Shown: one piece after another, positions 1 through 32,165 of the stretch
Position numbering within the stretch: the first letter of the stretch is position 1
How the letters are laid out: each line of letters begins with the position of its first letter
Source of the DNA: a virus
DNA length: 32,165 nt
Virus record (IMG/VR): IMGVR_UViG_3300020580_000288
Coordinates: 1 to 32,165 of that record
Strand: one strand, 5' to 3'
The notes under the pieces: generated by a model
The model's database searches: none
Seen by the model: the letters and a program-made list of their open reading frames with translations, nothing else
Told to the model about the DNA's origin: nothing
Translations under genes and position numbers: made by a program

Positions 1-680
1 ACGGCATTCATACTAGTCTTATAAATCAACTGGTCTAAGTCCTCCAATTCGTGCTCACCCGTATTGTGAAAACCCAGCTGGCTACCAGATAGCAATTTTG
101 CGATATTATTGCTGCCTAGGTTCGACGTCATTACAACTATAGTTTTGGAAAAATCCACCACCGTACTGTTCCCTAAGGTCAAAACGCCTTTATCAAGAAT
201 ACCGAGAAGTGTTTGGTGGAACTCGGGTGCAGCCTTCTCTATTTCGTCAAATAATACTATGCTGATTTGTGGCAGGAACGGATTGCCTTGCAGGTGGGCT
301 TCCAGCTTCTCTTTTGTTAATCGGCTATTCGGCTTGTCAAATCCTAAGTAGCCTGGGGGGCTACCGATAAGTTTGGCGACTTCGTGCTCCCTTTGATACT
401 CGGCGCAATCTATCTTAACCATAGCCTTAGCATCACCGAATAAAGCTTCAGCTAGTGCCTCGACCAAGCGGGTCTTTCCTGAACCAGTAGGGCCTAGGAA
501 CAAAAGATTGGCCAGCGGTCTACGGGGGGCTTGAAGCCCCGCCATAAAAATTTCATACGCTAAAGTAAGTTGGTGAATCGCTCTTTCTTGTCCGATCACG
601 CGAGTCATCAAATCCAACTCTAGCTCGGTTGCTTTCTTAGACAGCTTATTTGGATTAGCTTTGACAACCTTCGGCTTCAT
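1..680 (-). CDS. ClpB/ClpA-type AAA+ ATPase, single-ring, partial (3' end outside window)
   Basis: An Hsp100-type AAA+ unfoldase; 226 residues are visible before the window edge. Walker A GPTGSGKT is at residues 63-70, the aromatic pore loop GSPPGYLG at 106-113, Walker B VLFDEIEKA at 142-150 and sensor-1 VMTSNLGS at 183-190. All match the second (D2) ATPase domain of ClpA/ClpB. The reading begins only about 30 residues before the VIGQ box, so the N-domain, D1 ring and middle domain are absent. The start is ATG at 678-680, preceded by AAGGA at about 6 nt, and the gene follows the glycosyltransferase stop after 13 nt. Hsp100 ATPases thread proteins through a hexameric pore to unfold or disaggregate them. 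A role in particle assembly or in remodelling host proteins is inference. The family call is firm; the phage function is unknown. Confidence 0.88.
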   Translation of the reverse strand, partial: MKPKVVKANPNKLSKKATELELDLMTRVIGQERAIHQLTLAYEIFMAGLQAPRRPLANLLFLGPTGSGKTRLVEALAEALFGDAKAMVKIDCAEYQREHEVAKLIGSPPGYLGFDKPNSRLTKEKLEAHLQGNPFLPQISIVLFDEIEKAAPEFHQTLLGILDKGVLTLGNSTVVDFSKTIVVMTSNLGSNNIAKLLSGSQLGFHNTGEHELEDLDQLIYKTSMNA

Positions 681-693
681 CTGGGGTCCTTGA

Positions 694-1467
694 CTAGAAG
701 GGTTCAAAATCTGTTGCATACCGGTCGCCGGGGCGAATCGTTTTAATAATCTCGCGAAGCCGTCGAATCCTATTTTCAATTCCAACCTCAAAATTCATGT
801 AAAGATCAAGCTTGTTGTAAAAACGAAATCCTTGATGAGCACAGATAGGCGTGTCGGGATAAACGGCTCGGCCACCCATCTGTCTAATTACCCTGCGAAT
901 CAACCCATCGTCCAAACTGCTTTGAGTATCCCAAGGACCAAAGCGCTCATCCATGTACTCGCGTAAACGTGTGAAATAGTCGTCGTTAATGTGAGGGATT
1001 AGGTTAGCGACTAGCTCCCGTTTCAAACAGGAGCCCGGATTGGTATAAAGGTCTGGATACAAAGGATAAAAATTCTTGTCCTTACGTCCACAGCTGGCTA
1101 AGACTTGATGTCCGTTTATGGCATTAAAGTGGTGCTCAAAAAACCCCACATGGACTAATACGTCTTCTTCGAGGAGTATAATGAGGTTGGCCCCCGTCTC
1201 GTAACCTTGTTTGATGGAATTCAAAATATTCCAACACCCACTCGGTGCTTCTACGTGGGGCTTGGCTTGAAAGATAAGGGCTTCTGGATAATACAAATCG
1301 CGGACATACTCAACCGATTCTAAGTCAGCTGAGTTGTCCGCGAAAATTCTAACGTCTAAGTTGTCTGGCCGATTACTATTCTGCAGCTTCTGGAGAGTTA
1401 AAGCTAACATCTCCGGTCTCTTGCAAACTGGCATCACTACTACGCAGTCTTGTCTTCTCTGGAGCAT
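694..1467 (-). CDS. GT-A-type (family 2-like) glycosyltransferase
   Basis: A 257-residue protein with the N-terminal beta-strand VVVMPVCKRPEMLALTLQKL typical of nucleotide-sugar glycosyltransferases with the GT-A fold. An acidic EEDVLVH segment occupies the place of the metal-binding DxD motif. Upstream in-frame ATGs exist (at 1566 and 1494), but the ATG at 1465-1467 has an excellent Shine-Dalgarno GAGGAG 7 nt before it, and translation from there begins just ahead of the first core strand. This start overlaps the preceding 75-residue gene by 92 nt in another frame. The TAG stop lies immediately before the ribosome-binding site of the ATPase gene. Likely roles are modification of a virion protein or of a host surface glycan; the donor and acceptor cannot be told. 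Family call good, substrate unknown. Confidence 0.75.
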   Translation of the reverse strand: MLQRRQDCVVVMPVCKRPEMLALTLQKLQNSNRPDNLDVRIFADNSADLESVEYVRDLYYPEALIFQAKPHVEAPSGCWNILNSIKQGYETGANLIILLEEDVLVHVGFFEHHFNAINGHQVLASCGRKDKNFYPLYPDLYTNPGSCLKRELVANLIPHINDDYFTRLREYMDERFGPWDTQSSLDDGLIRRVIRQMGGRAVYPDTPICAHQGFRFYNKLDLYMNFEVGIENRIRRLREIIKTIRPGDRYATDFEPF

Positions 1468-1603
1468 TCTTGAACTCCTCAGGATTATAGTCATCGAACG
1501 CTTGAGCCCACTTGTCTTGCGTGATGCCGCCTTCCGTTGTTGAATAAACTGCTTTAACCGCGCCACGTGCTAGCTTATCACCACTTCCTACGCCATGTGA
1601 CAT
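1376..1603 (-). CDS. small conserved-looking phage protein, 75 aa
   Basis: Function not recognised. The start ATG (1601-1603) overlaps the TAA of the preceding gene by one base (TAATG) and has AAGGAGA 7 nt upstream, so translation is well supported. The protein is hydrophilic and rather acidic in the middle (QDKWAQAFDDYNPEEF), with no membrane segment and no cysteines. Its last 30 codons overlap the start of the glycosyltransferase gene in a different frame, a long overlap for a phage. It could be a small virion or assembly factor, by position only. The 5' two-thirds are confidently coding; the 3' third could be an out-of-frame tail if a sequencing error or frameshift joined the two genes. 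Confidence 0.65.
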   Translation of the reverse strand: MSHGVGSGDKLARGAVKAVYSTTEGGITQDKWAQAFDDYNPEEFKNAPEKTRLRSSDASLQETGDVSFNSPEAAE

Positions 1604-1776
1604 TATTGTGTCTCCTTTTCATTTTGAATTTGAAGCTCTTTCGGCAAACCGGCCTCTAATTCCGCAGGCAATTGTTCCTTAGGGTCGAGGTCCCCCATCC
1701 AATTAAGTCCTACGTAATTTTCACGCGTGACCGGGATGTGGTGTGTCTTTAAATACTCTAATGTATAGTCCTTCAT
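1603..1776 (-). CDS. small phage protein, 57 aa (YLKTHHIPVTRENY type)
   Basis: A short gene with the start MKDYTLEYLKTHHIPVTREN, then a Trp/Gly turn (LNWMGDL) and an acidic C-terminal part. The ATG (1774-1776) overlaps the TGA of the giant upstream gene in an ATGA junction, and its TAA overlaps the next ATG, so it is coupled on both sides. From memory, small phage proteins with a pattern like xIPLTRENYLxLAYxGxPPxE are common near late genes; this one has the same layout (ITR/VTRENY, then hydrophobic-Gly, then an acidic Pro/Glu-Leu tail). No function is known to me for that group. Confidence 0.75.
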   Translation of the reverse strand: MKDYTLEYLKTHHIPVTRENYVGLNWMGDLDPKEQLPAELEAGLPKELQIQNEKETQ

Positions 1777-4700
1777 TTCTTACCTGCCAATCGAAACAAG
1801 CCGCCTTGACCCATAGCCTCCAAAAAGTCTTGAGCACTCATCTTGCCCAATCCCTTGGCCTTTTGGTTTGCCGCCATAGCCTCTGCAGCTTTACCAGCAT
1901 ATTGTCTCACAAGCTCGTGGGCTTTGTCAAGTGTTATTTTTCTATCCCCATACTGACGCCAAATATCGTCAATAGCCTTGGCGTGGGTACCAGGCATATC
2001 GCCCTTAGCCCCAATCCACTTCATTTCGGCTGGGAACATGCTCCGAATCTGCTCCCAGACGATTGATTGCAGCTGACGGGGTTGTACTCCCAAATCCCTA
2101 GCTGCGGCTCTGTACGCGTCTGCATACAGCGGGTAGGTGCCATTTACACCATTGAGTATCGAACCTGGGGCTCCAGCGGCCCCGAAATTGTGGAGAACTT
2201 CGGTAGACTTGCCAGAAAGCATGCGCTGAAGGGCAGCTGCCACGGCATGAGTGTCAATGGTGACGTGACCGGCTGGATTGTTCGGGTCTAAGATGTTGTT
2301 ATAGAAATTGCGCACCTTATGAGCATCGCCTAGGTTATTGCTAATGTTCTCGCGGCTGCCGTCTTCCAAAATGGATACGGCCTTGCCGATTTCGTTCAAA
2401 CCGCCCCAAGCAACCTTTTGTGGCTCGCCCGCGCCCGTCTTAACGATGCCTCGACCTTCACCAGTAGCTGGGTCAATCGATTGAAACTCGCGAGGATTAT
2501 GGGCTTCATCAAATAGGCGAATCCAAGCAGCCTTCTCAGGCAGCTCGGTTAAGTCCGATAGACGCTTACCTTCGATCTTTGGACCCATCTCCGCGAATAC
2601 CTTACCAGATGGGCGGTTGCCAATTTCGGCAGCCTTCGACATCATCTCTGGCGTAGCCACAGCGTCTTGCTGCTGATGGTAGATGTCATTAACGCGATTG
2701 GCCAAGCTAACGTTTTGGTCCCAATCCTTTTGAGGACTCATCGCCGCTACGACGCCAGCTAGCTGTTTTGTCGACTTCCCAAATTTGTCGGCTAGCTTCG
2801 AGACCATAGTATTCGCTGAATCATACCATTTAGCATTCGCTTCGCGTTGTTCCTTAGGAACGGCGTTATACAAAGCCTTCAAGTTCTCTTTCGTATGATC
2901 TTCAAATCGGTCTAAAACCTTTTGCGGGTCTTTGATATTTTCAGGAATTCGCATGCCTGGGTATTCGCGCACCAAATCGGCCATCTTCTTATCCATACCA
3001 GGAACGGCGGCTAGTGCCTCACGGCCAATCTTTAAGTCAGACGTTAATGGATTCTCCACAGCCTTAGCGCTAGATGGTACGCGGGTGGAGATAAGACCTT
3101 TTTGCTGGTCCTCGGTGCCCTCGACGTTCTTGCCGAAAGCAAAATCCTCGGGTTCAGCTTTGATGTTGGTCTTCAAATCATTCAATCGATCTTCTATCGG
3201 ATACTCTGGAAACGCAGTCTTCTTTCCTTCTCCGCCGACCGGGACAGTTTTGCCTTCTTGATTATCCCACAAAGTACGCTGGTCAAGTTTCCCAGCCATC
3301 GTCTTCGCAGTATTCAAATCGTTGGTCGACGCACCGATGTTTAGCTCAGGCTTCTCGCCTGTAGTATCCCAGCCTAGCTTAATGTCTGGGTGCAAGCCTA
3401 GCTTATCGCCATGCTCTTTAGCGTAGTCTTGAAAGTCTTGCGCGGTCGGATTGGCTTCTAATGGCTTGCGAGCCTCGGGTAGAATCTCGAAGCCGTAACG
3501 CTTGGAAGGAGCCTCAGGATTTAATGGGTTGATACCGCCAGCGGGCTGCTTTTTTAAGTCGATGTTCTGAGCCCAATCTTCGGGTTCTTCCTGGATTGGA
3601 GACAAATCCATCTTACTTTCAGCAGGAACATTTGCAATATCGGAGTACCCAGACCAAATCTTAGCGGGAATTGTTTGCTTACCCTCTTGATGAGCTTGCA
3701 CAATTCGGTGCATACCATCTTCAACTAAGTACTGCCCATTATCAGGATTATAGACGATACTTACAGGACCTTCGGTTTTACTACCGGCTTTTCTAAAATA
3801 ATTTGACGCAGCTTGATTATACTGGCGCTCTCCAACTGCTATCTTTGAAAGGGGGATTTCTGTCTCAACAGCTTCATCCTTAGGAATTCCTTTTTCTATT
3901 CCTTTTGGTGGAGTCCATTCTGCAGTAGAAACATTTGTCTTCAGTACTCCTGCAGCTTGGTCGGGGTGAGCGCCGATTTCACGCAGCATTGAATCAACGT
4001 CGCGAGGGCTGGCAAATTCTTTAGCGGCTGACTTACCACCTGACTCCCCAACCTCTATCAAAAGGTTGCCGTCTCGACCAAGACCTCTGCCAACAGCCTG
4101 TCTCAAGGCCGATACCTGGTCTTCGGTTACGCCTTTTGCGGGAACGGACGCGACTAATTCCTTACCAGCAACAGATTGACGAAAACGCGTTCTAATTGCG
4201 CCGGTGTCACGCAAGAATCCAATTCGATTATCTACAGGTTCCATTTTTCCAGTTTCAGGATTATGAATTTCTGTATTCTCCGAACGCGTCATCTTAGCGC
4301 CGACTGCCTCCGCATCGCCGCCGCGATTGGTTGCAGATTCAATAGCAATAGGATGTTCTATGGAACCTAGATGAATAAACTTTCCATCAGGAGTAATAAA
4401 TGATGCGCCATTCTTAACACCCGTCGGGTCCGTAGACACACCAAATTTTTCAGCTACTTTTTGAAGGTCGGAATGATACTCTTCTTTCTCAGCCTTTATG
4501 TTCGTCTTCAACCCTTCTTCTAGTTCATTCGGCTTGTGAAACTCTTCAGGCAGCAACCCAGCCTTGTTCTTAGCGTACGGTCTCTCGGCTGGAGGAACAA
4601 ATCCTTGCTCGCCCTTCGCAGGAATCTTACCCTCTGCGTTCCTCAAGTGCTCGCCGAAATTAACCCACGAATTCTGGCCGCGAGTCTCTGTAGTAAGTGC

Positions 4701-7700
4701 AGGAACGGCTTCAGGCGAGAACATTTGACGGTGAACGTTCCAAGCATTCTCTTCGCCCTTTGGACCAAACTGAAAGTCGTGGGCTGCGTGTCCGAATAAA
4801 TCATGGACGGCTCGCAGCTTGTCGTTATAGCTCAATCCAGTTTTAGAATCAATGGCAGCCAACGGATGGTCCGCAGGAATCTCTCCGCCTTGGAAGAAAT
4901 ACAAGTGCTTGTTGTTCTTCACGTCCGCAGTCATCTCTTTCGAGTTAGCGTACGGTTGGCCTTCTTTAGTCCAAGGCTCAAACTTAATGCCCATCTTATC
5001 TTGAGCATAGTTCCACTGATCGTCGATATCCTTCTTAGCTGCACCGTAGGCCTTTTGTACAGCGGAGTCGGTAGGGTTGTGTGGCATAGCCTCAAATGCT
5101 TGTGCAATTCGGTTGGCTACCTCAGGACTGTGGGGGATTGGCTTCGCGTCGACTGCAGGCTTACCAGCCAATCGATTGAATTCATCCGCGTGCTCAGCGA
5201 TTGTCTCGGGCTCTTTTTCCGCACGAGCTTCGGTCTTCAACCCACCGTGGATAGCTTCATCATACCCAGGCTCGCCTTTCTTAGGAATTCTCGATTCCTC
5301 CGGGCGAGCTTTTAGATATTCTGCCCTACTTTTTCGCAACTGCTCCCGAACGTTTTCTGCCGAAATCTTATCCGTAGGCAGGGCTAAAGTCGAGCCAGTT
5401 GTCGGGTCATGGAAATAGGCTAAATCCTTCAACCCTAGTTCCACATCACCTTTCTGAATGCCGCCAGGGATGCCGCCGCCTTCTTTAATTGCAGCGTCGT
5501 GCTCACCTGTGGTACGTTCGGGCGGAACCGTACGGCCTGCCTTGTAAGGGACACGAGCCTCTACTGCAGTCGGCTTTTCCCTGTTCTGTCTCATCCACTC
5601 ATTTTGCAAAACGTTTTCGAAGCCTAGGTCTTTTATCTTTTTCTCAATCTCGGGATGTGCTTTAAGTTCGGGAATAATTTCCGTAATCGCAGGAGCTTCC
5701 TTGTCCTTGATCTCGGTCTTTAATCCTCTGCTTCCTCCGGTTTCGCTTCCAGCACCAGCTCCCGCTTCATTGGAAGGTCGTGCTCCTTCCGCATTTTTAT
5801 TCGGAACTTTGCCTTGTCCTCCGGTGACGTCTTTTCCGCCACCCTTTCCAGTTCCTGTAATAGTCGACTCTTTGTTACTAGGGCCATTTCCGCCACCTCT
5901 CGCTTGTCTAACTTCTTGTACCGCTTGACCAATGGTTTCTGGGTGCAAGTGTAATCCCTCGTCCAAGCCAGCTTGACGCTGACTTGTGTATCGTTGGATT
6001 ATATCCTTAACTCCAGGGGTTGTCAAGACCTCTCTTGCCTTTAGTTCCGCAGCCTTGGTCATCATGCCAATTTCTGCAGGACCGAAACCAAATTTCTTCA
6101 AAATAGACTTTATACGACTTATATCGCCTGACGCGCCTGGATTCTTTTCAACAGGTACACCGTGAACAATTTCTTCCGCGATTGGACCGCCATAGAATAT
6201 GGCAAGAATATCAGGCAATCCCGCCATCAACTTAGCGTCGTCCCACTTTCCATTCTCATCTTGGAATGCAGACTTATCCCAACGAGCTTCGGCGGCAGCA
6301 CCTTCATCTATCTTTGGGTGCAAATGGCTGATAACGTCTCCGGTCCCGTGACCGAACTCGTCAACCATAATCTGGTGACCTAATTCATGAGCACGCAATC
6401 TCGGACCCGTGTAGCCTTTGCCTACGTAGTTTGCGGGCAGCTCTAACTCGTCTTCCGTATCGAATGGAATTGCTGCATTCGTATTCAATCCAGCCGCTTC
6501 TTTTTCTTCCTTTTCTTTCGCCGCTTCCTTAGCGGCAGTTTCAGCTTCCTGGGCAGCTTTCTCTGATGCCTTCTGCTGGTCCAATGCTTGCTTCTGAGCT
6601 TCTTTTTGAGCCTTAGCCGCGTCTACTTTTTGCTGTTTTTCCAAGTTAGCGCGTTGCTCGGCTTTGGTAGAATTCACCTTATCGAGCAAACGCATTTGTT
6701 CTGGTGTTGGAGGCTGGCCCTTATCTGCGGCAGCTTGAATATCACCAGCGAAACGGTTTTCTAACTCGTCAAAAGGAACCGAACCAACCAACTTCCCATA
6801 ATGCGAAGATAGTGCAGCATACAATTTGTGATTTACCGATGGTCCTCCGCTTACCGATGACTGCCCACCAAACATAGTTGGTGCAGACATACCAGGTGCA
6901 CCAGCTGGTGCAGTTGGCGTTGGGGGTACCGGAGCTGGGCCAGCAGGAGGTGCTGGTGGCGTAGGAGGAGGCGTGCCAAATTCTGGCGCAGTTACCGAAG
7001 CCTTAGGATTCTTAGCCGCGATATCAGCTGCGCGATTGACATTAATAGTAGGGTTGCCTACGTTTTGACGAATCTGATCGCCTAATATAGCGGCTCCGAC
7101 AGCGGCTCCGCTAATTGGGTGACCTAATGCAATTGCAATAACCGTCGACGGAACGCCAATCTTCTTCATCAAGGAGCTAAAGACGGTACCGTTGCCCATG
7201 TCTTCGGCTTTCTTTTGAGCGCCGTAAAGGCTATCACGAATATCGATTAAGTTAGCTTCCTTCTGACGCCATTCCTTAACGCCTTTAACGTTCTTAGCAT
7301 CATAGTGCTCGTCGATTGCTCCGCGCAATTCATCGGCAGCTATTCTTGCTCCAGCCTTATAAGCATCTGTGGTAGGACGAGCGTTGGTGTTATATTGAGG
7401 AGCCGCGTCAATATTCAAACCTTGACGCGTGTTCTCGGCCTCGAATAGATTAGGCGCACGCTTTGCGTACGTTGGTTTACCGTTGGGGCCTATGCCCGTT
7501 TGATCGCCGCGTTGCAAGATACGATTAATGACGTCTTCCTTGGCTGCTTCTACATCCTCTGGAGAACCGTACTTGCCTGCATTGTCGGCAAAGAAGGTAT
7601 CCATGCTCTTACGAATACGTTGCTCCAAATCTGGCACAACTGATTCTTTCGAACCTTGGGTCGCCTTAGCTTTCGCTTGCAGTTGGGTTTCATTTTCTTG

Positions 7701-9080
7701 AATGTGACGGTTGATTGCATCCCCTAATGTCTTAGGGTCTTCGATATTCGGATTCTTGTTCAAAATACCTTGCAAATCTTCGCTTACATTTTCAATCTTA
7801 TCTTTGTGTGCTTGATAAGTCTTCGGAGTGACTTTGCTTGCACGTAGGATGGCTGTATTGAAATCATTGGTTCTACCAATAAGCGGTCCAAGCGTATCAG
7901 CCGTTGCACCTGCAATGGCCTTCGCGCCTTCTACCGTAGCCTTGGCGACCTCTGGGATATTTTGAACGGCCTCGACGCTCTTTTGCGCAGCGTATCTAGT
8001 GGTCTCTTTAACCGCGTCCCCGACCGCTTTACCGACTGGGTCCGGATGACCCGTGCCCGCGTGGTAAGCGGCGGCGTACGCCATATAAGCGCTAGCCGCA
8101 GCCTCGGCGGCTTGTTCCTTGGCTTGCCAAAGAATCTGCTCTGCCTTCGGTTGGTCGCCAGCTTGCACGGCAGCATCGTAATCTTTCTTAGCTTGAACCA
8201 ATCCTGGAATTTGCTGTGCCGTTCCAACAGCCATTTGACCAGCAAAATATGCCGATACAAGTCTTGGGGTTGCGGCAACAACTTTTCCAAGCATGCCTAA
8301 TTGAGGCGCGACTTGAGCGGCTTCTCCAAGGAAACCTAATCCTTGAGTGCCCGCTAATATCATCAAGTTTTCTTCGCTGGTTAAACTGCCCGCCATGCGA
8401 GCTAAGCCATACAAGATAGGATAATCTTCTTTTACGCCAGCCGACGACACAAACAGCTTCTCAGGAGATAGTAGACGCGTTCCGCCCTCGGCATATTCCT
8501 TAGCGTTTCTAGCCTCGAACTGTGCGTCTGCTCTAGAGCGGTCGATGTGTTGCTTTTCAATGGCTACTTGATCGGGTTCCGTCGAAGCATTGCGAGCCTT
8601 TAATCTAGCAACGGCTTCTTCATTCGTTGCCGCTGGTGGTACCGTCTTATCTGTAAATTTTTGTGCGATATCATACGGCAGCCAACCAGGCCCTTCATTA
8701 TCTAATACCGCATTCTTGACTCTACGCGCAGCTTCAGTCAACGGTGCAACGATATTTTGATGGAACCAACCCTCTTCAGGTTGAACTGGAGCGTTGGGGT
8801 CAAACTTCGGCTTGGTATCTGTTTGGTCCAATGCTTGAATAGGAGCATTTGGGTCGAACTTCACCTTTGGCTGAGCATTGTCCAAAGCTTGAATTGGAGC
8901 GGTTGGGTCGAATTTTGGTCTAGATGCTGGTGGCGCAGTTTCCATATCTGAAACAGGACCTAGCTTCTTACCTGATATATCATAAGCTATGCCGTCTTCG
9001 ATTTTTGTCGCAGTTGGGTACTGGGAGGGAGTTTGGATGTCCGTTTGGGGACCTGATTGAACCTGCTCTGGGTCAGCCAT
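1773..9080 (-). CDS. giant polyvalent virion protein (gp16-like position) with M41-like metallopeptidase and several effector-like modules, 2435 aa
   Basis: One uninterrupted 2435-residue reading frame in the place of T7 gp16, the largest ejected internal protein. In order: three FDPNAPIQALD-type repeats (about 45-100); hydrophobic segments (about 220-290 and 660-690); a Pro-rich hinge (about 700-735); a Lys/Gln/Ala coiled coil (about 805-870); a metallopeptidase-like domain with HELGH at 898-902, GGPIAEE to 970 and GASGD ending at D986, the arrangement of FtsH (M41) peptidases; a DPTTGSTLALP module (about 1200-1240); an HDLFGHA module (H1426, with TTETRGQNSW near 1464); a FITPDGKFIHLG module (about 1545-1700); a ParB-like VEDGMHRI module (D1788); and a C-terminal domain with AAMSPQKDW (S2115) and TIDTHAVAAAL (D2276). 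Five LKTxxxAE linkers lie between modules. Its length and mosaic fit the 'polyvalent proteins' described by Iyer and co-workers. Ejection with the genome is inference from position. Confidence 0.8.
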   Translation of the reverse strand: MADPEQVQSGPQTDIQTPSQYPTATKIEDGIAYDISGKKLGPVSDMETAPPASRPKFDPTAPIQALDNAQPKVKFDPNAPIQALDQTDTKPKFDPNAPVQPEEGWFHQNIVAPLTEAARRVKNAVLDNEGPGWLPYDIAQKFTDKTVPPAATNEEAVARLKARNASTEPDQVAIEKQHIDRSRADAQFEARNAKEYAEGGTRLLSPEKLFVSSAGVKEDYPILYGLARMAGSLTSEENLMILAGTQGLGFLGEAAQVAPQLGMLGKVVAATPRLVSAYFAGQMAVGTAQQIPGLVQAKKDYDAAVQAGDQPKAEQILWQAKEQAAEAAASAYMAYAAAYHAGTGHPDPVGKAVGDAVKETTRYAAQKSVEAVQNIPEVAKATVEGAKAIAGATADTLGPLIGRTNDFNTAILRASKVTPKTYQAHKDKIENVSEDLQGILNKNPNIEDPKTLGDAINRHIQENETQLQAKAKATQGSKESVVPDLEQRIRKSMDTFFADNAGKYGSPEDVEAAKEDVINRILQRGDQTGIGPNGKPTYAKRAPNLFEAENTRQGLNIDAAPQYNTNARPTTDAYKAGARIAADELRGAIDEHYDAKNVKGVKEWRQKEANLIDIRDSLYGAQKKAEDMGNGTVFSSLMKKIGVPSTVIAIALGHPISGAAVGAAILGDQIRQNVGNPTINVNRAADIAAKNPKASVTAPEFGTPPPTPPAPPAGPAPVPPTPTAPAGAPGMSAPTMFGGQSSVSGGPSVNHKLYAALSSHYGKLVGSVPFDELENRFAGDIQAAADKGQPPTPEQMRLLDKVNSTKAEQRANLEKQQKVDAAKAQKEAQKQALDQQKASEKAAQEAETAAKEAAKEKEEKEAAGLNTNAAIPFDTEDELELPANYVGKGYTGPRLRAHELGHQIMVDEFGHGTGDVISHLHPKIDEGAAAEARWDKSAFQDENGKWDDAKLMAGLPDILAIFYGGPIAEEIVHGVPVEKNPGASGDISRIKSILKKFGFGPAEIGMMTKAAELKAREVLTTPGVKDIIQRYTSQRQAGLDEGLHLHPETIGQAVQEVRQARGGGNGPSNKESTITGTGKGGGKDVTGGQGKVPNKNAEGARPSNEAGAGAGSETGGSRGLKTEIKDKEAPAITEIIPELKAHPEIEKKIKDLGFENVLQNEWMRQNREKPTAVEARVPYKAGRTVPPERTTGEHDAAIKEGGGIPGGIQKGDVELGLKDLAYFHDPTTGSTLALPTDKISAENVREQLRKSRAEYLKARPEESRIPKKGEPGYDEAIHGGLKTEARAEKEPETIAEHADEFNRLAGKPAVDAKPIPHSPEVANRIAQAFEAMPHNPTDSAVQKAYGAAKKDIDDQWNYAQDKMGIKFEPWTKEGQPYANSKEMTADVKNNKHLYFFQGGEIPADHPLAAIDSKTGLSYNDKLRAVHDLFGHAAHDFQFGPKGEENAWNVHRQMFSPEAVPALTTETRGQNSWVNFGEHLRNAEGKIPAKGEQGFVPPAERPYAKNKAGLLPEEFHKPNELEEGLKTNIKAEKEEYHSDLQKVAEKFGVSTDPTGVKNGASFITPDGKFIHLGSIEHPIAIESATNRGGDAEAVGAKMTRSENTEIHNPETGKMEPVDNRIGFLRDTGAIRTRFRQSVAGKELVASVPAKGVTEDQVSALRQAVGRGLGRDGNLLIEVGESGGKSAAKEFASPRDVDSMLREIGAHPDQAAGVLKTNVSTAEWTPPKGIEKGIPKDEAVETEIPLSKIAVGERQYNQAASNYFRKAGSKTEGPVSIVYNPDNGQYLVEDGMHRIVQAHQEGKQTIPAKIWSGYSDIANVPAESKMDLSPIQEEPEDWAQNIDLKKQPAGGINPLNPEAPSKRYGFEILPEARKPLEANPTAQDFQDYAKEHGDKLGLHPDIKLGWDTTGEKPELNIGASTNDLNTAKTMAGKLDQRTLWDNQEGKTVPVGGEGKKTAFPEYPIEDRLNDLKTNIKAEPEDFAFGKNVEGTEDQQKGLISTRVPSSAKAVENPLTSDLKIGREALAAVPGMDKKMADLVREYPGMRIPENIKDPQKVLDRFEDHTKENLKALYNAVPKEQREANAKWYDSANTMVSKLADKFGKSTKQLAGVVAAMSPQKDWDQNVSLANRVNDIYHQQQDAVATPEMMSKAAEIGNRPSGKVFAEMGPKIEGKRLSDLTELPEKAAWIRLFDEAHNPREFQSIDPATGEGRGIVKTGAGEPQKVAWGGLNEIGKAVSILEDGSRENISNNLGDAHKVRNFYNNILDPNNPAGHVTIDTHAVAAALQRMLSGKSTEVLHNFGAAGAPGSILNGVNGTYPLYADAYRAAARDLGVQPRQLQSIVWEQIRSMFPAEMKWIGAKGDMPGTHAKAIDDIWRQYGDRKITLDKAHELVRQYAGKAAEAMAANQKAKGLGKMSAQDFLEAMGQGGLFRLAGKK

Positions 9081-11450
9081 TTATTCTGCGTCCGTAATCT
9101 TACCGTTTTCGTCGACCGCTTTCACCGTCATCTTATGACCGTTTTGCATAAACGGGTCGCCTACTTTGAATCCTTTATTCGGAATAACCTTCGGTCCCGC
9201 TGGCAACTTAACAGCGGCTGGTCCGTTTTGCTTCTCTGCATTCAATCGTTTTGCGTACTCGGGGTCTAGATCAGCACGAGCTTGCTTCGCTGCGTCTGAA
9301 ATAAACGGCATAGGAGCCTGGTATGATTTGCTTGGAGCCGCATTCTTCCATGTTTGCTCAAAGGAATCAAACTTAACGCCCATAGCATTCGCTTGCTCAT
9401 TTATAGCGGCGTCGCGATTCACCAAGCCTCCCAATGTTCTCTTCTTGGACGCAATAGTCTCGTTAGTCTTAGGCTCTCCGTAGAAAGTCACCAATTCATC
9501 CGCAACCGTATCCAACAAGTTATTATAAGCCTTGTAAGATGCCGATAGTGGATTATGAACTTCTATCGGATTGGCGTCGTTGATTTTCTTCAAGTTATTC
9601 AAATGTTGAAGAGCTGTTGCTCCAGAGTTTAGAGAAGAGGCAGTCTTACCAGATGTGAAGTCCTTATATGTGTCAACATAGCCTTTGACTTTAGAGCCGT
9701 CAAACTGGCCTGGGTAAGCTCTTTCCACAGCTTCTATCACTTCAGGTTTACGAGATACCAAGTATTCCAATCGAACCATTGGGGCTCGGCCAGAATGAAT
9801 CAAGTCCACAATAGAACGTTCTTCCGGTTTCAAACTAGCTAGGAATTCCTCCGGACTAGTTGCATTAGGATTACCTTTGAAACCTTCCTGAGCTTCCTTC
9901 TTTCCTTCTGCCTTAGCTTTCTCCAAATCTATCTCGCCTTGGCGAACGTCTCCAACCGTGGCAAGAATAGCCGATGCTCTCTTCTTCTTATCCGCTGGTG
10001 CATTCGGGTCATTAATAATGCTTCTCATTGCCGCTGCAAATGCAGGAGTATGACCCTCGATTTCCTTCGGGTCATTTTCGGCTTTCGTTAGCATTTCGTC
10101 AACCGAAGCCTTGGCTTTATCTTGAGCCGCAGCATACTTCTCTTGCATATCTTCGAACTTTTTAGCGTTTCCGCCACCCGCCCAACGAGGATAGGTTTGA
10201 GTGAAATTCGGATGAGACTGCATGAATTCTTTGTTATTAATAAGGGCGTTGTAGGCTTTAACCAATGAATGCGGGTCATCAGGACTCGACTGAGCGGCTG
10301 CGATTGCACCTAGAACCTTAGGGTCTTTTCCAATATTATTAGCTTCAGAATCCAAAGCGGCTTTATCGACTTGTTCTCCTATTTTGGCCAGTGCTAACTT
10401 GCGTGCGCCTGTGGCGGCTTCGTGTCCTTGCGCTTGCTGCCACAAGTGGTTGAATTGAAGAGCATCTAGTGGCTGACCTTCTTTCAAATCCATGTGCAAA
10501 TTATCGTTGATGTATTTAGCTTCGTCGTCCTTCAACTTAACTTCACCTGCAGGATTTACAACCGAATAGGTTGAACGGAACAAAGGTTGACCGTTCTTGT
10601 CTGTGCCAGTTTGAATTCGACCCGTCAAAAATACAGTTTGCTTCGTTGGGTCGATTTCACCCTTATCGATCATCGTCTTTAGTTCATCCGATGTCTTACC
10701 TTCGGTAACCACGGTTGCGGGCTTCTCGGCGTTTACAAGCGCATCCATACCAGCTTTACCAGACGAGATAGCAGATTGAATTTGCTCTTCCCCTAGCTTA
10801 TGGGTGAGCGCTTGCTCGTGAAGCATTTGGGCATTGGATGACGCCAATAATACGCGATTCTTCTGCTCTTCTGCCTGACGCTGGGTTGTGGCCTTGGCGT
10901 AACCAGCCAATCCTCTTTCTGGTCCAGCTAAATCTCCTAACGCGGCCATTATAGGCTGCCCGAACGGGGCTCTTTGAGGAGCTACTGTAGTAGTTGGTCG
11001 AGTAGCATCCGCGTTTGACGTTGCGGACCCCCACGCACCTGTCTTCGCTGCCGCAGCGGCGGCGGGATTAACTGGCTGTCCAACCTTTGTCAAAGCATCC
11101 ATGGTAGCACCTACCATCAATTTGCTCCAAGACCCGGGCTGAGACAATACTGCAGTATCAGCATTCTTTCTAGCATCCAAAAGTGCATTAGATAGATGAT
11201 CGGCAAAACTTCCAGGAGCTGGTGCGTTTGGTCTAGACGCGGCAGCATCTTTTGCAACATCCACTCCTGACCTGAATCCAGACGCATCGGGTTGACCTAG
11301 CGGGCGAGGGGCTGCGAAGGCTGTATCAACCAACTTTTGAGCACCATTGGCATCTGATGCAGCTTTTGCCGCGTCGGCATCTTGCGATGACGCCGCATTT
11401 GGAGGAGCTTGCGCCAATTGTGATAGAACGTCGTTATCTTCGAATGCCAT
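9081..11450 (-). CDS. internal virion protein (gp15-like position), 789 aa
   Basis: A large, mostly helical, Ala/Lys/Asp-rich protein with a low-complexity N-terminal third. Its C-terminal half (about residues 530-770) has the pattern EERSIVDLIHSGRAPMVRLE, then AYPGQFDGS, DFTSGKTASSLNSG, LGGLVNRDAAINEQ and PMPFISDAAKQARADLDPEY. I recall this pattern from internal or transglycosylase-associated virion proteins of many soil and enterobacterial podoviruses. It sits between the gp14-like gene and the giant protein, as T7 gp15 does between gp14 and gp16. The start chosen is ATG at 11450, which has GAGGGA just upstream; a GTG four codons earlier lies within that site. The stop is immediately followed by the next ATG (TAAATG). 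Role inferred: part of the ejection tube across the cell envelope. Confidence 0.7.
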   Translation of the reverse strand: MAFEDNDVLSQLAQAPPNAASSQDADAAKAASDANGAQKLVDTAFAAPRPLGQPDASGFRSGVDVAKDAAASRPNAPAPGSFADHLSNALLDARKNADTAVLSQPGSWSKLMVGATMDALTKVGQPVNPAAAAAAKTGAWGSATSNADATRPTTTVAPQRAPFGQPIMAALGDLAGPERGLAGYAKATTQRQAEEQKNRVLLASSNAQMLHEQALTHKLGEEQIQSAISSGKAGMDALVNAEKPATVVTEGKTSDELKTMIDKGEIDPTKQTVFLTGRIQTGTDKNGQPLFRSTYSVVNPAGEVKLKDDEAKYINDNLHMDLKEGQPLDALQFNHLWQQAQGHEAATGARKLALAKIGEQVDKAALDSEANNIGKDPKVLGAIAAAQSSPDDPHSLVKAYNALINNKEFMQSHPNFTQTYPRWAGGGNAKKFEDMQEKYAAAQDKAKASVDEMLTKAENDPKEIEGHTPAFAAAMRSIINDPNAPADKKKRASAILATVGDVRQGEIDLEKAKAEGKKEAQEGFKGNPNATSPEEFLASLKPEERSIVDLIHSGRAPMVRLEYLVSRKPEVIEAVERAYPGQFDGSKVKGYVDTYKDFTSGKTASSLNSGATALQHLNNLKKINDANPIEVHNPLSASYKAYNNLLDTVADELVTFYGEPKTNETIASKKRTLGGLVNRDAAINEQANAMGVKFDSFEQTWKNAAPSKSYQAPMPFISDAAKQARADLDPEYAKRLNAEKQNGPAAVKLPAGPKVIPNKGFKVGDPFMQNGHKMTVKAVDENGKITDAE

Positions 11451-11451
11451 T

Positions 11452-12213
11452 TTATCCCTCACTACCCGGGTCTTTCAAGAACATACCGCTATCACCAGCC
11501 AAGGCACCCAAACCACCCTTAAAGAAATCGCCGACTCCACCACCGCCAGCCATTCCGCCCGTGATAAACTTACCCGCCAAGCCTGCGCCGAAACCAAGCA
11601 ACTTCCCAAAGCCACCCGACGCTGCGTCGCGCTCTGCGTGAATTTTCTCAGCTTCACTGAATGCTGCGTTACCTGCTTGCAGTCTTCCACTTAACGAACT
11701 GCTAGCTGCTCCGCCATATGCTCCAGATAGAGCCTCTAATCCTGCAGCTGTCTTATCGGCATTGATGCGTCCTACACCGTAGTTTTCCGCCGTTAAATTT
11801 TCTAATGCCCCAGCTTTTTGATTCTCAGCTGACGATAGAGCCTCGCCTGTTAATTGCTGACGAATAGCACTAGCTCTCGCCAATCCTGACGAATCCGACG
11901 CCCCGCCGAAAATTTGGCCCGCGCTTTGATTAGCTTCCGCTTGCTCAATGTTACGCGCATTTGCAGCCGACGTATTAACAATCTGACCAGTTCGAGCAGC
12001 CAACTCATCGGCGGAAAATCCAGGACCTGTTGTGCCTGATTGTATTCTGCTAATAGTACTTTGTAGCATTTTTAAAGAGTCCATCTGATCGCCGAAAGCT
12101 TTTTGATAATTAGCGTTGAGAGTATTAGACAAATCAGATTCTTGCGCAGCTAATCCTTGCTCTGCCCCAGTTGGTCCAGACGGGCCGCCTGTTATGTCTT
12201 GAATGTTACACAT
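11452..12213 (-). CDS. internal virion protein (gp14-like), 253 aa
   Basis: A 253-residue Ala/Gly/Ser-rich protein starting MCNIQDITGG, with a helical middle (about 20-190, rich in Ala, Gln, Asn) and a glycine-rich hydrophobic C-terminus (LLGFGAGLAGKFITGGMAGG). This composition, and the place between a gp13-like gene and a gp15-like gene, match T7 gp14, which enters the outer membrane during ejection. The start overlaps the end of the GNAT-like gene by 8 nt and has GGGAAGA upstream; the stop overlaps the SD region of the next gene. The assignment rests on order and composition, not on a diagnostic motif. Confidence 0.65.
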   Translation of the reverse strand: MCNIQDITGGPSGPTGAEQGLAAQESDLSNTLNANYQKAFGDQMDSLKMLQSTISRIQSGTTGPGFSADELAARTGQIVNTSAANARNIEQAEANQSAGQIFGGASDSSGLARASAIRQQLTGEALSSAENQKAGALENLTAENYGVGRINADKTAAGLEALSGAYGGAASSSLSGRLQAGNAAFSEAEKIHAERDAASGGFGKLLGFGAGLAGKFITGGMAGGGGVGDFFKGGLGALAGDSGMFLKDPGSEG

Positions 12214-12634
12214 GATTTTCTTCCCAAGTCAGCGCGTAATCATCTTTACCAGCTGCTTTAAAAAATCCTTGAATCTTCATAAAATTTATCAAGCTCTCAT
12301 TTGTTGATTCGTAAACGATGCCCTTATAGCCTTTTACTTTTCCGAACTCTACGATGGCTGGTATCCCCATCGCTAACAAGCCTTTCACCAAACGACTTTT
12401 ACTCACTTCCGCCTCTGGCCCAAACTGCGTTGCCAACCGAAGCATACCGTCTTCAGCATCCAGTCGAACAAAACACAAAGGACCTTTATCATCAGACAAA
12501 CAGAAGGATAATACTCCGTTACCTGTTAAGAGGCCCTCCGCTTTCCACGATGGGTCGTCTTTGTGCCAAGGGTCAAATTGAATCCATTCTTGAATTTGTT
12601 CCAAATCATCCAATGTTGTAGGAGAAAGTTTCAT
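12206..12634 (-). CDS. GNAT-fold-like virion/assembly protein (gp13-like position), 142 aa
   Basis: A 142-residue protein with the outline of a GNAT N-acetyltransferase: an N-terminal helix (TTLDDLEQIQEWI), central strands (GVLSFCLSDDKGPLCFVRL), and a C-terminal ESTNESLINFMKIQGF block like the acetyl-CoA-fold end of GNATs. The canonical Q/RxxGxG/A acetyl-CoA loop is not evident, so it may be non-catalytic. T7 gp13, also about 140 residues and immediately upstream of gp14, occupies the same slot, so a structural or assembly role is more likely than acetylation. ATG overlaps the stop of the fibre gene in TAATG and has no clear Shine-Dalgarno, pointing to translational coupling. Confidence 0.6.
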   Translation of the reverse strand: MKLSPTTLDDLEQIQEWIQFDPWHKDDPSWKAEGLLTGNGVLSFCLSDDKGPLCFVRLDAEDGMLRLATQFGPEAEVSKSRLVKGLLAMGIPAIVEFGKVKGYKGIVYESTNESLINFMKIQGFFKAAGKDDYALTWEENHV

Positions 12635-14844
12635 TAGCTAGCAACCGTAAATTGATGCATCAGTGTTCTTGTTGGGTAGCCCGTAAAGGCGGGCAATACA
12701 CCATTAACTGCTACGCCCGTTCCGTCTCCTGTGAACGTTGCTCCGCGAAGTTGATTCCCGTCATTTGTCAAAGTGTCTGCAACACCAGCAATAATCGGTA
12801 TGCTCGTATTTGCAGCGTTAAAATAAACCGCGACAACATAATCGAAGGCAGAATTCAACGGTATATTAGGTAGAAGCACAGTCGTTTCCTGGGCTCCTCC
12901 GACAGCTGTAATATTAAACGACGTCAAACTACCAATAACAAGAACGCACAATGTAGCGGTTCCGGCGTGAGTCTCCGCTACGCCATTCGGATTATTAACG
13001 GTCACCGTCGTCGTGGTAGAGGACACAACAGTAAAAGGAGTGCCGTTATTATTCGCATTTGCAAATCCCGCGATGTTCAATTTATTACCAGGAACCAAAA
13101 ATCCTAAATTTGTCCCTGTATAAACCGTGTTTCCGCCAGACGCATTTGCTGCTGCTGATAGAGTATAGGCAGCAAACAGATTTCCGCTCGGGTTAGCTTG
13201 ATTCATCTGGTAAACTCTAACCGAGGAAACTTGAATCGTCCCAGCAGTCTGGCCCGCTCCGAATACAAATTTCGAGTTATAAGACTGGGCGACATTCATT
13301 ATATCTCGACCACGAATATGAGAAAAAATAGTCAGCCCACGAATATCGGCAGAATCACTTACTGTAAATGACCCAAGCAATATGTTTGAACCTACCGTTG
13401 GGGTTGGAAACGCGGGCAACGCTTGAAAAGTTGGGTCTGCACTAACTCCATTAGATGTAAGAACAGTTCCCGCTACTCCGGGCGCAGCAAAAGCGATTGG
13501 GGAGGTTCCTTCACCGATTAAAACGTTGTGAGCAGTTAATGTCGAATCTCCGGTTCCGCCACTAGCGACGCCGATTGGTAAAACGAAATTTATTCCGCGT
13601 TCGGTGAACCAATTGGTGCCGTCATATACCACCAAGAGACCCTGGCCCGCGCCTATGCTAACATTGGCTCCGCTATTATCAATCAACGCGTTTGATTGAA
13701 GTTGGAATGTTCCAGTTCCGATATTTTGTATATACGTATACCAACCCGCCGTAAAGCCTGCTGCTGAAAGAGGAATTCCTGGTTTAAACGCAGCGATAGA
13801 TCGAGGGTCACCATTAGCCAAGTTAGGACTAGTAGCACTGACACCAGTTATATTAGTACCCGATGACACAACAATCTGGTCTTGAATAATTTGAAACCCG
13901 TCGTTATATCGAGAAGTCCAAGGAGCCTGGGTTGCGTGGGCTCCGCCAGACGCTCCAGGAGCGGCAAAAATAACTAAATCATTGTTAACGGTGGTCGTTA
14001 CATTAACGCCTGTATTGCCGCCTGATTGAAAAGCGTCCAACGAACCAGACGGTTTAATTCCAGCGTACTCTGCCACCGTAATATCATTTTGAGCGAAACC
14101 ACCTGCACCATGAACCGCCGTAACAGTGATTGTATTAGAACCTGCCGCTACACCCTCTGCGTACCAAGCGGCGTTCGTGGTGGCTCCTGAATCAACGGCG
14201 ATATAAAGTTGTACCCAATTGTTGCCATTTGTATCGGTAACCGTGAAAGTCGTGTTCGCAAAGGCTCTTTGACTGTTGACAATTAGGAACAATAAGTTTC
14301 TTTGACCGTTGGTCATGCTTACGGTGCCTACGTCGCTGCCAACAAGAACATGACTAGCTTGAACGAAAGCAAAGGCCCCGCCGCCAGTACTCGGAAGTGT
14401 TACCGTCCCCCCAGAATTATTGGTAAGCGAAATCAAAGTGTCGCGGTCACTTAACTGAACGTTGTACGCTGCGCTTGCCGTTACGTTAGATGCAATTGAT
14501 TCTACGTCCGTTGTTGAAGTTGGAGGAATCGCTGCAATTGCTTGAGTAACTATTTGCTTAGCCGTACTTTGAATACCAGCATTAGACGTTGGGTTGCCTT
14601 GAATTCCCAAAGGCATCAACGACAGATTTGGAACGTTTTGTCCACGATAGGCGTTGCGAACAAAGTCTGCATCTAACTGATAACCAGGCGGCAATGAGCC
14701 AACCAATGGAGCAGAAGACGAAGACGAGTTATCAGGATTTTGATTTTGTACCTTACTAGGAACAATGGGCGGCGTATCCAACGGTACCCAATTTTCAGGC
14801 AGACCTGCCTCTTCATTTATAGTTAGGTGTTTATCGTCTGGCAT
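12634..14844 (-). CDS. tail-fibre-like protein with adhesin-type beta modules, 736 aa
   Basis: A Gly/Thr/Ser/Asn-rich, beta-structured protein. The N-terminus holds LPPGYQLDADFVRNAYRG (about 51-68). Residues about 160-355 form a module (ASHVLVGSDVG through SIAAFKPG) also found in the protein at 20426-21544. Residues about 430-470 carry GVASGGTGDSTLTAHNVLIG and GVAGTVLTSNG, a stretch common in phage tail fibres. Residues about 568-630 carry a NNGTPFTVVSSTTTTVTV module shared with the nozzle-like protein. No enzymatic motif is visible. It lies between the nozzle-like protein and the internal virion cassette, both junctions being TAATG. Likely role: host recognition; exact position on the tail unknown. 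Confidence 0.65.
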   Translation of the reverse strand: MPDDKHLTINEEAGLPENWVPLDTPPIVPSKVQNQNPDNSSSSSAPLVGSLPPGYQLDADFVRNAYRGQNVPNLSLMPLGIQGNPTSNAGIQSTAKQIVTQAIAAIPPTSTTDVESIASNVTASAAYNVQLSDRDTLISLTNNSGGTVTLPSTGGGAFAFVQASHVLVGSDVGTVSMTNGQRNLLFLIVNSQRAFANTTFTVTDTNGNNWVQLYIAVDSGATTNAAWYAEGVAAGSNTITVTAVHGAGGFAQNDITVAEYAGIKPSGSLDAFQSGGNTGVNVTTTVNNDLVIFAAPGASGGAHATQAPWTSRYNDGFQIIQDQIVVSSGTNITGVSATSPNLANGDPRSIAAFKPGIPLSAAGFTAGWYTYIQNIGTGTFQLQSNALIDNSGANVSIGAGQGLLVVYDGTNWFTERGINFVLPIGVASGGTGDSTLTAHNVLIGEGTSPIAFAAPGVAGTVLTSNGVSADPTFQALPAFPTPTVGSNILLGSFTVSDSADIRGLTIFSHIRGRDIMNVAQSYNSKFVFGAGQTAGTIQVSSVRVYQMNQANPSGNLFAAYTLSAAANASGGNTVYTGTNLGFLVPGNKLNIAGFANANNNGTPFTVVSSTTTTVTVNNPNGVAETHAGTATLCVLVIGSLTSFNITAVGGAQETTVLLPNIPLNSAFDYVVAVYFNAANTSIPIIAGVADTLTNDGNQLRGATFTGDGTGVAVNGVLPAFTGYPTRTLMHQFTVAS

Positions 14845-17800
14845 TATGTCTCGATCATAATACGCCCAAAAATTGTGGCGTTCATCATCTCATCACCGTT
14901 TGGCGTTGTTCCGAAATCCACCTTTAGCTGAAGGTGACGGCAACGTGCCAAACTACCGTTTCCTAGCAGATAATATCTGTTGGGAGAATATGACGTTGGA
15001 CCCGTGGTGGTACCATACAAAGACGGCGGGTCGAATTGCGGTGCTCTTACAAACGGCGTGAAGCTTCCAGAAATCTCATTCAACAAATAACTAATCGTTG
15101 GCTGATAGTTAACACCACTGAAGTCGAACTCAAAGAACTTGAGCAAAGCAAGCTGGCCTGGGTGCGCAAGCATAATACTGCCCATAACGAAGAACGCGTC
15201 ATATTGCGCCAAGTTGTCTGTAAAGACCGTTAAATCGCGGAACAAAATTGGCTTGTTGCAGCTGTTGCCCCCGACAAGTAATTTCTTATTGCCCGGGGTT
15301 GTTTCGATGGACTGAACCATCTTGCAGCCGCCCGTGATTGCTGCGAACACGCTCCAAACAGGCTCAGTGTTTTGCATAGCCCCAGCTTGACGAGGGTTCA
15401 AACGATACCATCCAGTTGAACCGTCCGCTACGATAATGCAATTATCGATGCCATTTTGATGGCTGGCAACGTAAACCTTGCTTGCGTCCCAAATCGTGTC
15501 GGATACGCCCCTCGACGGCAGGTTAGCGAATTGATCGCCTAATGCAAAACCCGCGTTTGCTATGTTCAAACTAGGCGTCATAATTCTAAATTGATTGTCT
15601 GCGGAGAAGAAATAAATTTCTCCCGCCAATATATCCAAAGCGTTGAAGCTCTTCAACCCTATACCAGGTGCCCAAGTTACTGAGAAGAATGACGACGTTA
15701 ATGGCCCGCCAGCAATAATTTCAATGCTGTCGGTTAAGAACGTCACCAAGCCTTGCGGTGTTTTTACCAATCGGATTACGGGCGCAAGAAATGGCAAAGT
15801 ATTGACTGGAGGAAATGCCTCGTTAGGATTACCAACTCTAGTGTCTGGCCCACCGCTGAACTCAACCAACTCCCCATCTGCTCCCCAAATGCGCTGGAAG
15901 TTGTACACCATTGGCAAAAACGTCGACGTAGGAGGGTTATTCACCTGGTTGATCGGTGCAGGAATCAATGTGTTCAAACCTGGATATAAATTCGTTGCCG
16001 TGTCTGGCAAGAAGTCTTTAAACGACCAAGGCTGAGCCACGCCACCAATTGGCTTAGGCGCAGGAATTTCCGTCAGTTCAAACATCTGTCCTGAGCCACC
16101 ACCGTCAGCTGAACGCCATATAATGATCGTATCGACTTGAGGGTCGGTTGAACCTAAGCCTGTAATAGTGTTAACAGCTCCCGCATTTGCTCCAGTAATA
16201 GTAAAAACAGGAGACGCGGTTGAAACTGCGCCAGTGGCGGAACCCGTTGGAATACCCGTCCAACTAAAATTATTGAGTCCAGACGATGTTGCCGACGTTA
16301 TGCCTGGGGGTACATTTCCGCCACCCAAAGGTGTTGCAGCATAGAAGTCTGTAAATGACATGCTCTTAAATGAGTACGCGTAAACGAGTCCTGTCTTCCA
16401 AGACAATGACTTTGTTACAACAGCAGATTCAGCAAACCACGTAATCGTATTATCTGTTGTGTTTGTATTTACAGCGCCCCACGTTGGTTGAACCGTTCCC
16501 GATTTCCCAGACACAATTACCGTTTCAACCAAGTTGGTGTTTGAGTTAATCGTGGAGCCACCGTACGCTTGGGAAGGCGATGGGGGCTGAAATCCGCTCA
16601 AGGGCAAATTCCAAATACCTGTTGTGCCGCTACCAGCAACCCAAGTCGTAGGGGGACCTACGCAAACCCAAATAATATCGCCGTCTAGCGTCGAGTGATC
16701 GCCGTATTTGGTACCAAATGTCGGCAGCGAATTTCCGCTACGCGAACCACTCAAGCATACTTGCATATTGGTGCCGTCGAATACGACACCGAAAGGCGTT
16801 CCTTGGACCTGCCAAGGCACATACGAAGTGTTCGCTTGCCAATTTCCTTTGCCTAAGCTTAGCCACAATAGCTGCGCATCTGGCTGTTGCGTACCGATGC
16901 CTGCGTTGTCTGGGAAAGGCGTATACGACGCGCCTGACGTAGCCGTATTTATAGGAACTTGAAGGTAGATTGGTTGATTTGTTGGAGGAGGAAATAAGAA
17001 AGGCTCTATCGCAGAATTAGCCGGGGTGCGTGGGCCCGCTGCATACCAAGCTGTATACCCGTGCGAGGGAATCCAAGCCTTGACGGTAGAATACGTTCCA
17101 AAGAAAAACCAATGAAGACCTGCTCCGCCGCCTGGTGGGTCATCAAAATATGAACTGCCCGCAACACCATTAAAAGCTGGCTTTGTAAGACCGGATGTTC
17201 CCAAGCCACCAGCATTGCGTTGGTTTATATAAATGGATGACGTGGTTGGGTCATAGATAGCTACAGGTGCCGCAACTCCCGCCGTGCCAGCGTCTCCGTA
17301 TTGATGGCTGGCTTGCCATTGAGCAATCACACCCAAATTTTTCCAAGTCAAGGCTCCATCAGCAGTGGTCCCATAAAGAGCTTGATTCCACGGAGGATTG
17401 CCGTTGCCAGCTGTTCCAAATTGAGCATTCGGGGTATTGGTGCCATCCGCGTTTACACCAATTAGCTGCCATACTTGGTTGTGAGAATCAACCGTTAAGC
17501 CCATCGTGGTAAAAAATGTATTTGCTTGCCACGTTGTTGACGCCACACCGCTAGCTATGATTGTTACACTTGGTTGATTAGGTGGCGCAGTAATTCCCCA
17601 ATTCCAAACGGATACGGGACTACCAGGAGGCAAGTTAGGATTCAACGGTGTCCACTTACGAATATCGACACCGTCACCCATATATAATATTCCCGCAACC
17701 CCCAAAAAATATGTTTGACCTGCTCCTATACCTTTGTCAAACAAAAGCGTTTTTGTTCCGTCCTGATGGTCCCAATAAACAGCGCCATAGGAGATTGCTG

Positions 17801-18347
17801 TTGCAGCATGAGTTTCCGAAGTTGCTGCAGGATTAAGAAGAGTTAAAGTTGTAGTTGTTGAACCGTCGACAATGAACGTGCCGTTGTTAACGCCATTAAC
17901 AAATCCTGCTACAGTGAACTGCAACCCAACATAAGCGTTATTTCCACCGCAAGGAAAATTCCCGTGATAAACTGCGTCACCGCTAGCTGTATCAACTGAT
18001 GTTATAGTTAAAAATCCTGTAGCAATCGTATCTACTATCAATCGGATTGTCCCATCTGTCAACTGAAACGCAAATGTCCGATCAGGAGGGGATGGATAAG
18101 TTGAAGATGATAAGAGAGTCAACCCCGGGCGGCGAGCGAGTGATAGGCGGTTCGTCAACTCCACGTTTAGGCCATACCATAACGCATCTTGTCGCCCGCC
18201 ATAAAATTTGCTGGTCACTACGTCAGCCGGGTCGTGCAGTGCCGAACGTTGCGTAAAAAGTCCAGTGAAGGTTCTATCAATAAAAATAGGAACCCATCTT
18301 GGCTGTTTTTGCGGCTGAGAACCAGACTGTTCAAGTAGACTTGCCAT
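14844..18347 (-). CDS. tail nozzle-like protein (T7 gp12-like), 1167 aa
   Basis: The N-terminus (residues 18-80) reads WVPIFIDRTFTGLFTQRSAL, then KFYGGRQDALWYGLNVELTN and RRPGLTLLS, the signature of podovirus nozzle / tail tubular protein B-type proteins, which begin with a surface-contact segment and a conserved Arg-Pro/Asn-Pro-Gly-Leu turn. The C-terminal third has VEFSGGPDTRVGNP, LVTFLTDSIEIIAGG and an NQFRIMTPSL segment, also typical. It is longer than T7 gp12 (about 790 residues); the extra length is beta modules, including about residues 120-185 (NNGTFIVDGSTTTTLTL) shared with the fibre-like protein. SD GGAG precedes ATG closely, and the start overlaps the stop of the adaptor gene in TAATG. 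Confidence 0.7.
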   Translation of the reverse strand: MASLLEQSGSQPQKQPRWVPIFIDRTFTGLFTQRSALHDPADVVTSKFYGGRQDALWYGLNVELTNRLSLARRPGLTLLSSSTYPSPPDRTFAFQLTDGTIRLIVDTIATGFLTITSVDTASGDAVYHGNFPCGGNNAYVGLQFTVAGFVNGVNNGTFIVDGSTTTTLTLLNPAATSETHAATAISYGAVYWDHQDGTKTLLFDKGIGAGQTYFLGVAGILYMGDGVDIRKWTPLNPNLPPGSPVSVWNWGITAPPNQPSVTIIASGVASTTWQANTFFTTMGLTVDSHNQVWQLIGVNADGTNTPNAQFGTAGNGNPPWNQALYGTTADGALTWKNLGVIAQWQASHQYGDAGTAGVAAPVAIYDPTTSSIYINQRNAGGLGTSGLTKPAFNGVAGSSYFDDPPGGGAGLHWFFFGTYSTVKAWIPSHGYTAWYAAGPRTPANSAIEPFLFPPPTNQPIYLQVPINTATSGASYTPFPDNAGIGTQQPDAQLLWLSLGKGNWQANTSYVPWQVQGTPFGVVFDGTNMQVCLSGSRSGNSLPTFGTKYGDHSTLDGDIIWVCVGPPTTWVAGSGTTGIWNLPLSGFQPPSPSQAYGGSTINSNTNLVETVIVSGKSGTVQPTWGAVNTNTTDNTITWFAESAVVTKSLSWKTGLVYAYSFKSMSFTDFYAATPLGGGNVPPGITSATSSGLNNFSWTGIPTGSATGAVSTASPVFTITGANAGAVNTITGLGSTDPQVDTIIIWRSADGGGSGQMFELTEIPAPKPIGGVAQPWSFKDFLPDTATNLYPGLNTLIPAPINQVNNPPTSTFLPMVYNFQRIWGADGELVEFSGGPDTRVGNPNEAFPPVNTLPFLAPVIRLVKTPQGLVTFLTDSIEIIAGGPLTSSFFSVTWAPGIGLKSFNALDILAGEIYFFSADNQFRIMTPSLNIANAGFALGDQFANLPSRGVSDTIWDASKVYVASHQNGIDNCIIVADGSTGWYRLNPRQAGAMQNTEPVWSVFAAITGGCKMVQSIETTPGNKKLLVGGNSCNKPILFRDLTVFTDNLAQYDAFFVMGSIMLAHPGQLALLKFFEFDFSGVNYQPTISYLLNEISGSFTPFVRAPQFDPPSLYGTTTGPTSYSPNRYYLLGNGSLARCRHLQLKVDFGTTPNGDEMMNATIFGRIMIET

Positions 18348-19096
18348 TAGACTCCGCGAGCTTGTATTGCTTGTGTTGTCTTCAAAGGACTTGCCATCTC
18401 AGGACGACCTTGACGGGCCCAATATTGTTGCAAAAAGACATTAACTTGCATCTCATTTAATCCTTCTGCCTTAGCCAAAAGAGCCGCAATTCCGCGCTGT
18501 CTGTACTGCATCGAGCGAACTTCGTCGACAACCGACATAGCTTCGGCTAAAAATAAGGAGTTATACACGTCACTGTATAAGAAAGGAATTGTCCACGTTC
18601 CAGTTCCACCAGTCAACGTAGACATTGGCGTTATCAGTTTTTGATAGGTGAAGGTTACGGAGTAAGTCTTGTCGGGCACACTTATAAATCTAAGCGTAAC
18701 GTTAGTTCCAAAATTGATAATCCGAACACAAATTGCGTTGGGACGACCTCTCTTATTCAACGTAGCATCGGCGACACTGATATTCTTAGTATTGTAAATG
18801 TCTAAAATACTGAAAGCCGTACCGGTCGCTGGGTCCGTTGCGGTCGCGCTTTCCATAAAAGCAAAGTCTGTTACCGGAACGACATAATCTTGCTGGCCTG
18901 CGGCTAAATTTAATGCAGTTGGCCCAGAATTTTCAGCACGGTTAAACCCCCAAGTAAAGGGTGGCCCGAAAAATAAATTTTGGATTTCATTTGCAATCGT
19001 GATAGCTGGCTCGTTCGCAGTTCCAACAGACAAGGGAGAATATTGCGTGTAGGTTTGTGCGAAATCGATGCTGTTTTGTATTGTTTGATTTGCCAT
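18347..19096 (-). CDS. gp11-like tail adaptor protein B, 249 aa
   Basis: A 249-residue protein with the plan of the podovirus adaptor (tail tubular protein A): an N-terminal helix containing EPAITIANEIQNLFF, a QQDYVVPVTDF beta strand, a beta-rich middle, and two C-terminal helices (SDVYNSLFLAEAMSVVDEVR, then a basic GIAALLAKAEGL). The upstream gene at 19115-20425 shares EPALTIATDV and QQDYALVNPD at the same places, so the two are paralogues. Adaptors form a ring between portal and nozzle, and this gene abuts the nozzle gene as in T7. There is no strong Shine-Dalgarno in the AT-rich 18-nt spacer (19097-19114). Confidence 0.65.
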   Translation of the reverse strand: MANQTIQNSIDFAQTYTQYSPLSVGTANEPAITIANEIQNLFFGPPFTWGFNRAENSGPTALNLAAGQQDYVVPVTDFAFMESATATDPATGTAFSILDIYNTKNISVADATLNKRGRPNAICVRIINFGTNVTLRFISVPDKTYSVTFTYQKLITPMSTLTGGTGTWTIPFLYSDVYNSLFLAEAMSVVDEVRSMQYRQRGIAALLAKAEGLNEMQVNVFLQQYWARQGRPEMASPLKTTQAIQARGV

Positions 19097-19114
19097 AAAT
19101 TATTTTAAGTTAAA

Positions 19115-20425
19115 TTACCAACGTGGGTAATTGAAGGGCCATGCGGCACCTGCGAATCTGTTGCGGGCAGCAGCAGCGCCCATAACTGCTCTATCAGGAG
19201 TAAACTGATACTCTTCTAATTCCCTATCTTGAGTTGCTCTCAAGCTTTGCAAACTGGTAAGCCACATCTTCCATTCAGTCTCGAACTTTTCTCGAATCTT
19301 TTTCTCGGGAGAATATCGGTAAGCTTGAGCAATAAATCCCGCACGAAAAAACGGTTCATACTTATCGGGCAGTGGAGCTAATGTTTGTTGAAGACTTGTA
19401 AAAATAACAGGTGTCTTTTGAGCGACTAGATTAAACTGCCAAACAACCCCCGTCTGACTAGGCACTTGAAGAAGGCGAATACCCAAACCATTAGGGTCTA
19501 ATACAGTCCAAATAGTTGTTGCACCATTGCCCGATACCGTTGTTCCCGGTACAGCATTCAAGGGAGCTACTGGCGCAGTTGTGCCTTCAGTACCATAAGT
19601 CGTTAGCAGTAAGAAATTACCGTTGGCATCAATAATCTGTGTGACTGGATTCGCGGGTTGAGATATGGCTGCGCCAATCGTGCCGCCTGCTTGATAGACA
19701 CCAGGGTTGGACGGTGCAGTTACGGTCACGCTTGTTCCAGAAATACCAACAATCGCATACGTATTATTGTACACTATTGGAAACACGTTGTTAACGACTA
19801 AATTTCCGCCGACAGTAAGTGTTGTGGGAAGGAAGTTCAAAAAGAAAGTGATCTGACCGCCAGAGACGTTTCGCCATACGGCACCCGTAATAAATACACT
19901 TAAGGGGTTGATATAGGCAGAACCCGGCCCTGGATTATTGCCGAGCGTTGCACTGCCCACATTACCTTGTCCCCATACACCATAATACAAAGAATAATTT
20001 GGGAACGAGTTCACAATAAAACCAGGACTTTGAAGAGTGGTTGCGGTATTAAAGAAAGTACCTGTACGTTGTGGCTGCGAGCGACCACATTCGACGTCTA
20101 CCCAAGGCTTAGGAATACTAGTATTATTAATGTCAAAAGCCACGCCGCGTTCCAACCACTCGACGTTTGTGACTGAAGACCCATCGGGGTTCACAAGCGC
20201 ATAATCCTGTTGGTACGAATTCGTATAAAATAGAGGCAACTGCGTTTCATTCCACTTATGAGGGAAATTAACCGCACAAATGGCCGTCATTACATCAGTC
20301 GCTATCGTGAGCGCAGGCTCCGTTGAATATCCACTAACGTTAAAGATCGGTTCTAAGAGAGCGAACGTACGAATCTTGTCGACTTCGTTTTGAACGGTGA
20401 ATGTTGAGACTGCGTTAAATGCCAT
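19115..20425 (-). CDS. gp11-like tail adaptor paralogue A with inserted beta domain, 436 aa
   Basis: The N-terminal part (EPALTIATDVMTAICAVNF, QQDYALVNPD, VEWLERGVAFDINN) and the C-terminal helices (YEPFFRAGFIAQAYRYSPEK through LEEYQF) follow the same plan as the next gene. Between them (about residues 150-320) lies an extra Gly/Val/Thr-rich block with an IYNNTYAIVGISGTSVTV-like strand pair that looks like an inserted Ig-like domain. The C-terminus ends in an Arg/Ala-rich tail with NYPRW. SD GGAG lies 8 nt before ATG, directly after the stop of the preceding gene (TAAATG). It may form a second ring or a head-completion layer; which paralogue contacts the portal is unknown. Confidence 0.6.
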   Translation of the reverse strand: MAFNAVSTFTVQNEVDKIRTFALLEPIFNVSGYSTEPALTIATDVMTAICAVNFPHKWNETQLPLFYTNSYQQDYALVNPDGSSVTNVEWLERGVAFDINNTSIPKPWVDVECGRSQPQRTGTFFNTATTLQSPGFIVNSFPNYSLYYGVWGQGNVGSATLGNNPGPGSAYINPLSVFITGAVWRNVSGGQITFFLNFLPTTLTVGGNLVVNNVFPIVYNNTYAIVGISGTSVTVTAPSNPGVYQAGGTIGAAISQPANPVTQIIDANGNFLLLTTYGTEGTTAPVAPLNAVPGTTVSGNGATTIWTVLDPNGLGIRLLQVPSQTGVVWQFNLVAQKTPVIFTSLQQTLAPLPDKYEPFFRAGFIAQAYRYSPEKKIREKFETEWKMWLTSLQSLRATQDRELEEYQFTPDRAVMGAAAARNRFAGAAWPFNYPRW

Positions 20426-21544
20426 TTAGTTTACTCCTGGTCCATACGTGCCTGGGGTTCTTGAATTTTGTGGAGCTTGCCCAGCTGCGCGAGAATCAAC
20501 AGGCGCACCTTGGGCACGACTATCAACTGGTAATGGCTGCGTTCTGTTAAACAAAGTATCAAACCAATACTGAAGAGAAAAGGCTTTCGGAACATCATAA
20601 ATCTTGGTGCCTTGAACGGTTCTCGATGAGTTTGGCGTGATTGCCGTAACAGCGCGACTATCCGGTACGCTATAGTATGCAGAAACTGGCGTTGCCGTGA
20701 AATTAACGTTCGTAATATCTGCGCCAGAAACCGTCTGACTCGAACTCGTCGGGGTGAATGTGAATCCCGTCTTACTCGGGGTAATTGTGTACGGGCCATT
20801 GGCTAGAACTTCCCCAGTGTTGTAGTTTCCTGCGCCATCTGCCGTTACGCTGCCGGAAGATGTTCCCGTCCAACTAACGGTTGCGCCTGGGGTGCCCGCA
20901 TTGCCAGATATTCCCCAAGTAGTTTGAGCAGCTTTAAAAGTGGCTATTTCGCACATATATGCAGCACCGTCGCCTGTATACGTCGCCGCATAAGTTCCTG
21001 TAGCTGAAACGATTTGCCACTCGTCAAGTTCAGAGCCTTCTGTGATGCCAGGAGTCCAGCCGACACCTGTAGTTGGATTTCCAGAATTATCCGCGCCATA
21101 ACCATACAAAAATTCATTAGCAAAAAGGGTTGTTACGTTTCCACTCGTCATAGCAGCAGAAGTAGCAGTATTCGTATTCATTTGGTCAAATGGCGATGTT
21201 TGGTCCAAACCGGACACTTCGTGACAATGAACACGAATATTATTTGAGGCCGCGCTAAAGGTAATTGTTACTGCTGTAGTTCCCGAGGCATTCAATTTCT
21301 TAACATAAAAAACATACATAAGACTCGTAGAACCTGCTATTGTTCCTTGAAAAGGGCCGACAGCCGTATTCCAAGTATTTCCTAATGTGTCAGAAGCCGA
21401 TGCTGTTTGACCTCCGCCTATATTAAAACCTAATACCCCAACAATCAAAGCATTTCCTGCAGTAACCGTCACATTTCCTGTGGTTGCCGATATGGGAGAC
21501 CCTACTGCGAAAGCCCCGAATTGCTGAACGTGAGAAATAGCCAT
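20426..21544 (-). CDS. tail-associated decoration / adhesin-like protein, 372 aa
   Basis: A beta-rich protein. Residues about 1-210 form a jelly-roll-like module (ITFSAASNNIRVHCHEVSGL, EFLYGYGADNSG, EIATFKAA) that recurs in the fibre-like protein at 12634-14844. Residues about 210-285 are a carboxypeptidase-regulatory-like / SdrD-B-type repeat (GNAGTPGATVSWTGT, DGAGNYNTGEV, PYTITPSKTGFTFTP). The C-terminus is a disordered tail with DSRA repeats (VPDSRAVTA, VDSRAQG, VDSRAAG, QNSRTPG), which could anchor it. Role inferred: surface adhesion. No catalytic residues seen. The ATG directly follows the stop of the 46-residue gene. Confidence 0.6.
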   Translation of the reverse strand: MAISHVQQFGAFAVGSPISATTGNVTVTAGNALIVGVLGFNIGGGQTASASDTLGNTWNTAVGPFQGTIAGSTSLMYVFYVKKLNASGTTAVTITFSAASNNIRVHCHEVSGLDQTSPFDQMNTNTATSAAMTSGNVTTLFANEFLYGYGADNSGNPTTGVGWTPGITEGSELDEWQIVSATGTYAATYTGDGAAYMCEIATFKAAQTTWGISGNAGTPGATVSWTGTSSGSVTADGAGNYNTGEVLANGPYTITPSKTGFTFTPTSSSQTVSGADITNVNFTATPVSAYYSVPDSRAVTAITPNSSRTVQGTKIYDVPKAFSLQYWFDTLFNRTQPLPVDSRAQGAPVDSRAAGQAPQNSRTPGTYGPGVN

Positions 21545-21685
21545 TTACTTTCCTTTAGATGAATTACTCGACTGCTCAAGTTGCTGCTTCAACGCAGCTA
21601 TCTCACTTTGCAGTTGTGCTATAGTTTGATTTTTTGCATCGCAAGATTGAAGCAAAAAATTAATCATTTGTTCTCGCTCATTCAT
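21545..21685 (-). CDS. small coiled-coil protein, 46 aa
   Basis: Starts MNEREQMINFLLQSC and continues as a heptad-patterned helix (QTIAQLQSEIAALKQQLEQ) with a Ser/Lys tail. The ATG has AAGGAGAT 6 nt upstream, the best ribosome-binding site in this block, and overlaps the TGA of the preceding zinc-binding gene (ATGA). Its TAA is followed at once by the ATG of the decoration protein. A short trimeric or dimeric coiled coil encoded next to spike and adhesin genes could be a connector or chaperone, but no function is recognised. Confidence 0.7.
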   Translation of the reverse strand: MNEREQMINFLLQSCDAKNQTIAQLQSEIAALKQQLEQSSNSSKGK

Positions 21686-21906
21686 CTTGAATCTCCTTTG
21701 ACGACCTCTTCATAATTTGAAAGACCTTTATATCCGGATTCTAGTTTTCGTTTAACGGCTGCTCGTAAACGTCTGTCCCACCTATTTATGTCTTGCGTAC
21801 ATAACCACGCATCGCAGAGTGAACAATACGAGCACAATTTAATAGAGCAGTCATAATCCAATATTCGACAAACATCACAAATAATCTGCTGTTGTGTTTG
21901 AATCAT
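21682..21906 (-). CDS. small zinc-binding protein, 74 aa
   Basis: A 74-residue protein with cysteines spaced for metal binding: IICDVC, then LCSYCSLCDAWLC, followed by a basic helix (WDRRLRAAVKRKLESGYKGL). Four to six of the seven cysteines could bind one or two zinc ions, in the manner of a small zinc ribbon or treble clef. The start is placed at the ATG at 21904-21906, just after the tailspike stop (21909) with GGAAG upstream, rather than at an ATG farther up inside the tailspike gene. I recall similar 'YCxxCDAWLC' proteins in other phages, without a known role. Confidence 0.7.
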   Translation of the reverse strand: MIQTQQQIICDVCRILDYDCSIKLCSYCSLCDAWLCTQDINRWDRRLRAAVKRKLESGYKGLSNYEEVVKGDSR

Positions 21907-21908
21907 GA

Positions 21909-24900
21909 TTAGAAACACTTCCAAATAGTTCCGTTTGAAAAAGCAAGAGCCGCAACAGTTCCACCACCTACACAAGTTTGACCCTCTGAGGAGATTGTCG
22001 TAGAGTCTGTAACTCCTCGCATTTGTCCCGCGTTGGACGCCGAGGCTGCTGGAAGAGCAGATACTAAGCCAGGAGCTATAAACAAAGTCGGAGTAACCAT
22101 TCCTTGTACTCCTGGCATCATCATTGTGGGACCACCAGAAGGAAGATTAGACCACGATGTTCCGCCGCTTCCCGGGGTGCCAGATGAGATAACTAGTGAC
22201 GTACCTGTTAGTCCTGTTCCTCCAGAAACGGACGCCGTACCACCTCCGCTGCTTGCAAGGACCGTGTAACTTTTAGGATTTCCAGGAATAACTCCCCAAT
22301 TCACCGTAATAGTTTGCTGTCCACTAGTAGTCGTACAAGGAGACGAAGGAAAAGAATCCAATCCCTGACTTCCATTCCACCACACTGGACCTATTCTGAA
22401 AGTGTACGTCCCGAGAGCGACAGAGCCTCCTGCGCTTACCGTACAAGTTGGAGCAGGCGGCGTGGCATTTACTACGAATATCGGGTAACTCGGATTTACT
22501 GCAATAGCGGCGGCATTGGCGTTAATCATGTAATTGCTATCTACGCCAAAAATTCCATCTGAAACTCCGCCGCTAATAATTGCTGATGCAGAACGAGAAG
22601 GATTAGTATTTGCCCCTTCTCCGGTAATATCTACAATCCCCTGCGTTGGGACACGTAAACCAGAGACCACTCGCGGGCTAGACCCCGCGCCACCGATAAT
22701 TTGTTGCTGAATGTCATCTATAATTAACGTTCCGTTTGAGGCTGTTCCACCCGATGGGAGAGCAACATATCGAGGATGAATAGTAGAATCCATCGTCACA
22801 TTACTTAAACGAACTAATCCACTTTGAATGCGTGTAGCCGTAAAAAACGGCATAACACTGCCCTGTGTATACCCTAGGTCAAGCGTAACATTACTTCCGC
22901 CTTCACTAGTCCCCACAAACACAATATTGCGGTGGGCCATGAAGATGCCCTCCATACGTGTCGCGCCGCAAACATTGCAGAAAATAACAGGAGTGTGAGT
23001 AAAGCCGTCTTGACTTGGTGGACCTATAGAAGTTGAACCAGCGACAGCAACGATATTGGTTAAGCGCCCCATAGCTGCCGATTGTCCGGTCACACCACGA
23101 ATGTACAAACCAATTCCCATATAGTCCAAAGTACCGGACGATGTTGAAAAACCTATTTGATCGAAACCGTAACTAAATTGACCTTCAGCAAATACCAATA
23201 ACGCGCCGTTGGAGACTGTACCAGCAAATGCCAACCCCTTAAATCCGAGATGCCCCAAATTGTTATTGCCAATGTATACGCCAGGATGTGCTGTATTTAC
23301 ATAAACAGCCGGATTATACTGTGGCGCAAAACTGGTAGCTTGTCCCTTTGTTAGTACCCTGTCGCCATACCATCTTTGACCAAAACCCATCTCCCAAGTT
23401 TCATTAAGCCACATCTGTCCCACCTGACTAATGGGAACCATGTTGGGAAGACCACCTAATGAAAAGTCCAAATAGGAGTTGATTACGTAATAATTGTCCC
23501 CAGTTAAAGTGTTCAATGGGATGTAGATAGAGCCGCCTTCGTTACCACTCGAACTTCGGTTAGATACATCAGACGCCGCCGCAAAGAAAGCAGGAGCGTT
23601 ATCGAAACGAATGGTTGCCCCAACTACTGAAGTTGAGGCGCTATCTTTCAGTGTCAGCGTAGTTGTTCCTGCTCCGGAAACAATTGTGCTCACAAGATGA
23701 TCGGGTGTTGCAGCTACGGGGAAGGCATTGGGCACAAATGGTGGAAAACTGAAATTATCCATCATCGGACTACCAAAATCGTCCCACGTTAAATCGCTAG
23801 TAATCGTACCTTGGGGCGTGCTGACTCCTTTTAGGGTTTCAGCACCACTCGCACCCCCATAAATGTAGTACTCCCAAGCACCAGTCACCTGTGGCCACGT
23901 AACACGATTACAGTTGAACCATTGTGCCGTGCCGCCAGAACCTACGTTGACTGCTCCGTTACGAGTGTCACTCGAACTTGAGAAGGTGAAATGCGTACTA
24001 TCGATGGCAGATTCAACAGCCCACCAGCCATCGAAAGATTTTAAATCCATTACACCTTGTCCATCCACGACGCCCGTGATGTACACCTCCCCACAAGTAG
24101 TAACAGAGCACCCAACCGGAAATCCGTGAGGAGTAGCCGTTGTGATGCTTACAATATCATTGGTTCTAGTAACCGAAGAGATTGCAACTGGGGTAGGTAC
24201 TCCAAGACTGGCTTGACCGTTGGTGATACAAGTTTCTGGTCCAGCAGCCGTTAATCCACCATTTTTAGTTCGAGCAACCACCCTGTAGCAATAGGTAGTC
24301 GAGCCCGTTGGTCCATTTACAACATTTCCCGTACCTGTGCCTGCGATTGCCAAACTAGGAACAATTGTTGGAGCACCTGGAGTGGCTAGCGAATGCGCAG
24401 CCCCTGCACCATAAACTACAACACCGTCACCGTTCATAAAACAAACGCTTCCAATCTGCCCAGGACAAGATGTAGTAGATACCGTAGTTAAAGCAGAACC
24501 AGAGTTGATAGTTGCAGTGATTCCGACCGCTGCTGGAGTGGCGTTAGGAATAAGCGCTCTGGCTCCATATCGTGTCACATCTGTCCAAGGGTTCGGACCT
24601 TTGAAGGCAAGGTTCACGTCAAAAGCCAAAGGATTGGGAGATGTGATTGGACTTACCAATGACCCGGCTGTCGGGCCTACTTTAACCCACACGCCATTAC
24701 TGCATGAATAAAGATCACCGGTTCCGGAATTAACTGCAATTTGCGTCCCTAAACAAGGACCAGTTGGAACCCCTGCGAATTGTATAACCGAGGCTGTGGA
24801 CAAACTTCCGAATGGTTGCCCGGAACTATTTATGCCGCCTAAAATTGTTCCATTAGGGCCACTTAATTGAAGAAAATCATTCGAGGCAGAAATGTTCTGC

Positions 24901-24935
24901 CATTTAAAAAATGACCCGCAAGAATTTATGGCCAC
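21909..24935 (-). CDS. tailspike with right-handed beta-helix (pectate-lyase-like), 1008 aa
   Basis: After an N-terminal region (1-115) comes DVTRYGAR at 119-126, the usual opening of beta-helix tailspikes and pectate-lyase-like domains. The centre is Gly/Asn/Ser-rich beta structure (for example GVYIGNNNLGHLGFKGLAF and RLSNVTMDSTIHPRYVAL). Two fibronectin-like segments flank it (YCYRVVARTKNGGLTAAGPE near 220; TFRIGPVWWNG near 860). The C-terminal end (ASNAGQMRGVTDSTTISSEG, then a Cys pair and NGTIWKCF) is a recurrent spike terminus. Such proteins bind and often cleave capsular or O-antigen glycans; catalytic acids cannot be assigned by eye. The start codon is GTG, after an 8-nt gap. Confidence 0.7.
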   Translation of the reverse strand: MAINSCGSFFKWQNISASNDFLQLSGPNGTILGGINSSGQPFGSLSTASVIQFAGVPTGPCLGTQIAVNSGTGDLYSCSNGVWVKVGPTAGSLVSPITSPNPLAFDVNLAFKGPNPWTDVTRYGARALIPNATPAAVGITATINSGSALTTVSTTSCPGQIGSVCFMNGDGVVVYGAGAAHSLATPGAPTIVPSLAIAGTGTGNVVNGPTGSTTYCYRVVARTKNGGLTAAGPETCITNGQASLGVPTPVAISSVTRTNDIVSITTATPHGFPVGCSVTTCGEVYITGVVDGQGVMDLKSFDGWWAVESAIDSTHFTFSSSSDTRNGAVNVGSGGTAQWFNCNRVTWPQVTGAWEYYIYGGASGAETLKGVSTPQGTITSDLTWDDFGSPMMDNFSFPPFVPNAFPVAATPDHLVSTIVSGAGTTTLTLKDSASTSVVGATIRFDNAPAFFAAASDVSNRSSSGNEGGSIYIPLNTLTGDNYYVINSYLDFSLGGLPNMVPISQVGQMWLNETWEMGFGQRWYGDRVLTKGQATSFAPQYNPAVYVNTAHPGVYIGNNNLGHLGFKGLAFAGTVSNGALLVFAEGQFSYGFDQIGFSTSSGTLDYMGIGLYIRGVTGQSAAMGRLTNIVAVAGSTSIGPPSQDGFTHTPVIFCNVCGATRMEGIFMAHRNIVFVGTSEGGSNVTLDLGYTQGSVMPFFTATRIQSGLVRLSNVTMDSTIHPRYVALPSGGTASNGTLIIDDIQQQIIGGAGSSPRVVSGLRVPTQGIVDITGEGANTNPSRSASAIISGGVSDGIFGVDSNYMINANAAAIAVNPSYPIFVVNATPPAPTCTVSAGGSVALGTYTFRIGPVWWNGSQGLDSFPSSPCTTTSGQQTITVNWGVIPGNPKSYTVLASSGGGTASVSGGTGLTGTSLVISSGTPGSGGTSWSNLPSGGPTMMMPGVQGMVTPTLFIAPGLVSALPAASASNAGQMRGVTDSTTISSEGQTCVGGGTVAALAFSNGTIWKCF

Positions 24936-24943
24936 AAACTTGC

Positions 24944-25528
24944 CTACGCCTCTAGGAAAAATGAAGTTAAAGTCGACGTAAAAATGTCGGTATTACTCTG
25001 ACTAGAAAATAACACGTCCAAGCTTAGTTGAAGACTTGGGGCCTTCGTGGGGTCGTAATTAGCCGCACTCAACGTTGTACGAACATCAGTCACCGTACTA
25101 TCAATTTCAAACTGACCGACGCCTTGTAGTCCAGAACCCGCTTGACCAAAGAACGTTGTATTAAGAGCCCAAGGTGCCGAAGAACCAGATGATAGGCATT
25201 GTTGAGCAGATACTAGCACAATAGCTGTTGCAACTATGCTACCTTGAGTGCTATATGAAAAAGTATTTTGGTGCAACGTAATAGTGATAGATGGATTAGT
25301 ACAAATTGGAACAATTATCGTCCCGCCCGCGATGATGCTAAAGGGACCGCTTATTACCGTGCCGTCCACGTTTAGCAACATCCCGCCCATAACAACGCCG
25401 GAGGGCGGATTAGAACGAAGTTTCGAATTCCAATTCGGTTGTTGAAAAGTTAAGACACCGTCTCTGCCCGCCCCCGTTATGATGGCTGGAGATTTTCTAT
25501 CAACGGGAAAACTATTAATAACGCTCAC
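24944..25528 (-). CDS. unrecognised beta-rich structural protein, 194 aa
   Basis: Not recognised. A Ser/Thr/Val/Ile-rich 194-residue protein with alternating hydrophobic strands (GPFSIIAGGTIIVPICTNPS, SIVATAIVLVSAQQC) and a hydrophobic C-terminus (LTSFFLEA). No signal peptide is clear. It starts with GTG in a GTGA overlap with the preceding stop and is followed 8 nt later by the tailspike. Position suggests a virion protein, perhaps a spike-anchoring or head-decoration component; this is inference only. Confidence 0.6.
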   Translation of the reverse strand: MSVINSFPVDRKSPAIITGAGRDGVLTFQQPNWNSKLRSNPPSGVVMGGMLLNVDGTVISGPFSIIAGGTIIVPICTNPSITITLHQNTFSYSTQGSIVATAIVLVSAQQCLSSGSSAPWALNTTFFGQAGSGLQGVGQFEIDSTVTDVRTTLSAANYDPTKAPSLQLSLDVLFSSQSNTDIFTSTLTSFFLEA

Positions 25529-25971
25529 AAAGCCGCCCCGTCTTTAAAGATTCTACAAGATACGTTATTTTGGTGTTTAGAAACCGACGGAGCAACGGCT
25601 TGCTTCTGCTCCGACTTGCTTCTAAACAAGGCCAATACCCACTCATAAAGTCGGCGAAAATAGCCTACTTTTACAAGCTGCAATGGTTCAATTGCTTCAT
25701 TAAAATCAAGGACCGCATCGCTATTTCTAGACGACGATAGCCAATTCGGACGGCTGTGAAGAGTAGAATCGGATACACTATATGGCACATACTCAACATT
25801 ATCGTGGGCACTGAAGCCAGCTTTTTGACGATCACTTAATGCCTTAACTACGTCCTTCTCTGTTGCTACTGTCTCGTCTTCTACAACCACAACCTTCAAT
25901 CCAACAAACAAACTATCAAGTTTCTTTTGAGCATCAAAAATAATTTCTCTAATTTCTATCTCGTCGTACAT
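25525..25971 (-). CDS. unrecognised phage protein, 148 aa
   Basis: Not recognised. The N-terminal half is acidic and helical/strand-mixed (MYDEIEIREIIFDAQKKLDS, then VVVVEDETVATEKDVVKALS). The middle is Ser/Asn-rich. A short amphipathic aromatic helix (YFRRLYEWVLALF, about residues 103-115) could touch a membrane or pack against a partner. The ATG has GGGGGGA close upstream. It follows a 161-nt gene-poor stretch with a hairpin (26094-26113), so it may head a sub-operon for the spike block. Confidence 0.55.
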   Translation of the reverse strand: MYDEIEIREIIFDAQKKLDSLFVGLKVVVVEDETVATEKDVVKALSDRQKAGFSAHDNVEYVPYSVSDSTLHSRPNWLSSSRNSDAVLDFNEAIEPLQLVKVGYFRRLYEWVLALFRSKSEQKQAVAPSVSKHQNNVSCRIFKDGAAL

Positions 25972-26072
25972 AGGGTCCCCCCAGCGCAGATTGCTATGAT
26001 ATTTTTAAAATGAGTTTGGATGCAGCCGAAGACAGTGGATTGAGAAGTTTGCTGGGAGGATACGGTTGTCAT
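25956..26072 (-). CDS. possible 38-aa small ORF in the gap
   Basis: An ATG at 26070-26072 with AAGGA 3 nt upstream opens a 38-codon frame (MTTVSSQQTSQSTVFG and onward) ending in TAG inside the start of the next gene. It has a short hydrophobic run (IIAICAGG). The SD spacing is short and composition gives no firm coding signal, so it may be chance. It is the only candidate gene in the 25972-26132 gap. Confidence 0.28.
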   Translation of the reverse strand: MTTVSSQQTSQSTVFGCIQTHFKNIIAICAGGTLCTTR

Positions 26073-26093
26073 TTTTCCTTGGAAGAATGAAAT

Positions 26094-26113
26094 GGGGCGG
26101 AAACCGCCGCCCC
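26094..26113 (-). terminator. GC-rich hairpin, possible weak terminator/attenuator
   Basis: A 7-bp perfect stem (GGGGCGG with CCGCCCC) and a 6-nt loop lie about 20 nt after the stop of the 217-residue gene on the minus strand. Only a broken T-tract (ATTTCATTCTT) follows, so termination may be partial. It would divide transcription between the head-side genes and the spike block. Confidence 0.45.
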
Positions 26114-26132
26114 TCGGGCTACTTTGCGAAAA

Positions 26133-26786
26133 TTACAATTCGACGTCGTCGACCTGTTTGCCGTCCAAATCAACTACGCGTGGTGATACGGGCAATCCGG
26201 CAGCATCAACATAGTTTTGAGCATTGTTGGCTGCGGCTCCGCCTATTGCGGACGGGAGTGCCTCGGAGGCCGACATTGTGTTAGTCGAGCCTTCCATCAT
26301 ATCGCAAGCTTCGCGCCAACCGATCTTGGTGTGGTTCGAAATCTTACGACCTTTACGAAGCAAATATTCCTTAGTGTCCTCCATATACCAGCGCATGCCG
26401 CAAATGCAGCAACGAATGTATTGAAGGAAACTAATGAAGCGGTGTTGATATACCGCGTAATCCTTGTTTTGAGTCTTGGGACCTTTCTTGCCGCCCTTCA
26501 AGTGCTTACACTTTGCTTGCTTCAACAGCAACTTGGAGTCTTGGTCCTTGGCATTACGATTACGTTGAGCTGCTCTAGCGTCTTCGCGCTGCTTAACGTT
26601 CTTCGCTGTGCTCAATCTTTCTTGCTGCTCTAGTACCATGAGCGAAACAAGTTGAGCTAACAAATTGTTATCCAAACTATTCGTGAGTGCTTCTGCTGCA
26701 TCACGAGTAACTGGATTAGACGGTGCTGCGGTTCCAGGAACTTGTCCCTTCCCCAATTGATCGAATACTGATTCTGGCTTATTCAT
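26133..26786 (-). CDS. phage protein with zinc-ribbon-like cysteines, 217 aa
   Basis: Function not recognised. N-terminal helical region with LAQLVSLMVLEQQERL (about 43-58), then a very basic stretch (KQREDARAAQRNRNAKDQDS). A cysteine set follows (CKHLKGG near 93-99; CCICGMRWY near 126-134), then DTKEYLLRKGRKISNHTKIG and a WREACDMMEGSTNTMSASEA block. The Cys/His spacing resembles a zinc ribbon, and the basic region suggests nucleic-acid contact. The 'NHTxIGWREA' pattern recurs in other phages from memory. ATG has AAGGAAA upstream. The low-complexity acidic end (VDLDGKQVDDVEL) is odd but not broken. Confidence 0.65.
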   Translation of the reverse strand: MNKPESVFDQLGKGQVPGTAAPSNPVTRDAAEALTNSLDNNLLAQLVSLMVLEQQERLSTAKNVKQREDARAAQRNRNAKDQDSKLLLKQAKCKHLKGGKKGPKTQNKDYAVYQHRFISFLQYIRCCICGMRWYMEDTKEYLLRKGRKISNHTKIGWREACDMMEGSTNTMSASEALPSAIGGAAANNAQNYVDAAGLPVSPRVVDLDGKQVDDVEL

Positions 26787-26793
26787 ATTTTCC

Positions 26794-26908
26794 TTATTGA
26801 AACTTCTCCCGTCGTATGCGTTGAGCGGTGGCGGGCACCCCTGGATTGTTGTCAGTCCTGTTGAGGCTGCTGACGAGCCTTATTGCTTTGCTACTACTTC
26901 TTAGACAT
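26794..26908 (-). pseudogene. remnant of a small gene, two frames with stops
   Basis: The 114-nt gap holds what looks like a broken small gene. An ATG (26906-26908) overlapping the stop region of the preceding gene reads MSKK, then two TAG codons, then QSNKARQQPQQD and TGA. In the next frame the same strand reads SLNRTDNNPGVPATAQRIRR and ends EKFQ-stop at 26794. The Gln-rich start and the PGVPATAQRIRREKF end look like parts of one short basic phage protein separated by a frameshift. TAG serves as a true stop elsewhere here, so stop recoding is unlikely. Weakly supported. Confidence 0.3.
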
Positions 26909-27569
26909 CATTCTCGGCTAACTCTGCTTCCGTGTACTTCTTCAAATTGCGGAGTTCCCACAAACTGCGTTGGTAACGACGGAAGGTTTTGTTGCCTGAA
27001 GGTAGTCCAAAAATCTTGTGAGCTTGGTACTCGGTTAGAATCTCTTTCTTAATGAGTTCCATTAATACCGTGCGCCAACCTCTAAACTTTTCCCCGACTG
27101 GGATGTTGTGGCGGTCCAATCGTAAAACGGACCATTCATACATCGCTGGGATTTGCAAATAACAAACATAGCGGGCTCGGGCAACCTGCTTGGGGGGAAT
27201 ACACCACAGCCCAATCGTGCCCTTCAAGCCGTTATAAACTGTGAAACACTTGATACCGTTAGCTCGGAGTTTCGCGACAAACGCGTCCGTGGACATCGGA
27301 TTGACTTTACGGGCTAGCTCGTTGGTAAGGTCTTCTTGGTCTTCTATGTGATACTGTTCACCCATTTCATCCGAGATTTCTTTCTCGGCGGCGAAGCTTT
27401 CCTTAACGAAAGCGCGATAATCTTCTGGCCATCGGACCCAATTCGGTGTGCCGCCTGCTAGAATCTGTTGGATACTGGCTTTGGTTGTGGGCAGGTCGTG
27501 GTGACCTAGGAATGGGTCGTCTACTTCTTTCAGGTGGTCTGCGGTTCTGATGCGATTGTCGACTGACAT
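26901..27569 (-). CDS. unrecognised phage protein, 222 aa
   Basis: Not recognised. A soluble, mixed-charge protein with NWVRWPEDYRAFVKESFAAE near residues 43-62, an acidic helix, a strand pair (IKCFTVYNGLKGTIGLWCIP), then aromatic and basic segments (YVCYLQIPAMYEWSVLRLDR) and a basic C-terminus. The ATG at 27569 is preferred over one five codons upstream because AAGGA sits 5 nt before it and would be inside the gene for the earlier start. Its 5' end is overlapped for 40 nt by the 3' end of the homing endonuclease gene. It and the 217-residue gene are likely to travel together in head or neck assembly, by position only. Confidence 0.65.
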   Translation of the reverse strand: MSVDNRIRTADHLKEVDDPFLGHHDLPTTKASIQQILAGGTPNWVRWPEDYRAFVKESFAAEKEISDEMGEQYHIEDQEDLTNELARKVNPMSTDAFVAKLRANGIKCFTVYNGLKGTIGLWCIPPKQVARARYVCYLQIPAMYEWSVLRLDRHNIPVGEKFRGWRTVLMELIKKEILTEYQAHKIFGLPSGNKTFRRYQRSLWELRNLKKYTEAELAENDV

Positions 27570-28198
27570 TGGATTCCTTGACATAGGTCACAGTCTAATT
27601 TTATTATACCACGAGCAACATGATATCGCTTATGACCAGATATATGTCCTGCTATTGCTGCTTCTTCAGATGTTCTAATCGGTGGTCGAAGACCAAGACG
27701 CTTAGTAACTTCTCGATGTTTATCTTTTGTTTCTTGAGAAACCACTCTTGCTTGCGCGGCTTCAGACATCTTGCGTCTGGTTTCATCCGAAAAGACACGA
27801 CCTTTATATCTCTCTGACATAGCCTTAAGATATTCTGGTGTTCGGATAGCGCCGACCGCACACTTATTTCCAAGAAGTTTTTGCGCTCGTCTTTTACGAG
27901 TTTCTAAAGAAAGACCGACTACGCCTTCACCGCCATCAGTTAAGTTATAACCATTTGGTGCTTTAGTATTATATCGGCTGATATACTCAGTTTCAAACTC
28001 CCCCGCCAATTCTTTAGTAGGGACATCAAAAAGAACTTCCATACTGAAGTTATTTGCACCATATTTATCTATGGCGTTGCGAAGGGCTCGACAACCTTTG
28101 CGAGTCTGATGTATATGCCAGCGCCATTCTAAAGAACGAGATGTCTGACCTATATACCTTTTTCCGTTGACTAAATTTGTGATTAAATAAACTATCAT
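27530..28198 (-). CDS. GIY-YIG homing endonuclease (free-standing)
   Basis: A 222-residue nuclease. The GIY-YIG core is at residues 3-90: VYLITNLVNGKRYIGQT (Y4, Y15 of YIG), an arginine at R26, the metal-binding glutamate in EFETEYI (about E71) and GYNLTDGG (N85). Residues about 95-165 carry NUMOD3-like DNA-binding repeats (SLETRKRRAQKLLG; SDETRRKMSEAAQARV). The end has a GHKRYHVARGIIKLDCDLC motif seen in related phage endonucleases. Such enzymes nick or cut a defined site and drive copying of the element by repair. The gene lies 112 nt past the capsid 3' exon, not within the intron, and overlaps the next gene by 40 nt. GAGGAG lies 5 nt before ATG. It has its own promoter and leader hairpin. 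Confidence 0.9.
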   Translation of the reverse strand: MIVYLITNLVNGKRYIGQTSRSLEWRWHIHQTRKGCRALRNAIDKYGANNFSMEVLFDVPTKELAGEFETEYISRYNTKAPNGYNLTDGGEGVVGLSLETRKRRAQKLLGNKCAVGAIRTPEYLKAMSERYKGRVFSDETRRKMSEAAQARVVSQETKDKHREVTKRLGLRPPIRTSEEAAIAGHISGHKRYHVARGIIKLDCDLCQGIQCQSTIASEPQTT

Positions 28199-28222
28199 TT
28201 GCTCTCCTCAAAAGAGCGGATT

Positions 28223-28249
28223 GGAGGATGTGTTTGAGGCACACCCTCC
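28223..28249 (-). promoter_or_regulatory. 5'-leader hairpin ahead of the endonuclease gene
   Basis: A 10-bp stem (GGAGGGTGTG with CACATCCTCC, one G-T pair) and a 7-nt loop, starting near the predicted transcription start. Its 3' arm ATCCTCC could also pair with the GAGGAG ribosome-binding site at 28204-28209, so the leader may switch between exposing and hiding that site. T4 intron endonuclease genes use leader hairpins to limit translation; applying that here is inference. Confidence 0.5.
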
Positions 28250-28256
28250 TTTCCTA

Positions 28257-28285
28257 ACCTTATCAAAGGTTGCAACCTTTGTCAA
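28257..28285 (-). promoter_or_regulatory. sigma70-like promoter for the endonuclease gene
   Basis: Perfect -35 TTGACA (28280-28285), a 17-nt spacer, and a -10 TAAGGT (28257-28262) with an upstream TGa extended element. It points toward the GIY-YIG gene and begins 25 nt past the capsid stop codon, so the endonuclease can be transcribed apart from the late operon. Confidence 0.7.
28264..28281. promoter_or_regulatory. 18-bp palindrome in promoter spacer, candidate operator
   Basis: CAAAGGTTGCAACCTTTG is a perfect 18-bp inverted repeat filling the space between the -35 and -10 boxes. A dimeric repressor bound here would block polymerase. There is no T-run after it, so a terminator role is unlikely. 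The regulator is not encoded in this window. Confidence 0.6.
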
Positions 28286-28310
28286 GGGTTAAATTTTATG
28301 CCGTGTTTAC

Positions 28311-28400
28311 TTACTGAATAGCAGGTACACTATCAATAAATCTCACGCGCTGCGTATTTAGGCCAGTGGCCGGTGGAAGCGTTACGGTTTGCAATCGCTT
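28311..28400 (-). CDS. major capsid protein, exon 2 (C-terminal 29 codons)
   Basis: An in-frame 29-codon stretch, KRLQTVT then LPPATGLNTQRVRFIDSVP and AIQ-stop (TAA 28311-28313). It has no usable start, follows directly on the intron's 3' end, and looks like the missing end of the capsid protein. The first base is 28400 if the intron ends at GTAGG; an equally in-frame alternative is 28397 (intron ending GGAAG). Splicing restores a capsid protein of 346 (or 345) residues. Confidence 0.75.
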   Translation of the reverse strand, partial: KRLQTVTLPPATGLNTQRVRFIDSVPAIQ

Positions 28401-28601
28401 CCTACTTTTTGTTACTCGCTTTCGCGGAGCCAATCATTTCTGTTGGCTTCATACAGTTCGTTTCCTGTATGTTCAGACTATTGCATCACCTTTCGGTGTT
28501 CTCTCACTTAGTCGTTCAGGCTGCTTTCGCTTGCCCCTCGTTGGCTTCTCAGCGTTCGAGTCAATACAGAGAGAATTTTAATTCCACCATTCCGAATTTC
28601 A
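28401..28601 (-). ncRNA. group I self-splicing intron, ~201 nt, ORF-less
   Basis: Read on the minus strand. P1: the exon end GATTCCAT (28602-28609) pairs over 8 bp with GTGGAATT (28580-28587), placing a U-G wobble exactly at the 5' splice site. P3: TTCTCTC (28569-28575) with GAGAGAA (28499-28505), 7 bp. P7: GACTA (28509-28513) with TAGTC (28476-28480), in the classic contexts AACGACTA and ATAGTCTGAAC. P8: CACC-GAAA-GGTG (28487-28498). P9-type hairpins: CATACAG/CTGTATG (28450-28471), AGCCAA/TTGGCT (28428-28448) and CGC-GAAA-GCG (28417-28426). The 3' end is a G as required. At about 201 nt it is near the size of the 205-nt Azoarcus tRNA intron. P4-P6 were not fully resolved by eye. It begins with TGA, in frame, so unspliced RNA gives a truncated capsid protein. 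Confidence 0.88.
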
Positions 28602-29552
28602 ATGGAATCTGTAACTTGCCCATCCCCCAATTGTTGCGGTCGGGTCGAACGAAGACGGCGGCGCGTCAGTTACAACGCGGCAGTCAATGGTTCTCCAATC
28701 GCCTTCATCAAGGTCGGTGTCGCCAGGAACCTGTAGCCACACACCAATCATCGCATAATTGCCGAAGACATATGTGCGGTACGCGGTCTTCGTGGTCCCG
28801 CTGTAGTTAGCAGTCTTGGTCACGAACGGGGTTTGACGGAAGAGGATGTTCGTGCCAGGAAGCACGATTTCTTTCGTCTGGTCGCTGCCAGCCATCTCAT
28901 CAAACTTCCGTTGCCCACTCTCGGTGTGCTTCCAGTTGTCGATGATGGAGTTGTTCACCGTGGTCGCGTTGTAAATATCACCCAACACGTTCGGTGAAAC
29001 TACGCCGTAGAACATACCCTTTTTGCAAGGGAGAACGTCGGCGCTAACTAGCTGCTGCTTCATTTCACGAACCGTGGCTAGGTCTAGCGTGAACGGAGTT
29101 GCAAGCAAGCCGCTCTGGTTTACGTTTGCGTCAACGCCAGAAGCGCTGTCGGCAACCGCGCTGTACAACTCGCTGATGGACTGCCCAGCTTGATAGCCAA
29201 GTTCCACAGCGGAATTGCCAACGAGTTCGTCAATCGAGGATGCGATTGCGAACGCACTGAAGTTCGCGTAGTTGTTCCATTCACCAACCTGAGCTGGTGC
29301 GGAAATCTGCGAGATAACTTCAGGTGCTCCGACTACTCCGTCGGCGTTTTGTACAACGTCACCCGCTAGGGTGTTGTACTGGAAGAACTGGCGGTTTACG
29401 CCCATGTGCAATCCCTGCACACGACGCTCTGCTACTGTTACGAAAGCGTCTGTTTCTCCCTTAAGGTTGGGGATTAACTCCTTATCGAACAAGATAGCTT
29501 GTGCGGTAAGGACGTTTGATACGTTTGACCCCGAAGGGTTCGGTCCACTCAT
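28602..29552 (-). CDS. major capsid protein, exon 1 (N4-gp56-like, HK97 fold)
   Basis: 317 residues before the intron. The pattern NVLTAQAILFDKELIPNLKG, then QFFQYNTLAG, EWNNYANFSAFAIASSIDEL, FYGVVSPNVLGDIYN and DPTATIGGWASYRF is that of the N4-gp56-type capsid family. These proteins build the icosahedral shell around the scaffold. Most relatives continue for some tens of residues past the IGGWASY motif, but this frame meets TGA right after RFH; the intron and exon 2 explain that. The start ATG has only a weak SD (AGAG), odd for such an abundant protein. Scaffold lies just upstream, as expected. Confidence 0.88.
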
Positions 29553-29583
29553 GGTGGCTCTTTATCTCGTGGATTCGTCTCTA

Positions 29584-30864
29584 TTAGACGTTGCTGGCTA
29601 CAGGAATCCCCGCCGCTCGAAGCTTGGACACGTATTCAGTGTTCTTCAGCTTCTTACGTAATTCATCCGAGGACATCTTCTTCATCTCCTTTAGCAAATC
29701 AGCTCTAGTCGTTTGCGGTTGTTGCTGGGCCACGGGACGTTGTGCACTCATCGTTCCTGGCGGCAAACTACCGTTGACTCCCGGTCGACGGGCAGCTGGT
29801 TGCGCATTTGGCGCGGCTGCAGACGTCGATTCCGATGCTGCTACAGCAGGTTGAGAAGTCTGTGTAGCTGGCGGTAATACTGGTTCCGCTGACGCTGTAG
29901 GAGGTGCCGTTATTGACGGCGTTGCTACTGCAGGAACTGCGGATGCATTCGCTGGTGGATTTGCCACTGCGGCTGCGGGTGTTTCTACGACTGGTGCCTG
30001 AGGTACAGGTTTTGCCAGTCGAGTTTCGTTAGCCACGAAAGCAAGTTCGAGATTCTCATAGGACAGCTCCAATTGATTAGTTGCGAGCCAATCTCCTATA
30101 ATTTTCGCATTTGCTTCACATGGTTGAAAATCTTCTTTATGGTCGGCCATCCAAGCGTTGCCAATAACTGCGCCTTGCGCTTTAGCGGTTTCACGAGCAA
30201 TTTCTGCATCGCGGTCGGCCTTTGAAACTTTGCTGATAGCATTCTTAAGCTTGATCGGGTCCTTTTCTTTAGCCGCCTCTTCGACAGCGACGGACGCCTC
30301 TTGTTCAGATTTCTGAACCTGCTCTTCAGCTTGCTTCTGTTGAGTACGAGCTTCAATGCTCGTCACTTTGTTCTTTTTAACACGCTCTGCATATCGAACA
30401 GCGTTAACATGAGCGGCCTTGAGTTTCTCGATTACTTCGTCGTAAGACCAACCCTCAATGTGCGTTGGGCGACCTAGGGGCGTGCCGTCTTCGGCAGTCA
30501 CCTGGTAATCGACAACAATCTTTTTCTTCTCTTCGACTGGGGTCGAAGGAACAACTTCTTCAACTTTAGGTTGCACTACTTCAGCGAGCTTAGCGGCTGC
30601 GGCTGCAGCTTCAGCTTCTTGTTGATTAGCTATCGCTAAGTCAGCGGCAATCTGGGCGGCTTCTTCTGGTGTCGGAGCTGCGCCCCTCGGCTTCGGAACA
30701 TAGTCCGGGTCATTAAGCATATCTGAGGCAATAGCTTTGCCTTCTGGCGTCTGCAACAAAGCATTTACTGCTGCTAGTTGCGATGGGTTACGCATTGCCG
30801 ATTTCAAATCTGCTAATGTGGCTGACTCCAGCCAATTCATATCAATTACTGTGTTGACGTCCAT
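29584..30864 (-). CDS. capsid scaffolding protein, 426 aa
   Basis: A long, charged, helical protein directly upstream of the capsid gene. Coiled-coil-rich middle (about 85-240: Glu/Lys/Ala/Gln blocks such as EEAAKEKDPIKLKNAISKVS), a Pro/Ala-rich linker (about 290-385), and a short basic C-terminal helix pair (LLKEMKKMSSDELRKKLKN, then VSKLRAAGIPVASNV) of the kind that binds capsid subunits in P22- and T7-type scaffolds. It would direct procapsid assembly and then be released. SD AGGA 7 nt before ATG. Function rests on position and composition; scaffold sequences diverge too fast for motif matching. Confidence 0.75.
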   Translation of the reverse strand: MDVNTVIDMNWLESATLADLKSAMRNPSQLAAVNALLQTPEGKAIASDMLNDPDYVPKPRGAAPTPEEAAQIAADLAIANQQEAEAAAAAAKLAEVVQPKVEEVVPSTPVEEKKKIVVDYQVTAEDGTPLGRPTHIEGWSYDEVIEKLKAAHVNAVRYAERVKKNKVTSIEARTQQKQAEEQVQKSEQEASVAVEEAAKEKDPIKLKNAISKVSKADRDAEIARETAKAQGAVIGNAWMADHKEDFQPCEANAKIIGDWLATNQLELSYENLELAFVANETRLAKPVPQAPVVETPAAAVANPPANASAVPAVATPSITAPPTASAEPVLPPATQTSQPAVAASESTSAAAPNAQPAARRPGVNGSLPPGTMSAQRPVAQQQPQTTRADLLKEMKKMSSDELRKKLKNTEYVSKLRAAGIPVASNV

Positions 30865-30925
30865 ATTTTATCCTATAACTGCATTCATTTTACTGCACTC
30901 CCTAAGGAGATTACTGACTGCTTTG

Positions 30926-31348
30926 CTACTTTTGCTTCTTGGGTTTGGCTTGATGAATGCCAAATACTCTCTTTACGGCATCATTAGATTCGCCCACTTT
31001 GGCTGAATGAATCCCAAAAACACTATCAACGGCTTGTTCGGCCTCTTCATGCTCCGAAGCTTCTTGCCTCTTAACAGAATCTGCGTGGGCAAAAATTGAC
31101 TGAAACAATAGATCGCTGAATTCAGAAATGTTTCTGGAACGACGAACGCGCTCTAATGCCACGCGGTCATAGTCTGGCATCTCTGGGTCAAGTCGGGCCG
31201 AATCTTGCGTGGCTCTAAGACAGGCTTCGTTCGCCATCTTTATTATGACTTTGAATCCAGGAGTCATTGACGTTTGCATAAGCAAAGCCTTCTCAACGGG
31301 ACTTAAGTCTTCACACAAAATTTTTCTAGTTTCTTTCTTTTCGGACAT
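30926..31348 (-). CDS. unrecognised head-region protein, 140 aa
   Basis: Not recognised. Charged helical protein between portal and scaffold genes. It has a tandem C-terminal motif: DSVFGIHSAK and, 18 residues later, KRVFGIHQAK, followed by a Lys-rich end. The repeat might be a binding peptide for scaffold or terminase. AAGGGG lies 5 nt before ATG. In many podoviruses a small protein of unknown role sits in this place. Confidence 0.65.
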   Translation of the reverse strand: MSEKKETRKILCEDLSPVEKALLMQTSMTPGFKVIIKMANEACLRATQDSARLDPEMPDYDRVALERVRRSRNISEFSDLLFQSIFAHADSVKRQEASEHEEAEQAVDSVFGIHSAKVGESNDAVKRVFGIHQAKPKKQK

Positions 31349-31372
31349 TGGATACCCCTTATTGTGAATCTA

Positions 31373-32165
31373 TTATAAAGTCGGATTTGAGCCGAAGCCT
31401 TGTGTTGTCTGCTGGCCTAGTAATTCTGGGTCCGTTGCCTTTTCAATTGCCGCACGGAACCCTTCATTGCCAGCCTTGCCTAACTGCTTCTGATCTTCCA
31501 GCTGTTGTTCCTGTTGGAACTTCTGTAACCCCATCTTCTGAGCTGCTTGTGCCTGGGCTGCTTGCAATGCCGCAGGAGAGTTAGCATCGTGCTTCTGCTT
31601 CTCTTGCGGTGTCATCTTGCGTAGGAACGGCTGAGCAAACTTCCATCCCGCGCCACGAGCAAACTCATTGAAGATTGCCGGTCCATCCCACATATAACCA
31701 GCGTCCATAACATTCTGCGAGAATGTCGGATTGTTAGTCATTTGCAATATGACTGGCAAGAACTGCAACATCTCTTTCTTAGCGCCTAACTTAGAACCGG
31801 CCAAAACTTCATATTCAATCTTGGCGTTACGGAAGTCGACGTGATCGACCATGTAACCTTCGCCCAATTCGTCGCCGAGAATATCTCTGATTACAGATGT
31901 TGGAAGCAAATCATTGTTCAACTCATCCATCTGATATAGCCACGGCTCAAATACTTGACGAACGAATCGTCCCGCAGGACCATCTAGGCGAGAAGCGTTG
32001 GCTTGAATAACAGCCGCCGAGCCTGTACCTGTACGCATACCAGTGGCTTTGCCACCCATGGAGGCTGCGCCTTGAACGACTTGTTCATTGGCACCTGACG
32101 TCGCTGCGCCAGCTGTCTGGGCTTGCGAAATAAACTGCCAAGCTTCGCCTGGGACTGGGGGCATT
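31373..32165 (-). CDS. portal protein, C-terminal part (5' end outside window)
   Basis: The reading frame is open at the right edge; the ATG at 32162-32164 is probably internal. It shows ATGMRTGTGSAAVIQANASR and FVRQVFEPWLYQMDELNNDL, matching the clip/wing-helix region of podovirus-type portal proteins, then a beta segment, and a long Gln/Ala-rich C-terminal helix (AAQAQAAQKMGLQKFQQEQQ) consistent with the portal barrel. Twelve copies form the vertex through which DNA is packed and ejected. The order portal-scaffold-capsid downstream supports it. About half or more of the gene is missing from the window. Confidence 0.75.
   Translation of the reverse strand, partial: MPPVPGEAWQFISQAQTAGAATSGANEQVVQGAASMGGKATGMRTGTGSAAVIQANASRLDGPAGRFVRQVFEPWLYQMDELNNDLLPTSVIRDILGDELGEGYMVDHVDFRNAKIEYEVLAGSKLGAKKEMLQFLPVILQMTNNPTFSQNVMDAGYMWDGPAIFNEFARGAGWKFAQPFLRKMTPQEKQKHDANSPAALQAAQAQAAQKMGLQKFQQEQQLEDQKQLGKAGNEGFRAAIEKATDPELLGQQTTQGFGSNPTL

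Follow-up and report, generated by a model that had tools for sequence, protein, structure and literature searches.

The phage DNA analysed here probably carries one allele of a homing cassette, which takes up the 3' end of the capsid gene together with the gap that follows. We refer to the whole analysed stretch, positions 1 to 32,165 (32,165 nucleotides) of IMG/VR virus record IMGVR_UViG_3300020580_000288, as the window. The cassette would comprise about 35 synonymously recoded last capsid codons, optional ORF-less group I introns within them, a leader RNA in which the ribosome-binding site is hidden, and a single endonuclease gene, which in the window is of the GIY-YIG kind. From the comparison of related loci, we infer that the most likely target of this enzyme in a mixed infection is a relative's capsid tail that is conserved and uninterrupted. 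The break would then be repaired from the carrier, with tail, intron and endonuclease copied jointly, and the carrier would be spared its own enzyme by a tail that is recoded, interrupted by an intron, or both.

The interrupted capsid gene

Coding in the window runs on the minus strand throughout (Table 1). The capsid ORF (28599–29552) ends in ..WASYRFH, followed by an in-frame TGA, and its product is 40% identical to the 'major head protein' of Tunturiibacter phage Tunturi_3, a distant relative and the only one among annotated phages. Intron-less relatives have an unbroken capsid end, ..YKFHQTVTLPPATGxNTQRIRxIDSVPAIQ*; past the break point of the window they read FHQTVTLPPATG..DSVPAIQ. Spliced alignment placed the intron between codons 316 and 317 (FH / QT).

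The 5' exon ends with U and the intron with G. In P1 of the window intron, AUUCCAU pairs with GUGGAAU, and a U-G pair marks the 5' splice site. When 30 related capsid introns were aligned, P3, P5, P6, P8, P9 and P9.1 were supported, both partners having changed in 32 of the 38 pairs, and P7 (GACTA/TAGTC) was invariant. Rfam gave no match to the window intron at gathering, nor at an E value of 10 for positions 28150–28800. We judged that the conserved core from P3 to P8, including P7, outweighs the missing Rfam match; P1 with its U-G pair, the terminal G, the covarying core and the invariant P7 thus point to a group I intron. That it holds no ORF, as an earlier note on this DNA had stated, was borne out.

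Table 1. Features of the capsid locus in the window.
Feature	Coordinates	Strand	Details and basis
Capsid gene exon 1	28602..29552	(-)	Codons 1–316 in relative numbering; ORF list, intron-less relatives
Putative ORF-less group I intron	28392..28601	(-)	210 nt, site codon 316, phase 0; spliced alignment, consensus structure with compensatory changes
Predicted internal guide sequence GTGGAAT	28581..28587	(-)	Complementary to ATTCCAT at the end of the exon, with U-G at the splice site; pairing scan
Capsid gene exon 2	28311..28391	(-)	QTVTLPPATGLNTQRVRFIDSVPAIQ, stop; within synonymously recoded zone; spliced alignment, intron-less relatives
Promoter-like TTGACA-17-TAAGGT	28257..28285	(-)	Inverted repeat AAAGGTTGCAACCTTT in spacer; same layout in relatives
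Predicted leader hairpin 1	28223..28249	(-)	10 bp, loop CCTCAAA (28233–28239)
Predicted leader hairpin 2 with Shine-Dalgarno sequence	28201..28217	(-)	TTTGAGG (28206–28212), complementary to loop 1
Predicted free-standing GIY-YIG homing endonuclease gene	27530..28198	(-)	222 aa; profile and structure-sequence matches
Next phage gene, unknown function	26901..27584	(-)	Start overlaps endonuclease end; right flank of cassette

The endonuclease gene and the sequence before it

The ORF behind the capsid gene is predicted from its catalytic domain to encode a GIY-YIG homing endonuclease. It matched PF01541 (E 3.5e-11), PHROG 314 'homing endonuclease' (5e-38) and, at the sequence level, the I-TevI catalytic domain 1ln0 (E 2.6e-7); the match to NUMOD3 was just above the cutoff. 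Its nearest sequence relatives were at most 45% identical. It had no match to PF02945 (Endo VII), which enzymes of relatives do match. The distance from the capsid stop to the ATG is 112 nt, the spacing that the earlier note had given. Gene order alone would also be compatible with an endonuclease inside a longer intron; this reading was ruled out to near certainty by the 3' exon, which precedes the ORF and has its own stop.

The earlier note had also given the endonuclease its own promoter, a claim that stood in part. The first hexamer of TTGACA-17-TAAGGT (28285–28257) is perfect, the layout recurs in relatives, and TTGACA-17-TAAGAT stands at the matching position there; however, the second hexamer matches at only 3 of 6 positions, and a promoter scan of the window did not list the sequence. 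Between the hexamers, the window (28265–28280) and its relatives have an inverted repeat with arms that covary while the centre changes (TTGCAA, CGGCCA, TTCG). This repeat may be an operator, a cruciform or an RNA hairpin.

When the gene that follows the endonuclease was used as a query against bacterial and archaeal genomes, it matched only two contigs, both from one uncultured archaeal assembly. These relatives of the window phage (L150 and L151) lie in contigs filed under the uncultured archaeon LFW-28, which are possibly binned viral contigs.

Introns and nucleases in related phages

Viral contigs, metagenomic in origin, were scanned with two queries, the capsid and the next gene, and about 100 distinct related loci were obtained from what is a family of soil phages. 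Their capsid genes have introns at about 20 sites, up to four per gene. Spliced alignment located 10 distinct sites within the last 38 of the 342 codons, and codon 338 is one more. The introns at codon 338 were read by eye, since the last exon of only four codons caused the spliced alignment to miss them; in L003, L004, L087, L109 and L134, further group I introns directly follow codon 338 and are themselves followed by this last exon (PAIQ and stop). Some introns at codons 20–29, 91–121 and 202 contain nuclease ORFs, and from codon 271 onward all introns seen in the related loci were ORF-less. Introns of 0.6–0.95 kb with LAGLIDADG-like ORFs, identified by eye, lie near codon 94 in L084, L110, L146, L148 and L150. 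Introns of a single lineage (guide GGG, exon end CCT) were found at two sites of the same gene, codon 29 in L034 and codon 312 in L004, suggesting ectopic movement.

Behind the capsid gene, the gap in relatives is either short, at most about 160 nt, or filled by a nuclease gene. The nucleases are of several unrelated kinds: GIY-YIG, Endo VII-like (PF02945), which is the commonest, HNHa and HNHb. The latter two are HNH-like and were named by sequence pattern, the members tested having no Pfam match.

Co-occurrence was scored in the 94 loci with a whole capsid end and the next gene. Both an ORF-less intron and a nuclease gene were present in 43, a nuclease gene only in 24, an intron only in 1 and neither in 26 (Fisher, 2.6e-8). 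One of the nuclease-bearing loci, L134, was scored as such from its leader and an ORF in the gap that has no family match. The lone intron-only locus (L146) has kept an intact nuclease leader but lacks the gene. The comparison was repeated on independent pairs taken from a capsid tree for which the last 40 codons had been left out: when the members of a pair differed in the nuclease, the intron differed in the same direction in about 6 of 12 pairs and never in the opposite direction (median p about 0.03). The dependence is one-sided. The earlier note had named co-occurrence across related genomes as a check on its proposal, and independent distribution as its refutation. The data went half of the way towards such a refutation: the introns are nearly always accompanied by a nuclease gene (43/44), but 24 of the 67 nuclease-bearing loci have no ORF-less intron, so that only the introns depend on their neighbour.

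Loose pairing of enzymes and intron sites

Certain enzyme families were associated with certain intron sites (p values uncorrected): HNHb behind the capsid with introns at 287/291 (3/3 versus 3/59, p 5e-4), GIY-YIG, weakly, with site 316 (6/19 versus 3/43, p 0.02) and Endo VII-like enzymes with sites 311–312 (8/34 versus 1/28, p 0.03). The GIY-YIG enzymes that adjoin site-316 introns are scattered over the GIY tree without clustering, and introns at this site also lie beside Endo VII-like (L007, L147) and HNH (L090) enzymes. The window and its closest relative, L001, have introns that are almost letter for letter alike and GIY-YIG enzymes that are only 44% identical. Because of this divergence and of the Endo VII-like and HNH enzymes next to same-site introns, the pairing of intron and enzyme is loose and not one-to-one. 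Within families, endonuclease similarity correlated weakly or not at all with tail similarity, which suggests that the parts of the cassette are often reshuffled.

The HNHa clade presented a different picture. In some phages its members lie inside introns at codons 20, 28 or 29, with L059, L062 and L213 having them inside the codon-29 intron. In L086, L090, L136 and L215 the HNHa gene lies behind the capsid, and all four have an ORF-less intron at codon 29. This pattern is the clearest sign in the comparison that an enzyme behind the gene may belong to an intron site. The corresponding link is weaker for the window's own enzyme, since L001 combines the same intron with so divergent an enzyme.

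We considered whether the introns had simply lost their own endonucleases and a free-standing gene had come to replace them, with no functional link now, an alternative raised in PMC10448857. Introns at codons 20, 28, 29, 94 and 202 do bear nuclease ORFs in some relatives, and the genes behind the capsid are often swapped (L034/L086, window/L001), as such turnover would allow. However, ORF-bearing introns are missing from codon 271 on, the same HNHa lineage occurs inside and outside the codon-29 intron, and pure decay predicts many introns without a neighbouring nuclease where one was seen. We therefore regard turnover as improbable.

Taken together, the loci support collaborative homing, most likely in a looser, modular form. 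The earlier note had proposed that a free-standing endonuclease mobilises an intron that has no ORF and interrupts an essential late gene; the distribution of the introns and the block exchange described below agree with this general idea. Its narrower inference, that this enzyme cuts the capsid gene at or near the exon junction, is a prediction to which the recoding, the conversion borders and the links between sites and enzyme families speak only indirectly.

Exchange of the capsid end as a block

L098 (GIY-YIG, no intron) and L099 (Endo VII-like, intron at codon 312) stem from different samples, and the surroundings of the locus are nearly identical in both. Their identity is 96–100%, with a few windows at 88–92%, as far as about −110 nt relative to the capsid stop; it drops to 31–44% between there and about +700 nt and then returns to 96–100%. 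L034/L086 and L020/L021/L103 showed similar block replacement, and the HEG-less pair L144/L137 showed none. Across close pairs, identity in the last 35 codons was 0.93 when both members were nuclease-free, 0.71 when their nuclease families differed and 0.77 when only one had a nuclease, against 0.93–0.97 in the capsid body. The borders of conversion often fall at codons 303–312. Thus, the nuclease appears to be exchanged together with the last ~100 nt of the capsid gene and any intron they contain, as one sharp-bordered block. This was seen mostly in a few close pairs, all on metagenomic contigs, whose enzymes differ or are missing.

Synonymous recoding of the capsid tail

Up to codon 306, synonymous identity was higher in endonuclease-free phages than in carriers by about 0.05. 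The excess was 0.20, 0.10 and 0.23 at codons 307–318, 319–330 and 331–342, respectively. Codons fixed in endonuclease-free phages were picked by one conservation rule in the tail and elsewhere; carriers matched 0.82 of them at codons 31–300 and about 0.5 at codons 307–342 (p 2e-5). The window matched 3 of the 8 diagnostic tail codons, compared with an average of 0.92 in endonuclease-free phages. Codons 315–317 read TTC CAC CAG, each in 16 of 17 endonuclease-free phages, and are mixed in carriers. The recoding of nuclease carriers is confined to the stretch from about codon 307 on, in which intron sites are clustered.

We read the recoded tail as a likely resistance to cutting. Since some carriers have no intron, a protection besides the intron must exist if carriers are to be spared. 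The tail might instead reflect the loss of a conserved DNA or RNA element, or old foreign alleles, which we consider the less likely explanation although one of some weight. The tails of carriers are diverse, and their GC3 is lower (0.53 versus 0.74, codons 307–318), as expected if they had moved between lineages. On the other side, HNHa-clade carriers, whose enzymes would be expected to cut at codon 29, have retained a larger share of the endonuclease-free codons than other carriers (0.62–0.75 versus 0.46–0.53; few sequences).

The position of the recoding also bears on where the enzyme cuts. Were the cut near the endonuclease's own insertion point, in the gap or in the next gene, the intron would be co-converted as a passenger that neither marks nor protects the cut site. 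Such hitchhiking would account for the many intron-less carriers, for the occurrence of one intron site with different enzyme families and for the intron that the window and L001 share without sharing the enzyme. It does not predict that recoding and intron sites are both concentrated from codon ~305, that conversion borders so often lie just there, or that the HNHa and HNHb families go with intron sites of their own, and we consider it unlikely. Cutting within the tail is the reading that we prefer.

A common leader RNA before the nuclease genes

All nuclease families behind the capsid share a leader (28199–28285 in the window, with counterparts among L001–L215), in which a promoter-like sequence with the spacer inverted repeat is followed by a hairpin and then by the Shine-Dalgarno element. 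In 57 of 59 leaders, all located without use of complementarity, loop 1 is the exact complement of the Shine-Dalgarno stretch, and the other two have one G-U pair each. The three middle loop pairs show all four Watson-Crick types between them, and two of the three show all four alone. Loop and anti-loop had 5.8 matched bases, compared with 3.4 when partners were shuffled among loci. Exact searches of viral contigs with three such loops returned 41 matches; about 34 of these lie immediately in front of nuclease genes, some on contigs in which no such capsid was found. These results suggest that the leader hides the ribosome-binding site and thereby exerts translational control.

Rfam had no reliable match for the leader; RatA (E 3.8, window leader) and microRNA models (L029) were judged to be chance hits. 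In L225, L236 and L237, a gene that is not for a nuclease (MKISIKNWSKF..) is preceded by a similar loop and anti-loop whose stem is short.

Significance and comparison with known systems

One capsid gene here provides a natural series: neither part, endonuclease only, endonuclease with an ORF-less intron, and endonuclease inside an intron. As exchange tracts are visible between near-identical phages, the origin of intron-endonuclease partnerships becomes testable on natural variants. The synonymous recoding of an essential gene that seems to travel with an endonuclease suggests a natural counterpart of engineered cleave-and-rescue drives, and the shared leader RNA could serve to find endonuclease genes. 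A fuller version of this idea, which we put forward tentatively and at somewhat less than even chances, is that unrelated, interchangeable endonucleases cut the essential capsid end, that the recoded end and optional ORF-less introns rescue the carrier, and that a common 7-bp loop-loop leader, an element without an Rfam entry found before endonuclease genes in unrelated phages, hides the ribosome-binding site. The modular cassette, the recoding and the leader are new; the underlying principle is already known.

That principle was described in cyanophage S-PM2, where F-CphI cuts the intron-less psbA allele and the intron blocks self-cutting (collaborative homing; PMC6083498). The earlier note had drawn this parallel aptly: as in the window, a free-standing endonuclease adjoins an intron-containing gene. 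F-CphI uses an Endo VII motif, the type that is also the most frequent among the endonucleases behind the capsid gene in relatives, whereas the window enzyme is GIY-YIG. The present locus, known by sequence comparison, differs in that one capsid gene combines numerous intron sites, enzymes of unrelated kinds, a recoded exon and a common leader. The second parallel, MobE of Aeh1, was less fitting; according to a title cited in PMC2988022, MobE is embedded in a ribonucleotide reductase gene, a different arrangement.

I-TevI and MobE are known cases in which the ribosome-binding site is hidden (PMC2988022, PMC3014915). The RNA hairpins of I-TevI, I-TevII, I-TevIII and MobE resemble the present leader in that RNA structure at the ribosome-binding site holds back endonuclease translation (PMC2988022, PMC3014915). 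Those structures were described gene by gene, whereas the loop-loop element is common to unrelated endonuclease families in many phages; such a shared form was not found in the literature searched.

In LittleE, a Cluster J mycobacteriophage, a 0.8-kb capsid intron has its own endonuclease gene, and splicing was shown experimentally (PMC3706429). Like the window, LittleE has a presumed group I intron in the major capsid gene and intron-less relatives (PMC3706429), but the window intron is ORF-less, 210 nt long and known from sequence. The terminase intron of ICP1 is closer in layout: a T5orf172 endonuclease is adjacent to it, and its authors considered the origin of such an arrangement unclear (PMC10448857). 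As in the window, the endonuclease lies beside, not inside, the intron of an essential gene (PMC10448857). The capsid locus adds to this about 100 relatives with and without each part, including one enzyme clade that is found in both positions.

What the first reader, a model, noticed from the sequence alone, without database searches (positions are those of the whole stretch)
28311..29552. Major capsid gene interrupted near its 3' end by a compact group I intron
Seen: exon 1 ends ...IGGWASYRFH and then TGA. The next 201 nt fold into an 8-bp P1 with a U-G pair at the splice site, a 7-bp P3, a classic P7 (GACTA/TAGTC), a GAAA-capped P8 and three P9-type hairpins. A 29-codon frame follows that reads like a capsid C-terminus and has no start of its own. 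Known: group I introns show exactly this P1 wobble, P7 contexts and terminal G. At about 201 nt the intron is close to the smallest natural ones. An annotator using ORFs alone would end the capsid protein 29 residues early.
Basis: partly seen in the sequence, partly recalled or inferred. Interest (0 to 1): 0.92.

Follow-up and report, generated by a model that had tools for sequence, protein, structure and literature searches.

The report
Self-splicing intron in phage capsid gene
The main shell-protein gene of this soil phage is split by a tiny self-removing RNA (a group I intron), one of a large undescribed family that sits mostly in phage shell genes and in which many members appear to add a "destroy me" tag to the faulty protein made when the RNA is not removed.

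Summary
The finding is real, with corrected borders. The capsid gene (minus strand, 29552 to 28311) is interrupted by a 210-nt group I intron at 28601..28392. Exon 2 starts at 28391 and encodes 26 residues, not 29. Uninterrupted homologues, one 95% identical, read straight through the junction (...RFH|QTVTLPP...). Across 32 related introns 99.7% of core pair cells are standard pairs, P7 pseudoknot included. Rfam missed it, but Rfam's threshold also misses the proven T4 td and nrdB introns.

It belongs to an undescribed intron family. About half of the related capsid genes carry introns, at about 15 sites, up to three per gene. Two scans based on intron sequence alone found about 76% and 72% of members in major capsid genes of at least eight PHROG families. 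One of 50,697 annotated phage records holds a recognisable copy; there the coat gene is annotated as two genes.

Most surprising: reading exon 1 in frame into the intron ends in an ssrA-like Leu-(Ala/Val/Thr)-Ala-stop in 47 of 166 junctions, but 0 of 332 in the other frames, using all Leu and Ala codons. This suggests an intron-encoded degradation tag on unspliced product. The window's own intron lacks it (immediate UGA). Splicing and degradation are inferred, not shown.

The parts
28602..29552 (-). exon 1 of the major capsid gene, 317 codons, ends ...GGWASYRFH
   Evidence: 39.6% identical to the annotated major head protein of Tunturiibacter phage Tunturi_3, E 4e-43
28392..28601 (-). group I intron, 210 nt, last exon base U, last intron base G
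   Evidence: spliced protein matches intronless homologues without gap; R1 model 110 bits, but the window is in the model
28311..28391 (-). exon 2: QTVTLPPATGLNTQRVRFIDSVPAIQ and stop
   Evidence: 26 codons collinear with intronless homologues
28602..28609 (-). P1 5' strand in exon 1 (GATTCCAT), last U pairs with G
28580..28587 (-). internal guide sequence (GTGGAATT), 3' strand of P1
28569..28575 (-). P3 5' strand TTCTCTC
   Evidence: all 7 pairs compensated across the family
28499..28505 (-). P3 3' strand GAGAGAA
28518..28560 (-). P4-P5-P6 domain
28509..28513 (-). P7 5' strand GACTA; bulged C and one more A-U pair upstream
28476..28480 (-). P7 3' strand TAGTC
28487..28498 (-). P8, GAAA-capped
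28417..28471 (-). three P9-type hairpins
   Evidence: first two covary; the third seen in the fold only
27530..28198 (-). free-standing GIY-YIG homing-endonuclease gene (222 aa), 112 nt after the capsid stop
   Evidence: PF01541 E 3.5e-11, phrog_314 E 5e-38; same place in 14 relatives

Best explanation
The capsid pre-mRNA contains a compact group I ribozyme. An internal guide sequence pairs with the end of exon 1 (P1, U-G at the 5' splice site), a guanosine bound in P7 attacks there, the freed exon attacks after the terminal G, and the exons join into one mRNA for a 343-residue capsid protein. Ribosomes that enter before splicing stop at the in-frame UGA at the first intron codon. The intron has no ORF of its own and belongs to a family that has entered major capsid genes of several phage groups at many sites. 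Some relatives carry HNH-like or LAGLIDADG-like nuclease genes for DNA homing; here a neighbouring GIY-YIG nuclease may help in trans. Shown by comparison: borders, fold, family, capsid bias. Inferred: splicing activity, mobility route.
For: Intronless homologues, one 95% identical, and even distant Tunturi_3 are collinear across the junction. The same U|...G rule rebuilds the protein at most of the other sites. 28 core pairs: 99.7% of 896 cells paired, 21 pairs with two-sided changes, 0 of 500 shuffles as good; slid versions reach 37-45% paired. The P7 pair next to the bulge covaries A-U/G-C in 154 of 155 scored introns. RF00028 gives sub-threshold hits on relatives, E 1.9e-6 and 1.7e-5.
Against: No RNA data: neither splicing nor guanosine dependence is shown. 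Rfam's model does not hit the window even at E 10. P10 and the exact 3' splice site are not proven. The R1 model was trained on these introns, so its scores on them are not independent. A structure prediction of the capsid protein failed (pLDDT 31), so the role of the last 26 residues in the fold is not tested.
Confidence: 0.95

Rival explanations
1. Same intron, but the 3' splice site is after 28401 so that exon 2 begins at 28400 and the protein gains KRL.
For: In frame and also after a G; gives a 201-nt intron.
Against: None of the intronless homologues has residues between FH and QTV. In L073, an intron of the same site type, only the zero-insertion site is in frame after a G (sequence listed).
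Confidence: 0.04
2. The ribosome, not the RNA, skips the insert (translational bypassing as in T4 gene 60).
For: The insert is short and exon 1 is followed at once by a stop.
Against: A complete covarying group I core has no role in bypassing; relatives up to about 1 kb carry nuclease ORFs.
Confidence: 0.01
3. Dead insertion: the 317-residue protein is the working capsid protein.
For: Not excluded by sequence alone.
Against: Exon 2 keeps its reading frame and most residues of the conserved C-terminus; core helices are intact. A second record of this type, L001, with a 98% identical capsid protein, has the same layout.
Confidence: 0.02
4. For the capsid bias: capsid genes are not preferred targets; the scans only see close kin of capsid introns, or introns elsewhere are lost faster.
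Against: Whole-record search of 27 further phages of this type (about 1.9 Mb) finds every R1-type intron at the capsid gene; at least eight capsid PHROG families are hit, and the intron tree mixes capsid families, with at least 9 label changes forced for the window's type.
Confidence: 0.25

Closest known systems
Phage group I introns of T4 (td, nrdB, nrdD; subgroup IA)
   Same: P1 with U-G, P3-P7 pseudoknot, P4-P6, terminal G, in-frame early stop, homing nucleases of GIY-YIG or HNH type
   Different: T4 introns carry long loops and sit in nucleotide-metabolism genes; the 3-nt junction between P7 and P3 here leaves no room for the P7.1 stem of IA; T4 td and nrdB read-through ends in VFLG and VSFA, not LAA
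Small group I introns of Jug gut phages (PMC12363816)
   Same: About 206 nt on average, many per genome, splicing of many supported by metatranscriptome reads
   Different: Reported in terL, nrdD and DNA polymerase genes; no capsid preference or degron reported in the passages read
Cyanophage psbA intron with free-standing nuclease (collaborative homing, reviewed in PMC3984707)
   Same: ORF-less intron next to a free-standing homing nuclease
   Different: Here the nuclease cut site is unknown; the link to C-terminal introns is not significant (Fisher p 0.06)
ssrA (tmRNA) tag, ClpXP degron
   Same: C-terminal ALAA/LAA on incomplete proteins marks them for destruction (PMC7652416, PMC8512704)
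   Different: Here the tail would be encoded by the intron and added by ordinary translation of unspliced mRNA; absent from the window's own intron

Membership tests
Group I intron | P3-P7 pseudoknotted core with P4-P6 and P8 | tested here: met
   all core helices covary, P7 included
Group I intron | Guanosine-binding site in P7 with a bulged base | tested here: met
   pair beside the bulge covaries A-U/G-C in 154 of 155; binding itself not tested
Group I intron | U-G pair at 5' splice site, terminal G | tested here: met
Group I intron | Precise removal restores the host gene | tested here: met
   sequence level only
Group I intron | Self-splicing with exogenous guanosine | not testable with these tools
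   needs in vitro splicing
Rfam RF00028 Intron_gpI | Score above curated cut-off | tested here: inconclusive
   no hit; proven T4 td and nrdB also missed; relatives hit below cut-off
Subgroup IA (typical phage type) | Extra stem P7.1 between P7 and P3 | tested here: not met
   junction is 3 nt
Mobile (homing) group I intron | Encodes its own homing nuclease | tested here: not met
   no ORF in the 210 nt; some relatives have HNH-like or LAGLIDADG-like ORFs (by motif)
Collaborative homing pair | Neighbouring nuclease cuts the intron's empty site | not testable with these tools
   GIY-YIG gene 112 nt downstream; statistical link not significant
Intron-encoded ssrA-like degron | In-frame read-through ends in L-A/V/T-A-stop | tested here: not met
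   window intron: immediate UGA; relatives 47 of 166

The most novel reading that the evidence does not exclude
This family of group I introns carries a fail-safe: in many members the exon 1 frame continues into the intron and ends in an ssrA-like Leu-Ala-Ala-stop degron, so that truncated protein made from unspliced message is destroyed by ClpXP-type proteases before it can poison capsid assembly. The family is specialised on major capsid genes and jumps between unrelated ones, perhaps by reverse splicing into the most abundant late mRNA. The window's intron is a tag-less member, with an immediate stop instead.
Probability: 0.65. Interest if true: 0.93.

Novelty: new variant of a known kind. 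Interest (0 to 1): 0.86.

Why it matters
Phage group I introns are described as preferring nucleotide-synthesis and DNA-metabolism genes, for reasons called mysterious (PMC12350094). A family that prefers major capsid genes of different capsid families makes 'why these genes' testable: target RNA abundance against nuclease targeting. If the LAA tails work, introns encode their own protein quality control, a function I found no report of. Practically, annotation by ORFs alone truncates or splits the capsid gene, a marker gene for phages, in about half of the related genomes seen here, and Rfam's default threshold gives no warning.

Tried and rejected
Rfam at gathering and at E up to 10 on the window: nothing; on nine intron-rich loci: nothing at E 1; T4 control also missed. 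Reading exon 2 in the third frame (...NASTGHWPKYAAREIY*), which looks capsid-like by eye: rejected, homologues show QTVTLPP. AlphaFold on a capsid alignment of 20 sequences: pLDDT 31, useless, no fold search done. Host from bacterial genomes: only two contigs in a metagenome-assembled archaeal bin, not trusted; host is guessed as Acidobacteriota from Tunturi_3 only. Nuclease linked to C-terminal introns: p 0.06, not claimed. Alanine ends of the AKAA type were excluded from the degron count because they come from the conserved P6 RNA sequence AAGCGAAAGCAGCGTGA. L079 looked like a +1-frame case until its frame was corrected.

Full report
1. Observation. On the minus strand the capsid ORF runs from 29552 to an in-frame TGA at 28601-28599 after ...IGGWASYRFH. 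The next 210 nt fold well beyond shuffles (z -3.8 and -4.2). Capsid identity rests on 39.6% identity (E 4e-43) to the annotated major head protein of Tunturiibacter phage Tunturi_3; a Tunturi_3-like relative, L126, hits phrog_1357, major head protein.

2. Borders. A scan of viral contigs returned 80 relatives. Some 35 are uninterrupted and read GGWxSY(K/R)FH-QTVTLPPATG...SVPAIQ*; L002, 95% identical at the protein level, is one of them. The window has QTVTLPPATGLNTQRVRFIDSVPAIQ* from 28391. The junction that gives this protein also ends exon 1 in U and the intron in G: intron 28601..28392, 210 nt. Spliced product: 343 residues.

3. The family. In the same gene, relatives carry introns at about 15 positions (codons about 21, 26, 28, 30, 94, 271, 272, 287, 291, 303, 306, 308, 311, 314-316, 325, and probably 338 from core positions only). 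35 of 70 genes with usable sequence have at least one; L069, L070, L073 and L075 have three cores each. ORF-less ones are 165-240 nt; larger insertions (about 630-1050 nt) contain HNH-like or LAGLIDADG-like ORFs, named here by motif only.

4. Structure. RNAalifold on 32 cores finds P3, P4, P5, P6, P8, P9 and P9.1, with 33 of 38 pairs compensated on both sides. With P7 written as a pseudoknot, 99.7% of 896 cells pair, 21 of 28 pairs have two-sided changes, and no shuffle of 500 comes near; slid versions reach only 37-45%. Beside the P7 bulge, A-U and G-C alternate in 154 of 155 scored introns, the arrangement of a guanosine site. The junction P7-P3 is 3 nt, so there is no P7.1.

5. Rfam. No hit in the window. 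Two relatives score 26.7 and 24.2 bits with RF00028 (E 1.9e-6, 1.7e-5), below its cut-off of 50. The T4 td and nrdB introns also fail the cut-off. A negative Rfam result is therefore not evidence against.

6. Which genes? A pattern from the intron core alone gave 103 further loci (confirmed with model R1); the interrupted gene was named by PHROGs, Pfam and tblastn: 78 major capsid, 13 probable capsid (families without a firm profile hit), 4 tape measure, 2 ribonucleotide reductase, 1 portal, 1 unknown, 4 unassigned. A second, looser pattern gave 60 new viral loci plus the annotated record L294: 44 capsid, 2 probable, 3 reductase, 2 portal, 10 unassigned. Capsid families include P22 coat (PF11651, E 6.5e-29), an N4-like group (phrog_1357, weak; 'N4-like' is my reading of the sequence), phrog_9953, 283, 267, 2522, 247 and 14242. 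In 27 whole records of the window's type, besides the window, all R1-type introns lie at the capsid gene; one hit in G002 lies at the opposite contig end and is taken to be the circular junction. In 50,697 annotated phage records one similar intron was found: MW202674.1, where the P22 coat protein is annotated as two CDS around it.

7. Spread. The intron tree (108 columns, poorly resolved) mixes capsid families; the smallest well-supported set holding the window contains three of them, and at least nine label changes are forced for the window's type. Homing needs matching exons, so jumps between unrelated genes suggest reverse splicing or another ectopic route (inference). A GIY-YIG gene sits 97-134 nt after the last sense codon of the capsid gene in 14 of 15 loci that carry it there, the window included (328 nt in the other, measured from an incomplete gene end); its link with C-terminal introns is not significant.

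8. Possible degron. Reading exon 1 in frame into the intron, the peptide ends in L-(A/V/T)-A-stop in 47 of 166 distinct junctions, and in 0 of 166 in each other frame; background 0.2% of stop-terminated stretches. For stops upstream of the conserved core: 33 of 123 against 0 of 280. All six Leu codons, all four Ala codons and all three stops are used, so the protein ending, not an RNA motif, seems to be kept. It occurs in introns of several capsid families, a tape measure and a reductase gene. In the window's family it is absent at N-terminal sites (0 of 16) and common at C-terminal ones (16 of 27; Fisher p 5.6e-5), as expected if only long truncated products are harmful. The label changes at least seven times on the tree. 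Against: sequences are related; some P22-like coat proteins naturally end in RIAA or RVAA; no degradation data; the window's intron has an immediate UGA and no tag. Early stops in group I introns are otherwise explained as helping RNA folding (PMC3984707). A literature search found no report of intron-encoded degrons, within open-access papers only.

9. Verdict. The window intron is structurally a plain group I intron, but a member of an extraordinary family. Confidence 0.95 for the intron and its borders, about 0.75 that capsid preference is biological, about 0.65 that the tails act as degrons.

Noticed in passing
L027, L007, L028, L060, L075, L113, L116, L256, L270 and others: In-frame read-through from exon 1 into the intron ends in ssrA-like LAA, LVA or LTA before the stop in 47 of 166 junctions, never in the other frames.
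   Followed up: yes
L085-L204, L227-L293: Introns of this family sit mostly in major capsid genes of at least eight PHROG families; few in tape measure, portal or ribonucleotide reductase genes.
   Followed up: yes
L294:2191-3706 (MW202674.1): P22 coat protein annotated as two CDS with an unrecognised intron of this family between them.
   Followed up: partly
L032:3090-3254, L078:1355-1522, L075:3090-3261: Very small relatives of 165, 168 and 172 nt that lack the outer P9 hairpins.
   Followed up: partly
L061:1955-3001, L070:2046-3001, L080:829-1875: Two intron cores in tandem near codons 21-30, with an HNH-like ORF in the stretch.
   Followed up: partly
L295 (phage T4 136000-146500): Rfam 15 at gathering threshold misses the td and nrdB introns.
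   Followed up: yes
window 27530-28198: Free-standing GIY-YIG nuclease gene with a NUMOD3 motif just downstream of the capsid gene; same position in many relatives.
   Followed up: partly
G004:69921-70281 (minus): Sub-threshold RF00028 hit (18.2 bits, E 0.001) far from the capsid gene in an intronless-capsid relative; perhaps another intron type.
   Followed up: no
L225, L226: Relatives of this phage capsid lie in contigs binned as 'uncultured archaeon LFW-28', probably a binning error.
   Followed up: no
window 1773-9080: Single ORF of 2435 codons on the minus strand, apparently a giant multi-domain virion protein.
   Followed up: no
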